Assembly (NCBI RefSeq): GCF_030053415.1
Contig: NZ_JASGBJ010000001.1
Coordinates: 1,054,001-1,118,000, forward strand
Length of the DNA: 64,000 nucleotides
Source: Marinobacter sp. CHS3-4
GTDB taxonomy: Bacteria; Pseudomonadota; Gammaproteobacteria; Pseudomonadales; Oleiphilaceae
Direction of reading: 5' to 3'
The stretch's first letter is position 1, and every line of letters begins with the position of its first letter. The notes under the pieces were generated by a model. That model worked only from the letters and a program-made list of their open reading frames with translations. It did not search any database and was not told the DNA's origin. This document shows, one piece after another, positions 1-64,000 of this stretch. A program made the translations under genes and the position numbers.

Positions 1-284
1 TTCTGGTGACAGTGCCGGTCACACCCTGGGAAGCTGCGCTGGGTGCTACCATCACAGTGCCTACGGTTACGTCCAAGGTAAGCCTGAAAGTGCCCAAGGG
101 GTCATCGGGCGGCCGTAAACTTCGGCTTCGCGGTAAGGGGCTGCCTGGAAAACATCCCGGCGACCAGATCGTGGTGCTTCAGATCGTCATGCCCGACAGG
201 CATTCCGAGAAAGCCGAGGAGCTTTACAAGGAACTGGCCGAAGAAGAAAAACAGTTCAACCCGCGCAGCAAGCTGCACGTTTAA
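1..284 (+). CDS. cbpA: DnaJ-class co-chaperone CbpA, C-terminal part (5' end outside window)
   Basis: The frame is open from the left edge, so only the last ~94 residues are present. They match the second beta-sandwich substrate-binding domain of DnaJ/CbpA (Hsp40) proteins: a TPWEAALG segment, then VPKGSSGGRKLRLRGKGLP and a GDQIVVLQIVMP strand. The J-domain must lie upstream of the window. CbpA presents unfolded clients to DnaK in the cytoplasm. The next gene, 15 bases downstream, encodes the CbpM-type modulator, and this pairing separates CbpA from ordinary DnaJ. The GTG at 6 is internal, not a start. Confidence 0.9.
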   Translation, partial: LVTVPVTPWEAALGATITVPTVTSKVSLKVPKGSSGGRKLRLRGKGLPGKHPGDQIVVLQIVMPDRHSEKAEELYKELAEEEKQFNPRSKLHV

Positions 285-299
285 TCCGGAGGCACAATC

Positions 300-644
300 A
301 TGACTCGACATGATAAATCACTGACCGTTGAATTGAGCGACACCGCCGGAACCTTCAGCCTCCACGAAATCTGCGAAAGAGGCGGATGCCATGCAGAATT
401 CGTCATCAAACTGGTGAATTATGGAGTGATTGCGCCAGTGGAAGAGACGACAGAAAGCAGACAATGGCAATTTGATCTGCAGACTCTGGCCAGGTTACGT
501 AAAGCGATGCGATTGCAGCGGGATCTGAAAATGAACCTGCCAGGGCTGGCCATGTCCCTCGAGCTTCTGGACGAAGTTCAGGACATGCGTCGGGAGCTGG
601 ATCGCCTTCATCGTCAATTAGAGCAGTTCATGGAAAAGCCGTAG
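300..644 (+). CDS. cbpM: CbpM-type chaperone modulator (MerR-like fold)
   Basis: A 114-residue protein with an N-terminal helix-turn-helix-like segment (FSLHEICERGGCHAEFVIKL, about residues 20-39) and a C-terminal helical stretch ending in a coiled coil (LDEVQDMRRELDRLHRQLEQ). This is the layout of CbpM, which binds the J-domain of CbpA and inhibits its co-chaperone and DNA-binding activity (established for E. coli). It starts 15 bases after cbpA with a good ribosome site (GGAGG at 288-292), so the two are co-transcribed. Family assignment is confident; the regulatory detail is transferred from E. coli. Confidence 0.88.
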   Translation: MTRHDKSLTVELSDTAGTFSLHEICERGGCHAEFVIKLVNYGVIAPVEETTESRQWQFDLQTLARLRKAMRLQRDLKMNLPGLAMSLELLDEVQDMRRELDRLHRQLEQFMEKP

Positions 645-650
645 CAGTCG

Positions 651-821
651 CTACGACTTTTCCAGTGCCTGTATCTCCTGATAAATCTTGTCCGCCTCTT
701 CCATCAGCGTGCCATGGGTGCGCAAATCTCCGTTACGTTGTGATTCAAGCGCCTTCTGTAATTTCGCCTCGTAGGCTTTCTGCAATTTCTTTTTAGGATC
801 ACCTTTCAAAAAATCGAACAT
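651..821 (-). CDS. Small DUF6435-type protein (56 aa)
   Basis: A 56-residue minus-strand gene starting MFDFLKGDPKKKLQKAYEAK and ending QEIQALEKS. It has the MF(D/N)FLK-DP-KKL-K-Y start and the QRNGD centre of the small DUF6435 (Lacal_2735-like) family. It is almost entirely charged helix and has no signal or membrane segment. An AGGTGA ribosome site lies just upstream of its ATG. It converges on cbpM, with six bases between the stops. No function is known for the family. Confidence 0.72.
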   Translation of the reverse strand: MFDFLKGDPKKKLQKAYEAKLQKALESQRNGDLRTHGTLMEEADKIYQEIQALEKS

Positions 822-959
822 AACGTCACCTGCTTCGTTTGGATGTTGATGAATTTACGAGGTCAGGTCAGGAAAGTTCACGTTGCCAGCGCAGGCGTCG
901 ATCACTTTTCCTCTACAGGCTGAAAATAATCCTACAAAACACTGGACATCTACAAAAAT

Positions 960-1001
960 TGGGAATAAATTCCCAAATATAGGTTTGGGAAAATTATCCC
1001 A
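960..1001. promoter_or_regulatory. Two operator-like palindromes, TGGGA-N6-TCCCA
   Basis: Two 16-bp palindromes lie at 960-975 (TGGGAATAAATTCCCA, within an 8+8 inverted repeat at 959-976) and 986-1001 (TGGGAAAATTATCCCA). Their centres are 26 bp apart, in the AT-rich leader 62-103 bases before the lipoprotein gene at 1063. The same TGGGA-N6-TCCCA pattern recurs at 2507-2522 in front of the DUF6502 gene. The arms and spacing are seen directly. That they bind a dimeric regulator, probably the DUF6502 protein, is inference. Confidence 0.65.
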
Positions 1002-1062
1002 GAAAAGTGGGTGGCCGCTGTTAGACCACCGTTGAGTGTGAAAACAAGCCTGGAGAATAGAG

Positions 1063-2487
1063 ATGAAAGCGAATCATTTAGCCGTCGCCGTAAAACTGGC
1101 CTTATTCGGCGTTGTGGCCGGAACACTCACTGCCTGTGGTGGCAGCTCTGGCGGCTCATCAGACGGTACGGCATCGTCTGGTACCAGCATTGGTGCGGTG
1201 TCAGGATTTGGAAGTGTGTATGTCAACGGCACCCGATTCCGCACCAATGGCAACGTAAAGAGTGACGACGGCTTCGAGCGGGAGGATCAGCTTGAAAAGG
1301 GCATGATCGTCAAGGTCAGCGGTAGCTGGGATGACAGCGGAGAGGGAGAGGCCAATGAGATCGAGTACGACGATACCCTGCGTGGTCCTTTGCAGTCAGC
1401 CAGTTGGGACGATGTCGCCAAATCGGGTGAATTGAGCATTGCCGGCCTGGTGGTGCAGCTGGATGGCCAGACCGTGTTCCGCGGTGCAACGGTGGATCAG
1501 CTTGCGGCTAACCCGACGGCGTATCGAGTCAGAGTGAGCGCCTGGCCGCTAGCCAATGGTGAATTCCGCGCCAGTTTCGTCGGCGCAGCAACGCTGGGCA
1601 GTGGCCTGCGCTTTGATGACGAGCATGAGGTGGAGATCAAAGGCGTAGTTGCTAACCATTCCAGCGCTGCTCAGACATTCACCATCAATGGCCTGCAGGT
1701 GGATTATACCAGCGCGCTGCCGGACGATGACTTTTCCCTCGACGAGATCACCAATGGACTGGGTGTGGAAGTTGAAGGAGCTTTGGTCGGCGGAGTGCTC
1801 ATAGCCGGAAAGATCGACGACGAGGACGATTTCTTTGGCTTGTCGGGTGATGTGGAAATCCAGGGCGCCATCGAAGGCCCCTATGATGAGGTACTTCGCC
1901 AGTTCGTGGTCAACGGCGTGACCGTGCAAGTCGGCAATACCGAGTTCGAGGATGGGCTGCAGGAGGCGGATCTGGTCCAGGGGCTGCTGGTGAAAGTTGA
2001 GGGCCGGTTTAACAGCCAGAACCTTCTGGTGGCTCGCGAAATCGAACCCAGGGATGGGGATTCCGAAGTGGAAGCCCGCATCGAGTCGATCGATCGCACC
2101 AATGAAACCATGGTTGTGGGCGGTGTCAGGGTTGCGCTGACCAGCAGTACCACCATTGAGGATGACGCTGACGACACCCGGTTACGGACGGCCGATCTGG
2201 AATCACTTCAGCCAGGGGATTTTGTTGAAGTGGAAGGCCGCTTCCGGGCTCAGGACGGTGTGCTCGAAGCGGTAAGCGTCGAGCGTGATGACCCCGAGGG
2301 CGAGTATGAGCTGGATGGCCGTGTTACCGGGAACACCGGCTCTACCATCACTGTATTGGGTCTGGAACTGATTGCTGGTGGTCTTGGCAGTTTTGACGGC
2401 TTCGGCGTCGGGTCAGCGGTGGAAATTGACTACGTAAGGACCGCTGGGGGCGACTACCAGGTGATCGAGATCGAATTTGAGGATTGA
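1063..2487 (+). CDS. DUF5666 domain lipoprotein (first copy)
   Basis: A 474-residue protein with a lipoprotein signal peptide (lipobox LTAC at about residues 22-25) and a Gly/Ser-rich linker. The rest is repeated DUF5666-type beta modules of about 70 residues (recurrent VSGFGSVYVNG, GMIVKVSG, VEVEG, AREIE segments). It is rich in Asp and Glu. The ATG follows a GGAG ribosome site. The protein is probably anchored in the outer membrane facing the periplasm. Its paralogue is at 3386. DUF5666 has no established function. The palindromes at 960-1001 suggest shared control with the DUF6502 gene downstream. Confidence 0.85.
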   Translation: MKANHLAVAVKLALFGVVAGTLTACGGSSGGSSDGTASSGTSIGAVSGFGSVYVNGTRFRTNGNVKSDDGFEREDQLEKGMIVKVSGSWDDSGEGEANEIEYDDTLRGPLQSASWDDVAKSGELSIAGLVVQLDGQTVFRGATVDQLAANPTAYRVRVSAWPLANGEFRASFVGAATLGSGLRFDDEHEVEIKGVVANHSSAAQTFTINGLQVDYTSALPDDDFSLDEITNGLGVEVEGALVGGVLIAGKIDDEDDFFGLSGDVEIQGAIEGPYDEVLRQFVVNGVTVQVGNTEFEDGLQEADLVQGLLVKVEGRFNSQNLLVAREIEPRDGDSEVEARIESIDRTNETMVVGGVRVALTSSTTIEDDADDTRLRTADLESLQPGDFVEVEGRFRAQDGVLEAVSVERDDPEGEYELDGRVTGNTGSTITVLGLELIAGGLGSFDGFGVGSAVEIDYVRTAGGDYQVIEIEFED

Positions 2488-2506
2488 GATGACCTTTAGG
2501 TGGCCA

Positions 2507-2522
2507 TGGGAATATAATCCCA
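2507..2522. promoter_or_regulatory. Third TGGGA-N6-TCCCA palindrome, at the DUF6502 start codon
   Basis: TGGGAATATAATCCCA, with the same 5-6-5 layout as the pair at 960-1001. It ends three bases before the ATG at 2526, where a ribosome site would normally lie. Binding here could block both transcription and translation, as expected of an autoregulatory operator. The match is seen; the role is inferred. Confidence 0.62.
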
Positions 2523-2525
2523 AAC

Positions 2526-3389
2526 ATGACAAATACGAATCCGCTCCATCAAGCTCTGTACCGTGTCCTGCGCCCGCTGGCCAGGCTGCTGCTTCGCAAC
2601 GGCATTCCGTTCGGGGAGTTTTCCGAACTCGTCAAAAAGGCCTATGTGGACGCGGCCTTTGAAGATTTCACGGATGGCCGGCGCAAGCCCACAGATTCAA
2701 AGGCCGCCGTTTTGACGGGGCTGACCCGCAAAGAGGTGAAAAAGCAGCGGGAGATCCTGTGGGGTGAACACTCGGGAAGCCGGGTTGGCACGCACGCCAA
2801 CCGGGCCTCCCGAGTGGTGTCTGGCTGGGTGCATGACGCTGCCTTCCACAACGGCAAGGGCGAACCGGCGCCGCTGCCATTCGATGGCCCGATAAGCTTC
2901 AGTGGACTGGTCAAACAGTACAGCGGGGATATGCCGCCGAGGGCCGTTCTGGATGAATTGCAGAGGGTCGGTGTGGTGTCTGAAGTTGAGGGCACCGGTG
3001 AGCTGGCATTACGCAAGCGCGCCTATGTACCTGCAGGTGACAGCGAAGAGATGCTGCAGATTTTTGGAGAGGACGTGTCGGATCTCATTGCCACCATTGA
3101 TCGCAATCTGGTCAGTGATGAATCAGGCCAGCCACCACTGTTTCAGCGGACGCTGACTTACAACAACATTCCTCCGGAGGTGATGGATCGCTGGCGCCAA
3201 CACGCCGCGGCTCGATCCCAGGAATTACTGGAGGAACTGGACTCATGGCTTGGGCCGCAGGACCGGGATATTTCCGGCCGCAACGGCGGCGGCAAACCAA
3301 CGGAATCGGTACGCACGGGTGTGAGTGTCTTCTTCTTTGAAGAATCCTCAAGTACCGCACCCGGCGGAATTGAGAGAGAAAACTCATGA
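2526..3389 (+). CDS. DUF6502 family protein, putative DNA-binding regulator
   Basis: A 287-residue soluble protein. The N-terminal ~80 residues (LHQALYRVLRPLARLLLRNG, GEFSELVKKAYVDAA, then SKAAVLTGLTRKEVKKQRE) look like winged-helix and helix-turn-helix elements typical of DUF6502. The remainder is helical and unrecognised, with a Gly-rich Arg segment near 270. There is no Shine-Dalgarno site; a palindrome takes its place. The 3' end overlaps the next lipoprotein gene by four bases (ATGA), so the two are translationally coupled. The gene sits between two DUF5666 lipoproteins, which suggests it controls them. No experimental function is known to me. Confidence 0.72.
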   Translation: MTNTNPLHQALYRVLRPLARLLLRNGIPFGEFSELVKKAYVDAAFEDFTDGRRKPTDSKAAVLTGLTRKEVKKQREILWGEHSGSRVGTHANRASRVVSGWVHDAAFHNGKGEPAPLPFDGPISFSGLVKQYSGDMPPRAVLDELQRVGVVSEVEGTGELALRKRAYVPAGDSEEMLQIFGEDVSDLIATIDRNLVSDESGQPPLFQRTLTYNNIPPEVMDRWRQHAAARSQELLEELDSWLGPQDRDISGRNGGGKPTESVRTGVSVFFFEESSSTAPGGIERENS

Positions 3390-4954
3390 AACAGTCAACG
3401 CGCTCTCAAGCGCAACCTCCAGTGCAATCTCAATCACAATCTCCGGCTCACCGTTGGTTATTGGGTCTCGCGGGGGGGCTGGTCGTTCTGGGGACACTCT
3501 CTGCCTGCGGTGGCGGCACGGGCGCCGGAGGTCTGGATGTTGCGGAAGGGGGCATACGCGGCACGGGCTCAAGCGTCGGGCCGGTGTCCGGTTTTGGCAG
3601 CGTGTTCCTCAACGGTGTGGAATTCTCGACCGATGGCATTCTCAACCGCGCGGTGGAGAGCGACGATGGCATTTCCACGGAGTCCGAACTCAGTGAAGGC
3701 ATGATTCTGCGCATTGAAGGCCAGTGGCTTCAGAATGGGCAGGGCGTGGCCGACGAAATGCACTACGACGACACATTGCGGGGACCGATTGATGCCATAG
3801 CCCCTGACTCCAGTGGTGAGTTCGTGACATTGACGGTAATGGGGCAGACGGTGCGCGTGGATCGCCAGACAGTGATCCGTGGCACAACCTATACCAACCT
3901 GCTGGCAGGTTCGGGTGTCGGCGATCATGTGCGCGTCAGTGCCTGGCGCCAGGCAGACGGTACCTATCGGGCAGGATACGTCGGCGTTCTTGCGCCGGAC
4001 CTGAACAACATTGAACTGGAAGGCAGCGTTTCCTCTGTTGATACGTCACTCGACCAGTTCTCTATCGGTACCATTACGGTCGAGTACGATGACGGCACCG
4101 TGATGTTTGGTTCCGGGCTGACGGAGGCCGATCTGAACTCGGCCGAGGTCCTGGAGGTGGAGGGCAGCCTGTCTGGCAACACCCTGTTTGCTGTCTCGAT
4201 TGATCGTGATGATGCTCGCCGCTTCCGCCGTGGTGGAACGGATGACATTGAGCTGACGGCCACCATCAGTTCCTCCTACACGCCATCCGGTGCCGCATCG
4301 CTGCCAGGCGAATTCACAGTTGGCGATCTGACCATTCAGGTGACCAGTGCCACAGAACTGGAGGACGGCCTCGATCTGGCGGATCTGACCGCGGGCGTTC
4401 TGGTGCAGGTAGAGGGTGAGTTTCTGTCGGATAGCCTCGTTATGGCCGAAGAAATCGAGTTCCGTGAGGGGAATTCGAAAGTCAAAGGCGTGGTGTCGTC
4501 TATCGACAATGACCGCTTGTTTATTGGCGGCGTGGAAGTTCGGGTAACGTCTTCCACCATTCTCGTCGTCGAGGATGGGACGGATGTCTCTTTGGCAACC
4601 TTGCCGGTCGGCTCCACCACCGTTGAGGTAGAGGGTGTCGAAACGGAGCAGGGCGCTGACGTGTTCATTCGTGCGTTAAAAATGGAAGTGGACAGCGAAG
4701 CTGAGGATCTGAACGATCGGAATCAGTTCGAACTGGAAGGCCAGTTGCGGGACATTTCCCAGATTCCCGGCACTATTTCCATCCTTGGCGTTCGGATGAA
4801 CGACAACGGGGCCGATTATGACAACGTACCGCGGGGCACAATCGTCACGAACTTCCAGAACGACGAGACTGTCGTGCTGGATGTCGAATACACGGGTTCA
4901 GTTTCGGGATTTTCAGCCGATAGGATCAAACTTGAGGAAAGCGAAGCCGACTGA
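3386..4954 (+). CDS. DUF5666 domain lipoprotein (second copy)
   Basis: A 522-residue paralogue of the protein at 1063. It has a longer Gln/Ser-rich N-terminus, then a signal peptide with lipobox LSAC (about residues 38-41) and a Gly-rich linker. Repeated DUF5666 modules follow (VGPVSGFGSVFLNGVEFSTD near the start, then GMILRIEGQW, VLVQVEGEF and VRVTSST segments). It overlaps the DUF6502 gene at ATGA (3386-3389) and so is co-expressed with it. It probably sits in the outer membrane or periplasm. The function is unknown; acidic repeated beta modules could suit adhesion, ion binding or a structural role, but nothing in the sequence decides this. Confidence 0.84.
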   Translation: MKQSTRSQAQPPVQSQSQSPAHRWLLGLAGGLVVLGTLSACGGGTGAGGLDVAEGGIRGTGSSVGPVSGFGSVFLNGVEFSTDGILNRAVESDDGISTESELSEGMILRIEGQWLQNGQGVADEMHYDDTLRGPIDAIAPDSSGEFVTLTVMGQTVRVDRQTVIRGTTYTNLLAGSGVGDHVRVSAWRQADGTYRAGYVGVLAPDLNNIELEGSVSSVDTSLDQFSIGTITVEYDDGTVMFGSGLTEADLNSAEVLEVEGSLSGNTLFAVSIDRDDARRFRRGGTDDIELTATISSSYTPSGAASLPGEFTVGDLTIQVTSATELEDGLDLADLTAGVLVQVEGEFLSDSLVMAEEIEFREGNSKVKGVVSSIDNDRLFIGGVEVRVTSSTILVVEDGTDVSLATLPVGSTTVEVEGVETEQGADVFIRALKMEVDSEAEDLNDRNQFELEGQLRDISQIPGTISILGVRMNDNGADYDNVPRGTIVTNFQNDETVVLDVEYTGSVSGFSADRIKLEESEAD

Positions 4955-5083
4955 CCGGGAATGGTCACGAATTTAAACGATCATTTCGGCCTGGGTTTTG
5001 CTATACGTTAAGGAAATCACACGTCGCAGGGAAATAGCTGACATTCAGGCAGGATGCTGAAGGCACCATTTAGCGGAGTTTCC

Positions 5084-7024
5084 ATGTCCCTTAGTTTCCT
5101 CAAGAAGTTGTTCGTCAGTCGGCTGCTTCGGCCCGTGTTTCTCATTCTGATCATCGCCGGCGTCATCCAGGTGATTGCCAGCCAGTGGCTGATCAGCAGC
5201 CAGGTTGACCAACTGGTCGGAACAGCGGGCAGCGCACTGGAAGAAAGCAGTCGGCAGGTAAACGCTTCCTTTGCAGAAACCCGAAACGACGTCCGTGACC
5301 GCCTGGCGGCCATGCAGCAGCGCACGGTTGAAGAGCTTTCGGGTGAACTTACCCGCCAGCAGGTTGCCCAGCAGGAGCGGGTGGCCAGTAACGTGCGTGA
5401 AGCGGTCATGAGCGAAGCCCAGGGGCTGGCGGACGTTCTGGCGGCTGTCGCAGCGCCGCTGATATGGGACCGCGATATCCCGAAGCTGACCGGACTGGTC
5501 GAGCTTGCGGATGCCAGAGAGTCTGTGCTTTTCGCGGTCTATTACGATCAGTACGGCGACCGGCTGACCCGCTATGTGGATCGCAGGGACGACCGGGTAC
5601 GCACCTTAATGGATCAGGGGGAAGGCCGTGGTGCAGCCAACAAAGTGTTGGACGCTGCCAGTCGTGACCCTAACGTGGTGATTATTACCGCTGACATCAA
5701 ACCTCAGGGCACCGCCATTGGCCAGCTAAAAATGGGCCTGTCACTCGAGGGTATCAATCGGGACCTCAAGGTTCTGGAAGAAGAATTTACGGCCACCATC
5801 AATGGCAGCATAGAGGCACTGAACCAGACCCTTGAATCTGAAACCGATGTGGTGAATCAGCGCCTTCAGGAACAGCTCGCCGTGATGGGCAAAAATACCC
5901 AATCCAGAATTGCGGGCACCGTTCAGGCGCTGGACAAAGAAGCCACTGGCCTGACGGACAAACTGTCGCTGTTTTCGATTTTCTCTGGAATAGCGCTGGT
6001 GCTCCTAGTGGCCGCCATTCTTGGCGGTGGCTTGCTGCCGAAAGTGTTGCGTTTGAACTCGGCGATCTGGGGTGTTGCAGACGGTGAAGCCGATCTGACC
6101 CGTCGAGTATCGTTGAAAGGCAAAGATGAGCTCACCGACATGGCACAGGGTATGAACCAGTTCATTGCCCGCATCCAGAGCCTGGTGTCCGAAGTGACAT
6201 CGTCTGCTAACACGGCAGTGGAAAGGGCGCGCGAACAGGGAGATCTGAGCCGGCAGGCGGTCTCCGCGGTGAACAAGCAACAGTCTGAAGTGGCCCAGGT
6301 ATCTGAGGTCATGGACAGCATGTCAGGCAGCATCGCCGAAGTCGCTGACAGCATCCAGGAAGTGGCAGGAGAGGTTAAGAACGTCAACGCCGAGAGTGAG
6401 GCAACGGCCTCTATTTCCCGGGACGTGCGCGAACGGCTGGATCAGGTTGTCCGCAAAGTGCAGCAGGCGGTTGAAGCGGTGAATGATCTTGATCAGAAGA
6501 GCAGCGAGATTGATTCGGTGCTTGGCGTCATCCGCTCGATTGCCGAGCAGACCAATCTGCTGGCGTTGAATGCGGCTATTGAAGCGGCCCGTGCTGGCGA
6601 GTCCGGGCGGGGGTTTGCAGTGGTTGCCGATGAAGTGCGCAGCCTGGCCAGTCGAACCCAGGAATCCACCACGGAAATCAATGGCATCATCGAGCGCCTG
6701 CAACAGGGCAGCCAGCAAGCGGTAACGGCCATAGAAGGGGTGTCCGCTGATGTGTCTGCATCGTCCACGGAATTTCACGAGGCCGATGAACATTTTGAAA
6801 AAATCCACCAGCTTCTCGGAAACCTTCAGAGCCGCGCGCTGGAGATTTCTTCCACCGCTGGGGAGCAGGGCAGGAATGCCGGTGAGGTCAGCGTGAACGT
6901 CAATCACATTGCCACCTTGTTCGGCGAGACCGTTGAGGCGATTGAGCGTTCAGACCGTGCCAGCACCCAGATCGGTGAAACCCTGGACGGCCTCAAGGCC
7001 AGTGCCGCCCAGTTCAAAATCTGA
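5084..7024 (+). CDS. Methyl-accepting chemotaxis protein
   Basis: A 646-residue transmembrane chemoreceptor. TM1 is at about residues 12-34, followed by a periplasmic or coiled sensing region of ~260 residues and TM2 at about 293-318. A HAMP domain ([20 protein letters not shown]) comes next, then a long signalling coiled coil. Its conserved tip, [19 protein letters not shown], is at about 488-506 and is followed by [16 protein letters not shown] chose the ATG at 5084 because CGGAG lies 5 bases upstream; an ATG at 5054 lacks a site. The ligand cannot be told. No chemotaxis genes are adjacent, so this is an orphan receptor. Confidence 0.92.
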
Positions 7025-7035
7025 ATCAGGTCTTG

Positions 7036-8007
7036 TTAGTTCGGGCCGCATAGCCTTGCTTTCGCGGCCTGATATTCCTTTCGGATCCGCGTTACAAGAT
7101 CCGCAGTGGGCAAAACATCGTTTATCTGGCTGACTCCGTGTCCGGCAGACCACACGGTTTTCCAGGCTTTCGCCTCGTCGTCCATGGGTTTCAGTTTCTC
7201 GCCATAATCAATGTCACCGGCCTGATTGAGCTTGTCCATCGGGTAGCCGGCCGCCTCCAGGCTCTGGCGCATGAAATTGGCCGGGATGCCAGACACCGCG
7301 GGCGTATGAATAATGTCACCGGACCCGGCTTCAATGATCATGTTCTGATACGCGGCTTCTGCCTGGGACTCGGTGGTATTGATAAATCTCGTGCCGAGGT
7401 AACACAGGTCTGCGCCCATAGCCTGGGCGGCCAGAATGTCCTCGCCCTTTGAAAGCCCGCCCGCGAGCAGGATCATGCCATCGAAAACCTCGCGGATTTC
7501 GTGAACCAGCACAAACGGATTGGTGGTTCCGGCGTGCCCACCCGCTCCGGCGGATACCGCGATAATACCGTCTACGCCCGCTGCCGCCGCCTTTCTGGCG
7601 TGCTTCTGGTTGGTAACGTCGTGGAACACCAGGCCACCATAACTGTGCACCGCTTCGGTCACTTTCGTGGCCGCGCCCAGAGAGGTGATCACAATGGGCA
7701 CCTGATGTTTCACACAGAGCTCCAGATCAGCCTCCCAACGTGGGTTGGTGTTGTGCACGATCAGATTGACGGCGTAGGGTGCGATGGTTCGTTCCGGATT
7801 ATCGCTGCGAAACCTCGCCAGCTCGTCGTTCATCCGGATCAACCAGGATTCAAAACCGTCGCTGCTGCGCTGGTTAAGTGCCGGGAAGCTGCCTACAATC
7901 CCCTGTTTGCAGCAGGCGATGGCAAGATCGGGGCCAGAGATCAGAAACATCGGCGCGGCGACCAATGGCAGGTCAAGATTGGCTTCCAGAGAGGTTGGCA
8001 GTGGCAT
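7036..8007 (-). CDS. Nitronate monooxygenase family flavoprotein (NMO / 2-nitropropane dioxygenase-like)
   Basis: A 323-residue TIM-barrel flavoenzyme. It has the N-terminal LVAAPMFLISGP strand, the AGAGGHAGTTNPF loop with the His typical of nitronate monooxygenases, and the late phosphate-binding pieces LLAGGLSKGEDILAA and GADLCYLGTRF. The family uses FMN and O2 to oxidise alkyl nitronates such as propionate 3-nitronate, usually as detoxification. Many homologues have unproven substrates. It is convergent with the chemoreceptor (11 bases apart) and divergent from the DsbA-like gene. Confidence 0.87.
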   Translation of the reverse strand: MPLPTSLEANLDLPLVAAPMFLISGPDLAIACCKQGIVGSFPALNQRSSDGFESWLIRMNDELARFRSDNPERTIAPYAVNLIVHNTNPRWEADLELCVKHQVPIVITSLGAATKVTEAVHSYGGLVFHDVTNQKHARKAAAAGVDGIIAVSAGAGGHAGTTNPFVLVHEIREVFDGMILLAGGLSKGEDILAAQAMGADLCYLGTRFINTTESQAEAAYQNMIIEAGSGDIIHTPAVSGIPANFMRQSLEAAGYPMDKLNQAGDIDYGEKLKPMDDEAKAWKTVWSAGHGVSQINDVLPTADLVTRIRKEYQAAKARLCGPN

Positions 8008-8117
8008 AACGAAGACCTTACAGGGGTTGATGGCTGATGGAACTTTATAGGGCTTTCAAGATCTTAGCCCGCCTGGGTTACAGTGCAACATAACGATAAC
8101 ACGCAAGGAGTCAGGGT

Positions 8118-8843
8118 ATGGGTGAAGCAAAACGCCGCAAACAAACCGGTCAGCAGGCACCGAAAGGATCCGGAGGTGGCCAGAAGCCATTGATCATTGC
8201 TCTCGGGGTCGGGGTAGTCGCGCTGATCGTCGCGATTCTGTATTTCGTAACGGCGGCGCCTGAACCTACCTCGGACGAACTCCCTACTGCCGCGCCGAAC
8301 GCCTCGCCGTTTCCTGCCCAGCAGGATGAGTATGGTGTGTCCATTGGCGATGAGGATGCCCCGGTCGTGGTGCGCGAATTTGCCGACTATCAGTGCCCGG
8401 CCTGCCAGCGTTTCGCCAGCGCGACCAAAAAGCTGAAAGAGCAGTATGTGGCCTCTGGCCAGGTGCGTTTCGTGTATTTCGACCTCCCTCTGCAGCAACA
8501 CCAGAATGCCATGCCGGCGGCTATGGCAGCCCGTTGCGCCGGAGATCAGAACAGCTATTGGGAGATGCACGATATGCTCTTCGACAATCAGCTCGAGTGG
8601 AGCGGTTCCAGTAGCCCGGCTGAAACGTTCGAGCGTTATGCGGACGATCTGGGGCTGGAAATCCGCCGCTTCAATCGGTGCATGGAAACCGATTTGCACC
8701 TTGAAGACATTGAACAGAGTAGGCGCACTGCGGTCCAGCTTCGGGTCACCAGCACGCCGACGGTGATGGTAGACAATATTCGGCTGACCCGTCCCGGCTG
8801 GGGTCAACTGTCTGCCGTGGTTGAAAGGGAGCTGGCCAGGTAG
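8118..8843 (+). CDS. Membrane-anchored DsbA-family thioredoxin-fold protein
   Basis: A 241-residue protein. A short cytoplasmic basic segment is followed by one TM helix (about residues 24-45) and an Ala/Pro linker. A DsbA-type thioredoxin domain with active site CPAC (in FADYQCPACQRFA) runs to the end, with a cis-Pro segment VTSTPTVMVDN near 215. The helical insert between the catalytic and cis-Pro motifs is typical of DsbA/DsbG-like proteins. The active site probably faces the periplasm, catalysing thiol-disulfide exchange. A strong AAGGAG site precedes the ATG. Substrates are unknown. Confidence 0.86.
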   Translation: MGEAKRRKQTGQQAPKGSGGGQKPLIIALGVGVVALIVAILYFVTAAPEPTSDELPTAAPNASPFPAQQDEYGVSIGDEDAPVVVREFADYQCPACQRFASATKKLKEQYVASGQVRFVYFDLPLQQHQNAMPAAMAARCAGDQNSYWEMHDMLFDNQLEWSGSSSPAETFERYADDLGLEIRRFNRCMETDLHLEDIEQSRRTAVQLRVTSTPTVMVDNIRLTRPGWGQLSAVVERELAR

Positions 8844-8958
8844 GTCTGACCGAGTAGCGCAATGAGGGCCGGATTCGATAGAATACGGCCCGCTCCCAGA
8901 CAGCGGAAATAAACACATGCTCCGGATTTACGATCCGGCTCGCAGGAGATCATTTACC

Positions 8959-9972
8959 ATGAGCCAGAACATTGTGGTCTGCGCGCTCTATAAGTTCGCA
9001 GTGCTTAACGATTACCAATCCCTTCGTGAACCCCTTCTGAACCTGATGCTTGAGCAGGACGTGCACGGCACCTTGCTGCTTGCCCGCGAGGGCATTAACG
9101 GCACCATCGCCGGATCCCGCCAGGGCATCGATGCCGTGAAAGGCTGGCTGGCATCAGACAGCCGCTTTGAAGGCATCGACTATAAAGAATCCTTCGTGGA
9201 CATCCAGCCGTTCAAACGCACCAAGGTGAAGCTGAAGAAAGAAATCGTCACCATGGGCGTAGACGGTATTGATCCAAAGCGCATCGTCGGAACCTATGTC
9301 GAGCCAAAGGACTGGAACGAGCTGATTTCAGACCCCGAAGTCTTCGTGGTGGATACTCGCAACCAGTATGAGGTGGAAATCGGCTCCTTCGAAAATGCCC
9401 GGAATCCATCAACGGATACCTTCCGCGAATTCCCGGAATACGTGAAACAGAATATGGACCCGTCTCGTCACAAGAAGGTAGCCATGTTCTGTACCGGCGG
9501 AATCCGCTGCGAAAAGTCGACGGCCTATCTGAAAGAACAGGGCTTTGATGAGGTGTATCACCTCAAGGGTGGCATCCTGAAATACCTGGAGGACGTACCT
9601 GAGCAAGAGAGCCTTTGGCACGGAGAGTGCTTTGTCTTTGATGACCGGGTAACGGTGAATCACCGTCTGGAGCGGGGCGATTACGACCAGTGCCACGCCT
9701 GTCGGCGCCCGATCACTGAGCAGGACAAGCAGCGGCCGGAGTATGAGCAGGGTGTCAGCTGCCACCAGTGCATTGATTCACTGACCGAAGACCAGAAGGC
9801 CCGTTTTGCCGAACGTGAGCGCCAGATTCGCCTGGCGGAGCAACGCGGCGAAGTGCACGTCGGCGGAGAGGCCGCGCGCCTCATTGAGGAGCGCAAGGCC
9901 CGGAAACGGGCAGAGCAGGAACGTCAGGCCAGGCAGAGTGCTCGTGGAGAGCAAAGAAGCAGCGGGGCCTGA
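8959..9972 (+). CDS. trhO: tRNA uridine(34) hydroxylase TrhO (YceA family)
   Basis: A 337-residue rhodanese-domain protein. The N-terminal acylphosphatase-like part includes [16 protein letters not shown]. The rhodanese domain has catalytic Cys178 in [11 protein letters not shown]. The C-terminal zinc-ribbon-like part has paired cysteines (CHACRRP and CHQC), and the tail is highly charged. TrhO introduces the 5-hydroxyl of 5-hydroxyuridine at the wobble base of tRNA in an O2-dependent way (established for E. coli). I chose the ATG at 8959 because of AGGAGA at 8945; an upstream ATG at 8917 in frame would add residues foreign to the family. Confidence 0.92.
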
Positions 9973-10000
9973 GTATCGGTACACCGAACCGGGAGTGTTC

Positions 10001-10738
10001 ATGGATCTGAGAAAAGTCATGGGTGTTTGTCTTGGCCTGTTGATGCCATTGACGGTTCAAAGTCAGGAAGAGACGGACACCTGGCAAGGCGAGGCCGAAG
10101 TCGGCGCGCTGATCACCTCCGGCAATACGGAAGAAACCAACATCAAAAGCCGCTTCGCGGTAAAGCACGAAGTGGCCAAGTGGCGGAATAACGCCGAAAT
10201 CAGAACCAATTATTCGGAAACAGCTGATAACACCACGGCCGAAAAATACCGGTTGGTGTCGGAATCTGACTACAAGTTTTCCGAGCGGCAGTTCTGGTTT
10301 GTGCGGGGGTTTTACGAAGACGATCGTTTTTCGGGTTACGAGTTTCGGTCCTCATTGACCACCGGTTACGGTAACCGGGTCTGGTCCGAAGGCAAACGCT
10401 CCTTCCTGGATATCACCCTGGGCGCCGGTTATCGACTGGATAAACTGGAGGTCCCGAACAGCGAAGGTACCAAGGACGAGGACGATCTGATTGGCCGTCT
10501 GGCGGCCCAGTATGATCAGGCGATGTCAGAAACGGCGTTGTTCCGCCAGCAGGTGAGTGCGGAACGAGGCTTCGATACCGACAGCACGTTGATTGAATCG
10601 GAGACGTCCCTGCAGGCAAACATTGTGGGTAGTCTCTCGATGAAGGCGGCCTACCGGGTGCAGTACTTTTCGGAACCGCCGGCTGAGGCAGAGAAAACGG
10701 ATACCGAGCTGTCTGTATCGCTGCTCTACGGTTTCTGA
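10001..10738 (+). CDS. DUF481 outer-membrane beta-barrel protein (YdiY-like)
   Basis: A 245-residue protein with a signal peptide (residues ~1-21, cleaving near VQSQ-EE) followed by amphipathic beta strands. It has the DUF481 hallmark EAEVGALITSGNTEETNI at the start of the mature part and ends in an aromatic residue (LLYGF), as outer-membrane barrels do for BAM recognition. This is the salt-induced outer-membrane/YdiY family, whose function is not settled. I chose the ATG at 10001 for its GGGAG site; longer readings overlap trhO in another frame. Confidence 0.88.
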   Translation: MDLRKVMGVCLGLLMPLTVQSQEETDTWQGEAEVGALITSGNTEETNIKSRFAVKHEVAKWRNNAEIRTNYSETADNTTAEKYRLVSESDYKFSERQFWFVRGFYEDDRFSGYEFRSSLTTGYGNRVWSEGKRSFLDITLGAGYRLDKLEVPNSEGTKDEDDLIGRLAAQYDQAMSETALFRQQVSAERGFDTDSTLIESETSLQANIVGSLSMKAAYRVQYFSEPPAEAEKTDTELSVSLLYGF

Positions 10739-10743
10739 TGTCG

Positions 10744-10762
10744 CCGGGCTGTCAAACCCGGT
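10744..10762. terminator. Hairpin between converging genes
   Basis: CCGGG and CCCGG arms surround an 8-base loop, just after the DUF481 stop and overlapping the end of the convergent YbgA-like gene. There is no T-run on either side, so it would be a weak or protein-aided terminator. Confidence 0.35.
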
Positions 10763-11714
10763 TACGCAAGCCCAGCTCGTCGGGATAGGGGCTCAGGTAT
10801 TTCTGGCTGGCCAGGTAATCCACAGGCTCCCTACGTTGGGCCATTCGCAACAGCGTCATGGGGACAACCAGCGGTACCTCACCCCGATGATAGGCTTCGA
10901 TCTGCTCGGTCAGCACCTTGCGCTCTTCCTGTTCCAGGGATTCTCTCAGAAAGCCCATCAGGTGCTGCATGGCGTTCACGTGTGAACCGCGGCTGACCCG
11001 CTTGGTCATGGCTTCCATGAACTGCTCCAGATACTGACTGGCGATGGCCTCTAACGTTTGCGATTTCAGATCGCCCAACAGGGGGCCGAGCTTGCGGTAA
11101 ATGGCTTCGTTGTGAGCCAGAATCTGGAATTTATGGCGGGTGTGGAAATCGATCAGGGCCTTGGGCGACAGATTCTCACCGGCCACGTTCTGCATCCAGT
11201 CGTCATACGCGTACACCCGCTCGATGAAATTCTCGCGCAATTGGTCGTCGTTCAGGCGTCCTTCTTCTTCAACGGGCATCAGCGGATAGTGTTTCATCAG
11301 TGCTTCGGCGAACATTCCCTGGCCGTCACGCCGGACCACCCTGCCTTCTTCGTTATGCACTTTGATGCGCGCCATTCCGCAACTGGGCGATTTCGCCATC
11401 AGGATATACCCGCGCAGGTTCGCCAGTGAGGGCATTACGTCGTCGATGAAGCCCTGCATCGCCTCGGTGTGATCGCCGGTGCCTTTGGTTTCGATCAGTC
11501 GCATACCATCCGCATGCTCCCGCAGATGGATGGCTGGGCGTGGCACACCCAGGCCGGCTTCCAGTTCTGGACAGATCGAGCGAAACTCAAAATGCTTCGA
11601 CAGCAGGTCAGTGCAAAAACGAGAACGTTTGTGGCCGCCATCGTGGCGAACTTCTTTGCCCAGCAGGCAGGTGCTGATTCCAACAGGTATGCCCGGCACT
11701 GTCTTTCTCCGCAT
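10752..11714 (-). CDS. YbgA-like protein, DUF523 plus DUF1722
   Basis: A 320-residue fusion. The N-terminal DUF523 half (about residues 8-150) has conserved cysteines in GISTCLLGKEVRHDGG, SICPELEAGLG and SPSCGMA. The C-terminal DUF1722 half (YbgA, about 190-310) is helical, with LIDFHTRHKFQILAHNEA. Such fusions occur widely, often near photolyase genes, but the function is unproven; the cysteines could bind metal or a sulfur group. The ATG at 11714 lacks a clear ribosome site. A GTG at 11699 preceded by GGAG is a plausible alternative that removes five residues. Confidence 0.85.
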   Translation of the reverse strand: MRRKTVPGIPVGISTCLLGKEVRHDGGHKRSRFCTDLLSKHFEFRSICPELEAGLGVPRPAIHLREHADGMRLIETKGTGDHTEAMQGFIDDVMPSLANLRGYILMAKSPSCGMARIKVHNEEGRVVRRDGQGMFAEALMKHYPLMPVEEEGRLNDDQLRENFIERVYAYDDWMQNVAGENLSPKALIDFHTRHKFQILAHNEAIYRKLGPLLGDLKSQTLEAIASQYLEQFMEAMTKRVSRGSHVNAMQHLMGFLRESLEQEERKVLTEQIEAYHRGEVPLVVPMTLLRMAQRREPVDYLASQKYLSPYPDELGLRNRV

Positions 11715-11769
11715 TGAACGTCAGTGAAGTGGATCCGACTATAAAATACGTCCTAGCGGCCATTACCGA

Positions 11770-13995
11770 TCAGGTCTTTCTTTCAGATGCCGCTCTCGCC
11801 AGCGTAAAAGCGTAGATTTCTCGAACGTCCCCGGCAAACTTCTCAACTGAGTAATCCGCTGCAAAGCTCAGGGCGTTGCTCGCCAGCCTCTGGCGCAGAC
11901 TATCGTCTTCCAGCAATTGCTGAACCCGGTCGCACCATTGATCCTGTTTTTCCGGCGTTTTAAAACCATTGAAGTCCTGTCGGACCACATCGTCAATACC
12001 GCTGGAACGCACGGCAACCACGGGCAGGCCTGCGGCCATGGCCTCAAGAATAACCATGCCCTGGGTTTCGGATTTTGAGGCAAACAGGAAAGCATCTCCC
12101 AGGTGATACCAGGTGGCCATGTCCTCCGGTGGCACCGAGCCCACCAGCGTGAAATGATTCCCAAGGTCCAACTCATCGATGCGGTTTTGCAGTCTTTCGT
12201 GTTGATGGCCGTCACCGATCATCAGGAACCGGAAGGGGCGATCGGTACGCTTGCGGAGCGCATCAATGGCATCGATCATGAAGTCGATGTTTTTCTCATT
12301 CGACAGCCGCGACACGCTGACAAACACGGTTTCATCGGTCAGCTTCAGGGAGGCCCGCAGTGTCTCGATCTCGTCGTCAGAGACCTCCTGAAAGCGCTGA
12401 TATTCGATGCCGGTTGGCTGAACAAACGTGGTGGACTTCACGCCAATCATGCGCAGGTATTCTTCGGTGGAATAGGTGGGCACGATCACCGCGTCACACT
12501 TGTTGGCGAACCGCCTGATCAACTCATGAGAGATCAGGTTCCGGAACAGGCTGCCCGGCAGCGGCACAAAATGCGCGTAGTGCTCCAGCCGGGTGTGGTA
12601 GGTGTAAATCACCGGCACTTTCAGCCAGCGGCCAATGAAAAGCCCCAGAGAGCCAAGCCAGAACGGGTGGTGCAGATGGATGACATCGGGCTGGAATATC
12701 TTTACGCGGGTCCGGATACGTTTCAGAAAGATATTGGCCAGGCGAAATTCCCGCTTTTCACCCATTGCCAGCAACGACGGTACTCTCAGCACGTTGTCTT
12801 CGTTTTTGGGTTGGTCCCGGTACCGCGGTGCGATAATCATCACCGAATCCTGCACGGCTTTCAGGCCCCGCCGAAGCCGTTCGATGGAAATCGGGACGCC
12901 GCCAATAAACGGCAGGTAGTTATTGGTAAACATGGCTATCCGCAGAGGGCGATTCAGCCAGGGCGTTGGATCCAGGTCGTAGTTCGGGTAGTAGTCCTTT
13001 TCAATGAAGACTGCGGTGTAAAGCTTGGTAGCAAGCAGGGCGAACACCGCCACCAGCAGTAAGAAATTCACATAGCCTACGTAGAACAGCGAGTAAATCA
13101 GGAACCACAGTGATTCCAGCGTGCTCAGTATTGCGTTGGGTCTTGCCGGAATGCGCTCCAGCGAATAGCTGACTGTGCCGTCGTCGGCGACATCCACCCT
13201 CACGTAGTGGTAGAAGCTGGTGTCGTCGTTCAGCACCAGGCCGCCCGCGCCGCCGGTGGTGATGTAGCGGGTATCGTCGAACTGCTGATTGGAGTACAGC
13301 GACAGGTTGGCAGAGAACACAGCCTGTATGTCGTGTTCGCTGGCCAGCGCCAGCAGGGCATTGCGAAACGCGAGGGGTTGAAGGTAATCGTCGGTCTGCT
13401 CCAGTGGCGCGTCTTCTGTTGGATGCAACAGCGGGTGGCCAGTGAACAGGAACGTGGGGCGCTCGTCCTGTTCGTTCAGCAGGTCTTTCAGCCAGCGAAT
13501 TTGCCATTGCCAGGGCGTTTTGCCGGTACTGTCCAGGAATATCAGCCGGGCCTGGTCGGTGTAGACGCTGTAGAAGTGCGGGCCAAAATGCTCATAGAAG
13601 CGAAAGCTGCCGAAGTTCTCGTATTCGTTCTCGCCGAAGGTCAGCAGGTAGGGAATCTGCAAATTGCCCAGGGTGCCCTGAATGGCGCGATATTTGTCTT
13701 CTCCACCACCACTGACGGCATTCCCCGCCGAGACCATAAAGTCCAGATCCGAGGCATTGAGTTTGGGGACCAGTTGTTCTTCGAACACCCCGACCGAGTT
13801 GTTGATGTTGCCGACCACCGCAAAACTGAAACCGTCACCGCCAGACAGCTTGCTCTCGATGCGGTCAACCTGCTCGGCATGAATCGCCTGGAAGTCCGGC
13901 TGGAAAAAGTTCAGGTAAACCTTGTAGCCAATCAGCAACAGTATGATGGCCAGGTTGCCGTAGAACAGGAGTTTCAGGGAAGACGATTGCTTCAT
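11770..13995 (-). CDS. GT4 glycosyltransferase with an N-terminal phosphoesterase-like domain
   Basis: A 741-residue protein: an N-terminal TM anchor (~8-28), a calcineurin-like fold (~55-265), another TM segment (~300-325), and a GT4-type glycosyltransferase (~345-735). The last includes FTNNYLPFIGG, VPVIYTYHTRLEHY and the SETQGMVILEAMAAG donor-site motif. The closest known type is the diacylglycerol glucosyl- or mannosyltransferases of membrane lipid synthesis. In the phosphoesterase part the usual D-x-H, G-D and G-N-H-E ligand motifs read GNIN, AGN and GENE, so it is probably not catalytic. The start overlaps the upstream flippase-like gene at ATGA, giving an operon with GntR. The acceptor is unknown. 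Confidence 0.85.
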   Translation of the reverse strand: MKQSSSLKLLFYGNLAIILLLIGYKVYLNFFQPDFQAIHAEQVDRIESKLSGGDGFSFAVVGNINNSVGVFEEQLVPKLNASDLDFMVSAGNAVSGGGEDKYRAIQGTLGNLQIPYLLTFGENEYENFGSFRFYEHFGPHFYSVYTDQARLIFLDSTGKTPWQWQIRWLKDLLNEQDERPTFLFTGHPLLHPTEDAPLEQTDDYLQPLAFRNALLALASEHDIQAVFSANLSLYSNQQFDDTRYITTGGAGGLVLNDDTSFYHYVRVDVADDGTVSYSLERIPARPNAILSTLESLWFLIYSLFYVGYVNFLLLVAVFALLATKLYTAVFIEKDYYPNYDLDPTPWLNRPLRIAMFTNNYLPFIGGVPISIERLRRGLKAVQDSVMIIAPRYRDQPKNEDNVLRVPSLLAMGEKREFRLANIFLKRIRTRVKIFQPDVIHLHHPFWLGSLGLFIGRWLKVPVIYTYHTRLEHYAHFVPLPGSLFRNLISHELIRRFANKCDAVIVPTYSTEEYLRMIGVKSTTFVQPTGIEYQRFQEVSDDEIETLRASLKLTDETVFVSVSRLSNEKNIDFMIDAIDALRKRTDRPFRFLMIGDGHQHERLQNRIDELDLGNHFTLVGSVPPEDMATWYHLGDAFLFASKSETQGMVILEAMAAGLPVVAVRSSGIDDVVRQDFNGFKTPEKQDQWCDRVQQLLEDDSLRQRLASNALSFAADYSVEKFAGDVREIYAFTLARAASERKT

Positions 13996-15056
13996 TGTGA
14001 TTCCTTTCGGTTTCCAAGCAGCTCCCTCTGCAGAAGCACCAGCCCTATCAGCATGCCAAGGTAAATGGTGATGAAGCGCCAGGCAACCGTCACCAGGATC
14101 AGATGATTGGCGGTGAGGATGTCGCTGAAAAAGCTTCCGAACACCCCTTCAGAAATACCCGAAGCCCCGGGCGTGGGTGAGAAATACATAATAAAGGTGG
14201 TCACCACCAGCAGGCCGACGCTGATCAGGTAATCAAACTGGTAATCCAGTGCCCAGATCAGCAGGGCGGGGAAGCTGAACAAACTCATTAGGAACACAAA
14301 GGTAAACAGGATCGACAGGCCGACGTAGAGTCTCGGGCCTTTCAGGTAATCCCCAAAACTAACGGAAAACCGCAGCATTTCGCGCCGGGCCTTGAACTGC
14401 CAGCGGCGATGGCGGGCATCGCTCAGTAAATGCAGACGACGGAACAACCGCAGCAGCCTGGCCAACGGGCCGATCAGCCAGCGGGTTCGAAACAGAACAA
14501 TGAGGAAGAACCCCAGGTAGAGCAGGATCAGTACCGCCAATACCGGCCCCAGATTACCCCCAAGCGATTCGCCCTTGAATGCATCCAGAGTCAGCAGGAA
14601 CACCGGTGTCAGTGAGAAAATAAAGATCACCGCCAGTATTGTTCGAATGGTGGTGGCAGCCGTGGCACGGCCCAGTGGGACGCCATGATTGTGCAGATAC
14701 CAGACCTGGGCAAACCCGCCGCCGGTGGCCATGGGCGTCACGTTGGAGAAAAACAGATTGATGAATACCAGTCGCGCCATCACCCGCAACGGCACTTTGT
14801 GATCCAGGGCCCGGAGCGTGAAATAGAGCCGTAGTCCATCGGCGCAAAAATACACCAGCAACAGCCCGACAATGGCCAGCAAAACGGCAGGGTCCAGCAA
14901 GCGGTCATCAAAGCTGACGCTGCGCCCGGCGAACTGGTCATAAACCGCATAAAGCCCCGCCGCGGTCATCGCGACGAAAATCAGCGCAAACAGGGCCAGT
15001 CGTTTGCCCGAAGCTCTCTTTCGATAGTCGTCCTGGTCGCTGTCGGGCGCGGTCAT
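13992..15056 (-). CDS. Flippase-like membrane protein (LPG synthase TM-region / UPF0104 family)
   Basis: A 354-residue polytopic protein with about eight hydrophobic helices. It shows the family landmarks FINLFFSNVTPMATGGGFAQ and SPTPGASGISEGVFG, which occur in lysylphosphatidylglycerol synthase transmembrane regions and in AglD/MprF-type flippases. There is no aminoacyl-transferase domain. It sits between a lipid-type glycosyltransferase and a GntR regulator, with four-base overlaps at both ends. It therefore probably moves or helps assemble a glycolipid made by the neighbour. The family is clear; the substrate is inference. Confidence 0.84.
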   Translation of the reverse strand: MTAPDSDQDDYRKRASGKRLALFALIFVAMTAAGLYAVYDQFAGRSVSFDDRLLDPAVLLAIVGLLLVYFCADGLRLYFTLRALDHKVPLRVMARLVFINLFFSNVTPMATGGGFAQVWYLHNHGVPLGRATAATTIRTILAVIFIFSLTPVFLLTLDAFKGESLGGNLGPVLAVLILLYLGFFLIVLFRTRWLIGPLARLLRLFRRLHLLSDARHRRWQFKARREMLRFSVSFGDYLKGPRLYVGLSILFTFVFLMSLFSFPALLIWALDYQFDYLISVGLLVVTTFIMYFSPTPGASGISEGVFGSFFSDILTANHLILVTVAWRFITIYLGMLIGLVLLQRELLGNRKESQ

Positions 15057-15715
15057 GAGCCGGCCAGTGCTTGTTGAATCAACGTTTTCTGGTGGTTGGC
15101 AAAGCCGGTGATCAGCTCTTCAGCCTCGTCGGCATCTCGCGAAAGAATGGCCTGGGTCAGGCGGGTGAAGAAGCTTGCGGTGCGGTCCAGGTCCTGACGG
15201 TAACGATCCGACCCCAGATAGTAGGCGCGGCTGACGGCAGGTTTAAAGTTACTGAGTGCTTCGGTCAGATAGGGGTTGCCCACCACCGCGCAGCAAACGT
15301 CCATGACACCAAAGCTGCTTTCGACCACCGCCGTGATGTTGGACTGGCGATTGTGCATCTGTTCGGTCACCTGCTGAACGGCGTCCAGCATCGCCGGCTT
15401 GTCTTCCTCGCTCCAACGCTCACACAGACGACGGGCCAGCATCATCAACAGGTGCATATACACATCGTAAAGCTCAGAGGCGTGAACGGCATCCAACCGG
15501 GTGGTCATCGCTCCCTTGCGGGGAATGATGTCAATCAGATGCCAGCGCTCCAGAGTATAGAGCGCTTCCTTCACAGAGGCCCGGCTTACCTGGAGCTCGT
15601 TGGCTGTGGTGGCCTCGTGCAGCCGCTCTCCGGGCTTGATCTGGCCGGTCATGATGCGCTCAGCCAGGTAATTGGCGATTTGTTCGGCCAGGGTGTTAGG
15701 GACCTGAAAATCCAT
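15053..15715 (-). CDS. GntR/FadR-family transcription regulator next to alkB
   Basis: A 220-residue regulator. A winged helix-turn-helix lies at about residues 8-70 (LAEQIANYLAERIMTGQIKP, then a helix-turn-helix with ANELQVSRASVKEALYTLE). An FCD-type helical ligand domain follows (ELYDVYMHLLMMLARRLCER and later). The ATG at 15715 gives the usual family length; an upstream ATG at 15835 would add 40 atypical residues. It is divergent from alkB and co-directional with the flippase and glycosyltransferase genes. GntR regulators beside alkB2-type genes are known in Alcanivorax. It probably binds the palindrome at 15864. Confidence 0.88.
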   Translation of the reverse strand: MDFQVPNTLAEQIANYLAERIMTGQIKPGERLHEATTANELQVSRASVKEALYTLERWHLIDIIPRKGAMTTRLDAVHASELYDVYMHLLMMLARRLCERWSEEDKPAMLDAVQQVTEQMHNRQSNITAVVESSFGVMDVCCAVVGNPYLTEALSNFKPAVSRAYYLGSDRYRQDLDRTASFFTRLTQAILSRDADEAEELITGFANHQKTLIQQALAGS

Positions 15716-15851
15716 AGAGGGTCTCGGATCTGTCTCAAAAGAGCAGTCTACCACAGCTCCAACAGATTGATTTATTGGTGTTTGAGCGGATTTCCGGCGT
15801 TGGTCCAGCTGCCTCGATTGTAAAAGTGTGATCAAAATTCCACCTTTTTTA

Positions 15852-15880
15852 TTGACGACTGCAATATTGTCCTACAATAT
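15852..15880 (+). promoter_or_regulatory. alkB promoter overlapped by a perfect GntR-type palindrome
   Basis: A 17-bp perfect inverted repeat, ATATTGT-CCT-ACAATAT, spans 15864-15880. Its TTGT-N3-ACAA core has the spacing of FadR/GntR operators (FadR: TGGT-N3-ACCA). A -35-like TTGACG at 15852-15857 and a -10-like TACAAT or CAATAT inside the right arm put the palindrome on top of the promoter, as expected for repression. The sequence match is direct; binding by the neighbouring GntR protein is inferred. Confidence 0.7.
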
Positions 15881-15922
15881 ATCAATCATCAACAAACAAA
15901 ACATGGGAAAGAGGGAAGCAAC

Positions 15923-17059
15923 GTGAGTTCAAAACTGATGACCCTGAATACCGAATCAACGCGCCGGCGTATCTTGCTGACGCTGAAAAAATACAGCTAT
16001 CTGATCGCGGTAGTGCCGCTGTTTCTGCCCCTGTTGATGCTGGAAGCGGGTAAAGCGACGGGTTGGCTGAACCTGTTTGCCTGGGGCGTGCCGATTTTTG
16101 TTTACGGCATCATTCCGGTGCTTGATCTGATTCTGGGAAAAGACGCGCTGAACCCGGATGAAGAAGTAGACACCCCCAGAATGAACTCTGAGCTGTTCTA
16201 CAAAATCATCACGGTAGGTTGGGTGCCGGCGTTTGCCGTCATGCTGGTGTGGAGCATGTTTGTACTGGCGAACGAGCCTTTCTCATTGATCGGTAGCGTG
16301 GGCTGGGTAGTGTCCATTGGCATCATTGGTGGCCTGGCCATCAACGTGGCGCATGAGATGATCCACAAGGACGGCAAATTTGAGCCCATGGCCGGCGGAT
16401 TTTTGCTGTCGCTGGTTTCCTATGCTGGTTTCAAGGTGGAGCACCTGCGCGGCCACCATGTGCATGTGTCGACGCCGGAAGACGCTTCTTCTTCGCGTTA
16501 TAACCAGTCCCTTTACAATTTCCTGCCTCAGGCCTGGGCGCGCAATTTTATGAATGCCTGGCGCCTGGAAGCTCAGCGTCTTCATAAAAAAGGTCTGAGT
16601 GCCTTCCACTGGCGCAACGAACTGATCTGGTGGTACAGCCTGTCTGCGCTGGCGCTGATCGGCTTCACCGTCGCCTTTGGCTGGCTGGGTGCGGTGTTCT
16701 TCCTGGGGCAGAGCTTCATCGCGCTTAACATGCTGGAAGTGGTCAACTATCTGGAACACTACGGCCTGCACCGTCGCAAACTGGAAAACGGACGTTACGA
16801 GCGCACCGGCCCGGAACACAGCTGGAACTCCAACTACTTCCTGACCAATGTGTTCCTGTTCCACCTGCAGCGCCACAGCGACCATCACGCCTGGGCCAAG
16901 CGACGCTACCAGGTGCTGCGCCACCACGAAATCGCACCGCAATTGCCTGCTGGCTACGCGACCATGTTCCTGTTGGCCTTCTTTCCGCCCCTCTGGAAAA
17001 AAGTCATGAACCCGCGCGTTGAGGCTTATTACGAAGGGGAGAGCCATCAGCTTGGATAA
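15923..17059 (+). CDS. alkB: Alkane 1-monooxygenase AlkB
   Basis: A 378-residue integral-membrane di-iron hydroxylase with six hydrophobic segments. It has the conserved histidine boxes HEMIH (144-148), EHLRGHHVHVSTPED (H174/178/179/181), LQRHSDHH late in the protein, and the alkane-hydroxylase signature NYLEHYGL. It hydroxylates the terminal methyl group of medium-chain alkanes in the inner membrane using electrons from rubredoxin. No rubredoxin or rubredoxin reductase gene is nearby, so those partners must be encoded elsewhere. The start is a GTG with GAGGGAAG upstream. The promoter carries a GntR palindrome. The 3' end is the first copy of a 19-bp tandem repeat. Confidence 0.93.
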   Translation: MSSKLMTLNTESTRRRILLTLKKYSYLIAVVPLFLPLLMLEAGKATGWLNLFAWGVPIFVYGIIPVLDLILGKDALNPDEEVDTPRMNSELFYKIITVGWVPAFAVMLVWSMFVLANEPFSLIGSVGWVVSIGIIGGLAINVAHEMIHKDGKFEPMAGGFLLSLVSYAGFKVEHLRGHHVHVSTPEDASSSRYNQSLYNFLPQAWARNFMNAWRLEAQRLHKKGLSAFHWRNELIWWYSLSALALIGFTVAFGWLGAVFFLGQSFIALNMLEVVNYLEHYGLHRRKLENGRYERTGPEHSWNSNYFLTNVFLFHLQRHSDHHAWAKRRYQVLRHHEIAPQLPAGYATMFLLAFFPPLWKKVMNPRVEAYYEGESHQLG

Positions 17060-17116
17060 GAATCATCAGCTTGGATAAGAGCCCTCAGCTTAGATAAGAG
17101 CCCTCAGCTGGGGTAA
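17041..17116 (+). repeat. Four tandem 19-bp repeats over the alkB stop codon
   Basis: Four head-to-tail copies at 17041, 17060, 17079 and 17098 follow the pattern GAGCC(A/C)TCAGCTTGGATAA. The first copy encodes the last residues and stop of AlkB. Copies differ at one to four positions, and the last has CTGGGGTAA. The unit is not a multiple of three, but each copy ends in TAA. It probably arose by slippage or local duplication of the gene end. Confidence 0.85.
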
Positions 17117-17132
17117 AAGCCAGTCACTTCCG

Positions 17133-17167
17133 GCCTCGCAGGTTTGTCTCTGACTGCGGGGCTTTTT
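17133..17167 (+). terminator. Rho-independent terminator after alkB
   Basis: Nine-base arms GCCTCGCAG and CTGCGGGGC (one wobble pair) enclose a 12-base loop and are followed by TTTTT. It lies about 75 bases past the alkB stop and should end the alkB transcript. Confidence 0.85.
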
Positions 17168-17254
17168 CGTGCCCGTCCCCTCCTCCCTTGAAATTTGCCT
17201 TTATTGCACGCAGGTATATTCTTTGAACACTCCAACCAAACAGGGAGCTTTTCC

Positions 17255-17803
17255 ATGCCCAAGCACTTCGAGCAAGCCCCCGGCCTATTTGAAGCGCCGG
17301 TTCCGGAAACCGAAGGCTATGTCTTTAACCAGACCATGATGCGCATCAAAGACCCAGAGCGCTCCATGGATTTTTACACCCGCGTGATGGGCATGCGCCT
17401 GGTCAGAAAGCTCGACTTCCCGGAAATGAAGTTCACCCTGTACTTTATGGCTTATCTGGATGATCGCCAGGCCAATACGGTTCCGTCAGATGACGCCCAC
17501 CGCACCACCTTCACCTTCGCTCGTGAAGCCATGCTGGAACTCACGCACAACTGGGGAACGGAAGACGACGCGGATTTCAGCTACCACAATGGCAATGACC
17601 AGCCCCAGGGTTTCGGCCACATCGGTGTGGCAGTGCCTGACGTTTATGCGGCCTGTGAACGGTTCGAAGAGATGGGCGTGGACTTCGTGAAAAAGCCGGA
17701 CGACGGCAAGATGAAAGGCCTGGCCTTTATCAAAGACCCGGACGGCTACTGGATCGAAATCCTGCAGCCGAACATGCTGGAAAAGCAGCGTAAAGACGAC
17801 TAA
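17255..17803 (+). CDS. gloA: Lactoylglutathione lyase (glyoxalase I)
   Basis: A 182-residue vicinal-oxygen-chelate protein of the eukaryote-like, zinc-type glyoxalase I length. It has [20 protein letters not shown] at the start of the first beta-alpha-beta unit, an [10 protein letters not shown] metal-ligand strand, [11 protein letters not shown], and [14 protein letters not shown] at the end of the second unit. It isomerises the methylglyoxal-glutathione hemithioacetal to S-lactoylglutathione in the cytoplasm. The ATG at 17255 follows GGGAGC; an in-frame ATG at 17195 is rejected for lack of a site. Its stop overlaps the convergent CobW-type gene by four bases. Confidence 0.93.
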
Positions 17804-18789
17804 TCAGCGGTATCGGTTGATACCAGGCAGCTTCGGAGAAGCCGATCCAGTTCGTCCGCGTCCAGTGGCTGGTCGCAGATGATTTCCACTCGGCTCTCCG
17901 TCTGCGGCGGAATCGGCGTGGTGGTGACCATTCCGTTCAGCGCATTAACCGACTGCCAGCCTTCCGTGGTGTTCACAAAGCCTTTCAGGCGCTGCCACTG
18001 CGCGTCGTGGGCCATGTCGTCCAATCGTGTAAAGTCCAGGCGGGTTGTCGGTTCTATGCGCCAGCCGCAGGAAAAATAGCCTTCGCCCGCATTGCTTGCT
18101 TGTTGCCATCCGCACTCGTTTAAATCCTGCCAGCGCTTGGCGGGTGCCTCTTGATGCTGATGGCCGTGGGGATGTGGCGCAGTGTTGCCCCCGCGAGGTC
18201 GATCCAGCCACTCGATCGGAAAATCGCCCATCGTCGTCAGGTGGACCGAATCCTCGGATGGCTGATGGAGCAAACTCCAGTCCCTGAAAGCCTGGCATTC
18301 GTCTTCCGTGCAATTGTCAGATTTATTGCCCAATAACACATCGGCCACCGCTACCTGCGCCTGAAAATTCTCGTTATTGAGAACCTTGGGTTCCTGCAGC
18401 CGCTTGGGATCAATCAGGGTAAAACAGGCTTTGACGTCCAGCACGTCGCAATAAAACTGCGATTGCAGCGTCTCCAGAATCTTGTGCGGATGACCCAGCC
18501 CGGTGGGCTCAATCAGTAGTCTGTCCGGTCGCGCCTGTTTGATCAGCATATTCAGGCCCATCTGCATGGGCAGCCCAGCCACGCAGCACATACAGCCACC
18601 GGGAACCTCCTTGATCATCGCGCCTTGCCCATCGAGCAACTGGCCATCAATGCCCACCTCCCCAAACTCGTTCACCAGCACCGCCCAGGTTTCGTCGGCC
18701 GGTTTTTTGGCCAGCAGGGTTTTAATCGCGGTGGTTTTGCCGCTGCCGAGAAAGCCAAAGATCAGATTGGTCGGGATGGGGTGGTTCAC
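17800..18789 (-). CDS. CobW/COG0523-family GTPase, probable metal chaperone
   Basis: A 329-residue GTPase with P-loop GFLGSGKTT (about 12-20), the CxCC metal motif (C66, C68, C69 in GGCMCCVAG), NKSD for guanine recognition, a His-rich linker (HPHGHQHQE) and a C-terminal CobW_C domain. COG0523 proteins deliver zinc or other metals to client proteins. The GTG at 18789, preceded by GAGG, is chosen; it leaves 19 bases to the eamA stop. It is last in the lut operon. A link to LutABC iron-sulfur proteins or to a metalloenzyme elsewhere is open, and the metal cannot be told from sequence. Confidence 0.86.
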
Positions 18790-18808
18790 AAAGGCCTCGC
18801 GTCTATCG

Positions 18809-19723
18809 TTATCGGGCGCTGCTGCGGGAGGCCACAATGACGGCTGCCGTCAGAATCATTGCCCCGGCTACCCCGATCCAACCGAGGATTTCACCCAGAA
18901 ATACCCAGGCCAGCAGAGCCACAAACAGTGGTTCCAGCGTCACTATAATGCTGGATAAGGTGGCCGGCGTGGTTTTCATGCCGGCGAAAAAGCTCAGATA
19001 ACCGATGCAGGTAGGCACCACGCCGATGTAAACCACCATCAGCCATTGGCCGGGATTCAGGCTTGCCATGCCGTCGAAACCACCAATCAACCATACCACG
19101 GGCAACAGCACCAGGGCTGCCGTCAGAAAACAGATAAACGCGGTGGTAAACACCGGGGCGCCGGTGGAGGAATAGCGGCTGGTCAGGGTGAAACCGGCGT
19201 ACACGAAGGCCGCCAGAACCGCCATCAGAATCCCGCCCAGGCGCAGGGTGCCTGCGCTGTCCATGTCGCTGACCACCAGCATGGCAGTACCGGCAATGGC
19301 AGCGATCAGCGCGATGATGGTGGTCAGATTGGGTTTTTCACCCAGCAGCGGGGCCGCCATGATTGCCACCAGCACCGGTGCCAGGCACAGGGCAATCAGG
19401 GTGGCAATGCCGGCGCCGGTCAGGTCCACCGCCAGCAGGTAGCTGCCCTGGTAAAAGGCCTGGAAAACGCCAAGCGCCAGAAGCGGCAGCAGGGCTTTCC
19501 CGGACAACCGGGCGCCAGGACGGTTTTCGGCGCGTGCCACGCGATACTCGGCGGCCTGCTCCCTCACCATCAACGCAAAGAAAAACGGCAGGGCCACCAC
19601 CAGACGCAGGAAGCCCAGGGAAATGGCCTGCAGGTCAGATCCCTCAAACAGAAACTTTGCGACGATGCCGGTCGTGGCCCAGAGCAGAGCCGCCAGGGCA
19701 ATTAGTAGGGCGCCTTGAATCAT
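18809..19723 (-). CDS. EamA/DMT-family membrane transporter
   Basis: A 304-residue protein with about ten TM helices arranged as two EamA repeats. It has the typical start (ALLWATTGIVAKFLFEGSDL) and a second-repeat motif FAGMKTTPATLSSIIVTLEP followed by FLGEILGWIGVAGA. Drug/metabolite transporters of this family export amino acids, metabolites or drugs across the inner membrane. The start overlaps lutC by four bases. The operon has no recognisable lactate permease, so this carrier may serve the lactate pathway, but direction and substrate are unknown. Confidence 0.88.
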   Translation of the reverse strand: MIQGALLIALAALLWATTGIVAKFLFEGSDLQAISLGFLRLVVALPFFFALMVREQAAEYRVARAENRPGARLSGKALLPLLALGVFQAFYQGSYLLAVDLTGAGIATLIALCLAPVLVAIMAAPLLGEKPNLTTIIALIAAIAGTAMLVVSDMDSAGTLRLGGILMAVLAAFVYAGFTLTSRYSSTGAPVFTTAFICFLTAALVLLPVVWLIGGFDGMASLNPGQWLMVVYIGVVPTCIGYLSFFAGMKTTPATLSSIIVTLEPLFVALLAWVFLGEILGWIGVAGAMILTAAVIVASRSSAR

Positions 19724-20379
19724 TCGATAACCAGCACGATGAGTTCTTTCGGGCCGTGTACGCCGTAGGCCAGGGTCTGCTCGATGTCCGCCGTTTTAGA
19801 GGGGCCAGACACCAGCAACGCATTGGTGGGCATGCCGTTGCGCCAGTTTTGCTTCTGCATCGCCTCATGAAAGGTGCTGTAAAGCTCGCTGGCATAGAGC
19901 ACGGCCACGTGAATCGGTGGCACCAGGCTCATCAGGCGGGGTTCGTCACTGGAGGGCCAGAGAATCAGTGTGCCGGTCTCGGCAATACCGCCACGGGTAG
20001 AGGTAATGCCCACATCGACAGTACTGAACAGCTCTTCCTGCCATTGCTCAATGGCCTTGTCGTAGACCCGTACTTCGGGGAAGTCGTCACGGGCGGCCGC
20101 AGCCTGAGTGACACGATGGCCGACTTCGGTGCCGTTGGACGCCAGCAGGCTCTGGACGCCGCGCGCAGCCATCAGCTCGATCAGTTTTTCGATCCAGTCC
20201 ATCTCTGTGGTGCGATGAACCTCGGCATGCACAGACTCTATGGTTTTCTGAAACAGGCCCAGTTTCTCGGCGGTCGACCAGTCCGGGCGCTTCAGCACAG
20301 AGAAATCACAGGCCGGTGCCCTCAGTTCACCGCCGGACCGGTTGCGCAATCGTTGCAGAATGGTGTCACGGGAACTCAC
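19720..20379 (-). CDS. lutC: Lactate utilization protein LutC (LUD domain)
   Basis: A 219-residue LUD-domain protein (about residues 40-219) with the family pieces GITSTRGGIAETGTLILWPS and VSGPSKTADIEQTLAYGVHG. LutC is the third part of the LutABC complex that oxidises L-lactate to pyruvate (established in Bacillus and Shewanella). I chose the GTG at 20379, which follows AAGGAG and overlaps the lutB stop (GTGA). The longer ATG reading at 20553 would overlap lutB by nearly 180 bases. Confidence 0.9.
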   Translation of the reverse strand: MSSRDTILQRLRNRSGGELRAPACDFSVLKRPDWSTAEKLGLFQKTIESVHAEVHRTTEMDWIEKLIELMAARGVQSLLASNGTEVGHRVTQAAAARDDFPEVRVYDKAIEQWQEELFSTVDVGITSTRGGIAETGTLILWPSSDEPRLMSLVPPIHVAVLYASELYSTFHEAMQKQNWRNGMPTNALLVSGPSKTADIEQTLAYGVHGPKELIVLVIE

Positions 20380-21815
20380 GTGTTGCGCTCCTTCATCCGC
20401 TGATGGAGGGTTTTCGGGGCCAGTTTCGGCGCCGTTCGGTATTTGGTCCAGGCACCCAGGTTGCCCGGCTGCAACTTGTGGAATTTCGCCGCCATGCCGG
20501 TGCCCATGCGGTAAAGGCCGGGTTTCGCGTGCATAAAGCTCCAGCCTTTCCACACCATCGCTTCCAGCGAGTTTCGCTTGGCTCCGTGGCCGCGAACTTT
20601 AGCCGGGTGCAGCTTGTCGCCGTCCACCGATTCCTGCCGCAGACGTACCAGCAGGTCCGGAATCGGGATTTTCACCGGGCAGACTTCTCCACAGGCACCA
20701 CACAGGCTGGAGGCCGAGGGCAAATGCCGGCCTTCGTCCAAACCAATCAGGTGGGGCATCAGAATTTTGCCAATCGGCCCGGGGTAAGTGGTGCCGTAGG
20801 TGTGCCCGCCCACGCGGGTATACACCGGGCAATGGTTCATGCAGGCGCCGCAGCGAATGCACTTCAGCGTGTCCAGCAGTTCGTCGTCCTGAAAGATGGA
20901 CGACCGGCCGTTGTCCACAAGCACCACGTGCACTTCTTCCGGCCCATCCAGCTCGTCGGGCTTTCGGGGCCCGGAAATCATGTTGAAGTAGGTGGTGATG
21001 TGCTGGCCAGTGGCGGACCGGGTCAACAACGCCAACAAGCCGGTGACGTCTTCCAGATTGGGCACCACTTTTTCGATGCCGGTCACTGCAATATGGCAGG
21101 GCGGCACGGTGGTGGTCATGCGGCCATTGCCTTCGTTCTCGACCAGGCACAGGGTGCCGGTTTCAGCCACCGCGAAATTCACACCCGACACCCCCACATC
21201 TGCGTTGCGAAATTTTTCACGCAGTTGCAAACGGGCGCTGGCGGTCAGGTATTCCACATCGTGGGATAGATCCGTGCCGGTTTTGTCGTGCAGCAGCTGC
21301 GAAATTTCATCGGTGTTTTTGTGGATCGCCGGCATGATGATGTGCGATGGCGTCTCTTCGGCCAGCTGAACAATGTACTCGCCCAGGTCTGACTCTAGCG
21401 CATCGATACCATGCTCCTGCAGGTAATGGTTCAGCTCCATTTCCTCAGAGACCATGGACTTGCCTTTGATAACGCTCTTGGCGTCGCGGGCCACGCAGAT
21501 GTCGCGGACGATTTTGCACGCCTCGTCGGCGTCCACCGCCCAGTGCACCTTGATGCCATTTTCCGTGAGTTTGGCTTCCAGTTGTTCCAGCAGGTCCGGC
21601 AGGTTGGCCAGGGCTCGCATGCGGATGTTGCTGCCCAGATCGCGGAGCGTTTCCAGGTCCCAGCCTTCAAACGCGGATTTTCGCTTGGTCATCAACCCGT
21701 CCATCGCCTTGCGGAAGTTCTGGCGAATTTTGGGGTTGTGAATGGCGGCCTGAGCCCGGGGATGAAACTCTTTTACATCAATATGGTGGGCGGAAGCGTG
21801 GGCATGGTCGCTCAT
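20376..21815 (-). CDS. lutB: Lactate utilization iron-sulfur protein LutB
   Basis: A 479-residue protein: an N-terminal LUD domain (about 70-300, with VSGVNFAVAETGTLCLVENE), then two 4Fe-4S motifs (CIRCGACMNHCP and CGACGEVCP, about 325-390). This is LutB/LldF, the electron-carrying subunit of the L-lactate oxidising complex. One base separates it from lutA upstream and it overlaps lutC downstream, so the three are tightly coupled. The operon has no adjacent FadR/LldR-type regulator. Confidence 0.93.
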   Translation of the reverse strand: MSDHAHASAHHIDVKEFHPRAQAAIHNPKIRQNFRKAMDGLMTKRKSAFEGWDLETLRDLGSNIRMRALANLPDLLEQLEAKLTENGIKVHWAVDADEACKIVRDICVARDAKSVIKGKSMVSEEMELNHYLQEHGIDALESDLGEYIVQLAEETPSHIIMPAIHKNTDEISQLLHDKTGTDLSHDVEYLTASARLQLREKFRNADVGVSGVNFAVAETGTLCLVENEGNGRMTTTVPPCHIAVTGIEKVVPNLEDVTGLLALLTRSATGQHITTYFNMISGPRKPDELDGPEEVHVVLVDNGRSSIFQDDELLDTLKCIRCGACMNHCPVYTRVGGHTYGTTYPGPIGKILMPHLIGLDEGRHLPSASSLCGACGEVCPVKIPIPDLLVRLRQESVDGDKLHPAKVRGHGAKRNSLEAMVWKGWSFMHAKPGLYRMGTGMAAKFHKLQPGNLGAWTKYRTAPKLAPKTLHQRMKERNT

Positions 21816-21816
21816 G

Positions 21817-22593
21817 TTATGCCTCCCCGTTGCCGTCGTTCGTGCGTTGCCACAGAAAGCTCAGAATGTGCTGGCCCTTCATGGGTTGCTGGTTTTTCTC
21901 GGCGTAGCCATCGATGTTCATCAGGCAGCCGCAGTCGGTGGTCACGAATTCCCTGGCACCGGTATTCACCAGGGTATCGACCTTTTCGCTGACCATGGCG
22001 CTGGAGATTTCCGGGTGACGCACGGCGAACGTGCCGCCGAACCCGCAGCATTCTTCTGCCCGCACCTGTTCAACCAGTTCAACGTTGTCCAGCTGGCCCA
22101 ACAAAGCCGGGCCCACCGTGGCCACGCCCATTTCCCGCCGTGCGGAGCAGGACGTGTGCATGGCCACGGTGGCTGGCTTACCCAGGTCTTTCAGCTTAAT
22201 ATGGCAAACGTTTAGTAGAAAATCCGTCAGTTCCCACACTCGGCCGGCCACTTCGGCGGCACGCACGTCGTCGGGGGTATCTTTGAACAAATCCGGGTAG
22301 TGCTTTCGCATCATGCCGCCGCAGGAACCGGAGGGCACCACAATGGGCCAGTCCTCGGGGAACAGATTCAGTTGCGATCGTGCCACTGCCCGGGCCTGAT
22401 CGTGGTAGCCGGATGTGTAGGCGGGCTGGCCACAGCAGGTCTGGTCTTCCGGGAAGATTACCTCGATGCCTTCACGCTCCAGCAGCTGAATGCCCGCCAT
22501 GCCCGCATCCGGGTAAAACAGGTCAATCAGGCACGTGCCGTAGAAATAGACTTTGGACGGTTTTGGGGGGTAAACCTTGATCGGATCCGCCAT
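21817..22593 (-). CDS. lutA: Lactate utilization protein LutA (cysteine-rich CCG domains)
   Basis: A 258-residue protein with two CCG-type cysteine-rich domains of the heterodisulfide reductase kind: DQTCCGQPAYTSGY and SGSCGGMM in the first half, ECCGFGGTFAVRHPE and TTDCGCLMNIDG in the second. These domains bind iron-sulfur clusters. It is the first gene of the lut operon and the LldE homologue. The start is the ATG at 22593. Confidence 0.93.
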   Translation of the reverse strand: MADPIKVYPPKPSKVYFYGTCLIDLFYPDAGMAGIQLLEREGIEVIFPEDQTCCGQPAYTSGYHDQARAVARSQLNLFPEDWPIVVPSGSCGGMMRKHYPDLFKDTPDDVRAAEVAGRVWELTDFLLNVCHIKLKDLGKPATVAMHTSCSARREMGVATVGPALLGQLDNVELVEQVRAEECCGFGGTFAVRHPEISSAMVSEKVDTLVNTGAREFVTTDCGCLMNIDGYAEKNQQPMKGQHILSFLWQRTNDGNGEA

Positions 22594-22693
22594 TGCGCTG
22601 CCATTCAGATTATCGGAATTAGTGGAAGCAATGGGGCAATAATAGGGTGGTGACGGCCTGCTTGCCAGCCGACTTTAGGTGCAGAACATCCAT

Positions 22694-22714
22694 GAGGGAG
22701 CAGGGCGCTCCCAC
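22694..22714. repeat. Small hairpin upstream of lutA (possible REP)
   Basis: GGGAGC and GCTCCC arms enclose a short loop in the 161-base gap between lutA and comEA. Read on the minus strand it begins TGTGGGAGC, which resembles REP elements of pseudomonads. It could also be a terminator for comEA transcription, but no T-run follows. Confidence 0.35.
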
Positions 22715-22754
22715 AGATTACAGCAATCGTTGCAACAAGAGTGACAACGGCTGT

Positions 22755-23024
22755 TTATTCAACCGACAGGCGGTCTGCGTTCTTCTGAATGGTTTTTGCG
22801 CCAATGCCCTTAACCTTTGACAGGTCCTCGGAAGTCGCAAACGGACCGTTCTCGGTGCGGTAGGCGACAATCGCCTTGGCTTTGGTTTCGCCAACGCCGT
22901 TCAGGCTGGCAAGGGTTTCAACGGTGGCGGTGTTGATGTTGATTACCGCAGGTTCGGCGTGGCTGAAGCCGGACAGCAGGCTGAATACCAGCAGCAAGAC
23001 GGCAATAAGCGGGGCACGATTCAT
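22755..23024 (-). CDS. comEA: ComEA-like helix-hairpin-helix protein
   Basis: An 89-residue protein with a signal peptide (cleavage near SGFSHA-EP) and one ComEA domain of two helix-hairpin-helix motifs (ININTATVETLASLNGVGET and SKVKGIGAKTIQKN). It binds DNA in the periplasm and helps DNA uptake where a competence system exists; the short ComEA-only form is normal in gammaproteobacteria. The ATG at 23024 follows GGAG. A CsrB-like RNA runs toward it from 23333 and might form its leader. Confidence 0.88.
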   Translation of the reverse strand: MNRAPLIAVLLLVFSLLSGFSHAEPAVININTATVETLASLNGVGETKAKAIVAYRTENGPFATSEDLSKVKGIGAKTIQKNADRLSVE

Positions 23025-23107
23025 AGAGGAAGCTCCAAAAGTTAACAAGGTCAAAACACGGTTGATGATCGTGTCAGGCTTGAAAAGCGCGGAGCTGGTC
23101 TGGTCAG

Positions 23108-23333
23108 TCTGAAAAGCGCGGTGGAGGGGCGGGGAGTGCACGGAGCCCGGAGCACATTCCATGTGAACCAAAGCCCGTGGCTGACCCCTTGCCTGATCCT
23201 TCAGGCTACGGCACATCCTGTGCGTATCGTCCCTGTCGTTCTTCCCTGGGCTCTAATTCCCTGAGCCTTCCTCCAAATCCCTGGAGGTATCTTCCCTGAG
23301 CCAGCATTCCTTGCTGACTGCTCATCCCTGACA
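23108..23333 (-). ncRNA. CsrB/RsmZ-like CsrA-sequestering small RNA (candidate)
   Basis: Read on the minus strand from about 23333, the transcript carries some twelve GGA motifs, many in hairpin loops. Examples are CAGC-aaGGAat-GCTG, CCTCC-AGGGATT-TGGAGG, GGCTC-AGGGAATTA-GAGCC, GCAC-AGGAT-GTGC, GCCTGA-AGGA-TCAGGC and CACAT-GGA-ATGTG. Repeated A(N)GGA in loops is the hallmark of RNAs that titrate CsrA/RsmA. A TAGAAT -10 element (23345-23340) and a GacA-type box centred 65 bases upstream of the predicted start support a real promoter. A long stem (GGGG-CACGG paired with CCGTG-CCCC) ends near 23131; the 3' end is uncertain because no strong T-run follows. It may instead be a CsrA-controlled leader of comEA. 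Confidence 0.78.
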
Positions 23334-23339
23334 ATTGCC

Positions 23340-23406
23340 ATTCTACGTTCACCCAAAATTACAGAAATCGGACATACGCTCCCAGGTTTGTGAGACATCT
23401 CTTACG
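23340..23406 (-). promoter_or_regulatory. GacA/UvrY-type box and -10 element for the small RNA
   Basis: On the minus strand, CGTAAGAGATGTCTCACA at 23406-23389 matches the GacA upstream activating sequence TGTAAG-N2-AT-N2-CTTACA at 10 of the 14 fixed positions or better, with dyad symmetry. It lies about 65 bases before the predicted start at 23333. A -10-like TAGAAT lies at 23345-23340. The layout is that of Pseudomonas rsmY/rsmZ promoters. Confidence 0.72.
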
Positions 23407-23478
23407 ACTCTGTAATCATTGTGGAAGCCAGAAAATGAACCGCAATTCAGTGTTTTGCGCCCCTTTCAGGCGCGCGAT

Positions 23479-23527
23479 GGCACCAGAAAGGAGCGCTTTG
23501 ACAATCGGCGTGCACTGCGCAAGTGCA
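23479..23527 (+). promoter_or_regulatory. Two NtrC-like enhancer sites upstream of urtA
   Basis: TGCACT-GCGCA-AGTGCA at 23511-23527 is a perfect 6-5-6 dyad matching the NtrC consensus TGCACY-N5-RGTGCA. A weaker partner, GGCACC-AGAAA-GGAGCG, lies at 23479-23495. The centres are 32 bp apart, three helical turns, as at E. coli glnA. Together with the sigma-54-type promoter at 23635 this points to nitrogen-limitation control of the urea genes. Confidence 0.7.
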
Positions 23528-23634
23528 ATTCATCGAAAAACAAGGGCGCCCGCACTGAAATAAGGCAGTAAGTGTGTGTAACTGATGTTGTAGAGGCTAC
23601 ATAAGGCACTGAAAAGTAAATAATAAATTGGCCT

Positions 23635-23651
23635 TTGGAACGTCTGATGCA
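23635..23651 (+). promoter_or_regulatory. Sigma-54-type promoter of the urt-ure cluster
   Basis: TTGGAACG-TCTG-ATGCA fits the RpoN consensus YTGGCACG-N4-TTGCW with two mismatches and correct GG-N10-GC spacing (GG at 23637-23638, GC at 23649-23650). Transcription would start near 23661, about 60 bases before the urtA ATG. Confidence 0.68.
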
Positions 23652-23722
23652 GTGCCTGCAACGCGCAACCAAAACCGCGACAACCAAATGGTATTTGGCA
23701 CTCACAAAAAAGGACGCACACG

Positions 23723-25033
23723 ATGACGATCAAGAAACACGTGAAACTTGGACTCTCTGCCCTCGCTCTCTCTATCTCACTGAACTCCGTTGCAGCTGAA
23801 GACCCGATCAAGGTCGGTATTCTTCACTCGCTGTCCGGCACCATGGCTATTAGTGAAACCGTTCTGAAAGACACCGTTGAAATGCTGATCGAAAAGCAGA
23901 ACGCCGAAGGCGGTGTGCTGGGTCGTGAGCTGGAAGCGGTTGTGGTCGATCCGGCTTCTGACTGGCCGCTGTTTGCCGAGAAAGCGCGCGAGCTGCTGGC
24001 AAAAGAAAAAGTGGACGTTATTTTCGGTAACTGGACGTCCGTATCCCGTAAGTCGGTTCTGCCGGTGATTGAAGAGCTGAACGGCCTGCTGTTCTATCCG
24101 GTTCAGTACGAAGGTGAAGAATCGTCTGAAAACGTTTTCTACACCGGTGCAGCGCCCAATACCCAGGCGATCCCTGCGGTTAACTATCTGATGAACAACA
24201 TCGGCGTAGAGCGTTGGGTTCTGGCTGGTACTGACTACGTCTACCCGCGTACGACCAACAAGATCCTTGAGACCTACCTGATGGATCAGGGCGTTGCCAA
24301 GGAAGACATCATGATCAACTACACGCCGTTCGGTCACTCTGACTGGCAGAACATCGTGTCTGACATCAAGAGCTTCGGTTCTGCTGGCAAGAAGACCGCC
24401 GTGGTGTCCACCATCAACGGCGATGCCAACGTACCTTTCTATCGTGAACTCGGTAACCAGGGCATCTCAGCCTCTGATATCCCAGTTGTTGCTTTCTCTG
24501 TCGGTGAGCAGGAACTGTCTGGTATCGACACTGGCCCGCTGGTAGGTCACCTGGCCGCGTGGAACTACTTCATGAGCGTGGACAACGACGCCAACTACGA
24601 CTTCATCGACCAGTGGATTGAATACACCGGCGACGAAGAAGCCGTGACCAACGACCCGATGGAAGCGCACTACATTGGCTTCAACATGTGGGTAGAAGCG
24701 GTCAAGAAAGCCGGAACCACAGAAGTCGATGCGGTTAAGGATGCCATCATCGGCGTTAGCGTTCCGAACCTGACTGGCGGCTACTCGTCCATGATGCCGA
24801 ACCACCACATCACCAAGCCGGTGCTGATCGGTGAGATTCAGGACAATGGCCAGTTCTCGGTTGTTTGGGAAACTTCTGGCCTGGTTGCCGGTGATGCGTG
24901 GTCTGACTACCTGCCGGGTTCGCGGGACATGATCGCTGACTGGCGCAAGCCGCTGTTCTGCGGAACGTTCAACGTCAAAACCGGCAAGTGTGGTGCGTCT
25001 GCCGGTGAGATGGCTGCTGAAGACGCGGAATAA
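23723..25033 (+). CDS. urtA: Urea ABC transporter substrate-binding protein UrtA
   Basis: A 436-residue periplasmic protein with a signal peptide (cleavage near SVAA-ED). Its type-I binding fold is of the amide/urea class: KVGILHSLSGTMAISETVLK, VIFGNWTSVSRKSVLPVIEE, LLFYPVQYEGEESS and the GHLAAWNYFMS stretch typical of UrtA. It captures urea for the UrtBCDE importer. It is the first gene of the urea cluster, with a long upstream region holding NtrC-like and sigma-54-type signals. A strong hairpin follows the gene, which would allow it to be made in excess over the permease. Confidence 0.94.
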   Translation: MTIKKHVKLGLSALALSISLNSVAAEDPIKVGILHSLSGTMAISETVLKDTVEMLIEKQNAEGGVLGRELEAVVVDPASDWPLFAEKARELLAKEKVDVIFGNWTSVSRKSVLPVIEELNGLLFYPVQYEGEESSENVFYTGAAPNTQAIPAVNYLMNNIGVERWVLAGTDYVYPRTTNKILETYLMDQGVAKEDIMINYTPFGHSDWQNIVSDIKSFGSAGKKTAVVSTINGDANVPFYRELGNQGISASDIPVVAFSVGEQELSGIDTGPLVGHLAAWNYFMSVDNDANYDFIDQWIEYTGDEEAVTNDPMEAHYIGFNMWVEAVKKAGTTEVDAVKDAIIGVSVPNLTGGYSSMMPNHHITKPVLIGEIQDNGQFSVVWETSGLVAGDAWSDYLPGSRDMIADWRKPLFCGTFNVKTGKCGASAGEMAAEDAE

Positions 25034-25065
25034 GCAATACGCGTAGCAGTAAGACTGTAACCCGT

Positions 25066-25100
25066 CATGGTCGGCAGCAGGGAATGCGCTGCCGGCCATG
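25066..25100 (+). promoter_or_regulatory. Intercistronic hairpin between urtA and urtB
   Basis: Thirteen-base arms (25066-25078 and 25088-25100, one U-G wobble) enclose a 9-base loop 32 bases after urtA. No T-run follows, so it is more likely an mRNA stabiliser or partial attenuator than a full stop. Such hairpins are common after binding-protein genes. Confidence 0.65.
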
Positions 25101-25138
25101 GCGGCCCCGCAACAAGTTTCAACCGACAGGACATCAAC

Positions 25139-26743
25139 ATGGGCATCTTCCGATTGCTCACGCTACTGTTGTTTGCTCTGGCAATGCCCATCGTTGCCAA
25201 TGCACAGAGCGAAGACCGGAGTGAAGATCCCGGCCAGGATCTGCTGGTCAATCTGGCTGACGCACCCGCCAGCAAAGTTGAAGACGCGATCCAGACCATC
25301 GTGAAAAGCGGCGACGAACGCGCCCGCGGTTGGCTGGAAGCCTACGGAAACAACCGCCTTAGCCGGGTTAAAGACACCGGCCAAGTTGTGATCGTACTGA
25401 ACAACCGGGGACGGGATTGGGAAATTGCCGATCCGCTGACCGGAGAGAACATGGGTGAAATGTCCCGACGTGATCTGGACAGAGTCGCCATCAACAACCG
25501 AATTCGTGGCCAGCTGGAAGGCATCCTTGCCATGTTGGACCTCAACGCCGCCGACCCCGATGTGCGCGAAGCCTCCGCACAGGACATGATGGGGAAGGTG
25601 GATGCCTCTTTAGTTGCCCCTCTCGAAGCCCAGCTTGAAGCCGAAGAAAACGCCGCCGTTCGTGACCGTATTCAGGCCGCGTTGGCGATTTATCGCGTCG
25701 GTGAGGGCGATGTCGAGGCTGTCGACGTGCTGGCCGGTAGCCTGCACCCACGCGCCCGCGCCGCTTTGAACGAAGCCGTGCGCGGCGGTGATCCTGCCAT
25801 GGTGACCGCTGCCAAGAACGCGTTGGCCTCCATCGAACAAAAACTGAAACTCAACAGCGCCGCCGAAACCCTGTATTTCGGGTTGTCGCTCGGCTCGGTG
25901 CTGGTGCTGGCCGCCATCGGCCTGGCCATCACCTTTGGCGTGATGGGCGTGATCAACATGGCCCACGGCGAGCTGATCATGTTAGGTGCCTACACCACCT
26001 GGGGCATGCAGCAATTGCTGCCGGGCCAGCCGGGCCTGGCGCTGATGCTGTCCATTCCCGCCGGGTTCCTGGTATCCGCCACTGCGGGCATCATCATTGA
26101 ACGCAGCGTGATTCAATTCCTGAAAGGTCGCCCGCTGGAAACCTTGCTGGCCACCTTCGGCATCAGCCTGATTCTTCAGCAGCTGGTGCGTACCGTGATT
26201 TCCCCGCAAAACCGTACCGTGGTGACGCCGGACTGGATGAGTGGCTCGGTGGTCATCAACGACGCCCTGTCGCTCACGCTCAACCGCCTGTACGTACTCG
26301 CGTTCGCGATGATCGTGTTCTTCGCGCTGATGATGATCATGCGCAAGACCCGCCTGGGCCTGGAAGTACGGGCCGTCACCCAGAACCGCGCCATGGCAAG
26401 GTCCATGGGCATCCGCGCCACGCGGGTAGACATCATGACCTTCGCGCTGGGTTCCGGCGTGGCCGGTCTGGCAGGTGTGGCGCTGTCCCAGCTGACCAAC
26501 GTGGGGCCGAACCTGGGCCAGAACTACATCATCGATTCGTTCATGGTGGTGGTGTTCGGCGGCGTCGGAAACCTGTGGGGCACGCTGATTGCGGGCCTGT
26601 CACTCGGCACCATCAACCAGTTGCTGGAGCCCTGGGCGGGCGCGGTGCTGGCGAAGATCATCGTGCTGGTGTTCATCATCCTGTTCATTCAAAAACGGCC
26701 GAAGGGGCTCTTCCCCCAGAAAGGCCGGGCAGCGGAGGGTTAA
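25139..26743 (+). CDS. urtB: Urea ABC transporter permease UrtB
   Basis: A 534-residue permease. It has a signal-like N-terminus (cleavage near ANAQ-SE) and a ~240-residue extracytoplasmic helical region peculiar to UrtB. From about residue 250 there is a LivH-type domain with eight or more TM helices, including GVMGVINMAHGELIMLGAYT and the GSGVAGLAGVALSQL coupling region. It forms the channel with UrtC. The ATG at 25139 gives the proper signal peptide; an ATG at 25067 would read through the intercistronic hairpin. Three bases separate its stop from urtC. Confidence 0.93.
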   Translation: MGIFRLLTLLLFALAMPIVANAQSEDRSEDPGQDLLVNLADAPASKVEDAIQTIVKSGDERARGWLEAYGNNRLSRVKDTGQVVIVLNNRGRDWEIADPLTGENMGEMSRRDLDRVAINNRIRGQLEGILAMLDLNAADPDVREASAQDMMGKVDASLVAPLEAQLEAEENAAVRDRIQAALAIYRVGEGDVEAVDVLAGSLHPRARAALNEAVRGGDPAMVTAAKNALASIEQKLKLNSAAETLYFGLSLGSVLVLAAIGLAITFGVMGVINMAHGELIMLGAYTTWGMQQLLPGQPGLALMLSIPAGFLVSATAGIIIERSVIQFLKGRPLETLLATFGISLILQQLVRTVISPQNRTVVTPDWMSGSVVINDALSLTLNRLYVLAFAMIVFFALMMIMRKTRLGLEVRAVTQNRAMARSMGIRATRVDIMTFALGSGVAGLAGVALSQLTNVGPNLGQNYIIDSFMVVVFGGVGNLWGTLIAGLSLGTINQLLEPWAGAVLAKIIVLVFIILFIQKRPKGLFPQKGRAAEG

Positions 26744-26746
26744 GGT

Positions 26747-27904
26747 ATGTGGTTAACTCGTCCCCTGCGTGAACGTTCTACCCAGCTGTTTCTGGGCATC
26801 CTGTTTGCGGCGCTGGCGGTGGTCACGCTGCTGCACGTGACCATGCCGCAGAACAGTGCGCTGTACGTCAGTTCCTACACCGTCACCTTGATGGGTAAAT
26901 ACCTGTGCTACGCGCTGCTGGCGGTGGCCGTGGACCTGGTATGGGGCTATCTGGGCATCCTGAGCCTGGGTCACGGCGCCTTCTTTGCCCTTGGCGGTTA
27001 CGCCATGGGCATGTACCTGATGCGCCAGATCGGCGACCGGGGCGTGTATGGCGACCCCATCCTGCCGGACTTCATGGTGTTCCTGAACTGGCAGGAACTG
27101 CCCTGGTTCTGGCACGGCTTCGACATGGCCTGGTTCGCGTTCATCATGGTGATGCTGGCCCCAGGCCTGCTGGCGTTGGTGTTTGGCTTCCTGGCCTTCC
27201 GTTCGCGGGTGACCGGGGTGTACCTGTCGATCATCACCCAGGCCCTGACCTTTGCGTTGATGCTGGCCTTCTTCCGCAACGAAATGGGTTTTGGCGGCAA
27301 CAACGGCCTGACCGATTTCAAGGACATTCTCGGCTTCAACCTGCGTACCGACGCCACCCGGCTGGGGCTGTTCATTGCCTCCGGCATTGCGTTGGCGATT
27401 GGCTATCTGGTGTGTCGGGGCATTGTCACCAGCAAGCTGGGCCGCGTGAGCATCGCCTGCCGCGACGCGGAAGCCCGTGCCCGCTTCCTGGGGTACCGCG
27501 TGGACCGTGTGCAACTGTTCGTATTTGTGGTCTCCGCGATGATCGCCGGCGTGGCCGGGGCGCTGTATGTGCCCCAGGTGGGCATCATCAACCCCAGCGA
27601 ATTCTCGCCGCTTTTCTCCATCGAAATCGTGGTGTGGGTGGCCCTGGGCGGTCGCGCCACGCTCTACGGCGCGGTGATCGGCGCCATTCTGGTGAACTAC
27701 GCCAAAACCGTGTTCACCGGCGTGATGCCAGACGCCTGGCTGTTCGCCCTGGGCGGCCTGTTCGTGCTGGTTACCGTGTTCCTGCCGAAGGGCATTGCAG
27801 GCCTGCTGGCCAAACGCAAGAAAGCCAAACCAGACGATTCAGACAGTGGCACTCCCGATGGCACCGCCACTGACAAACCGAGCGGACAGGAGGCGACGGC
27901 ATGA
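26747..27904 (+). CDS. urtC: Urea ABC transporter permease UrtC
   Basis: A 385-residue LivM-type permease with about ten TM helices. It has LGYLGILSLGHGAFFALGGY-like residues (WGYLGILSLGHGAFFALGGY), the UrtC-specific loop with NGLTDFKDILGFNL, and a late VWVALGGRATLYGAVIGA coupling segment. The C-terminal tail is polar. It is the second subunit of the urea channel. The stop overlaps urtD (ATGA at 27901). Confidence 0.93.
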   Translation: MWLTRPLRERSTQLFLGILFAALAVVTLLHVTMPQNSALYVSSYTVTLMGKYLCYALLAVAVDLVWGYLGILSLGHGAFFALGGYAMGMYLMRQIGDRGVYGDPILPDFMVFLNWQELPWFWHGFDMAWFAFIMVMLAPGLLALVFGFLAFRSRVTGVYLSIITQALTFALMLAFFRNEMGFGGNNGLTDFKDILGFNLRTDATRLGLFIASGIALAIGYLVCRGIVTSKLGRVSIACRDAEARARFLGYRVDRVQLFVFVVSAMIAGVAGALYVPQVGIINPSEFSPLFSIEIVVWVALGGRATLYGAVIGAILVNYAKTVFTGVMPDAWLFALGGLFVLVTVFLPKGIAGLLAKRKKAKPDDSDSGTPDGTATDKPSGQEATA

Positions 27905-28725
27905 GTTTTTTTGAAGAAATGGCCGATCGCGAGCACGTCTTCCATTTCCTGACGCCGCAAGCGTCCCCGGTGGACGTTCGCCACGGCCCGATCCTGTATC
28001 TGGAAGACGTGAACGTCAGCTTTGACGGCTTCAAAGCCATCAACAACCTGAACCTGACCATCGACGACGGCGAACTGCGCTGCATCATCGGCCCCAACGG
28101 GGCCGGCAAAACCACCATGATGGACATTATCACCGGCAAAACCGCGCCCGATACCGGGTCGGTCTGGTTTGGTACCCGTCATAACCTGCTCACCAAGAAC
28201 GAGCCGGAAATCGCCAGCCTGGGCATCGGCCGCAAGTTCCAGAAGCCCACGGTGTTTGAAGCCCTCACGGTGTTCGAAAACCTGGAACTGGCCATGGCCA
28301 CCGACAAGCGGGTCATCCCGACCTTGCGGGCCAAGATGCGCGCCGAATTCCGCGAGCGCATCGAAGAAGTGCTGGTCACCATCGGCCTGAAAGATCACCG
28401 CGACTTACTGGCAGGCATTCTCTCCCACGGCCAGAAACAGTGGCTGGAAATCGGCATGCTTCTAATGCAGAAGCCGCGTCTGCTGCTGGTGGACGAGCCG
28501 GTAGCGGGCATGACCGAACAGGAAATGGAACGCACCGCCGAACTGCTCACCAGCCTTGCAGGCAAGCAGTCCGTGGTGGTGGTCGAGCACGACATGGGCT
28601 TCGTGCGCTCCATCGCCCGCAAAGTCACCGTGCTACATCAGGGCAGCGTGCTGGCGGAAGGCAGCATGGATCAGGTCTCCAACGACCCGGAAGTGATCAA
28701 GGTCTATCTCGGGGAGGAGGCGTGA
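27901..28725 (+). CDS. urtD: Urea ABC transporter ATPase UrtD
   Basis: A 274-residue LivG-type ABC ATPase: Walker A GPNGAGKTT, signature LSHGQKQWLEIG (HGQ variant typical of UrtD), Walker B LLLVDEPVAGM and the switch His in VVVEHDMGFVRS. A ~35-residue N-terminal extension precedes the ABC domain. It powers urea import with UrtE. It overlaps urtC upstream, and its stop overlaps the urtE start. Confidence 0.94.
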   Translation: MSFFEEMADREHVFHFLTPQASPVDVRHGPILYLEDVNVSFDGFKAINNLNLTIDDGELRCIIGPNGAGKTTMMDIITGKTAPDTGSVWFGTRHNLLTKNEPEIASLGIGRKFQKPTVFEALTVFENLELAMATDKRVIPTLRAKMRAEFRERIEEVLVTIGLKDHRDLLAGILSHGQKQWLEIGMLLMQKPRLLLVDEPVAGMTEQEMERTAELLTSLAGKQSVVVVEHDMGFVRSIARKVTVLHQGSVLAEGSMDQVSNDPEVIKVYLGEEA

Positions 28726-29423
28726 TGCTGAAGATCGAAAAGCTCAACCAGTTCTACGGCGAAAGCCACACCCTCTGGGATCTGGAGCTGAACGTGCCCC
28801 AGGGGCAGTGCACTTGCGTGATGGGCCGTAACGGCGTGGGCAAGACCACCCTGATGAAATGCGTGATGGGCGAGGAAACCGTCAAAAGCGGCCGCATCGA
28901 ATTCGCCGGCGACGTGGAACTGACCCAGAAAAAGGTCGAGGACCGCAGCCGCCTGGGCATCGGCTACGTGCCCCAGGGCCGGCAGATTTTCCCGCTGCTG
29001 ACCGTGGAAGAAAACCTGCGCGTGGGCCTGGCGGTGCGAAAGGACGGCAGCAAGAAAATCCCGGACCGGGTGTACGAGCTGTTCCCGGTGCTGAAAGAAA
29101 TGAAAAACCGCCGCGGCGGCGACCTCTCTGGCGGCCAGCAACAGCAACTGGCCATTGGCCGCGCTCTGGTGATCGAACCGCGCCTGCTGATTCTGGACGA
29201 GCCGGGGGAGGGCATTCAGCCCAACATCGTCGCCCAGATCGGCGAGGTCATCCGCAAGCTGATCGAAGAAGACGGCCTGACGGTGCTCCTTGTAGAGCAG
29301 AAGCTGCCGTTCGCCCGCAAATACGCCGACAACTTCGCCATCATGGACCGGGGCCGACAGGTAGCCGGTGGCCAGATCAGCGAATTGTCTGACGAACTCA
29401 TCAAGAAGCACCTGACCGTATGA
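28725..29423 (+). CDS. urtE: Urea ABC transporter ATPase UrtE
   Basis: A 232-residue LivF-type ABC ATPase with Walker A GRNGVGKTT, signature LSGGQQQQLAIGRAL, Walker B LLILDEPGEGIQPNI and LLVEQKLPFA. The ATG at 28725 overlaps the urtD stop and follows GGAGGAGG; the GTG at 28722 is in frame and adds one residue. The gene ends in an ATGA overlap with ureD, tying import directly to urease assembly. Confidence 0.94.
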   Translation: MLKIEKLNQFYGESHTLWDLELNVPQGQCTCVMGRNGVGKTTLMKCVMGEETVKSGRIEFAGDVELTQKKVEDRSRLGIGYVPQGRQIFPLLTVEENLRVGLAVRKDGSKKIPDRVYELFPVLKEMKNRRGGDLSGGQQQQLAIGRALVIEPRLLILDEPGEGIQPNIVAQIGEVIRKLIEEDGLTVLLVEQKLPFARKYADNFAIMDRGRQVAGGQISELSDELIKKHLTV

Positions 29424-30328
29424 CTGTTTTCGAGCGCCTGCCCACGCCCCCTCTGCCGAAAGAGGACTCCGGCCACCGTTTTGACGCGGACCGTCGCTGG
29501 GCGGCGTCGATACAGCTGGGTTTCGAGGCGCGCGAAGAACAAACGAAGCAGATCACCCGCATGACCCGCATCAGCCACAAAGGCCCGCTGCGGGTTCAGC
29601 GCCCGTTCTATCCGGAAGGCAAAACCGGCTGCTGCCACGTGTACCTGCTGCACCCGCCGGGCGGGTTAGTTAGTGGTGACTCACTGGGCATCGACGTCTC
29701 TGTGGGCGCTGGCGCCCACTCCCTGCTGACCACACCGGCCGCCGCCAAGCTCTACAAAGCCGACCGCAACGGCGTCGCCTGGGGCCAGCACACGTCACTG
29801 AACGTGGCCAAAGACGGCGTACTCGAATACCTGCCCCAGGAAACCCTGGCTTTCAACGGTTCCCGTGGCGAACAGACCACCACCATCGAACTGGAAAGCG
29901 GCGCCAAGTGCATCGGCTGGGAAGTCCTTGCGCTGGGCCGCCCGGTGGGCGATCTGCCGTTCGTCACCGGCCACCTGGAGCAACGCTTCAGCCTGAGCCT
30001 GGACGGCAAACCCCTGTGGCTGGAACGCCAGATCCTCGATCCCACGCACCCACGTTTTCAGGGCAAATGGGGGCAGGGCGGCGCGACCGTTCAGGCGACC
30101 TTATGGGTGGTCGGTCTGGAAGACGAGGCCGGCGCTATCGAAGCCATTCGTGAGCAGCTACCCGAATCAAAAAACTGGGCCGTCACCCGCAGACGCGGTG
30201 TGGTCCTGTTGCGCTATTTAGGAAATGAAAGAAACGAAGCCTGGAAAACTTGCCAGAGCGCCTGGGAAATCCTGAGGCCCCTGTTAACGGGGCATTCAGC
30301 AGTCGTGCCCCGAATCTGGCTGACCTAA
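29420..30328 (+). CDS. ureD: Urease accessory protein UreD
   Basis: A 302-residue UreD/UreH protein with the family segments FYPEGKTGCCHVYLLHPPGG, LLTTPAAAKLYKA, VLEYLPQETLAFNGS and PGGL-type turns. It joins UreF and UreG on apo-urease to deliver nickel and CO2 to the active-site lysine. The start overlaps urtE. It is followed not by ureA directly but by a 104-base inverted-repeat element. Confidence 0.93.
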   Translation: MTVFERLPTPPLPKEDSGHRFDADRRWAASIQLGFEAREEQTKQITRMTRISHKGPLRVQRPFYPEGKTGCCHVYLLHPPGGLVSGDSLGIDVSVGAGAHSLLTTPAAAKLYKADRNGVAWGQHTSLNVAKDGVLEYLPQETLAFNGSRGEQTTTIELESGAKCIGWEVLALGRPVGDLPFVTGHLEQRFSLSLDGKPLWLERQILDPTHPRFQGKWGQGGATVQATLWVVGLEDEAGAIEAIREQLPESKNWAVTRRRGVVLLRYLGNERNEAWKTCQSAWEILRPLLTGHSAVVPRIWLT

Positions 30329-30353
30329 GCAGGCTTACTCATAGGTTGAACAA

Positions 30354-30457
30354 GGCAGGAGGGAAGGAGTGTCCGGGATCGTCAAAAACATGGATGTTTT
30401 TGTCGAGCGTACAGGGACGTATTCACAGCGTATCCCGGACACTCCTTCCCTCCTGCC
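30354..30457. repeat. Large inverted repeat between ureD and ureA
   Basis: Perfect 26-bp arms (30354-30379 and 30432-30457) flank a 52-base centre. The centre holds a second hairpin (CAAAAACAT and ATGTTTTTG, two-base loop) and a CGTACAGGGACGTATTCACA-type core. Such double-hairpin intergenic elements recur in related genomes as far as I recall (not checked). It looks like a non-coding mobile or MITE-like repeat that inserted between ureD and ureA. In RNA it would form a strong stem and could lower ureABC expression or mark a processing site. Confidence 0.82.
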
Positions 30458-30487
30458 GACGAACTCCAGTCTAGGAGGAGAACAACA

Positions 30488-30790
30488 ATGGAATTGACGC
30501 CAAGAGACAAAGACAAACTGCTGCTGTTCACCGCAGCACTGCTGGCCGAACGCCGCAAGGCCAAGGGCCTGAAGTTGAATTACCCGGAAGCCGTCGCCCT
30601 CATCAGCGCCGAGATCATGGAAGGCGCCCGTGAAGGTCGCAGCGTGGCGGAAATGATGACCGCCGGCACCGAAATCCTCACCCGTGACGACGTCATGGAA
30701 GGCGTGGCTGAAATGGTCGATGAAGTACAGGTCGAAGCCACCTTCCCGGACGGCACCAAACTCGTCACCGTCCATAACCCGATTGTGTAA
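30488..30790 (+). CDS. ureA: Urease gamma subunit UreA
   Basis: A 100-residue protein of the standard gamma-subunit length, starting [20 protein letters not shown] and carrying the [18 protein letters not shown] and [20 protein letters not shown] signatures. It packs around UreC in the (UreABC)3 enzyme. The ribosome site is strong (AGGAGGAG at 30474), consistent with high expression downstream of the hairpin repeat. Confidence 0.96.
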
Positions 30791-30800
30791 GGAGGTTGCC

Positions 30801-31115
30801 ATGATCCCCGGAGAATACGACCTCAAAGACGGCGACATCGAACTCTGCGAAGGCCGCGAGCGCATCACCATCGAAGTCGGCAACAGCGGCGACCGCCCGA
30901 TTCAGGTGGGCTCTCACTATCACTTCGCTGAAACCAACCCCGCACTGGATTTTGATCGCGAAAAAGCCAAGGGCTATCGCCTGGACGTCGCCGCTGGCAC
31001 CGCTATTCGCTTTGAACCAGGCCAGACCCGCGAAGTCACGCTGATTCCCTACGCAGGCAACCGCGAGATTTACGGTTTCCGACAGGAAGTCATGGGCAAG
31101 CTGGAGGACAAATAA
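30801..31115 (+). CDS. ureB: Urease beta subunit UreB
   Basis: A 104-residue beta subunit: starts [20 protein letters not shown] and carries [35 protein letters not shown] in two pieces and [12 protein letters not shown]. The ATG at 30801 follows AAGGAGG. Its stop overlaps the ureC start by one base (TAATG). Structural subunit of urease. Confidence 0.96.
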
Positions 31116-32818
31116 TGAAAATCACCAGACAAGCCTACGCCGACATGTACGGCCCCACCGTGGGTGACCGGGTTCGCCTGGGCGACACCGAACTGTGGAT
31201 TGAAGTCGAAAGCGACGCCACCCACTACGGCGACGAAGTAAAATTCGGCGGCGGCAAGGTCATCCGTGATGGCATGGGCCAGAGCCAGCGTGCCGACGAC
31301 ACCGTGATGGACACCGTTATCACCAACGCCCTGATCCTGGACTGGTGGGGCGTGGTCAAAGCCGACGTGGGCCTGCAGAACGGCCGCATCGCCGCCATCG
31401 GCAAAGCCGGTAACCCCGACACCCAGCCGGACGTACAGATCGTCATCGGCCCCGGCACTGAAGTCATCGCCGGTGAAGGCAAAATCCTCACCGCCGGCGG
31501 CATCGACGCCCACATCCACTTCATCTGCCCCCAGCAGATCGAAGAAGCCCTGATGAGCGGCATCACCACCATGCTTGGCGGTGGCACCGGCCCGGCCACG
31601 GGCACCAACGCTACCACCTGTACCCCAGGCCCCTGGCACATCGGCAAGATGCTCCAGGCCGTGGACGACATGCCCATGAACATCGGCTTCCTGGGCAAAG
31701 GCAACGCCAGCCTGCCGGAATCCCTGGAGCTGCAAATCAAGGCCGGCGCCATGGGCCTGAAGCTGCACGAAGACTGGGGCACCACCCCGGCGGCCATCGA
31801 CAACTGCCTGACGGTCGCGGACAAATACGACGTACAGATCGCCATCCACACCGACACCCTGAACGAATCCGGGTTTGTGGAAGACACCCTGGCCGCGTTC
31901 AAAGAACGCTGCATCCACACCTACCACACGGAAGGTGCCGGGGGCGGCCACGCGCCGGACATCATCACCGCGTGTTCCAAGGACTACGTGCTGCCGTCGT
32001 CTACAAACCCCACGCGGCCCTACACCGTGAACACCATCGACGAACACCTCGACATGCTGATGGTGTGCCACCACCTGGACCCGAACATCCCCGAAGACGT
32101 CGCCTTCGCCGACTCCCGCATTCGCCGCGAGACCATCGCCGCGGAAGACATCCTGCAGGACATGGGCGTGATCTCCATGCTGGCGTCTGACTCCCAGGCC
32201 ATGGGCCGGGTTGGGGAAGTGGTGTGCCGCACCTGGCAGACCGCCCACAAAATGAAAGTGCAGCGCGGCCTGCTGCCGGAAGACGAAGAGCGCGGCGCGG
32301 ATAACGTTCGCGCCCGCCGCTACATCGCCAAGTACACCATCAACCCCGCCATCACCCACGGCATCGCCCACGATGTCGGCTCGGTGGAAGTGGGCAAGCT
32401 GGCGGACCTGGTGCTGTGGGACCCGGCCTTCTTCGGCGTAAAACCCGCGCTCATCCTGAAAGGCGGCATGATCGGCGCCGCGCCCATGGGCGATCCCAAC
32501 GCGTCCATCCCCACGCCCCAGCCGGTGCACTACCGCACCATGTTCGGGGCCCTGGGCCGCGCAGCCAGTGCCACCCGCTTGAGCTTTGTCAGCCAGGCGG
32601 CGTTCGATGCCGGCATTGGCAAAGAGCTGGGGCTGAACAGCCCGCTGTCTGCCTGCAAAAACGTGCGGACCGTGCGCAAAGGCGACCTGAAACTGAACGA
32701 CGCCTGCCCGCACCTGACCGTGGACCCACAAACTTACGAAGTGCACGCCGATGGCGAGCTGCTCACCTGTGAGCCCGCCACCGAACTGCCACTGGCCCAG
32801 CGCTACCATCTGTTTTAA
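31115..32818 (+). CDS. ureC: Urease alpha subunit UreC (catalytic)
   Basis: A full-length, 567-residue catalytic subunit. The nickel ligands are present: H133 and H135 (DAHIHF), the carbamylated lysine K216 (GLKLHEDWG), H245, H271 and D359 (ASDSQAMG). The mobile-flap C318/H319 lie in MVCHHLD. It hydrolyses urea to ammonia and carbamate in the cytoplasm. It is coupled to ureB by TAATG overlap. No residue appears damaged. Confidence 0.97.
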
Positions 32819-32828
32819 GGAGTCAGCC

Positions 32829-33392
32829 ATGCTCGAACTCACACAACGCGTCGGCCGGGTAGAAGCCAGCGAAATACACGACCACCTGACCCTGCCATTC
32901 GAATCGCGCCAGCGCGGTCGCCTGCGGGCTAAAACCGATACTGGCTACGACGTCGGCCTGTTCCTGGACCGTGGCCCGGTGCTGCAAGACGGCGCCTGCC
33001 TGCAGGCCAAAACCGGGGAAATCATCCGCATCCGCGCGGCACAGGAACCTGTGGTCACCGCCTACATCGAAATGGGCTTGCCCATGGCGAAGCTGTGCTA
33101 CCACCTGGGCAACCGCCACGTCACCCTCGCTATCGGCGAAGAACTGACCGCCAAAGACGGCACAAGAGGCTACGTGCGCTTTCCGCCAGACCACGTACTG
33201 GAAGAACTGGCCGAACGCCTTGGCGCCACCCTGTATCACCACCAGGCCCCGTTCAATCCGGAATCCGGCGCCTACGCGCAGGCCGGCCACGACCACGGGC
33301 ATAGCCACAGTCATTCGCATTCGCACAGCCATTCCCATGGCCACTCACATGGCCATGCTCATCAAAAGGGCCACGGACATGCGCACGGCTAA
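32829..33392 (+). CDS. ureE: Urease nickel metallochaperone UreE with long His-rich tail
   Basis: A 187-residue UreE: an N-terminal peptide-binding domain (LPFESRQRGRLRAKTDTGYD), a C-terminal nickel-binding domain (AYHLGNRH-type segment CYHLGNRHVTLAIGEE), and a ~35-residue tail with about 16 histidines alternating with Ser/Gly. It delivers nickel to the UreDFG-apo-urease complex; the tail should store several Ni(II). The ATG at 32829 follows AAGGAG. The tail-coding DNA is a simple repeat of CAC/CAT codons and overlaps the start of ureF by 14 bases. Confidence 0.94.
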   Translation: MLELTQRVGRVEASEIHDHLTLPFESRQRGRLRAKTDTGYDVGLFLDRGPVLQDGACLQAKTGEIIRIRAAQEPVVTAYIEMGLPMAKLCYHLGNRHVTLAIGEELTAKDGTRGYVRFPPDHVLEELAERLGATLYHHQAPFNPESGAYAQAGHDHGHSHSHSHSHSHSHGHSHGHAHQKGHGHAHG

Positions 33393-34074
33393 AGCAACAG
33401 ACTACAGCGGCGACCTGGCCCTGCTGGGCCTGATGCAACTGGTCAGCCCCGCACTGCCCATCGGCGCCTTTGCCTGGTCACAGGGGCTGGAAAGCGCCTT
33501 TGAACTGGGCTGGGTAAAAAACGAAGACCAGTTGGGCCACTGGCTGGAAGGCGTGCTGGAAGACGGCCTGACCCGCTGCGAACTGCCCCTGCTGGTTCAC
33601 CTTCAACGCGCGTGGGCCGAAGAAGACGCCGACGCACTCAGCCACTGGAACGCCTGGCTGCACGCCACCCGGGAAACCGCCGAACTGAGCGACGAAGACC
33701 TGCGCCTGGGCGCCGCCCTGGTGCGGCTGCTCGACAGCCTGGGCCTGCTGCCCAAAGACGGCCTGATGCCCGCTGAACCCGGCTACGCCACCGTTTTCGC
33801 CTGGGCCGCTGAATTCCGCGGCGTAACCCCACGCCAGACATTGCTCGGCTTCGCCTGGGCCTGGCTGGAAAACCAGCTGGCCGTGGCCTGCAAAGCCATG
33901 CCCCTGGGCCACACCGCGGCACAACGGCTGACCGAAAAACTGCGCCCGAAACTGGTGACAGCGGTAGATGTGGCCATGCAGCTGAAAGATTCCGAATTGG
34001 GCCCGATCATCCCGGGCCTGGCGCTGGGAAGCGCCCACCATGAAACACAGTACTCACGACTGTTTAGAAGTTAA
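33379..34074 (+). CDS. ureF: Urease accessory protein UreF
   Basis: A 231-residue all-helical UreF with [20 protein letters not shown] near the start and [14 protein letters not shown], both diagnostic. UreF regulates the UreG GTPase in the activation complex. The start chosen at 33379 (ATG) lies inside the ureE tail; an upstream in-frame ATG at 33352 is possible. Seventeen bases separate it from ureG. Confidence 0.92.
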
Positions 34075-34091
34075 AACAAGAGGACAACACC

Positions 34092-34730
<639 letters not shown>

Positions 34731-34770
34731 GACAGAGATTCAGACTTCAATGAATAGGGGAGAACATCGT

Positions 34771-34950
34771 ATGAAACTGCTAAAGAAAGTCAGCCTGACT
34801 GCCGCTTTGATTTCGACATCTACCACGGCGCTTGCGCATCCTGGACATGAGGCGATTGGGGATGTGCTGCACGTGGAGTATTTGTTTGCGGCGGGTATCG
34901 TTTTGGCCGCTGCATATTCAGCGTGGAAAACGATGAAGCAGCGTCGTTGA
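34771..34950 (+). CDS. Small HPGH-motif membrane peptide after ureG
   Basis: A 59-residue protein: cleavable signal (ending TTALA), then mature HPGHEAIGDVLHVEYLFAAG, one TM helix and a basic tail. AGGGGAGA lies ten bases before the ATG. It is 40 bases after ureG and co-directional, so probably the last gene of the urease operon. HupE/UreJ nickel permeases also begin with a post-signal H-x-G-H motif, so this may be a reduced relative or a periplasmic nickel-handling peptide. That is inference from motif and position only. Confidence 0.68.
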   Translation: MKLLKKVSLTAALISTSTTALAHPGHEAIGDVLHVEYLFAAGIVLAAAYSAWKTMKQRR

Positions 34951-35043
34951 CTCAAACCGCTAACCGCTAAGGTATCAATCCCGCCTACAGTGCCTTATTT
35001 CTGCACTGCCGAAGCCCTCGGTGATCAAGAACAAGGTGTCATT

Positions 35044-35082
35044 TCCTGACTTCTTCGATATTCAGTATTGAAGAAGTCAGGA
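35044..35082. repeat. 13-bp inverted repeat at the island's left edge
   Basis: Perfect arms TCCTGACTTCTTC and GAAGAAGTCAGGA around a 13-base loop, in the 288-base gap between the urease cluster and the ATPase gene. No T-run follows, so it is not a typical terminator. It may be an operator or the edge of an inserted segment. The rest of 34951-35238 shows nothing I recognise. Confidence 0.6.
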
Positions 35083-35238
35083 TATTCCGTGCGTCATCAC
35101 CATCTCTCATCTAAGCTTTTGTTTTCTAATGAACTGAGCTTGTGGCTACTCCTACTTTCATCAGATTATGGAGCAAGTCAGCTTGCCGCACTATTACAGC
35201 ATTCGGTTTTGTTGCTGTTAAATGCTTTTGGTACTCAT

Positions 35239-37014
35239 ATGCAGGATCGATTTACGAGAGTTCAATTTCGGAATTACAAGGCTCTGAAGCGTTACTCTGT
35301 GACACTGTCCGATTTCAATGTAATTGTTGGACCAAACAATGCGGGAAAATCTACGATCGTAAGTGCATTTCGAATTCTAAGCGAAGGAATACGAAAGGCC
35401 CGTTCGAGAAAGCCTGGCTACATCAACCATCCTGCAGTGGCTGCATCTGGATACATTGTTCCTCTCGAAGACCTCCCAGTTGCAACCGAGAACATTTTTA
35501 CGAATTACGACGAAAGCGAACCGGCAATCATAGAGTTCCATCTAGTCTCGAAGAATAAGCTCAAGTTGATATTTCCAGAGAATGATGTCTGTTACATGAT
35601 TGCAGAAACAGTAGGCAAGCCTGTTGATTCTCCAGCCAAGTTCAAGAAGGCATTCGATTGCTCAATAGGAATGGTCCCGATCCTAGGGCCGGTTGAACAC
35701 AACGAACCTCTCTACCAGCTCGAGGCTGCGAGGTTAGCGCTTCTGACACATCGTGCTTCGCGAAATTTTAGAAACATTTGGTATCACTATCCGGAAGAGT
35801 TTGACGAGTTCAGAAAATTGATATTGCAAACATGGCCAGGAATGGACATTGAAAGACCGGAAGTAGACCGAAGCCACGATAAACCAGTGCTACACATGTT
35901 CTGCCCAGAGGCGAGGTATCCTCGCGAAATCTTCTGGGCAGGCTTTGGTTTTCAAGTATGGTGCCAAATGCTGACCTTTATCGTCAGAAACAAAGACGCA
36001 TCGCTTCTGATCATTGACGAGCCGGATATCTATCTTCACTCAGATCTGCAACGTCAGTTGTTGGAGATCCTTCGTCAAGTTGCGCCAGATGTGCTGATTG
36101 CTACTCACTCAACGGAGATCATTACGGAAGCAGACCCGAATGATCTTTTAGTAGTAAACAAGCGGGGCAAAAGCGCGAAAAGAATCAAAAACGCATCGCA
36201 GCTTCAGCCTATCTTTGGTGCCCTTGGATCGAATCTAAACCCCACTCTCACACAGCTAGCGAAGTCCCGACGGGCGGTATTCGTCGAAGGCAAGGACTTT
36301 CAGTTATTAGCAGCGTTTGCTAGAAAACTTGGAATGGATGCCTTAGCTAATCGATCAGACTTCGCCGTAATACCAGCAGAGGGCTTTAACCCGCAAAAAG
36401 TGAAGAATTTTGCGGAAGGAATAGAGTTGACACTCGGAACAAAAATCGCCAAAGCGATCGTATTCGATCGGGACTACCGCCCTCAAGGCGAGGTCGCGAA
36501 GCTTCTGGCTGACTTTGAAGAATTTTCATCATTTGCCCATATCCATGAGTGTAAAGAGATTGAAAATTTTCTGCTGATACCCTCGGCGTTAGCCCGTGCC
36601 GCTGATAAGCGCGTAAGCGAGAAAGCGCTTCGCTCTGGGGAAAAGAAAACGTTTGCTGGAGACTTCGAAGAGTGGATGAACGAAATAGCCGACACACTCC
36701 GAAGCAAAGTCCAAGCACAGTACTTGTCGCGGCAAGGCGAGTTCATAAAGGCAGAAAACCCCCACCGCGACTCAGCAACCATTAGCCAGAAATTGATTGA
36801 GCAATTCGAAGCTGATTGGTCTGAGTGGGACAAAAGGTTGGCCATGTTACCCGGGAAGCACGTCTTTTCATTACTTAATGCGAAACTACAAGAGGAATAT
36901 GGGATCGCTCTAACTCCGCTATCCGTTGTGAGTAGCATGCAGCAGAGTGAAATCATGCAGGAGCTCCGATCACTTCTTGAAGGTTTGGAACAGTTTCGGA
37001 ATGATACGGTTTGA
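35239..37014 (+). CDS. OLD-family ATPase/TOPRIM nuclease
   Basis: A 591-residue protein. The AAA/ABC-type ATPase has Walker A GPNNAGKST (31-39), Walker B LLIIDEP (256-262) and the THSTE switch (289-293). A TOPRIM domain has E350 in FVEGKD and D410/D412 in FDRDYR. The last ~180 residues are unrecognised. This is the architecture of Overcoming-Lysogenization-Defect nucleases, including Gabija GajA, Retron and other anti-phage effectors. No GajB-like helicase is adjacent. The ATG at 35239 starts the conserved MQDRFTRVQFRNYKAL; an in-frame ATG at 35068 adds 57 odd residues across the inverted repeat. Codon use is less GC-rich than the urease genes, suggesting transfer. Confidence 0.82.
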   Translation: MQDRFTRVQFRNYKALKRYSVTLSDFNVIVGPNNAGKSTIVSAFRILSEGIRKARSRKPGYINHPAVAASGYIVPLEDLPVATENIFTNYDESEPAIIEFHLVSKNKLKLIFPENDVCYMIAETVGKPVDSPAKFKKAFDCSIGMVPILGPVEHNEPLYQLEAARLALLTHRASRNFRNIWYHYPEEFDEFRKLILQTWPGMDIERPEVDRSHDKPVLHMFCPEARYPREIFWAGFGFQVWCQMLTFIVRNKDASLLIIDEPDIYLHSDLQRQLLEILRQVAPDVLIATHSTEIITEADPNDLLVVNKRGKSAKRIKNASQLQPIFGALGSNLNPTLTQLAKSRRAVFVEGKDFQLLAAFARKLGMDALANRSDFAVIPAEGFNPQKVKNFAEGIELTLGTKIAKAIVFDRDYRPQGEVAKLLADFEEFSSFAHIHECKEIENFLLIPSALARAADKRVSEKALRSGEKKTFAGDFEEWMNEIADTLRSKVQAQYLSRQGEFIKAENPHRDSATISQKLIEQFEADWSEWDKRLAMLPGKHVFSLLNAKLQEEYGIALTPLSVVSSMQQSEIMQELRSLLEGLEQFRNDTV

Positions 37015-37092
37015 CGGCAGCTAATAAGCAATTTTCTCTTTTCGTTGCGGTGCCAAACCTGTCGAAAACCATAGAGTTAGGTACTTATTGAA

Positions 37093-38073
37093 ATGGAATT
37101 GCCAAAATACAGGCCCACGGATTTCACCGAGCGTGCGGGTGTGTTCTCGATTGCTGCACAAGTTACGTCCTTGGGATTGATTTTTCGAGAGACTCCAAAT
37201 TCCGATGTCGGCATCGACGCGCAGATCGAGCTTGTATCGGGAGACCAAGCGTTGGGAAAACTGATCGCCGTCCAAGCCAAGTCCGGAAAGTCCTATCTAA
37301 ATGACAAAGGCGATCATTATGCCTTCTACCCAAAAGAGGCACATAGGCATTACTGGGAAACCTTTCCGTTGCCAGTCGTTGTCATGCTTCACGACCCCGA
37401 ATCGGATAAGGTCTATTTTTCTGATGCGCGCTACTACCTATCGATCCCCGAACGAGAGCGGACCTTCAACTATATTCCAGTCTTTAAGAAAAATTGCTTG
37501 AATAGCGCTTCGAAAGAGGATTTGTTCCAACTTCCGTCGATAGATCCTGACGCTTTTCTTGAGATGCCGGAGTTGCTCAAGGAAATGGTTGAGACGAGAC
37601 ATTGGGATGGATCGTTTCCGGTTAGCTTCTTTGAAATCTTTGTTCATTCCTTGACGAATTTATGTCGCCACTCATTCTTCGATATGCAGATTCCGCTTGA
37701 TCTCGCTGAGTACAATCTAGCGGCTACAAACTCAGAATTGGGAGTAGGTGTTAATTTCGAGACTCACGAGTTCCTTAACAGTTATGTGCGCTTTTTGATG
37801 GCTCAGAATCTTGTTCAGGTTGACTATTCCGACTACCTGATAGATTGGAATGAGCGGCAGATGTTGCCTTCGTTCCTCTCCCCGCTCACATCGAGGGGAC
37901 GAGAATTGATCCGCTACATCCGTGAGGTTGAGGATCAGCTATTTGAGCGAGATGAGTACCAGGTTAGTGTTGCCTGTGATCGTTTTGTTCGAATGTTTTA
38001 TGCGCCTTCTGACGAGCGGCGTTTTGCCAAGATTTCAATTTTTAGTCAGAGGCATGGCACCCTCAGTGACTAA
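37093..38073 (+). CDS. DUF4365 nuclease-like protein
   Basis: A 326-residue protein. The N-terminal ~150 residues fit DUF4365: FTERAGVFSIAAQVTSLGLI, then DVGIDAQIE with D42 and VQAKSG with Q61/K63. This D...(E/Q)xK pattern is a restriction-endonuclease-like (PD-(D/E)xK) core, with Gln in place of the acidic residue as usual in this family. The rest is helical and unrecognised. It starts 78 bases after the OLD-type gene on the same strand, so the two may act together. DUF4365 proteins are often found in defence loci; the activity here is untested. Confidence 0.72.
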   Translation: MELPKYRPTDFTERAGVFSIAAQVTSLGLIFRETPNSDVGIDAQIELVSGDQALGKLIAVQAKSGKSYLNDKGDHYAFYPKEAHRHYWETFPLPVVVMLHDPESDKVYFSDARYYLSIPERERTFNYIPVFKKNCLNSASKEDLFQLPSIDPDAFLEMPELLKEMVETRHWDGSFPVSFFEIFVHSLTNLCRHSFFDMQIPLDLAEYNLAATNSELGVGVNFETHEFLNSYVRFLMAQNLVQVDYSDYLIDWNERQMLPSFLSPLTSRGRELIRYIREVEDQLFERDEYQVSVACDRFVRMFYAPSDERRFAKISIFSQRHGTLSD

Positions 38074-38187
38074 CAAATTGTCGCACCGGACATTCGACAA
38101 GCTATCAATTTTGCTAATGTAAAAACATGCATAGGCTCGAATGCCGGTAAACTCAGATGTTAATCTCTAAATCGGCCCCTATAAAAA

Positions 38188-38565
38188 ATGACATTGATAG
38201 AAATCCTACAAATAGTGTTCGGTCTAGGAATAGCATATTTCTTATGGTCCGCTATTGTTTGGGAGGAATGGAGCTTTCTGATCGGTATTGCTGCACTCTT
38301 ATTGGTGCCGATATCAGTTATACTAATATCAAGTTACCCACTCCCGGCATTCGGGATTATCTATGTAGTTTGGTTCAGCGTACTTTTTGGTTCACGAAAT
38401 AAAGAGCCCAAGGAAAACGAAGAAGCACCAACGGTAGGAAGTTTCGCAATTAAGGCAGCTCAATACGCATTTGTGACTGTGTTAATTGCAGGCGCCATCA
38501 GTTTTTTACTTGGTGGGGGAGCAAGTGATGGTGATTGTTCTCGAGCAACGCCTCAATTCTGCTAA
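38188..38565 (+). CDS. Small three-helix membrane protein, unknown
   Basis: A 125-residue protein. Hydrophobic helices lie at about 5-23, 29-48 and 50-68, a charged cytoplasmic-type loop (RNKEPKENEE) follows, and a last helix lies at about 89-110 before a Cys-containing tail. No family recognised. It lies in the AT-rich island between the DUF4365 and HEPN-like genes. Ribosome site weak. It may be a real but poorly conserved gene. Confidence 0.5.
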   Translation: MTLIEILQIVFGLGIAYFLWSAIVWEEWSFLIGIAALLLVPISVILISSYPLPAFGIIYVVWFSVLFGSRNKEPKENEEAPTVGSFAIKAAQYAFVTVLIAGAISFLLGGGASDGDCSRATPQFC

Positions 38566-38677
38566 CAAAATCGACAGGTCGATTTAATACGTGTGCAGTG
38601 ACCATCGGAACTTCTTTCTATGACTTCTTCTTTATCGTGCCTCATACCTTTAGGACTTGAACCTTCAAGGAGAAATT

Positions 38678-39427
38678 GTGGATTACGAACGTATAGAAGC
38701 CACGTTTAAGAAGAACGTTGATAATATTTTTAAGTTGATGAGCTTTGATCGAGTCGTCTTGAATTTTGCGATAAGCGGGGTAAAGGATCTGCAAGACAGA
38801 TTGCGCAGGGCGCATAAAATTGAGAATCCAAGACTATTGGCTGAAAATACGCTTCAAATGCTTGAGAATATCAGGAGTAACGATTCTTTAAAGCCACAAT
38901 ATCAAGTTATATACAATCAATGTATTGTTCTCCTAGTTTCTGTCTTTGCTTCGTCTATTTCAGATATATTTAGACAAGGTATCAATGATTTGGCTCAAAA
39001 TGGCGATTCTAAAGAGTTGCGTAATGAGGAGTTAAAAATATCGGTCTCTCAGCTTCTCGAATTCGATGGTGAGATCAAAGAATATCTTGGAAATTTTGTT
39101 GCTGAAAAAAACGACTTATCGTTTCAGGATATGAAGAGTATAGGTAGAGCATTTAAGACATATTTTGGGTTTACAATCGATAAAAATATCGACGTCAATA
39201 ACATTATTATGGCCCAAGCGGGAAGGCATGTGATCGTGCATGATTCTTCAAGAATCAATGAAAGGTTGGTTCGTCAAGTTTCTGGTGCGAAGCCAAGAAC
39301 TCTAAAGCCTAGCCTCTCGGGATCGGCAATCCAGTTCAGCGACGACGAAGTTAGGCAGGTGGCCGATAGTATGACCAATTATTTGATCAATCTTAGAAGT
39401 ATGGTGGAATCGAGAATAGCGAGTTAA
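38678..39427 (+). CDS. HEPN-like protein with R-x4-H motif
   Basis: A 249-residue, mainly helical protein. Near residues 178-190 it reads MAQAGRHVIVHDSSRIN, giving R183-x4-H188, the catalytic R-x4-6-H motif of HEPN ribonucleases, followed by the polar residues usual in RiboL-PSP/MAE_28990-type HEPN domains. I chose the GTG at 38678 because AAGGAG ends five bases upstream; an ATG at 38657 would add seven residues. HEPN proteins act as RNA-cleaving toxins and abortive-infection effectors. No paired MNT antitoxin is present. The family call rests on one motif and helix content, so it is moderate. Confidence 0.58.
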   Translation: MDYERIEATFKKNVDNIFKLMSFDRVVLNFAISGVKDLQDRLRRAHKIENPRLLAENTLQMLENIRSNDSLKPQYQVIYNQCIVLLVSVFASSISDIFRQGINDLAQNGDSKELRNEELKISVSQLLEFDGEIKEYLGNFVAEKNDLSFQDMKSIGRAFKTYFGFTIDKNIDVNNIIMAQAGRHVIVHDSSRINERLVRQVSGAKPRTLKPSLSGSAIQFSDDEVRQVADSMTNYLINLRSMVESRIAS

Positions 39428-39452
39428 GAGGCGCATTAAGCTGACAAAGAAA

Positions 39453-39473
39453 CACCGGGACAGATTTATTTTT
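39453..39473 (+). repeat. Dispersed CCGGGACAG..TATTTTT motif, copy 1
   Basis: CCGGGACAGATTTATTTTT lies at the right edge of the island. Close relatives occur at 43366-43385 and 45412-45430. A TGTCCC 20-odd bases later could pair with GGGACA as a hairpin. The sequence resembles ends of REP or IS remnants common in marine gammaproteobacteria. Confidence 0.55.
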
Positions 39474-39541
39474 CGGCCCACTTCATGTCCCAGAGCTAGT
39501 GTCAACAAATGCCATCGTGATTGTTCCCAATTTTCGGCCGT

Positions 39542-40324
39542 TCACACGCGATCAATAATCCCGCACAACGCATCCAACCCATCCGTCAGCGCAGCCGGCC
39601 CTGGCTGAAGGATCAGCGGTGACTTGATCTCGTAAAGGTGGTTATTCCGCACCGCGGGTATATCCGCCCAACCGGGGCGCTCGGTCACCTGCTCAGGGCG
39701 AAACTTCCTTCCGCACCAGGAACCGATGATGATATCCGGTTGCCGGGTGATGACGTCCTCGGGGTTTTCGATGATGCGTTCCCGGGCGCCGGGTTCCGCG
39801 GCCTTTTCTGGAAAGATATCCTCGCCGCCAGCAATGCCGATCAGCTCGGACACCCAGCCGATGCCGGTGATCATGGGGTCGCCCCATTCTTCGAAGTAAA
39901 CTCGAGGTCGGTTGGGTCTTGCGCTTCTCTCCGCCCTTATTGTTTCAACCCTATCGAACAGGGTTTGCGCGTAGGCGTCGGTTTGCTCGGCCAGGCCCAG
40001 CATGCCGCCGAGGGTTCGGATCATGGAGAGGATGCCGGCCACGGTGCGCTGGTTGAACATATGCACGGCCACACCGCTGCGCACCAGTTCGGCGGCAATG
40101 TCTGCCTGCATGTCGGAAAACCCCACCACCAGGTCCGGCTTCAGGTCCAGTATTCGCCCGATCTTGGCGGAGGTGAAGGCAGACACTTTGGGCTTTTCCT
40201 TTCGGGCTCGCTCTGGCCGCACGGTGAACCCGGATATGCCAACAATGCGGTCTTCGGCGCCGATGGAGTAGAGGGTCTCGGTGGTTTCTTCGGTAAGGCA
40301 GACGATGCGCTGGGGATAATTCAT
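39542..40324 (-). CDS. Cobalamin-binding-like (BtuF/FecB-type) protein without signal peptide
   Basis: A 260-residue type-III periplasmic-binding fold: RIVCLTEETTETLYSIGAED at the start, DLKPDLVVGFSDMQADIA, a central FNQRTVAGILSMIRTLGGML helix, and WADIPAVRNNHLYEI near the end. This is the cobalamin/Fe-siderophore binding family. There is no signal peptide, so it may stay in the cytoplasm, as a recurring subgroup does. No permease or ATPase genes are adjacent. A broken copy of its first ~110 bases lies upstream of tenA (46766-46818). Confidence 0.8.
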   Translation of the reverse strand: MNYPQRIVCLTEETTETLYSIGAEDRIVGISGFTVRPERARKEKPKVSAFTSAKIGRILDLKPDLVVGFSDMQADIAAELVRSGVAVHMFNQRTVAGILSMIRTLGGMLGLAEQTDAYAQTLFDRVETIRAERSARPNRPRVYFEEWGDPMITGIGWVSELIGIAGGEDIFPEKAAEPGARERIIENPEDVITRQPDIIIGSWCGRKFRPEQVTERPGWADIPAVRNNHLYEIKSPLILQPGPAALTDGLDALCGIIDRV

Positions 40325-40392
40325 GGGGCCATTCTACACTGGTGACTGTAAGCTGAGGTCTGACAACAACCGTAATGGATCTGGAGTCCTTT

Positions 40393-41751
40393 ATGAAACT
40401 CGCCCAACGCCGTGGCAGTTCTGTTTCCAGTCCTGATTTTGCAAGCCTGCAGGGTGTCTGGCGCTCCCAGGGTTACGGCACTGTGTTGCTGATTGAGGAA
40501 GATGGGTACACCCTTTTTGAAGAAACCAGCATCAGCTGTCTCAAGATTCATGAGGGCAGTATTGAAGAACTCGATCACTATTACGAAGATGTGGCGGTAT
40601 CCCCGGGTGGCCAGGCGTTCAGTGCCCATCGGGTAACGGGCGTAGCACGCATCAGCTTCCGCCGCCTGAAAGGAATGCCCGCCAGTGTCACTGAAAGTCA
40701 CAGGCACAGGCCAAAGGATCCGCAATACAACTTTGACGTTTTCTGGCGAACCTTTCACGAGCAATACGCCCTGTTTGAACTCAAAGGTGTGGCCTGGGAC
40801 CAGGCGCATCAGCACTATCTTTCCCAGATTAACGCGAACCCATCACAGGAAACGCTCTTTGCCATCATGGTTGCGATGCTACGGCCCCTGAAGGATGGCC
40901 ATATTCGCCTGCATTCACCCTTGGGTCATTACCGGGCAGGTGCCGAGCCGGCGCTCTTCAGGCGGCTGACACGGGAACTTGAAGAGGCCAATGATGACCG
41001 GGAGCTCACCAGCTACCTGGGCGAGATCAACGAGTCGGCGCGTGACTTGATCCATGAAGATTATCTTTCGGGCGCCGTTAGCCGTGGCGGCAACCGGCTG
41101 GTGGAGTGGGGGCGGCTTAATGACCAAATCGGTTACCTGAACATTCGTGCCATGGCCGGGCAAAGTGGCAAGTCAGGCAAACCGGCTGCGGATCTCAATG
41201 CGGTCGACAATGTGATGAAGAGGGTGCTGGCCGATGTTGGCGAACTCCCCAATCTGGTGATCGATCTTCGCAACAATGGTGGGGGCTACGATGGGGTCGC
41301 ACTGCGCTTTGCCGCGTATCTGATGGATCGCAAACGGCTGGCTTTCACCAAGTCAGCCCGTCATGGCAATGGATTCACCGGAAAGCAGTCTGTCTATGTC
41401 ACGCCTGCCGATGAGACATACCAGGGCAACCTGTTTGTGCTGACAAGCGAGCTGACGGCCAGTGCCGCAGAAATCTTCGTGCTCTCTTTGCTGCAGCATC
41501 CCCGTCTTACCCTGATTGGCGAGCCTACCCAGGGCATCCTTTCCGACACGCTCGAGCGCCATCTGCCAAATGGCTGGCACCTGACCTTGTCCAATGAAAT
41601 CTACCGGGCTTACGACGGGGAGATTTACGAAGATGTCGGCATCCCGCCACACATTCGCCTCAAGTACCTTGGCCGAAAAGGGCGCGAGGAAGGCAAAGAC
41701 CCGATGCTGGAGCGGGTCATGGCGTTGTGCTTTCGGTTGTCACGCAGCTAA
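40393..41751 (+). CDS. S41-family (C-terminal processing/tricorn-like) peptidase
   Basis: A 452-residue protein. The N-terminal ~110 residues are of unknown fold. A tricorn-type core (FDVFWRTFHEQYALFELKG) follows, and then the S41 protease domain with VIDLRNNGGGYDG and the nucleophile region LTSELTASAAEIFVLSLLQH (Ser in TASAAE). It ends LSNEIYRAYDGEIYEDVGIPP-type (written here in part). No signal peptide, so cytoplasmic. No PDZ domain is obvious. I chose the ATG at 40393 with GGAG upstream; the ATG at 40375 has none. Its 3' end overlaps the convergent rnz gene by 35 bases. Confidence 0.82.
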   Translation: MKLAQRRGSSVSSPDFASLQGVWRSQGYGTVLLIEEDGYTLFEETSISCLKIHEGSIEELDHYYEDVAVSPGGQAFSAHRVTGVARISFRRLKGMPASVTESHRHRPKDPQYNFDVFWRTFHEQYALFELKGVAWDQAHQHYLSQINANPSQETLFAIMVAMLRPLKDGHIRLHSPLGHYRAGAEPALFRRLTRELEEANDDRELTSYLGEINESARDLIHEDYLSGAVSRGGNRLVEWGRLNDQIGYLNIRAMAGQSGKSGKPAADLNAVDNVMKRVLADVGELPNLVIDLRNNGGGYDGVALRFAAYLMDRKRLAFTKSARHGNGFTGKQSVYVTPADETYQGNLFVLTSELTASAAEIFVLSLLQHPRLTLIGEPTQGILSDTLERHLPNGWHLTLSNEIYRAYDGEIYEDVGIPPHIRLKYLGRKGREEGKDPMLERVMALCFRLSRS

Positions 41752-42700
41752 GCGATAAATCCTTCGCCAGCCGGTAGGTATCGAAATCCCGAGCGAGGAA
41801 CAACTGGCCCTGGTAGTGTTGCATGGCTTCGGCCGCCAGTTGATTGATATGAGGCGCGCCGCCGGGCCCCGACTGGTAACGGGAGCTGAAGTGAGTCAGC
41901 ACCAGGTTGGGAAGCTGTGCCTGCTGAGCAAATTTGGCCACCTGTTCCGCGGAGCTGTGTTGGGGCCATGATCCGACGCGGTCGGCCACGTCCTGGGTAT
42001 AGGTGGCCTCGTGGATCAAAACATGGGCGCCTTCGCAGGCCTCGGCCAGCAGGGACGGGGTGTCGTTGTCGCCGGCGACAATCAGGCGGCGGGCGGTGCG
42101 CGAAATCTGTGTGTAATCGTCACTTCTGAGCAGGCGGCCATCATCCAGCTGAACATTGTTCCCATGCTGCAATTCACCCCAAGAGGGGCCGGGCTCGATA
42201 CCATCCTTGCGGAGTTTGGCCTGCAGCAGTTGGCGCTCCAGCCTCGTTTCGGTGAACACATAAGCGCGACAGGAAACGCGATGGGATAGCGGTACGGCAC
42301 TCACGCTGAATTGCTCATCCTGCCAGTGGAAGTCGGGCGCTTCGGAGTCTATGAAGTTCAGGGGGTAGCCCAGGGTGGAGTCGCTGTTATCCATCACTGC
42401 GGTGATCAGGTGCTGCACCTGGATGGGGGCGATGATATCAAGGGGCTCCGTACGGCCGAGCATGGAGGCACTGGTGAGCAGTCCCGGCAAACCGAAGGTG
42501 TGGTCGCCGTGGATGTGGGTGATGAATATGGCCCGCAACTGCATCACCGAGTAGCGAGTACGCATCAACTGGTGCTGCGTGCCTTCGCCACAGTCCACCA
42601 GGTACCAGGGTTTGGGGCCGGAGTGGCACAGGGCCAGGCCGGTTACGTTGCGTGACCGTGTGGGGGTTCCGGCGGATGTGCCCAGGAAAGTGAATTCCAT
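41717..42700 (-). CDS. rnz: Ribonuclease Z (tRNA 3' endonuclease)
   Basis: A 327-residue metallo-beta-lactamase-fold nuclease of the short tRNase Z type: start MEFTFLGTSAGTPTRSRN, metal motif H62-x-H64-x-D66-H67 (THIHGDHTFGLPGL), later HEATYTQD and a C-terminal LTHFSSRYQ. It trims 3' trailers of tRNA precursors. Full length. Convergent with, and overlapping, the S41 peptidase gene. Confidence 0.94.
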   Translation of the reverse strand: MEFTFLGTSAGTPTRSRNVTGLALCHSGPKPWYLVDCGEGTQHQLMRTRYSVMQLRAIFITHIHGDHTFGLPGLLTSASMLGRTEPLDIIAPIQVQHLITAVMDNSDSTLGYPLNFIDSEAPDFHWQDEQFSVSAVPLSHRVSCRAYVFTETRLERQLLQAKLRKDGIEPGPSWGELQHGNNVQLDDGRLLRSDDYTQISRTARRLIVAGDNDTPSLLAEACEGAHVLIHEATYTQDVADRVGSWPQHSSAEQVAKFAQQAQLPNLVLTHFSSRYQSGPGGAPHINQLAAEAMQHYQGQLFLARDFDTYRLAKDLSLSCVTTESTTP

Positions 42701-42722
42701 GGTTTCTCTTTACCGTATTTCG

Positions 42723-43247
42723 TCAGCGTTTTTGCTGGCTCAGGGTTAGAACGCCCGACTGTTGGGAGAAGTCGAGCTGTCCAAGCACGCTCATTCCCAG
42801 CAACACCATATCGGGGTCCATGTCGGGGTTGATGGTGCCGGGTACATTTTTGAACGTCATATCGCCCAGGCGGAGTTCGTCAATGGTGGTGCTCCACACC
42901 TCGACTGTGCCAGCCGCGGTGCGTGCACGGCCGCGCTGTTCCCGGGCAAGGCCTGCTTTTTGGGCGACAGATTCTGAGACAGACACGGTCGTGGCGCCGG
43001 TATCCAGGATGAAGGTGACGTTCTGGTTGTTGATGGTGCCGTTTGCCAGATAATGGCCCTGGCGGTTGGCCTGTAGTTCAATTTCAGTGGAGCCGTCGCG
43101 GGTTTGACTGACCAGTTGCTGGTTTGGGTTGGTTTTTCGCGAATCCCAGCCGCTGATGAAATACGACACACCGGCAATAAACACAACGAAAAACGCGCCG
43201 AAGTAAAGTAAGTACCGGATTTCAGAGCTGATGCCAGATTTACTCAT
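42723..43247 (-). CDS. Membrane-anchored retropepsin-like aspartic protease (TIGR02281 type)
   Basis: A 174-residue protein with one N-terminal TM helix (about 12-33) and a single retropepsin-like domain. The active-site motif is D82-T-G in FILDTGATTVSVSES, with a later GTINPDMDPDMVLLGMSVLG flap-end segment. One domain implies a homodimer, as in retroviral proteases. The active site faces the periplasm. Substrates unknown. It lies 22 bases upstream of rnz on the same strand and may be co-transcribed. Confidence 0.86.
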   Translation of the reverse strand: MSKSGISSEIRYLLYFGAFFVVFIAGVSYFISGWDSRKTNPNQQLVSQTRDGSTEIELQANRQGHYLANGTINNQNVTFILDTGATTVSVSESVAQKAGLAREQRGRARTAAGTVEVWSTTIDELRLGDMTFKNVPGTINPDMDPDMVLLGMSVLGQLDFSQQSGVLTLSQQKR

Positions 43248-43365
43248 CCCATTCCTTGTTGTGGGTCGCCGCCAAACGAGTTCAACTGTAACGCATTCGG
43301 AGTGATAGAACAGTGAGCTGGCTTGTTGTTATGGCTTTTGACTGGAGGATCTTGACCGCTCAGAC

Positions 43366-43385
43366 TCGGGACAGGCCTATTTTTG
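43366..43385 (+). repeat. Dispersed CCGGGACAG..TATTTTT motif, copy 2
   Basis: TCGGGACAGGCCTATTTTT, a variant of the motif at 39453 and 45412, in the gap between the retropepsin and RIO-kinase genes. It lies 40 bases before the kinase ATG. Confidence 0.5.
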
Positions 43386-43425
43386 ATCGGCGTTTCTTTA
43401 CCTAAGAAAAACTTCAAAGGATTTT

Positions 43426-44280
43426 ATGCGAGTACCTGAGAGATTACAGCCGCTTGTTGATGATGGCATGGTGGATGAAGTGCTTTACCAGTTGATGAGC
43501 GGGAAGGAAGCGCAGGTCTATGTGGTTCGCTGTGGAGACCAGGTGCGCTGCGCCAAGGTATTCAAGGAGGCCAGGAAACGCAGCTTCAAGCAGGCCGTGG
43601 AATATCAGGAGGGGCGGAAGGTTCGCAATAGCCGCCGCGCTCGGGCCATGGGCAAGAAAACCCGTTACGGTCAGAAAGAGCAGGAAAGTGCCTGGCTGAA
43701 TGCCGAAGTGGATGCCCTTTATCGCCTGGCTGAGGCGGGTGTGCGGGTCCCGGAACCCTTCGGTTTTGTGGACGGAGTTCTGCTGATGGAATTGGTTGCC
43801 GATGATCAGGGCAATGCCGCGCCGCGGCTGGATGAGGTTGCCCTGACACCGGATCAGGCCCGGGATTACTACGCCCGGATCATTGCCGAAGTGGTGCGGA
43901 TGCTCGACGCCGGGCTGATTCACGGCGACCTGTCAGAGTTCAATGTGCTTTTGGACGGCCAGGGCCCGGTGATTATCGACCTGCCCCAGGCGGTCAACGC
44001 CGCCGGCAACAACAGCGCCGAGCGAATGCTGGAGCGGGATGTGGATAACATGCGCCGATATTTCGGCAAGTTTGCCCCGGAGCTTCTGAAGACCGACTAC
44101 GGCAAGGAAATCTGGGCCCTGTACGAGAGCGGCGACCTGCACCCGGAAAGCAGGCTCACCGGCTGTTTCGAGCACGCCACGCAAAGCGCGGACGTGGATG
44201 AGCTGATGGCTGTGATAGATGCCGCAAAGGAAGAAGAGTCTGAGCGGCAGGAGCGCCTGCGTGATGACGACGATGACTAG
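43426..44280 (+). CDS. RIO1-like serine protein kinase
   Basis: A 284-residue atypical kinase with the RIO layout: MSGKEAQVYVVRCGDQVRCA with the ATP-binding lysine, LMELVADDQGNAAPRLDE hinge, catalytic loop HGDLSEFNVLLD and metal loop IIDLPQAVNA. The C-terminal extension is acidic. Bacterial RIO kinases of this type occur in pseudomonads; substrates are not known to me. Single gene with its own leader. Confidence 0.88.
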   Translation: MRVPERLQPLVDDGMVDEVLYQLMSGKEAQVYVVRCGDQVRCAKVFKEARKRSFKQAVEYQEGRKVRNSRRARAMGKKTRYGQKEQESAWLNAEVDALYRLAEAGVRVPEPFGFVDGVLLMELVADDQGNAAPRLDEVALTPDQARDYYARIIAEVVRMLDAGLIHGDLSEFNVLLDGQGPVIIDLPQAVNAAGNNSAERMLERDVDNMRRYFGKFAPELLKTDYGKEIWALYESGDLHPESRLTGCFEHATQSADVDELMAVIDAAKEEESERQERLRDDDDD

Positions 44281-44481
44281 AAAACCGGGGCGCTGGGGAT
44301 AGGTCATGGGGGCACTATACTGTTCAGCGACCCTTCTCGCTCCTAAAGGCCCACCTATCCTCATCTAACGTGTTCTGGTTCCTGGCTCACAACCCGGGGT
44401 TCAGGCATCCTGCCCGGCAATTCAAGGAAAAACCGGCCCTTGGAGTTCTGGAGTGAACTCAGGCGATTTGAGGATGATGAT

Positions 44482-45402
44482 GTGAGAAATGTGGATTCGC
44501 CAGACCGGCATTTCATAGAACTACTGACCTGCCTAATTGTTCTATTGGCGCTCTCAGCGGCCTCGTTTGCAGAGGGAAAAGACGAATATCGATTTTCACT
44601 GGGCGAGTCCAGAAACGTTGTGATCGACAGTTTGTTTTCCTCAGGTGACGCCAGGCTGTTGAATGATGCCGTAGAGTTAGAGAGGTACGAAACAACCTTT
44701 TCACCTTTCGGCGTTGTGGGGCATCAATATCGTTACAGGTTTAGCGGGGGTCAGCTTGTACAGATGGAACATGGTGTTGGTGGCTGGGTAGGTCCAAAAA
44801 AAGAGCATCTGACCGAAGAAATGGTTGAGAAGGTAAATGCCAGGCAGCTTGCCTATTTTGACGGTTTGATTGAAACCTATGGTGCACAAAAAATAAATGA
44901 GGGGGACGGTTTTCGCCTGTATGCGTTTGCCACAGATAAGGTCGAGGGTCGCATTTACGTCCGCAGTGAACCAGATGTTTCTGGTCAGACCGTCTTATGG
45001 AAGAAAGGCATGAAGCCTGTCAATCAGGATAACCACGTTTACGAGTCCTGGTTCGGGCTCGGAAGCATCAGTATGGATGGTGATAATCGTAGAAAAGAGA
45101 CCAATTCCATACCTTACAAGGACAGACAAACCTATGTTTGGAAGGTGAAAACTGACTTTACACAGGACACGCCCTATCAAATGAAGCTGGTATTCCCGAC
45201 TCGCCCAGCCGTCGTACCTGAGGGCGTTGAATTTGATGCCAGTGATAACTCCATTGTCGTTCCCATGCGTTCTTACGAAGAGACGGTTGTCGTGCATTTT
45301 GTCATTGACGAAGGCGATCCTCTTGGCGTTCACAAAGCATTCTTGACGGCTAACGGTAAAACCTTTGCAGGCATTTCCTATAAAATTGAGAACGGCCGTT
45401 GA
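44482..45402 (+). CDS. Secreted protein of unknown function
   Basis: About 306 residues. A short charged N-terminus is followed by a hydrophobic stretch (FIELLTCLIVLLALSAASFA) that looks like a signal peptide cleaved before EGKDEY. The mature part is beta-rich with many aromatic residues (YRYRFSGGQLVQMEHGVGGW, WFGLGSISMDGDNRR). I prefer the GTG at 44482, which follows GAGGA; a TTG at 44440 would add 14 residues. No family recognised. GC content is lower than the neighbours, and a repeat copy follows at 45412, hinting at transfer. Confidence 0.6.
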   Translation: MRNVDSPDRHFIELLTCLIVLLALSAASFAEGKDEYRFSLGESRNVVIDSLFSSGDARLLNDAVELERYETTFSPFGVVGHQYRYRFSGGQLVQMEHGVGGWVGPKKEHLTEEMVEKVNARQLAYFDGLIETYGAQKINEGDGFRLYAFATDKVEGRIYVRSEPDVSGQTVLWKKGMKPVNQDNHVYESWFGLGSISMDGDNRRKETNSIPYKDRQTYVWKVKTDFTQDTPYQMKLVFPTRPAVVPEGVEFDASDNSIVVPMRSYEETVVVHFVIDEGDPLGVHKAFLTANGKTFAGISYKIENGR

Positions 45403-45411
45403 TGCGAATTA

Positions 45412-45457
45412 CCGGGACAGATCTATTTTTGACGGATTTAACGGCATAGGATTGGCG
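45412..45457 (+). repeat. Dispersed repeat, copy 3, followed by TTAACGGCATAG..ATTGGCG
   Basis: CCGGGACAGATCTATTTTT is immediately followed by TTAACGGCATAGGATTGGCG (45438-45457). The second part recurs with one change at 56337-56356. So the copies look like pieces of one longer dispersed element. Confidence 0.55.
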
Positions 45458-45518
45458 AAAGGTATCGACTGGGTGCTGATGTGCACTCAGATGCAAACCT
45501 CGGTGACAGGCCCTAAAT

Positions 45519-45824
45519 ATGAACGTGGATAAAGCAAAGAAGCGAATTGCGAAGCAGGTTAAGAAGGGCTTCCACGGCTATCCGTTGGTTTCGCTGGAGT
45601 ACTTTGGTAAAGCGTACGCTGGCAAAACGCCAGATTCAGCCAGCGAGGTTGTTATCGCATATACCGAGGAAGAGGGCGCGGATCCCCAGGAGCAAAAGTT
45701 TGTAAGCGGGGGTGATGCCCGGGAAGACGAAACGATTCAATCCACCCTGCTTAAAATCATTGAGCGGGCGGATGCCAAAACGGTGACCGAGATCGACGGT
45801 ATTTCCACTTTGCCGGAAAGCTGA
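45519..45824 (+). CDS. Conserved-looking small protein, unknown (101 aa)
   Basis: A 101-residue soluble protein with a basic N-terminus (MNVDKAKKRIAKQVKKGFHG), a short beta-like segment (LVSLEYFGKAYAGKTPDSAS) and an acidic C-terminal half. No signal or TM segment. I do not recognise the family. Reading frame and base use look like a real gene. The 237 bases that follow up to tenA show nothing I can name. Confidence 0.58.
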   Translation: MNVDKAKKRIAKQVKKGFHGYPLVSLEYFGKAYAGKTPDSASEVVIAYTEEEGADPQEQKFVSGGDAREDETIQSTLLKIIERADAKTVTEIDGISTLPES

Positions 45825-46061
45825 TGGCACCGTCGGCGAACTTGCCTTTTGGCATCCTCTGCGCGCTTGAAGAGCGGGCTGTCCTCCGGATTACGGCCGC
45901 GTGTCCAGGCATCTGCCTAGCGTTTCGAGGTGAGTACCATAAAGCCGCGTTAGCCGATGGTGATCAGAAGTAACAGCATTGTCCATGCTACCTATGCCGC
46001 CGAGGCATTCAGGGATATTGTCACAGGTGCTCTCGTTTTTGTTGGAACAAAATAAGGGTGT

Positions 46062-46730
46062 TTAGTCGCTTAGTGTGAGCCCCATTTCCCAGAAGTCGAT
46101 CTCCAGCCGCGTGGCGTCCCGGAAAATTCGGGTGAGTTGTTCGAATCGGGAGGGGGATACCTCGGCGAGTCGGTCATCCAGCCAGCGAATTTCTGCGTGC
46201 ATGGCTTCCTGGAATTCGTCGCTTTCATACATCGCGATCCAGGCGTCGTAGGGATTGGATTCGCCACGAATGGTCTCGCTGCGGTGGTTCAGCCAGTTGG
46301 CGATTTCACCATAGCCGACCATGCAGGGTGACAGGGCGACGTGCAGGTCCAGCAGGTCGCCGCGGTTGCCGGTGTCGAGAACGTATCGGGTGTAGGCCAG
46401 TGTGGCGCGGGCTTCAGGGAGCTTGGCCAGTTCGTCCTCCGAGATACCCCAGTCCTTGCAGAAGTCGATATGCAAGCTCAGTTCGGTATCCAGGATGGCC
46501 TGCATGCCATCCTTGGCCTGGCGCATATCGGCCAGGGTGGGGCTTTTGTAGGCGGCCAGCGCAAAGGCGCGGGCAAACTGTATCAGGAACAGATAATCCT
46601 GTTTGAGGTAATGCTGAAATGCGTCCGCAGCCAGCGTGGCATCGCCCAGCTGAGTAACGAAGCTGTGTTGAATGTAGTCTTGCCACTCTTGAGGGCAGGC
46701 TTTTTTGAGGTCTTCAAACTGATAGGCCAT
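46062..46730 (-). CDS. tenA: TenA-family thiaminase II / aminopyrimidine aminohydrolase
   Basis: A 222-residue all-helical protein with the TenA pieces LKQDYLFLIQFARAFALAAY, ALSPCMVGYGEIA containing the active-site cysteine, and a C-terminal Glu in the YESDEFQEAMHAEI region. TenA salvages thiamine breakdown products by deaminating aminopyrimidine. No other thiamine gene is adjacent. A broken start of a BtuF-like gene lies just upstream (46766-46818). Confidence 0.9.
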   Translation of the reverse strand: MAYQFEDLKKACPQEWQDYIQHSFVTQLGDATLAADAFQHYLKQDYLFLIQFARAFALAAYKSPTLADMRQAKDGMQAILDTELSLHIDFCKDWGISEDELAKLPEARATLAYTRYVLDTGNRGDLLDLHVALSPCMVGYGEIANWLNHRSETIRGESNPYDAWIAMYESDEFQEAMHAEIRWLDDRLAEVSPSRFEQLTRIFRDATRLEIDFWEMGLTLSD

Positions 46731-46765
46731 TCCGTTGCTCCAACTTGGACTTTTTTCCAGGCTCT

Positions 46766-46818
46766 CTCTGGCCGCACGGTGAACCCCGATATGCGGACGA
46801 TGCGCTGGGGATAATTCA
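46766..46818 (-). pseudogene. Remnant of the BtuF-like gene start
   Basis: Two blocks match the 5' end of the gene at 39542-40324. Bases 46766-46793 match 40211-40238 at 27 of 28 positions, and 46796-46818 match 40301-40323 at 23 of 23. The 62 bases between them in the intact gene are deleted here. The base after the matched block changes the start codon from ATG to CTG. It is thus a decayed duplicate, 6.5 kb from the intact copy. Confidence 0.8.
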
Positions 46819-46919
46819 GGGCGGCACTATACCGTGGAAGTAAGCGGTTTGGCTTCTATACTAATGAGAGGCTGATTGCTGCCAGGGGCGGCCTGTTGCT
46901 GATTGCTCGGGAGTGGCTG

Positions 46920-48191
46920 ATGGTGGAAAACTGGCAGGATTGGCTGGTGGCCCTGCAGGAAATACGCGTGTCGGATGTGATCCCGCAGGTAGCGGTCCTC
47001 CTGTTTGCAGGGTTGGCCGCGTTCTTTCTGAATCGCTACATCGCCAGGCATACGGCGGGTGACACCCAGGGCGTGCGACACATCACGCAACGCACCATCC
47101 AGCGCCTGGCCTTCCCCCTTTCAATGTTGCTGGTGGTTCTGCTGGGGCGGCCGTTGCTCGCTGCGCTGGATCAGCCGCACTGGGCCCTGGATCTGGCGGT
47201 TCCGCTGCTGATCTCGTCCGCCCTGATTCGCACCCTGGTGTATATGTTGCGCAAGGGCATGCGAAGCGGCCCTCTGGTCAAAGCGTCGGAAAATTTCATC
47301 AGTACCTTCATCTGGCTCGTGGTGGGCTTGTATTTGTTGGGGTTGCTGCCCGGCTTGCTGGCCGCCATGGACAGCCTCGCCATCTCCGTGGGAGAGCTGC
47401 GCATCACGCTGTTGGCGGTCATCAAACTGCTGGTGTTGCTGGGGCTTTTACTGGTGGTTGCCATCTGGCTGTCGGGCATGATCGATCGGCGGCTGTCCAA
47501 GTTGCCGTATCTCAGCGCCGGCGCGGCTGTGGGGTTAGCCAAGGTCAGCAAACTGGTGCTGATCACCGTTGCGGCTCTGTCGGTGCTTAATCTGGTCGGT
47601 ATTGATCTGACGACGCTCGCGGTGTTCGGCGGCGCCCTGGGCGTGGGGCTGGGCTTCGGCCTGCAGCGTATTGCCAGCAACTTCATCAGCGGTTTTATTC
47701 TGGTGTTCGACCGCTCGATCCGCCCCGGTGATGTGATCAGCATCGGCGAGAAGTTCGGCTGGGTGGTCGCACTGCATGCGCGCTATCTGGTGGTGCGTAA
47801 TCGCGACGGCGTGGATACGCTCATTCCCAACGAAAACCTGATCACCACGGAGGTAATTAACTGGTCATATTCCGACCCCAACGTGCGCCTGAAGATCCCG
47901 GTGTCGGTCAGCTACAGTGATGACGTGGAGCGTGCCATGGCCATCATGCTGGAGATCGCTCAGGAACATCCGCGCGTGATTTCGGAGCCAGAGCCGGCCT
48001 GCCGGCTAACAAACTTCGGCGACCATGGCATTCACCTGGAAGTTCGGGTCTGGGTCGCAGACCCGGAAGCCGGTTTCGGCAGCGTGCGCTCGGACATCAG
48101 CCTGGAGATCTGGCGCCGGTTCAAGCAGGAAGGCATCACCATTCCGTTCCCGCAGCAGGACGTGTACATCAAGGAAATGCCGGCGAAATGA
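46920..48191 (+). CDS. MscS-family mechanosensitive channel
   Basis: A 423-residue protein with about six TM helices before the MscS core. The pore-lining TM3 and beta domain are recognisable in GGALGVGLGFGLQRIASNF and SGFILVFDRSIRPGDVISIG. The C-terminal alpha/beta domain includes VRLKIPVSVSYSDDVERAM. It opens on membrane tension during hypo-osmotic shock. I chose the ATG at 46920 with CGGGAG upstream; the ATG at 46896 lacks a site. Extra N-terminal helices mark a YbdG/YnaI-like subclass. Confidence 0.89.
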   Translation: MVENWQDWLVALQEIRVSDVIPQVAVLLFAGLAAFFLNRYIARHTAGDTQGVRHITQRTIQRLAFPLSMLLVVLLGRPLLAALDQPHWALDLAVPLLISSALIRTLVYMLRKGMRSGPLVKASENFISTFIWLVVGLYLLGLLPGLLAAMDSLAISVGELRITLLAVIKLLVLLGLLLVVAIWLSGMIDRRLSKLPYLSAGAAVGLAKVSKLVLITVAALSVLNLVGIDLTTLAVFGGALGVGLGFGLQRIASNFISGFILVFDRSIRPGDVISIGEKFGWVVALHARYLVVRNRDGVDTLIPNENLITTEVINWSYSDPNVRLKIPVSVSYSDDVERAMAIMLEIAQEHPRVISEPEPACRLTNFGDHGIHLEVRVWVADPEAGFGSVRSDISLEIWRRFKQEGITIPFPQQDVYIKEMPAK

Positions 48192-48351
48192 TCCCGTTGG
48201 CCGCTTAACAAAACTGCTCAGCGGCAGAGGTCATCAGACCGATTTTCTGAACTACTTCGCCTTAATGAGTGTGAACCCTCGCAACAGGGCCCATGGTCGG
48301 CACAATTGGACTATCTTCTCTACTTATTCTGTCTTTTCCGGGGTAGGAGGT

Positions 48352-49152
48352 ATGAAATACGTTTTTGGGGTGGCTTTGATGTTTTGCCTGTCGGTCGCCT
48401 ATGCAAACAGGCAGGAAGTCGAGATATATGTAGACAGCGCCTATGAGCCTTTCTCCTACGGTGATGAAAAAGGAGAAGCCAAAGGGGTCTACATCGACAT
48501 CCTTCGCACCGCCTTTTCCAGGATGGAAGGCTACGATGTCACGCTTACTCCCATTCCCTGGAAACGTGGCCAGCGCATCATGGAGCAGGGCGAAGGCATA
48601 GGGCTGGCTCCGGTTTTCTTTCATGGCCACGACTGGCCTTATCTCTATCCCTACTCGTTGTCGTTTTACACCGAAACCATTCTTGCCATCTGCGACCAGA
48701 AGGTGCTCAAACAGCCCCGGCCTGACTGGCCGTATGACTACGTTGGCCTGCGCATCAGCAATGTCGCCGGATTTGATGGCTGGGGTGGTCAGGCGTTCAG
48801 ACAGCTGGTTGATGAAGGCAAAATCCAATATGAAACTGCCAACGGCGCCGCACAGAACGTCATGATGCTGCTTAAAGGGCGAGTCGACTGCATTATGATG
48901 GAAGAGAACGCCTTTCAGCTCCTGACAAAGCAGATATATGCATCGGAAACGTACTACAGGCTTCAGGATGTAAAATATGAAGTGGGTGCGGTAGTCGGGA
49001 CGGATCCGGTCTATATCGGATTTTCAAAAACGGCCAGGGAAAGCGGTGATTGGCCCTTCTTGCTCGATTTCATGCAGTCCTTTGATTCCCAGATCTATCA
49101 GATGATCAAGTCGGGTGAAATTCGTAAGATTTTTGATAACTACACGCTGTGA
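48352..49152 (+). CDS. Orphan periplasmic solute-binding protein (SBP_bac_3 family)
   Basis: A 266-residue protein with a signal peptide (cleavage near VAYA-NR) and a family-3 binding fold: YVDSAYEPFSYGDEKGEAKG, VYIDILRTAF, PIPWKRGQRIM, then a hinge and GRVDCIMMEENAF. A TAGGAGGT site precedes the ATG at 48352. No permease or ATPase is nearby. Orphan members of this family may feed distant transporters, sensor kinases or chemoreceptors. Confidence 0.84.
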   Translation: MKYVFGVALMFCLSVAYANRQEVEIYVDSAYEPFSYGDEKGEAKGVYIDILRTAFSRMEGYDVTLTPIPWKRGQRIMEQGEGIGLAPVFFHGHDWPYLYPYSLSFYTETILAICDQKVLKQPRPDWPYDYVGLRISNVAGFDGWGGQAFRQLVDEGKIQYETANGAAQNVMMLLKGRVDCIMMEENAFQLLTKQIYASETYYRLQDVKYEVGAVVGTDPVYIGFSKTARESGDWPFLLDFMQSFDSQIYQMIKSGEIRKIFDNYTL

Positions 49153-49267
49153 CGGCCAGCACCAGAGACAGGTATAACAATCTAACCTCGACGGAGTTAT
49201 TTTCCCGACACCAGACATTGTTTTATCGTGTATTCAAGTAAGCGTGATGCAACGAAGGGAGAGGGCT

Positions 49268-49726
49268 ATGACGGCACCAGGCGATCAGCTTCGCGTGTTC
49301 TACGATGGCGCCTGCCCGAGCTGTGTCAAAGACCGCAGGCTTTACGAGCGACTTGCGGGCAGGACCGGCGAATCGGTGGAGTGGGTTGATATCACCGGTC
49401 GTGACGATGAGTTGAAGGAACTTGGTATAGACCCGGTAGCCGCGCTTCAGGAGCTTCACGTGGAGGATGGCGAGGGCAACATCCATCGGGAACTGGATGC
49501 CTACATCCTTTTGATGTCACGGGTCTGGCTACTGAAACCTCTGGCCTGGCTGATTGGTCTGCCGGTTATTCGGCCGACGCTGGCGAAGCTTTACCACAAA
49601 TGGGTGGGCGAGCGGCTGGAGAGAACCGGGCGCATGCCTGATTCAAAGGAAAAGCAGAGAGACATCGAAGCGCGCAAGGCCGAGGTTGAAGCCGAGGAAA
49701 GCGCGGAAGACAGAGAGACGTGGTAA
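49268..49726 (+). CDS. DCC-family (DUF393) thiol-disulfide oxidoreductase-like protein
   Basis: A 152-residue protein with the DUF393 start VFYDGACPSCVKDRRLYERL carrying the CxxC pair. The core ends with WLIGLPVIRPTLAKLYHKWV, a helix typical of the family. The C-terminal tail is highly charged. The family has a thioredoxin-like fold, but the role is not established. The ATG at 49268 follows GGGAGAGG. Confidence 0.85.
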   Translation: MTAPGDQLRVFYDGACPSCVKDRRLYERLAGRTGESVEWVDITGRDDELKELGIDPVAALQELHVEDGEGNIHRELDAYILLMSRVWLLKPLAWLIGLPVIRPTLAKLYHKWVGERLERTGRMPDSKEKQRDIEARKAEVEAEESAEDRETW

Positions 49727-49750
49727 TGCGGAGGTCCCGAGCGGTTTCGG

Positions 49751-50194
49751 TTATTCCAGAACGTTTGGCCAGTTCGTGTCGGCTTGCCGAATGAAACCGT
49801 CAGTGTCTTTCAGCCACCGGTCCTGAACGGACTTGTTGTAGTTCAGATACAAGCGGTCATCCCGAATGGCCCAATGTTCTGGGTCGCCCTTCGCAAGATA
49901 GCCTTGGGCGACAGCCCAGGCGCAATAGCCGCCATAGGCGGGAACAAAGCGGTCCGGGCTGGCTTCAAATAGGGCAAGGTTCTCTGCGCTCGCAAATCGC
50001 CAGGTCACGCCCCGGTGTTCGGTTTTGTATTCGCTTGAGCCTTTGGTGGGTTCCCCTGTTTCAAAATAGCTGACGGTGTCGTAGCCGCCTGCTCCAGTGT
50101 TGCTGAGCAGGCCGGTGTAAACAGCCGGTTCCGAAGCCCACGCGCCGGCAGTAACAAACAGTGCGAAGGTGATGAGTAGCAGTTGTCTTTTCAT
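49751..50194 (-). CDS. Secreted YHS-domain protein
   Basis: A 147-residue protein with a signal peptide (cleavage near AWAS-EP) and a YHS-type core: TGAGGYDTVSYFETGEPTKG, EHRGVTWRFASAENLALFEA, PAYGGYCAWAVAQGYLAKG. This is the variant of YHS domain seen in secreted proteins, with a possible role in metal or heme handling. The ATG at 50194 follows AGGAGA. Confidence 0.84.
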   Translation of the reverse strand: MKRQLLLITFALFVTAGAWASEPAVYTGLLSNTGAGGYDTVSYFETGEPTKGSSEYKTEHRGVTWRFASAENLALFEASPDRFVPAYGGYCAWAVAQGYLAKGDPEHWAIRDDRLYLNYNKSVQDRWLKDTDGFIRQADTNWPNVLE

Positions 50195-50339
50195 GGTGTG
50201 TTCTCCTCGGTTTGTAGACACCCGGACGGTGGATTTGTTTCACGATGGTAGCCAGTATTGACCGGGAAGCGCGTTCGGGCTGGCTGGTCCGCGGTGATAG
50301 AGGCTTGATGGGGCCTGGATGAAAAGAAGGAGCTGAAGC

Positions 50340-50795
50340 ATGCAAATCGGTGTAATCGCAGATACCCACAGCAAGATGCGCCCCGAGGCCCTGGACATGT
50401 TGAAGGGCTCGGAACTGATCCTCCATGCCGGTGACGTGGGCCGGGACGAGGTTCTATACGCGTTGGAGGCCATCGCTCCTGTGATTGCAATCCGAGGCAA
50501 TATCGATAAAACCGGCCGCGCAGCGACACTGCCCGACGTTCAGGAATTTGAATTCCTCGGCCACGCCTTTTACATGCTTCACGACGTCAAAACCCTCGAT
50601 GTCGATCCGCAAAGTCGTTACCGCGTGGTCATTGCCGGCCACTCCCACAAACCCCGCAACGAATGGATTGGCGATGTGCTGTATTTCAATCCCGGTGGTG
50701 CCGGCCCACGGCGTTTTACGCTGCCGATCACAGTGGGGCGGCTGCAGGTGAGTGAAGGCGGTGTGGTGGGTAAGATTATTGAGTTGCCGGTTTGA
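50340..50795 (+). CDS. YfcE/MJ0936-type metallophosphodiesterase
   Basis: A 151-residue calcineurin-like phosphoesterase with intact metal motifs: IADTHSKM (D-x-H), LHAGDVG (G-D), IRGNIDK (G-N) and VIAGHSHKP (G-H-x-H). YfcE-like enzymes hydrolyse phosphodiesters in vitro; the natural substrate is unclear. This contrasts with the degenerate motifs of the glycosyltransferase at 11770. Standard length. Confidence 0.9.
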   Translation: MQIGVIADTHSKMRPEALDMLKGSELILHAGDVGRDEVLYALEAIAPVIAIRGNIDKTGRAATLPDVQEFEFLGHAFYMLHDVKTLDVDPQSRYRVVIAGHSHKPRNEWIGDVLYFNPGGAGPRRFTLPITVGRLQVSEGGVVGKIIELPV

Positions 50796-50814
50796 TCACC
50801 TGGAAATCTGCGGC

Positions 50815-50949
50815 CTAGCCCGATGACCTTACGTCTTCAACCACTTCCAGCTTCACCCGAAACCCACAGGCTGCGGCATATTTGTTCAGGGTTCCCCAGC
50901 TCGGATTGCTCCGGCGCCGTTCCAGTCTGGAGATGGCACCATTGGCGCC
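50815..50949 (-). pseudogene. C-terminal fragment of an XRE/HigA-like regulator
   Basis: Forty-four codons read GANGAISRLERRRSNPSW and continue to KYAAACGFRVKLEVVE before a stop. This matches the last helix-turn-helix helix and tail of HigA/Xre-type antitoxins (I-S-R-x-E-x-x-x-S-N-P). An in-frame TAA directly precedes it and no start codon or partner toxin is seen, so it is a truncated remnant. Confidence 0.55.
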
Positions 50950-51059
50950 TTACAGCATTCCTAAGGTGTATCGCTTTGGATTTGGACCTGTTTTAAGGAG
51001 CAAAATCCTGGTCCCCGTGAGCCTCGTGTTTTCTAACACGATCCACGCGTCGAGCCAGG

Positions 51060-52358
51060 CTAGGAAGTCATCTTTCTTGCGGATACCCCGATTCGCTCGG
51101 CCAGGTAATCGCAGAAGTGTTGGGCAACGTCCTTGCCATCAAGGTCTTCGGCGATGGTCACCTTCTTTTGCTCGTTATCAACCGCAATAATCTTGAAGTG
51201 TTCCACTTTGTCCACGCCTTGTCCCGTGCTGCCCGTGCGTTTGATGGTTAGGTGCCCAATCTGATCCATGGCCAGCTTGCGGCTGAGCACAGGCAGGTAG
51301 AGCCAGCTTCTCAAGGTACGAATTCCCTGCCGGTCAATGCGGACGATAAGGCGGTTGAAGGGTAGGTACAAAGCGGCAGCGCCTGCAGCGATTGCGACCA
51401 GCACAAAGGGAACGCTGAACAGACCCACAAACACGCCAAAGGCCCCGCCTGAAAAAGCGATTGTCAGCATCATTGTGCTGGCAAACCCGAAGCCGCCTGC
51501 AAAGATCCAGGCAAACACGCTCAGCATCTTGTTGCGGAACATAGGGAAACGCATTTTTATCTGATGGCCATAATCCTGGTAGTGCATGGCACGGGAAAGA
51601 CCTGGCAGATCTAGCTGCCCAGACTGTATGGCTTCTTTGGCGGCTTGAGATTCTTTATTGCGCTGGTCGCGTACCTGGGTACTGATGTCATGCTCGACAT
51701 TGTGAGAGCGGGCATCTCCTTGGAATGCCGGAATGTCGTACTGGCGCTCCAGGTCGACGCCCTCAATATCCGCTTTCACGGACAGGCGCCAGAAATGGTA
51801 CCGGCTGGACCGTTCAATATCCGCTTCTGGCAAGTCTCCCGGCAGGTCAAATCGAAAGGCCAAGCGCACACCTTGCCCGGCTGTCTCGATTTTCGGAGTA
51901 CCGCGCTCCGCCCAGAGTATCCGCTCTTTGCGAGTGCGGTTCTTGCCAGATCCGGAGACATAGGTGTAAATGCATTCCAGTGTCACGGAGACTTCTGCCC
52001 CGGATGCTGCGAGTTCCTGGACCCCTAGTCTCGGCACCAGGATCGTGCCACCCATCTGGCCACCAATGGCCGCCGGATAAGGGTCCATCACCAGCTCGAC
52101 CGTGCCATAGTGACGATACTCCCGGGTCATGCTGACGGCTTTCCACAGAAGCCCCAGGCCCACGGCGGGAAATGCAACGACCATTAAAATCAGCCACAGG
52201 TTTTCATCCAGGGCCTTTGGCAGCGTCCAGAGTAGAGGCGTGCTTATGGCGTTCCACATCAGGGCCATAACCCAAGTCAGCAACAGCGTGCGTTTGCGAT
52301 CAGACCGAATGCGAGGGGATTCCCAGCCCTTGCGGCTTTGCCAATTGGAATGCGTCAT
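51060..52358 (-). CDS. Membrane protein of unknown function (DUF3592-like layout)
   Basis: A 432-residue protein. Two TM helices (about 25-45 and 53-73) are followed by a ~190-residue extracytoplasmic or cytoplasmic beta-rich region (VTLECIYTYVSGSGKNRTRK, RERILWAERGTP). Two more TM helices (about 275-325) precede a C-terminal PH-like segment with GIRTLRSWLYLPVLSRKLAM. The layout of paired TM helices around a beta domain resembles DUF3592-type proteins, but I cannot fix the family. No operon partners. Confidence 0.66.
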   Translation of the reverse strand: MTHSNWQSRKGWESPRIRSDRKRTLLLTWVMALMWNAISTPLLWTLPKALDENLWLILMVVAFPAVGLGLLWKAVSMTREYRHYGTVELVMDPYPAAIGGQMGGTILVPRLGVQELAASGAEVSVTLECIYTYVSGSGKNRTRKERILWAERGTPKIETAGQGVRLAFRFDLPGDLPEADIERSSRYHFWRLSVKADIEGVDLERQYDIPAFQGDARSHNVEHDISTQVRDQRNKESQAAKEAIQSGQLDLPGLSRAMHYQDYGHQIKMRFPMFRNKMLSVFAWIFAGGFGFASTMMLTIAFSGGAFGVFVGLFSVPFVLVAIAAGAAALYLPFNRLIVRIDRQGIRTLRSWLYLPVLSRKLAMDQIGHLTIKRTGSTGQGVDKVEHFKIIAVDNEQKKVTIAEDLDGKDVAQHFCDYLAERIGVSARKMTS

Positions 52359-52475
52359 TGTGGTGGGTCCATCCGATGATGACAGCCTGGTTAAACCAGA
52401 ATCTTAGTTTTGGTTGGTGCCAAATTTCCGGCTAGCATGATACCTCCAGATGGATGACTCTAGAAGGAAACCAGA

Positions 52476-53753
52476 ATGACCCCTTGGAATAATTGGGCAG
52501 GGAATGTCCAGGCCTCGCCAGATGCCACGGTGCAGATTGATAGCGAACAGCATTTGGCTGACACGGTGGCAGAGTCCCAGCGCCCGGTCAGGGTGCGTGG
52601 TGCGGGGCACTCCTTTTCGCCTTTGCTGGAGGTTAACAGCGGATCCCACCTGTGCCTGAATAACCTGAATCATGTGTCTGCGGAAGCCGGCGCGCCACGT
52701 TCAGCCCGAATCGGGGCTGGCGTTCGGCTCCATGAGCTGACGCCGCAACTGAACCGAATGGGGCTGGCCCTTGATAACATGGGGGACATCGATGCCCAGG
52801 CGCTGGGCGGTGCGCTTGCAACGGCAACACACGGTACCGGGCAGACATTGCCCTGCTACTCGGCCATGCTCGAAGAAATGGTCCTGATTGATGGTCAGGG
52901 CCAGCGTCGGCGGTTGCGTCGTGACCTGGACGAAGAGCTGTTCCGGGCCATGGCGGTGGGCCTTGGAACCGGGGGCATTCTTGCCGAGGTGGTGATGTCC
53001 CTGGTGCCGACGTACCGGCTGTCGAAACGGCGGTTCCGCATCAGCCTGGAAGAGCTGTTGAGCGACTTTTCAGAGCAGATGTCGGCGGCGAGGCACGTGG
53101 AGTTTTTCTACATTCTGCACTCCGGCCATGCCCTTGGGCTGGCGAGCGATCTCACGGACCAGCCGGTGACCGATAAGCCGGAGGACACCGATCAGAAAGG
53201 GCTGCTGCAGCTACGCCAGGCGGCGCGGTTGTTGGGGTGGGCGCCACCGCTTAGGAAAAGGGTGCTGGCAGCGGCATTGCGCAGTCATAGCAGCGAACAG
53301 TTCGTGGCCGACTGGTTTCAGGCGTTTGCCAGCGACCGGGGCCGCATCCGCTTTAATGAGACCGAATACCACCTGCCTGCAGATGCCGCACCGGACGCTA
53401 TCCGTGAGCTGATCGACTGCCTTGAACGGAACTTCCCCGAGGTGTATTTCCCCATCGAGATACGCAGTGTGCGGGCCGATGACCTGTATCTGTCACCGTT
53501 CTATCAGCGTGACTCGGTGTCTGTTGCTGTGCACCATGAGGCGACAAAGCCATTTGCCCCAGTGCTGGCAGCCGTCGAACCCATCTTCAGGCGATACGGG
53601 GGCCGGCCGCACTGGGGTAAATCCCACACGCTGACCGCTGGGGAGCTACGCTCGCTGTATCCGCGTTTTGATGAGGCAGTCGCCGCCCGTCGCGAGCTGG
53701 ACCCTAAAGGGCTGTTCAACTCGCCCTACATTGAGCAACTGCTGGGGTTATGA
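52476..53753 (+). CDS. FAD-linked oxidase of the D-arabinono-1,4-lactone oxidase type
   Basis: A 425-residue flavoprotein: FAD-binding PCMH fold with VRVRGAGHSFSPLLEV (the His is the usual covalent FAD site), GDIDAQALGGALATATHGTG, and a C-terminal ALO domain ending RRELDPKGLFNSPYIEQLLG. Such enzymes oxidise sugar lactones or polyols with O2. The start follows AGGAAA. The gene overlaps the next (PLP fold) gene by four bases, suggesting a two-step pathway. Confidence 0.88.
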   Translation: MTPWNNWAGNVQASPDATVQIDSEQHLADTVAESQRPVRVRGAGHSFSPLLEVNSGSHLCLNNLNHVSAEAGAPRSARIGAGVRLHELTPQLNRMGLALDNMGDIDAQALGGALATATHGTGQTLPCYSAMLEEMVLIDGQGQRRRLRRDLDEELFRAMAVGLGTGGILAEVVMSLVPTYRLSKRRFRISLEELLSDFSEQMSAARHVEFFYILHSGHALGLASDLTDQPVTDKPEDTDQKGLLQLRQAARLLGWAPPLRKRVLAAALRSHSSEQFVADWFQAFASDRGRIRFNETEYHLPADAAPDAIRELIDCLERNFPEVYFPIEIRSVRADDLYLSPFYQRDSVSVAVHHEATKPFAPVLAAVEPIFRRYGGRPHWGKSHTLTAGELRSLYPRFDEAVAARRELDPKGLFNSPYIEQLLGL

Positions 53754-54892
53754 TGTTCAAAAACTACGGCGTTGCGCTGAAAGAAGCAGGAATAGAGCAT
53801 CCCGCACTGGTGCTGGACCTTGACGCCTTCCGTCAGAACCTGTCGTACCTCAACGACCATTTACCGGCGGGTTACCGGCGGCGTATTGCTGACAAGTCCC
53901 TGCCATCGAATCCTTTGCTGGCGGAGGTGATGACCGGGTTGGGGGCGCAGGCCACCATGTCGTTTCACCTGCCACTGACGAAACAGGTGCTGGCGCAATT
54001 TCCGGAGACGGATGTGTTAATGGGCAAGCCGGTTCCCGTCGGCGAAGCCGAGCGGTTTATAGCGGCGTGCCCGCAGGCCTCCCGGGTGACCTGGCTGATC
54101 GACAGTGAAAAACGGCTGGCGGAGTACCGGGCGCTCGCCTTGGCCGGGGCAGGCCTGGGGGCAGGTTTGGGGGCTGGTTTGAAAGTAGCGTTCGAAGTGG
54201 ATATCGGGCTTGGTCGCGGAGGCTTTGCCGAGCCGTCGGCTCTGACGCGGGCGCTTGAAAACAGCAGCCCGCTCACGGTCAGAGGCCTGATGGGCTACGA
54301 GGCCCACGTTAATGCCTTGCCGGCGATTCTGGGGAAGGGCGACACCGCGCAGCGCCGGGCTCAGGAACGGCTTGCGGAATTTGTTCAGCAGTTGCCCGTC
54401 GAGAGCCGCGAAATCATCAATACCGGCGGTTCAACTACGGCATTGATGCTTCCACAGACAGGTCCCGCAAACGACCTGACCATCGGCTCTGCGGTCGTCA
54501 AGCCGTCGCATTTTGACCAGCCCTGCAATCAGGTCTTGAAACCGGCCATGTTTATTGTCACGCCAGTGCTGAAGTCTCATCCGCACGGTTTGCCCGGGCA
54601 TCCGGTTCTTTCGCAGTGGCTTCGTCGGTTCAGGCTGATTGATCCGCAAATCGCGTTTATCTATGGCGGGAACTGGATGGCGGAACCGATCTGGCCAGAG
54701 ACGCTGAAAACCAGCCCCTTCTATGGCGTGTCATCAAACCAGCAAGGTTTCACCCTTCCGGGGGGAACCCGCGTGCCGGATCATGTGGTCCTTCGGCCGA
54801 CCCAGTCTGAAGCTCTGATCAGTCAGTTTCCGTGCCTGACTGTCTACAAGGACGGACAGATTACCGATCAATGGTCGACCCTCAGGTCGTAA
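53750..54892 (+). CDS. PLP-dependent alanine-racemase-fold protein (DSD1 / D-threonine-aldolase-like)
   Basis: A 380-residue fold-type III PLP enzyme: N-terminal barrel with HPALVLDLDAFRQNL and a lysine in IADKSLPSNPLL as likely Schiff base, FEVDIGLGRGGF, and a C-terminal beta domain. The DSD1 family includes D-serine dehydratase and low-specificity D-threonine aldolase; here the metal-site end is not clearly conserved, so the reaction is open. An imperfect 12-bp repeat encodes GAGLGAGLGAGL (about residues 132-143). It overlaps the upstream oxidase, so co-expressed. Confidence 0.8.
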   Translation: MMFKNYGVALKEAGIEHPALVLDLDAFRQNLSYLNDHLPAGYRRRIADKSLPSNPLLAEVMTGLGAQATMSFHLPLTKQVLAQFPETDVLMGKPVPVGEAERFIAACPQASRVTWLIDSEKRLAEYRALALAGAGLGAGLGAGLKVAFEVDIGLGRGGFAEPSALTRALENSSPLTVRGLMGYEAHVNALPAILGKGDTAQRRAQERLAEFVQQLPVESREIINTGGSTTALMLPQTGPANDLTIGSAVVKPSHFDQPCNQVLKPAMFIVTPVLKSHPHGLPGHPVLSQWLRRFRLIDPQIAFIYGGNWMAEPIWPETLKTSPFYGVSSNQQGFTLPGGTRVPDHVVLRPTQSEALISQFPCLTVYKDGQITDQWSTLRS

Positions 54893-55058
54893 CTCACCTG
54901 TCGGTGAGGCATCGTGATCTGCGAGAGGCATTTATGTGTCGACAATATTTACACATGAGGCCGGAGGGAAAATTTAGATCCTTTTATTTCAGTGCTTTGC
55001 AGGCCTGGCTCGAATCGTGCTCTCTATAGAATCACAAACTCGAGAAAGGGCTAAAAAG

Positions 55059-55673
55059 ATGAGACTTCCGTTATTAACGTCGCTGTTCACCAGCGCTTTG
55101 TTGTCATTCGGAGCGCAAGCCACCGTTATTTTCCAGGATAACTTTGATTCCGAGGGCATTGCCGGTAACTCGGTGCTGGATTACAACAGCTTTGATAAAT
55201 GGTCGGTGTCAGATGGCACTGTCGATCTGCTTGCTGACCCCAATGGGTGGAACATCGACTGCGCTGGCGGAACAGGTAAGTGTGTCGATATGGATGGATC
55301 CACCGGCAATGCAGGCGTTTTAACGTCCGATCTGATTTCACTGGATGCAGGTACGTACACACTGGCTTTCGATATTTCTGGCAACCAGCGCAATGGCAGC
55401 AATGATTCGATGGACGTGACTCTTGGAGGCTTTCTGAACGAAACTTTCAATCTGAGTGCCAGCGCTCCGTGGCAAACGATCACCCGTAGCTTCACCGTGA
55501 CCACGCTGACCACGAATTCGCTAATCTTCAATCACGATGGCGGAGACAACATCGGCATCATTCTCGATAACGTCTCCCTGGCGTCTGTCTCTGTTCCTGA
55601 GCCAGGAACCTTGGCGCTTCTGGGCCTTGGGCTTCTGGGCCTGGGTGCCACGCGCAAGCGCAGAGCTGCCTGA
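55059..55673 (+). CDS. PEP-CTERM sorting-signal protein
   Basis: A 204-residue exported protein. Signal peptide cleaved near GAQA-TV; beta-rich middle (about 25-175) resembling carbohydrate-binding jelly rolls. The C-terminal PEP-CTERM signal is VPEPGTLALLGLGLLGLGAT plus RKRRAA. Exosortase (EpsH) cuts such signals and moves the protein to the surface or exopolysaccharide. No exosortase is in the window. The ATG at 55059 follows GAAAGGG. Confidence 0.9.
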   Translation: MRLPLLTSLFTSALLSFGAQATVIFQDNFDSEGIAGNSVLDYNSFDKWSVSDGTVDLLADPNGWNIDCAGGTGKCVDMDGSTGNAGVLTSDLISLDAGTYTLAFDISGNQRNGSNDSMDVTLGGFLNETFNLSASAPWQTITRSFTVTTLTTNSLIFNHDGGDNIGIILDNVSLASVSVPEPGTLALLGLGLLGLGATRKRRAA

Positions 55674-55700
55674 AGCTAGAGTTACCGTAGTGCCCGAATC

Positions 55701-55732
55701 CCTAAAGGCCGGCCCTGATGCCGGCGTTTAGG
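55701..55732. terminator. Strong hairpin after the PEP-CTERM gene
   Basis: Thirteen-base arms (CCTAAAGGCCGGC and GCCGGCGTTTAGG, one mismatch) around a 6-base loop, 28 bases past the stop. No T-run follows on the + strand, but the stem is strong enough to act as a terminator or mRNA end. Confidence 0.6.
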
Positions 55733-55819
55733 GGGGTTCCGCAACCTATTAGCCCGCTTGATTTCCCACCATGTGCCCTGATTATTTGAACCATTAGTTC
55801 ATTCAGAGGCAGATCTTCC

Positions 55820-56263
55820 ATGACTGACATCCGACACGTTGTGTGTCCCCATTGCCACAAAACGAATCGTGTACCGGCCGACAAGCTTTCTGCCGGCGGT
55901 AACTGTGGTGCATGCAAGCAACCGCTGTGGCCGGATTCTGTTCTGGAACTGACAGAGCAGACCTTTGCAGCCCACACCGGGCGCAGCGATGTGCCCGTGC
56001 TGGTGGATTTCTGGGCCAGCTGGTGCGGCCCGTGTAAGGCGATGGCGCCCCAGTATGAGCAGGCGGCAAAGGAATGGCGGGGCAAGGTTCGCTTTGCCAA
56101 ACTCAACACCGAACAGGCGCCTGGGCCGTCCAGCCAGTTTGGAATTCGCAGCATTCCCACGATGATTCTGTTCCAGGGCGGCCGGGAAATTGCCCGCCAG
56201 AGTGGTGCTATGAACAGTGCGCAGATCAGCCAGTGGTTGCAGTCGAAGGGCATTCGAAACTGA
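55820..56263 (+). CDS. trxC: Thioredoxin 2
   Basis: A 147-residue TrxC: N-terminal zinc ribbon (C9-x2-C12 and C29-x2-C32), then a thioredoxin domain with active site WCGPC (C69, C72), FWASWCGPCKAMAPQYEQ and cis-Pro IRSIPTMILF. A cytoplasmic disulfide reductase, often induced by oxidative stress. Standard length. The 95 bases to the next gene contain the TTAACGGCATAG..ATTGGCG motif. Confidence 0.94.
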   Translation: MTDIRHVVCPHCHKTNRVPADKLSAGGNCGACKQPLWPDSVLELTEQTFAAHTGRSDVPVLVDFWASWCGPCKAMAPQYEQAAKEWRGKVRFAKLNTEQAPGPSSQFGIRSIPTMILFQGGREIARQSGAMNSAQISQWLQSKGIRN

Positions 56264-56336
56264 ATGACGTCGGTGTGCCTTCCGTCCTTTCGGCCCTTTA
56301 AGAACAACTTGTCTGACATGCTGTTACCCTGATGGA

Positions 56337-56356
56337 GTTAACGGCATAGAATTGGC
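56337..56356 (+). repeat. Second copy of TTAACGGCATAG..ATTGGCG
   Basis: TTAACGGCATAGAATTGGCG differs from 45438-45457 at one base and lies just before the flavoprotein gene at 56359. It is probably a fragment of the same dispersed element. Confidence 0.5.
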
Positions 56357-56358
56357 GC

Positions 56359-57543
56359 ATGGAAGGGACCAGTTTGGTGGAAAAGTCTTATGACGTGATC
56401 ATCGTGGGCGCAGGTTCGGCGGGGTGCGCAGCGGCGTTGTTGTACGCCCGGGCGGGCGTGTCTGTGGCGCTGGTTGAAAAGGCCTCCGCGATCGACGCCT
56501 ACAAACCCTTGTGTACCCATTACGTTCAGCCTGGTGGTGTGGCGGTGCTCAAGGACCTGGGGGTCTACCAAACGTTGCTGGACAAAGGCGCTGTTCTCGG
56601 TGGCATGCGTTTCCGCTCGCCCTGGGGCGAGTTTTTACTGCCCCAGCTCGGTAAGGGGCAAGGTCTCAATATACAGCGGTCAGTTCTCGACCCCCTTTTG
56701 CGCCAACGGGCCAGTGATCACCCCCTCGTGGATCTGTACCTCGGAGTTCGCATCCGCGAGTTGGTTCAGGCAGACGATCGCTTCTCCGGTCTGATTTTGG
56801 AAAGCTCATCGGATGGCAGGTGCGAACTGTCTTCTCGCCTGCTGGTTGCTGCCGACGGTCGTAATTCAACAGTGACTCATATGGCGGGCATCAAACCCCG
56901 TCGAACACGTAATGATCGGATCAGTTTTTTTGCTTATTACCAGGGCTTGGCCCCCCGTGAGAGCGCTGATGTTCAGGTCTGGTCGGTGGGCCGGGGAGAG
57001 TCGTATGTTGCCGCTTTCCCCAATGAACCCGATCTTACTCTGATTAGTTGTTACGTGCCGGAGGCTCACGATCAGCAGTGGCGGGGCCGAAAGCAGGAGT
57101 GTCTTGAAGAGATGGTCGCGAGTCAGATGGGCACGCCCGATCTGCGCAGCGGTCGGCTGGTTTCGCCGCTGATGAGGGCACGGCGATTGGCATCGATGTG
57201 GCGTTCGGTCAGTGGCCCGGGTCTGGCCTTGGTGGGGGATGCGGGCGTGGCGGTTGATCCACTGGCTGGCGTGGGTATCACCTGGGCGCTGGAGTCGGCC
57301 CGTCTTCTGGTTCGTTGTACGGCGGCCCCATTGTATAAAGCGTCCAGCGACCACTCACTGCAGCGCTCATTGACGATCTATCGCGGCCGCCACTGGCTCT
57401 GGTTTGCTCCCCAGTACGCACTTATTTCCAGCTTTTCCCGCGTGAAACCATACAGTCCTTTGACGCGTGGCGTTCTGAGATTACTGGGGCGCCGGGCGCG
57501 ACATCGGGGCTGTTACCACCCTCGCAACCGATGCAGTCCCTAG
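56359..57543 (+). CDS. FAD-dependent oxidoreductase (geranylgeranyl-reductase / monooxygenase type)
   Basis: A 394-residue flavoprotein of the PHBH fold: dinucleotide site YDVIIVGAGSAGCAAALLYA, a central LLVAADGRNSTVTHMAGI segment, and late GLALVGDAGVAVDPLAGVGI (the second FAD motif). It could be a hydroxylase or a prenyl-group reductase. GTG at 56377 preceded by AAGGGA is an equally likely start. The last ~30 residues are basic (RLLGRRARHRGC). Converges with and touches nnrU. Confidence 0.8.
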   Translation: MEGTSLVEKSYDVIIVGAGSAGCAAALLYARAGVSVALVEKASAIDAYKPLCTHYVQPGGVAVLKDLGVYQTLLDKGAVLGGMRFRSPWGEFLLPQLGKGQGLNIQRSVLDPLLRQRASDHPLVDLYLGVRIRELVQADDRFSGLILESSSDGRCELSSRLLVAADGRNSTVTHMAGIKPRRTRNDRISFFAYYQGLAPRESADVQVWSVGRGESYVAAFPNEPDLTLISCYVPEAHDQQWRGRKQECLEEMVASQMGTPDLRSGRLVSPLMRARRLASMWRSVSGPGLALVGDAGVAVDPLAGVGITWALESARLLVRCTAAPLYKASSDHSLQRSLTIYRGRHWLWFAPQYALISSFSRVKPYSPLTRGVLRLLGRRARHRGCYHPRNRCSP

Positions 57544-58115
57544 GTTACCACCGGGGGTACTCCGATCAGCGCCTGGTGCAGCCAGACCACAAACAGGCCG
57601 TAAACGATCAGTCCGCCGACCACCGCGATGGCATCGTTCATTGGCGTACCGGGCAACGCCGGGGTCTTGCGGGGCTGGCGTCGTTTCAGGGAAATACGGT
57701 CGGCCACCGCCCAGGCCAGGAAGCCTCCAAACAGCAACACATCCGCTAGCATGCCATTGGCCAACAAATGAGCCAGTGCCCACAGTTTTACCGCAATTAA
57801 CATGGGGTGCTTGAGTGTCCGGCGGATATGCCCCGGCAGGTAGGTTGCAAACAGTAAGGGGAATACCGGTAGCAGCAACAGTAACGCAACGTGCCGCAGC
57901 CACATCGGGGGAGAGTAGAGCACCTCAGGCGTAAGCCTGGCCTGTCCGTAGCCCCAGATAATCAGGATGAGGCCCAGCAGGGCAATCAGGGAATACAATC
58001 CTTTAAAGGGCCCTTCTCCGAGTCTGGCTATCATCCGGTTGCGCCATGGGTCCGCAAAAATCGAGACCGAGTGTACCCCCAGAAATATCACCAGACCGAG
58101 AATTAATAACGTCAT
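57540..58115 (-). CDS. nnrU: NnrU family membrane protein
   Basis: A 191-residue protein with five or six TM helices and the NnrU/MddA-like features GVHSVSIFADPWRNRMIARL, HIRRTLKHPMLIAVKLWALA and HLLANGMLADVLLF. NnrU was first linked to nitric-oxide reduction; related proteins methylate thiols. No denitrification genes are nearby. I chose the ATG at 58115 following AAGGA; the ATG at 58271 adds 52 residues without a match. Confidence 0.86.
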   Translation of the reverse strand: MTLLILGLVIFLGVHSVSIFADPWRNRMIARLGEGPFKGLYSLIALLGLILIIWGYGQARLTPEVLYSPPMWLRHVALLLLLPVFPLLFATYLPGHIRRTLKHPMLIAVKLWALAHLLANGMLADVLLFGGFLAWAVADRISLKRRQPRKTPALPGTPMNDAIAVVGGLIVYGLFVVWLHQALIGVPPVVT

Positions 58116-58391
58116 CACACATTCCTTGTAGCAACCAGACCGAATTTTAGAGAGCTTAGCCGAGGTGTACGATCGCGCAAAGGCGGTCGCGGTATTCCTC
58201 AGCAAGGCCATGCGATAGTTTGCAAATGCAATAAATAATGTCGCATTATTAAAGAAGCGTAATCGAGTCAATCCAGCGATTCCTCTTTTAATCCTGGATA
58301 TCTCGTCAAAGTATGAATCGTTCTGAATGGTGAATGGAGTTTGTCATAGGGAGTTGCTCTCCATCTTGAGGTTACACAGGAGGAGAAACCG

Positions 58392-59147
58392 ATGATTGTT
58401 CAAGCTCTCAAGAAACGCATTCTACCGCCGATCCTATGTGCAACAGTGCTAGTCGGCTCGGCGTCCGCACTGGCAGACTCGTATGTTGTTGGCGTTGAAA
58501 ACGTCGATTATTACCCTCTCTACACATCCAGTGGCAGCAGCTATAGCGGATTTGGCCATGATGTTCTGGACGCATTCGCGGACGCCAGCGGGCACCAACT
58601 AAGCTACAAGCCTCTACCCGTGGCACGGTTGACAGCCGAATTTCTTGAAGGGAATACCGACTTGAAATTCCCGGACAATCCCAATTGGGCAGCAGGCGCG
58701 AAACAAGGAAAAGGTGTTGTCTACAGCGATCCTGTTCAGTCTTACGTCGATGGCACGATGGTTCTTCCCGAGAATAAGGGGCGTGGAGTGGAGGCAATTA
58801 ACAGCCTGGGCATCGTCCGAGGTTTCACTCCCTGGGATTACAAAGGTCTCATCGATCAAGGCAAGGTGAAACTGCAAGAAGTTTCGAATCTTGCGTCACT
58901 GATCAAAATGGCCCGAGGTGGCAGGGTGGACGGCATCTATTTTAACGTGGACGTAGCCCGCCATGCTCTTGAGGAAGACCTGGGAGCCCCCGGCGCGCTC
59001 GTATTCGACCCCCAGTTGCCAAAGACTCGCTCTACCTACCATCTGTCCACAATACAGAATCCTGAAGTTATCGAAGAATTTAACGAATTTCTTGAAACCA
59101 ACGCGGATGCGTTAGAGGCAATCCGCCAGAAATACGGATTGGATTAA
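58392..59147 (+). CDS. Orphan periplasmic solute-binding protein (SBP_bac_3 type)
   Basis: A 251-residue protein with a signal peptide (cleavage near ALA-DS). The binding fold begins YVVGVENVDYYPLYTSSGSS; later segments are GRVDGIYFNVDVARHALEE and STYHLSTIQNPEVIEEFNEF. The ATG follows AGGAGGAG. No transport partners are adjacent. It is probably functional as a sensor or transporter subunit with distant partners. Confidence 0.8.
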   Translation: MIVQALKKRILPPILCATVLVGSASALADSYVVGVENVDYYPLYTSSGSSYSGFGHDVLDAFADASGHQLSYKPLPVARLTAEFLEGNTDLKFPDNPNWAAGAKQGKGVVYSDPVQSYVDGTMVLPENKGRGVEAINSLGIVRGFTPWDYKGLIDQGKVKLQEVSNLASLIKMARGGRVDGIYFNVDVARHALEEDLGAPGALVFDPQLPKTRSTYHLSTIQNPEVIEEFNEFLETNADALEAIRQKYGLD

Positions 59148-59298
59148 CGTTAGCGGAGCTTCCGGTCGCTTCGTCGCCGGCGACCAAGTCGACCCAGCCA
59201 ATGCTGGTTCTCTGGTGATAAAGCGTTACAAAAATCATAAGGCGAAGACTGAAAGGCTGATTTATCTTTCACTTCTTACGGATTACAGGAGGGTTTTC

Positions 59299-60015
59299 AT
59301 GAAAGCGTTATTTACTGCACTGGTAATGACGGCAGGCCTTGGCATGAGCGCTGCTAATGCCGAAACCGTCACGATTGCAACCGGAGAGTGGGAGCCATAT
59401 CTGGGAGAGGATTTGAAGGGCGGCGGTCCGGTGGCTGAACTGGTTTCAGCCGCGTTCAAGAATCAGGGGTGGGACGTGAGCTTCGAATACTTCCCTTGGA
59501 AGCGTGGCTTCGAGATGACTTCGAGCGGGAAAATAGATGCGTCTATCGTCTGGAGTCGTAATGACGAACGGGCAGCTGAGGTGAACTTCAGCGATCCTGT
59601 GATAAACCTGGATACCGTCATTTTTCACACGAAAGGAAGCCCGGTGGAGTGGCAAAATGAGAGCGACCTGAAAAACGTCCATATGGGTGGCGTGATTGGC
59701 TACGACTACGGCTTCGTCAAGGAAGAAGACGGATACAATCTAAGTCGGGTCAGTGAAGCTGCCAGCAACTACAAAAAGATGGTTTCTGGCCGCGTAGATG
59801 CGGTACTCGAAGAGCGTCTTGTTGGTCAACAGATTGTGAAGGAACTCGGCGTGGGCGATAAGGTTGTCACCAACCCGAAACCGATCAAGTCCAAACCGTA
59901 CTTTCTGGTGGTAGGCAAAGAAAATCCCCGCCACGCTGAAATACTGGACACATTCAATCGCGGGCTCGAGGAACTGAGGGCCAACGGTCAGTACGACACA
60001 ATCCTTGACCGTTGA
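59299..60015 (+). CDS. Orphan periplasmic solute-binding protein (SBP_bac_3 type, PWKRG group)
   Basis: A 238-residue protein with a signal peptide (cleavage near NA-ETV). Family-3 binding fold starting VTIATGEWEPYLGEDLKGGG, with FPWKRGFEMTSSGKIDASIV, GVIGYDYGFVKEEDGYNL and SGRVDAVLEERL. The PWKRG motif is shared with the protein at 48352. I chose the ATG at 59299 after AGGAGG. The 151-base gap to the previous binding protein allows co-transcription. Confidence 0.85.
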   Translation: MKALFTALVMTAGLGMSAANAETVTIATGEWEPYLGEDLKGGGPVAELVSAAFKNQGWDVSFEYFPWKRGFEMTSSGKIDASIVWSRNDERAAEVNFSDPVINLDTVIFHTKGSPVEWQNESDLKNVHMGGVIGYDYGFVKEEDGYNLSRVSEAASNYKKMVSGRVDAVLEERLVGQQIVKELGVGDKVVTNPKPIKSKPYFLVVGKENPRHAEILDTFNRGLEELRANGQYDTILDR

Positions 60016-60080
60016 AGCAGCTGTTTCTGTGCGGCGGCTGGAAAGCCGCCGCACCCCGAAGCGGGCATATCTGAAATGGA

Positions 60081-61436
60081 TCAGTGCGGTGCTATTTTGG
60101 TTTTGGGGAGCCATAGGCTCATGATTGCGGATAGCACTATGGCAACGGTAAACAGCCGGATCATGATGTCGTGGCGCGCCACGCTGACGATTTGATCGTC
60201 CCCCAGGACCGCGCCGAGCACTAGTATACTCAAAATGCCGCCCAGATAACGCATCGTGGAACTGACGCCGGCGGCCATTCCAGCCTGTTCGGGCTCGACG
60301 GCGCTCATCGAGGCTGACTGTGCAGGCGCGTTGCACAAGCCAAGGCCCAACCCAGACATCAGCAGGGCTGGCATCGCGCCCAGCGGGGATTCAAACGAAT
60401 CAATGCCCCAGAGCAGACCAACGCCTGTCAGCAGCAACACACTTCCCAGAAGCGCCGCACTGCGTGCACCGATCCGGTCGGTCAGTTGTCCACCCAAGGG
60501 CGCGGCAACGACCATGCCGATCATCATGACGAAGAGCATGTAGCCGATGTCCCGTGGCTCCGTCATGCGGAATACGGAAAAGAATTGCGGCAACTGAAAC
60601 AGCAATCCATACATTGCAAAGTTCTGCAGAGCGATGATCAGCGTTCCTGCGGTAAACGGAGGTAGGGAAAACAGGTGCGGATCAAAGACCGGTGCTGAGG
60701 TTTTCGCCTCCCATTTGATGAAGGCTGCTCCGGCAACGGCCGCCGCCAGCACCACGGCCATGAATACAGCCCCTTCAAGTTTGCTGGCCACGATCAGCAA
60801 CGTCAGTGACAGCGCCAGTAGCCCGATGCCCATAAAATCGAGCGACCTTGTCAGCGTTCTCAGTGGTCGCTGAGCCGCTGTGTTTCCTGCAGGCAGGGGA
60901 TACCGATGGAGCAGAAGCGCAGAGACAGCCAGAAAGGGCACATTGGCAACAAACACAGCGCGCCAGCCAAAAAGGCTCACGATCTCACCGCCCAGGACGG
61001 GCCCGCAGGCTGCGGCAATGGCCATTGTAGCGCCAAACAAGCCAAAGACACGGCCACGTCGCCCTTCGGGCACATGCAGGCGCAACAGGGCGAGGGTTGC
61101 CGGAACCACCAGGGCACCGGCGACGGCCATCAGGCAGCGCGACAGAAACAGGAAGCTGACACCCTGCGCCAGAACCCCGAAAGCCGCGCCAATTAAATAA
61201 AGGCCGATACCGGTCCACAGGATGCGCGAATGCCCGACGACATCGCTGATCTTTCCCGCCGGCCCCAGGCAAACCACGTTGACAACCAGATAACCGGTGA
61301 CCAGCAAGCCCGTGATCAACACGAGATCTGCACTGATTCCGAGGCTGATGGACGGCAGCGCCACGGCGATCAGCGTCGAACACAGCGGCGCCTGGGCGGA
61401 GGCCATCAGCAGGCCTGCCATACTTGCGGTATTCAT
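60081..61436 (-). CDS. MFS exporter (14-TM DHA2-like)
   Basis: About 451 residues with 12-14 TM helices. It has the MFS motif A region GKISDVVGHSRILWTGI and a later GGQLTDRIGARSAALLGSVL; SMSAVEPEQAGMAAGVSSTM is typical of DHA2 multidrug exporters. The start is uncertain: ATG at 61436 or TTG at 61463, neither with a good ribosome site. It is the last gene of a minus-strand set with two PEP-dependent phosphotransferase pieces, so it may export what that pair modifies. Confidence 0.83.
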   Translation of the reverse strand: MNTASMAGLLMASAQAPLCSTLIAVALPSISLGISADLVLITGLLVTGYLVVNVVCLGPAGKISDVVGHSRILWTGIGLYLIGAAFGVLAQGVSFLFLSRCLMAVAGALVVPATLALLRLHVPEGRRGRVFGLFGATMAIAAACGPVLGGEIVSLFGWRAVFVANVPFLAVSALLLHRYPLPAGNTAAQRPLRTLTRSLDFMGIGLLALSLTLLIVASKLEGAVFMAVVLAAAVAGAAFIKWEAKTSAPVFDPHLFSLPPFTAGTLIIALQNFAMYGLLFQLPQFFSVFRMTEPRDIGYMLFVMMIGMVVAAPLGGQLTDRIGARSAALLGSVLLLTGVGLLWGIDSFESPLGAMPALLMSGLGLGLCNAPAQSASMSAVEPEQAGMAAGVSSTMRYLGGILSILVLGAVLGDDQIVSVARHDIMIRLFTVAIVLSAIMSLWLPKTKIAPH

Positions 61437-61484
61437 TCGGATGGCAGCGTTGTTGGCGCTCAAAGTGTCGTCCCGATATTGCCG

Positions 61485-62306
61485 TCAGGCCGCAGCCGAT
61501 TTCGTCACCGGGCGTAATTGCAGCAGGTAGAGTGCGTCGCCTTCAAATGCCCATTCGATGTCATGGGGCCCAGTACCGAAAACGCCCTCGCACTGCGTCA
61601 CAAGCCCGTGCAGCGCAGCCAGTTTTTTTGCATCAAGGCAGAGCTGTTCGACAAGATGCGCGGCGACCGCTTCGGTGCGGGTCAAGCCTCCGGGCACACG
61701 CTGCACGCAGGTATCCTTGAAACCTGCGCGGCTTTCAATCAGACGCCCTGCGCGATCCATGCGATAGCTGTCGGGAATGACCAGACCCTGCACTACGGCT
61801 TCCCCCAGGCCCCACGAAGCCTCGACGACAAGCTCGTCCTGACCGGTCACGGGGTTACAGGTGAATAGCACGCCAGCCACATCGGCGGCGACAAGGCGCT
61901 GGATGACCACGCCCATGCATATGGCTGTGTCTGCCCCGACGCGCTCCCGATACGCCTGGGCAGACTTCGTCCGCGCGGATTCCCAGACGATCATAATTGC
62001 TTCGGAAACCGCCTCGAAACCCATGAGGTTGAGAACAGTCGCATGTTGCCCGGCGAAGCTTGCACTTACAGAGTCTTCGCCGATGGCCGACGATCTGACG
62101 GCTACTGGTCCGGTCATCTGCGAACATAATCTGGCGAGTTCCGTCCGCGCACTGGCGTTCCCTGCCGCGATGGCATCGACGAACCTGGTATCGAGCGCGA
62201 ACCCTTCGGGCACAGGCAACCCGGCGCGGAGCGCTGCACCGAGTTGTGTGGCCTTTCCGCCATACACCGACTCATCGCAGGCAGAGGCCAGCGGAGCCGG
62301 TTTCAC
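61485..62306 (-). CDS. PEP/pyruvate-binding (ATP-grasp) subunit of a split PEP-utilizing enzyme
   Basis: A 273-residue stand-alone PPDK_N/ATP-grasp domain: YGGKATQLGAALRAGLPVPE, VAVRSSAIGEDSVSASFAGQ, VLFTCNPVTGQDELVVEASW, GLGEAVVQGLV and DIEWAFEGDALYLLQLRPV. It should phosphorylate a His on a partner using ATP. The partner domains are encoded just upstream on the same strand, with an ATGA overlap. In ordinary PpsA or rifampin phosphotransferase these are one chain, with this domain first; here it is separate and second. Confidence 0.87.
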   Translation of the reverse strand: MKPAPLASACDESVYGGKATQLGAALRAGLPVPEGFALDTRFVDAIAAGNASARTELARLCSQMTGPVAVRSSAIGEDSVSASFAGQHATVLNLMGFEAVSEAIMIVWESARTKSAQAYRERVGADTAICMGVVIQRLVAADVAGVLFTCNPVTGQDELVVEASWGLGEAVVQGLVIPDSYRMDRAGRLIESRAGFKDTCVQRVPGGLTRTEAVAAHLVEQLCLDAKKLAALHGLVTQCEGVFGTGPHDIEWAFEGDALYLLQLRPVTKSAAA

Positions 62307-63949
62307 GGTGAGTCGATCCGGACTTCGCCTGTCGTTCCGTCCACGGTCACACGGGTTCCGTCAGCAATCTGAGCCGTGGCGTTACGGGTCCCGACAACGG
62401 AGGGAATGCCATATTCGCGTCCCACGATGGCGGCGTGTGACAGCAAGCCGCCCGCATTCGTGACAATGGCCCCCAGCAGGGGAAGCACGATGTTGAAGGA
62501 ATCAGTGGTCGCTGCCGTGACTAGCACGTCACCACGTTCCAGACGGCCCAGGTCATCCGGCCCGTCGATGACCCGCGCGATGCCGCTGTAGGTTCCGGGG
62601 CTTGCGCCGATTCCCCTGATGACGGCGCTGTCGCGTTCACTTTGAACGTCGGCCCCCAGGGATTGAATGGCCGTCACCAGGGCGGTCATCACCCGTATCA
62701 CGTGGGGTGGCAAACCGTCCATCGGAGGGGGCGGCGACGCGGGATCACCAAGTTCCGCAGGCGCGGTGTCGACGCGATGCCCTTTGCGATAGGTGGCGCG
62801 TGCCGCAAGTTCGGCCCCGCTTGGGCCACCCTGTCGGCCGAGAAGGGCCTGGATCTCGTCGTAACTTGCCTCGATAAGATGCGCGGCCTCTTCGATCAGG
62901 CCTTCTGCAGCAAGCCTTGCTCCGGCGGAAAGCAGCGCGCGGCGCATGACACCGCCGGCCCAGACGTCGCTGTAAAATCCACGTTCGTCACGCAGCCGCG
63001 ACACCAGACGCACTTCGTCGAGAAGCTCATCGAAATCGGCACGGTGTTCTGCCGGAATCTTTTCCCGCAATCTGGACACGTCTGCTTCGGAAGCAGCCCC
63101 AGCGTGAGCCGCGCTCTGTTCGACAGCCATCCTGATCCGGGTGAGCAGCGCGTCGGGTACTTCAATAGCTGAGGGCTCGCCGGTATCAAGACTGTTAAGC
63201 AATCGGTCACCGACCACGCCGAGATAATCCCTGGTTGCTTCACCCAGAGGTCCCGGGGCATCGCGAAGCTGTGCAAGGATATCCGCACTTGCCTTTCCGG
63301 ATGTCAGGATTTGAAGGGCATCCGGGCTGTTGCGTATCTCCTCGGCCAGTCGATCCATCTCTGGAAAGGTCCCGGCGGATTCCGGTGCCGATCCACGCGT
63401 CAATGCCAGAAACTCGCCGATGGGAGCGTCCGTCCATGCGCCGACATGGGCCATGAAATCACCGACGGGAAGAATCGCGGCCAGATTGAAGCTGTGATGC
63501 TGATGAATCATCCGCTCCAGGTTGTCCCGGCATAGTTCGATATAAGCGATCAACTCATGGTCGGACAACGCCTGCGGGTCCACGGCAAGTAGCTCTTTAT
63601 GCGTTCTGATCGAGGCGGGTTTTACCTCGCGGTCCCAGCGCTCCAGATCCTCGCGCCAGATTTTTTTGCGGAACACATCTTCGGCGGCTTTGAAGCGCGC
63701 CGGAATTTCCGCCTCGGGCGCCGGTACGACAGTGGAATAGGCAAAGCCGTTTACAAACCGGTAGTCGAGGGTGTCGATCAGTAACCCGTAGCGGCGCGCG
63801 CAGTCCAGAAAACCCTTGGTGATGCCTTGCGGGTGAATCTCGGCCTGAAAACGAGAAACTGGTCGCGGAAAATGGGCCGCGTCAACGGACCATGATCCCG
63901 GGCCAGGTGCTTCAAATACGGATGAGGTGGATAAGGTTGATGTGTTCAT
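62303..63949 (-). CDS. PEP-utilizing enzyme, central helical plus mobile His domain (split RPH-like)
   Basis: A ~548-residue protein. A large central helical region (about 30-430) holds IHQHHSFNLAAILPVGDFMA and DLERWDREVKPASI. A C-terminal PEP-utilizers swivelling domain has the phosphate-carrying His in GGLLSHAAIVGREYGIPSVV. Sizes match the substrate-binding (~430) and His (~100) domains of rifampin phosphotransferase, but the antibiotic or substrate here is unknown. ATG at 63949 follows a weak AGGA; ATG at 63967 is possible. The 33 bases to the window end carry nothing. Confidence 0.83.
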   Translation of the reverse strand: MNTSTLSTSSVFEAPGPGSWSVDAAHFPRPVSRFQAEIHPQGITKGFLDCARRYGLLIDTLDYRFVNGFAYSTVVPAPEAEIPARFKAAEDVFRKKIWREDLERWDREVKPASIRTHKELLAVDPQALSDHELIAYIELCRDNLERMIHQHHSFNLAAILPVGDFMAHVGAWTDAPIGEFLALTRGSAPESAGTFPEMDRLAEEIRNSPDALQILTSGKASADILAQLRDAPGPLGEATRDYLGVVGDRLLNSLDTGEPSAIEVPDALLTRIRMAVEQSAAHAGAASEADVSRLREKIPAEHRADFDELLDEVRLVSRLRDERGFYSDVWAGGVMRRALLSAGARLAAEGLIEEAAHLIEASYDEIQALLGRQGGPSGAELAARATYRKGHRVDTAPAELGDPASPPPPMDGLPPHVIRVMTALVTAIQSLGADVQSERDSAVIRGIGASPGTYSGIARVIDGPDDLGRLERGDVLVTAATTDSFNIVLPLLGAIVTNAGGLLSHAAIVGREYGIPSVVGTRNATAQIADGTRVTVDGTTGEVRIDSP

Positions 63950-64000
63950 GGTGTGGTGTCCTGGCATGAATTTACGAGTGTTACGTGTCCCTGTTAATCA

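Follow-up and report, generated by a model that had tools for sequence, protein, structure and literature searches.

Introduction

In E. coli, the RNAs CsrB and CsrC sequester CsrA by means of repeated GGA hairpins, and the mode of action that we propose below for an RNA of Marinobacter is the same. In Pseudomonas, the genes for RsmX, RsmY and RsmZ are preceded by a GacA box (TGTAAG-N6-CTTACA), which lies at -75 at rsmY and at -196 at rsmZ of P. aeruginosa (consensus and positions as quoted in an excerpt of PMC4950607). The Rsm RNAs of P. brassicacearum are described, in an excerpt of PMC7911923, as having 6-10 GGA each and several GGA hairpins. RNAs of the CsrB/Rsm class have also been reported from other marine genera (excerpts of PMC9788540, PMC9927453 and PMC5864184). 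Among these, the Pf1 sRNA of Pseudoalteromonas fuliginea carries a GacA-type box, CGTGAGACATCTCTTACA, as well as 21 GGA and is reported to bind CsrA; as far as the excerpt goes, homologues were apparently not found outside Pseudoalteromonas (PMC9927453). CsrR1 and CsrR2 of Alcanivorax dieselolei have other neighbouring genes, and their homologues are reported from Alcanivorax. Pf1 and the two CsrR RNAs are set apart from the RNA presented here by description.

Here we analyse a locus of Marinobacter sp. CHS3-4 within a window of 64 kb (the whole stretch of DNA analysed, 64,000 nt). Judged by its sequence and that of its relatives, the locus very probably encodes a CsrB/RsmY-type, GacA-driven RNA that serves as a CsrA sponge. 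It resembles RsmX, RsmY and RsmZ in having a GacA box upstream, and it differs from them in being longer (~197 nt), in lying before comEA, in having no Rfam match and in that an intrinsic terminator was not found. The class of RNA is known, whereas its Marinobacter member and the tie to comEA seem undescribed. No published description of the RNA was recognised among the papers listed for Marinobacter with CsrB, GacA, CsrA or sRNAs, including the best 12 of 236 results on sRNAs, in a literature that covered a minor part of the subscription papers; a Marinobacter candidate may appear in Kulkarni 2006, the classic paper on predicting such RNAs. No published link between comEA and GacA or CsrA was recognised among the papers listed for it, including the best 15 of 71 and the best 15 of 65 results. 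An excerpt of Fakhry 2017 states that an intrinsic terminator was required of candidates, so the Marinobacter RNA could have been missed there.

Results

Organisation of the locus

The initial annotation had proposed an unannotated RNA on the minus strand between 23108 and 23406, and reading both strands confirmed the sequence features reported there. The GacA box is an 18-bp imperfect palindrome, read from 23406 to 23389 on the minus strand. The 5' end of the RNA was set from the -10 element and the 3' end is that of the last conserved hairpin. The locus comprises the following parts.

23389-23406, minus strand: GacA box CGTAAGAGATGTCTCACA, with 2 mismatches to TGTAAG-N6-CTTACA
23340-23345, minus strand: -10 element TAGAAT, separated from the GacA box by exactly 43 nt
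23137-23333, minus strand: predicted CsrB/Rsm-type RNA, 197 nt, with estimated ends
23322-23332, minus strand: 5' site GTCAGGGATGA, with three stem pairs, the outermost unpaired in the CHS3-4 genome
23300-23318, minus strand: hairpin H1, with AAGGA in the loop
23270-23288, minus strand: hairpin H2, with AGGGA in the loop
23249-23267, minus strand: hairpin H3, with AGGGA in the loop
23227-23250, minus strand: linker with two CAGGGA sites (23250-23241 and 23237-23227)
23211-23224, minus strand: hairpin H4, with AGGA in the loop and 14 of the 48 double-change cells
23191-23206, minus strand: hairpin H5, GCCTG-AAGGAT-CAGGC, nearly invariant
23139-23179, minus strand: 3' hairpin H6, with ATGGA in the loop; it holds 29 of the 48 double-change cells and is not followed by a T-run in the CHS3-4 genome
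23025-23136, minus strand: spacer between the RNA and comEA, 112 nt, C-rich and G-poor, in which an intrinsic terminator was not found
22755-23024, minus strand: comEA, a helix-hairpin-helix protein of 89 aa with a signal-peptide-like start (HHH_3, 1.8e-23)

On its opposite flank the RNA is bordered by a divergent gene for a urtA-like binding protein (Peripla_BP_5). The earlier placement of the RNA between comEA and the urea genes is therefore correct for CHS3-4 but does not describe a conserved setting: of the 30 loci read with 1.5-kb flanks, 9 have urtA next to the RNA, and comEA alone is kept while the other flank changes. A further element, GGGGTCAGCCACGG (window positions 23175-23188, minus strand), is almost invariant across the genus, and its first part lies outside the hairpins.

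GGA content and conserved structure

The RNA region holds 12 GGA and 9 ANGGA in 205 nt. Nine ANGGA were reached in none of 1000 dinucleotide shuffles (mean 2.16), six GGA in hairpin loops in 3 of 1000 and 12 GGA in 16 of 1000. Among all 200-nt segments of the 64 kb, the RNA is also the maximum for ANGGA (9; best of the plus strand, 5), for hairpin-loop GGA (6 against 5) and for GGA (12 against 11). Across 70 Marinobacter loci the mean number of GGA is 12.7, compared with 3.2 TCC on the same strand. The initial annotation had placed about a dozen GGA motifs within short hairpins or next to them, and the count bears this out, with six of the 12 in hairpin loops and the other six in linkers. Many ANGGA and GGA sites, several in hairpin loops, are thus present as in RNAs of the CsrB/Rsm class. 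All six main hairpins of CHS3-4 show GGA in the loop, and the linkers add further CAGGGA sites. The lone RNA sequence folds with an unremarkable energy (z -1.48, equalled or bettered by 16 of 200 shuffles), and because this energy is not significant we used comparative evidence instead.

To this end, 33 standard-length RNAs, taken from 45 diverse ones, were aligned, and a structure of nine helices and 44 pairs was written by hand from their consensus. In this structure 95.5% of the cells are paired, compared with 25.5-42.8% for slid partners, a comparison that favours the true register since the structure was hand-written from the consensus. Compensatory stem changes across relatives, which had been suggested as a check, occur among the 33 RNAs: 15 of the 44 pairs change on both sides, giving 48 double-change cells, and none of 500 shuffles matched the real alignment on any of five covariation measures. 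Besides the cells in H6 and H4, three fall in H3, each from a single sequence. No double changes were found in H1 and H5 among the aligned RNAs; H1 varies on one side only and is therefore weakly tested. A conserved secondary structure, as in the CsrB/Rsm class, is accordingly present. Together with the conserved GacA box described below, this stem covariation supports the CsrB/Rsm-type reading of the initial annotation.

Promoter and GacA box

A TAGAAT -10 and a GacA-like dyad had been reported ahead of the RNA, and they are found at 23345-23340 and 23406-23389, respectively. Their spacing had been likened to that of the rsmY and rsmZ promoters; the likeness holds for rsmY (-75), since the 5' edge of the box lies at about -73 from the estimated start, but not for rsmZ (-196). 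When the best box was sought regardless of the -10, 67 of 70 Marinobacter loci had TAnnnT exactly 43 nt after it, and no other distance between 25 and 64 nt occurred in more than 2 of the 70. With the search anchored on the -10, a box with no more than 4 mismatches was found in 67 of 69 loci; the -10 itself is present in 69/69 by construction, so 67/70 is the unbiased figure. Lack of conservation of the box among relatives had been named as something that could overturn the assignment, and these counts speak against it. A further 54 loci gave a box with up to 4 mismatches at 43 nt in 48 cases. A perfect box was found at 44 nt in L179, and none was found at 43 nt in L278, L290, L292, L293 and L294. 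The sequence between the box and the -10 includes another conserved block, roughly GAGCG..T.TCCGATT. A GacA box at a promoter-proximal place, as in GacA/UvrY-activated Rsm sRNA genes, is therefore a regular part of these loci.

In the 3.72-Mb genome, the box followed by a 43-nt spacer and TAGAAT (up to 3 mismatches) has one match, at the RNA locus and with 2 mismatches. A reversed-pattern control (up to 3 mismatches) also gave one match, so the promoter pattern alone is not decisive and the case is carried by its conservation. A sigma-70 scan of CHS3-4 did not list the TAGAAT promoter, and the combined sigma-70 and terminator scan listed nothing on the strand of the RNA.

Putative regulatory partners are encoded in the same genome. 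CsrA is represented by one gene, and GacA scores 300.7 bits against a cut-off of 280; gacA is followed by uvrC- and pgsA-like genes (named by eye). The best BarA/GacS-type kinase reaches 847.9 bits, which is under the cut-off of 890.

Distribution among relatives

A blastn search with a 321-bp query found matches in 101 of 120 same-genus genomes. We oriented and read 70 loci from 69 genomes; the two numbers differ because one genome (G011) has the same sequence near both ends of one contig (L043 and L044), probably an assembly overlap. One locus with a partly deleted RNA (L055) is included in the 70-locus counts and left out of the 69-locus counts. A covariance model of the RNA finds one clear copy in CHS3-4 (165.1 bits) and matches 121 of 124 same-genus genomes, the three misses being 62, 82 and 82% complete. 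It also matches 12 further genomes from six other genera, and in an order-wide sample of 390, searched with stricter filters, no match was found outside the family. Two weak matches, L172 in another genome (21.5 bits, 80 nt) and L177 in CHS3-4 (13.8 bits, 4 GGA), were set aside as chance. Scanning a genome collection for the conserved 3' motif returned 50 stretches, namely 48 from Marinobacter, one from a Zoogloea MAG and one from a Halomonas MAG, the label of the last being doubtful.

The covariance search against Rfam that had been recommended gave no match of this kind. For CsrB, CsrC, RsmY and RsmZ, nothing was found near the locus even when E was raised to 10, and no Csr/Rsm family was found on the window at the gathering threshold. 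At E up to 10 the locus drew only microRNA, Bacillus sRNA and snoRNA models, all far below gathering, and these were rejected. Rfam CsrC reached 17 bits (gathering 61) on an expanded relative, L149, and gave nothing on the window. We therefore assign the RNA to the functional class and not to those Rfam families. The covariance model built here serves where no Rfam model fits. The only match of the window at gathering is 5_ureB_sRNA (31261-31547, minus strand, 124.7 bits), which may simply reflect conserved urease coding sequence.

The length of the RNA in Marinobacter ranges from 132 to 289 nt. Two Marinobacter loci, L066 and L068, have RNAs of 289 and 255 nt through partial duplication or extra AGGA modules. 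Larger still are L149 (genome G149), which has 26 GGA in 405 nt before comEA, and L151 (genome G152), with 34 ANGGA in 810 nt between the -10 and comEA. A titrating RNA would be expected to vary this widely in module number if what counts is how many sites it has.

Linkage to comEA

The RNA had been said to point toward comEA, and the comparison upholds this. In all 70 loci picked by the RNA alone, comEA lies downstream on the same strand, as it does in 53 of 54 further loci, giving 123 of 124. Each of the 121 positive same-genus genomes has at least one RNA-comEA pair; 69 of these genomes belong to the first reading and the other 52 to the second, which with the second copies L170 and L174 makes up the 54 loci. 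One genome (G079) carries two RNA-comEA units (L170 and L171). The single exception is L269 (G083:C43:2077-2271, minus strand), which has a perfect GacA box and the RNA but lacks comEA in the roughly 2 kb downstream. Its genome also contains L174, a copy with comEA and with fewer ANGGA than L269. It follows from L269 that the RNA can stand alone.

We then turned to the other genera of the family, counting as positive a promoter with p of at most 0.04 against shuffles of single letters, which makes the test somewhat lenient. A GacA box followed at 43 nt (42 in one locus) by a -10 was found upstream of comEA in 21 of the 25 loci, representing 11 genera. These 25 comprise 16 loci chosen by comEA alone (12 positive) and nine chosen by the RNA model (9 positive). 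Between the -10 and the comEA start, 19 of the 21 positive loci have 5 to 23 ANGGA. With Marinobacter included, the linkage of the promoter to comEA thus covers 12 of the 16 genera of the family. The negative loci are L208 (g16), L230 (g13), L231 (g6) and L227 (g13), the last having p 0.04 with 4 box mismatches and not being counted as positive. Of the 27 family genomes from outside Marinobacter that lack a model match, the comEA search took in 20; comEA was not found in G139 (g7, 70% complete), and L232-L237 and L263-L267 were left out, 9 of these 11 lying inside frames of at least 334 aa and L235 and L236 inside frames of 210 and 257 aa. L151, a 26th locus outside the 25, has its promoter 810 nt before comEA and is negative with 700 nt of upstream sequence and positive with 1200 nt. 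In other families, none of 33 loci reached p 0.05 for a promoter before comEA; L248, from another family, has a box with 2 mismatches, but any -10 at 43 nt is within chance.

Two loci of one genus (g3), L213 and L215, have the promoter directly before comEA, with 58 nt from the -10 to the ATG and a leader of ~50 nt in which, by eye, one GGA hairpin is seen. In two other species of that genus, L156 and L157 have a CsrB-like RNA with a GacA-type box at loci without comEA.

The 3' end and the spacer

Rsm RNAs usually end in an intrinsic terminator. In Marinobacter the gap between the RNA and comEA is 66-171 nt (median 111), and a simple search found no intrinsic terminator before comEA in any of 69 loci; TTTT occurs within 14 nt of the hairpin in 10 of the 69. 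This feature, usual but not defining for GacA/UvrY-activated Rsm sRNA genes, was thus not found here, and for that reason the RNA may double as a comEA leader. In some other genera, inspection by eye shows terminator-like ends upstream of comEA (L150, L159, L211 and L216), and read-through into comEA would therefore be partial there. C outnumbers G in the 70 nt after the RNA in all 69 loci (means 0.39 and 0.15), and in CHS3-4 the C-minus-G value of these 70 nt is reached by 0.1% of the 70-mers of the window. A C-rich, G-poor spacer would fit Rho-dependent termination, and it may contain a Rho site.

Discussion

The sites, hairpins, covariation, promoter geometry, conservation, CsrA and GacA genes and comEA linkage are observed; from them we infer transcription, GacA dependence, and CsrA binding and titration, as follows. 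Phosphorylated GacA would bind the box (about -73 to -56) and activate the TAGAAT promoter. Several CsrA dimers would be captured by the nine ANGGA sites, which lie in hairpin loops and linkers, and CsrA would be taken off its mRNA targets, freeing those mRNAs. Less surely, part of transcription would continue into comEA, making the sponge the 5' leader of comEA too. In Marinobacter, which is widespread in the sea, the RNA is probably a main antagonist of CsrA; calling it a master RNA of CsrA control, as the initial annotation did, goes further and is our inference, and a second GGA-rich RNA is also present in the genome (see below).

Chance GGA-rich DNA or a coding feature is a most improbable explanation of the locus. 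Short ORFs do overlap the RNA, and one sense frame is open throughout in 20 of 69 RNAs; in the other 49 no sense frame is open throughout, the lengths fall into all three modulo-3 classes (29, 17 and 23 of 69), as expected of a non-coding sequence, and the compensatory stem changes and the absence of nine ANGGA from 1000 shuffles argue in the same direction. Covariation and promoter conservation together rule this explanation out. A different question is what the RNA does for comEA. It could be foremost a 5' leader, that is, part of a GacA-dependent mRNA in which CsrA controls read-through into comEA or its translation, titration being secondary. We consider this possible, if somewhat doubtful. 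It would account for the near-constant presence of comEA on the same strand (123/124 loci, with each of the 121 positive genomes having at least one such pair), the short gap with a terminator found in 0/69, the two units in one genome and the box-43-(-10) arrangement directly before comEA with its ~50-nt leader in L213 and L215. It would also accord with P. putida, where a comEA-like RNA, PP_1813, is among the RNAs bound by Rsm proteins (excerpt of PMC7937890). Against it, a cis switch would not need nine sites within 197 nt, let alone the 34 found elsewhere, L269 has the promoter and the RNA with comEA absent within ~2 kb downstream, and terminator-like ends stand before comEA in the four loci named above.

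The RNA could instead be a mere neighbour of comEA, the sponge ending at its 3' hairpin through Rho and comEA having its own promoter inside the spacer. The excess of C over G after the RNA in 69/69 loci and the occurrence of the RNA without comEA at L269 are consistent with this, and we give it tentative credence, short of favouring it: the linkage persists across 12 genera of the family, with the opposite flank varying, and no sigma-70-like site was listed in the spacer on the RNA's strand (CHS3-4 only, in a scan that also misses the GacA-type promoter). The leader and sponge readings are compatible with each other, and the sponge that we prefer may double as the comEA leader, given the position of comEA in 123/124 loci, the lack of a terminator in the search and the promoter directly before comEA in L213 and L215.

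A more far-reaching proposal, possible if somewhat doubtful, is that in this family one GacA-driven transcript is both CsrA sponge and comEA leader, so that CsrA release and DNA uptake switch on together, and that a short GGA-hairpin leader was the origin of the sponge, or its reduced form in some lineages, the sponge having expanded elsewhere to dozens of sites. If this is true, GacA would directly control comEA, a protein-coding gene; in P. aeruginosa, as Brencic and colleagues are said to have found in 2009, GacA reportedly acts only through rsmY and rsmZ. The ~50-nt leader, the ~200-nt sponge and the arrays of 26 GGA to 34 ANGGA form a natural series for studying how a sponge RNA originates and grows. 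As the tie to comEA is kept in 12 genera, control of DNA uptake by GacA and CsrA is directly testable. In Acinetobacter baylyi, truncation of csrA lowers stationary-phase competence more than 1000-fold (excerpt of PMC12442408); this hint and that from P. putida concern organisms other than Marinobacter.

A second GGA-rich RNA

The same genome contains a second GGA-rich RNA (L176; G000:C1:523917-524064, minus strand), with 14 GGA in 173 nt; an Rfam search of it at E up to 0.5 gave no match. Its best GacA box in CHS3-4 has 4 mismatches, and from its sequence it is possibly a GacA-independent Csr RNA. Covariation is weak (4 double-change cells in 3 pairs), so we claim no structure for it. The RNA is preceded by a TATAGT -10, shows an intrinsic terminator by eye in most of 19 aligned sequences and has a blastn match in 112 of 120 same-genus genomes.
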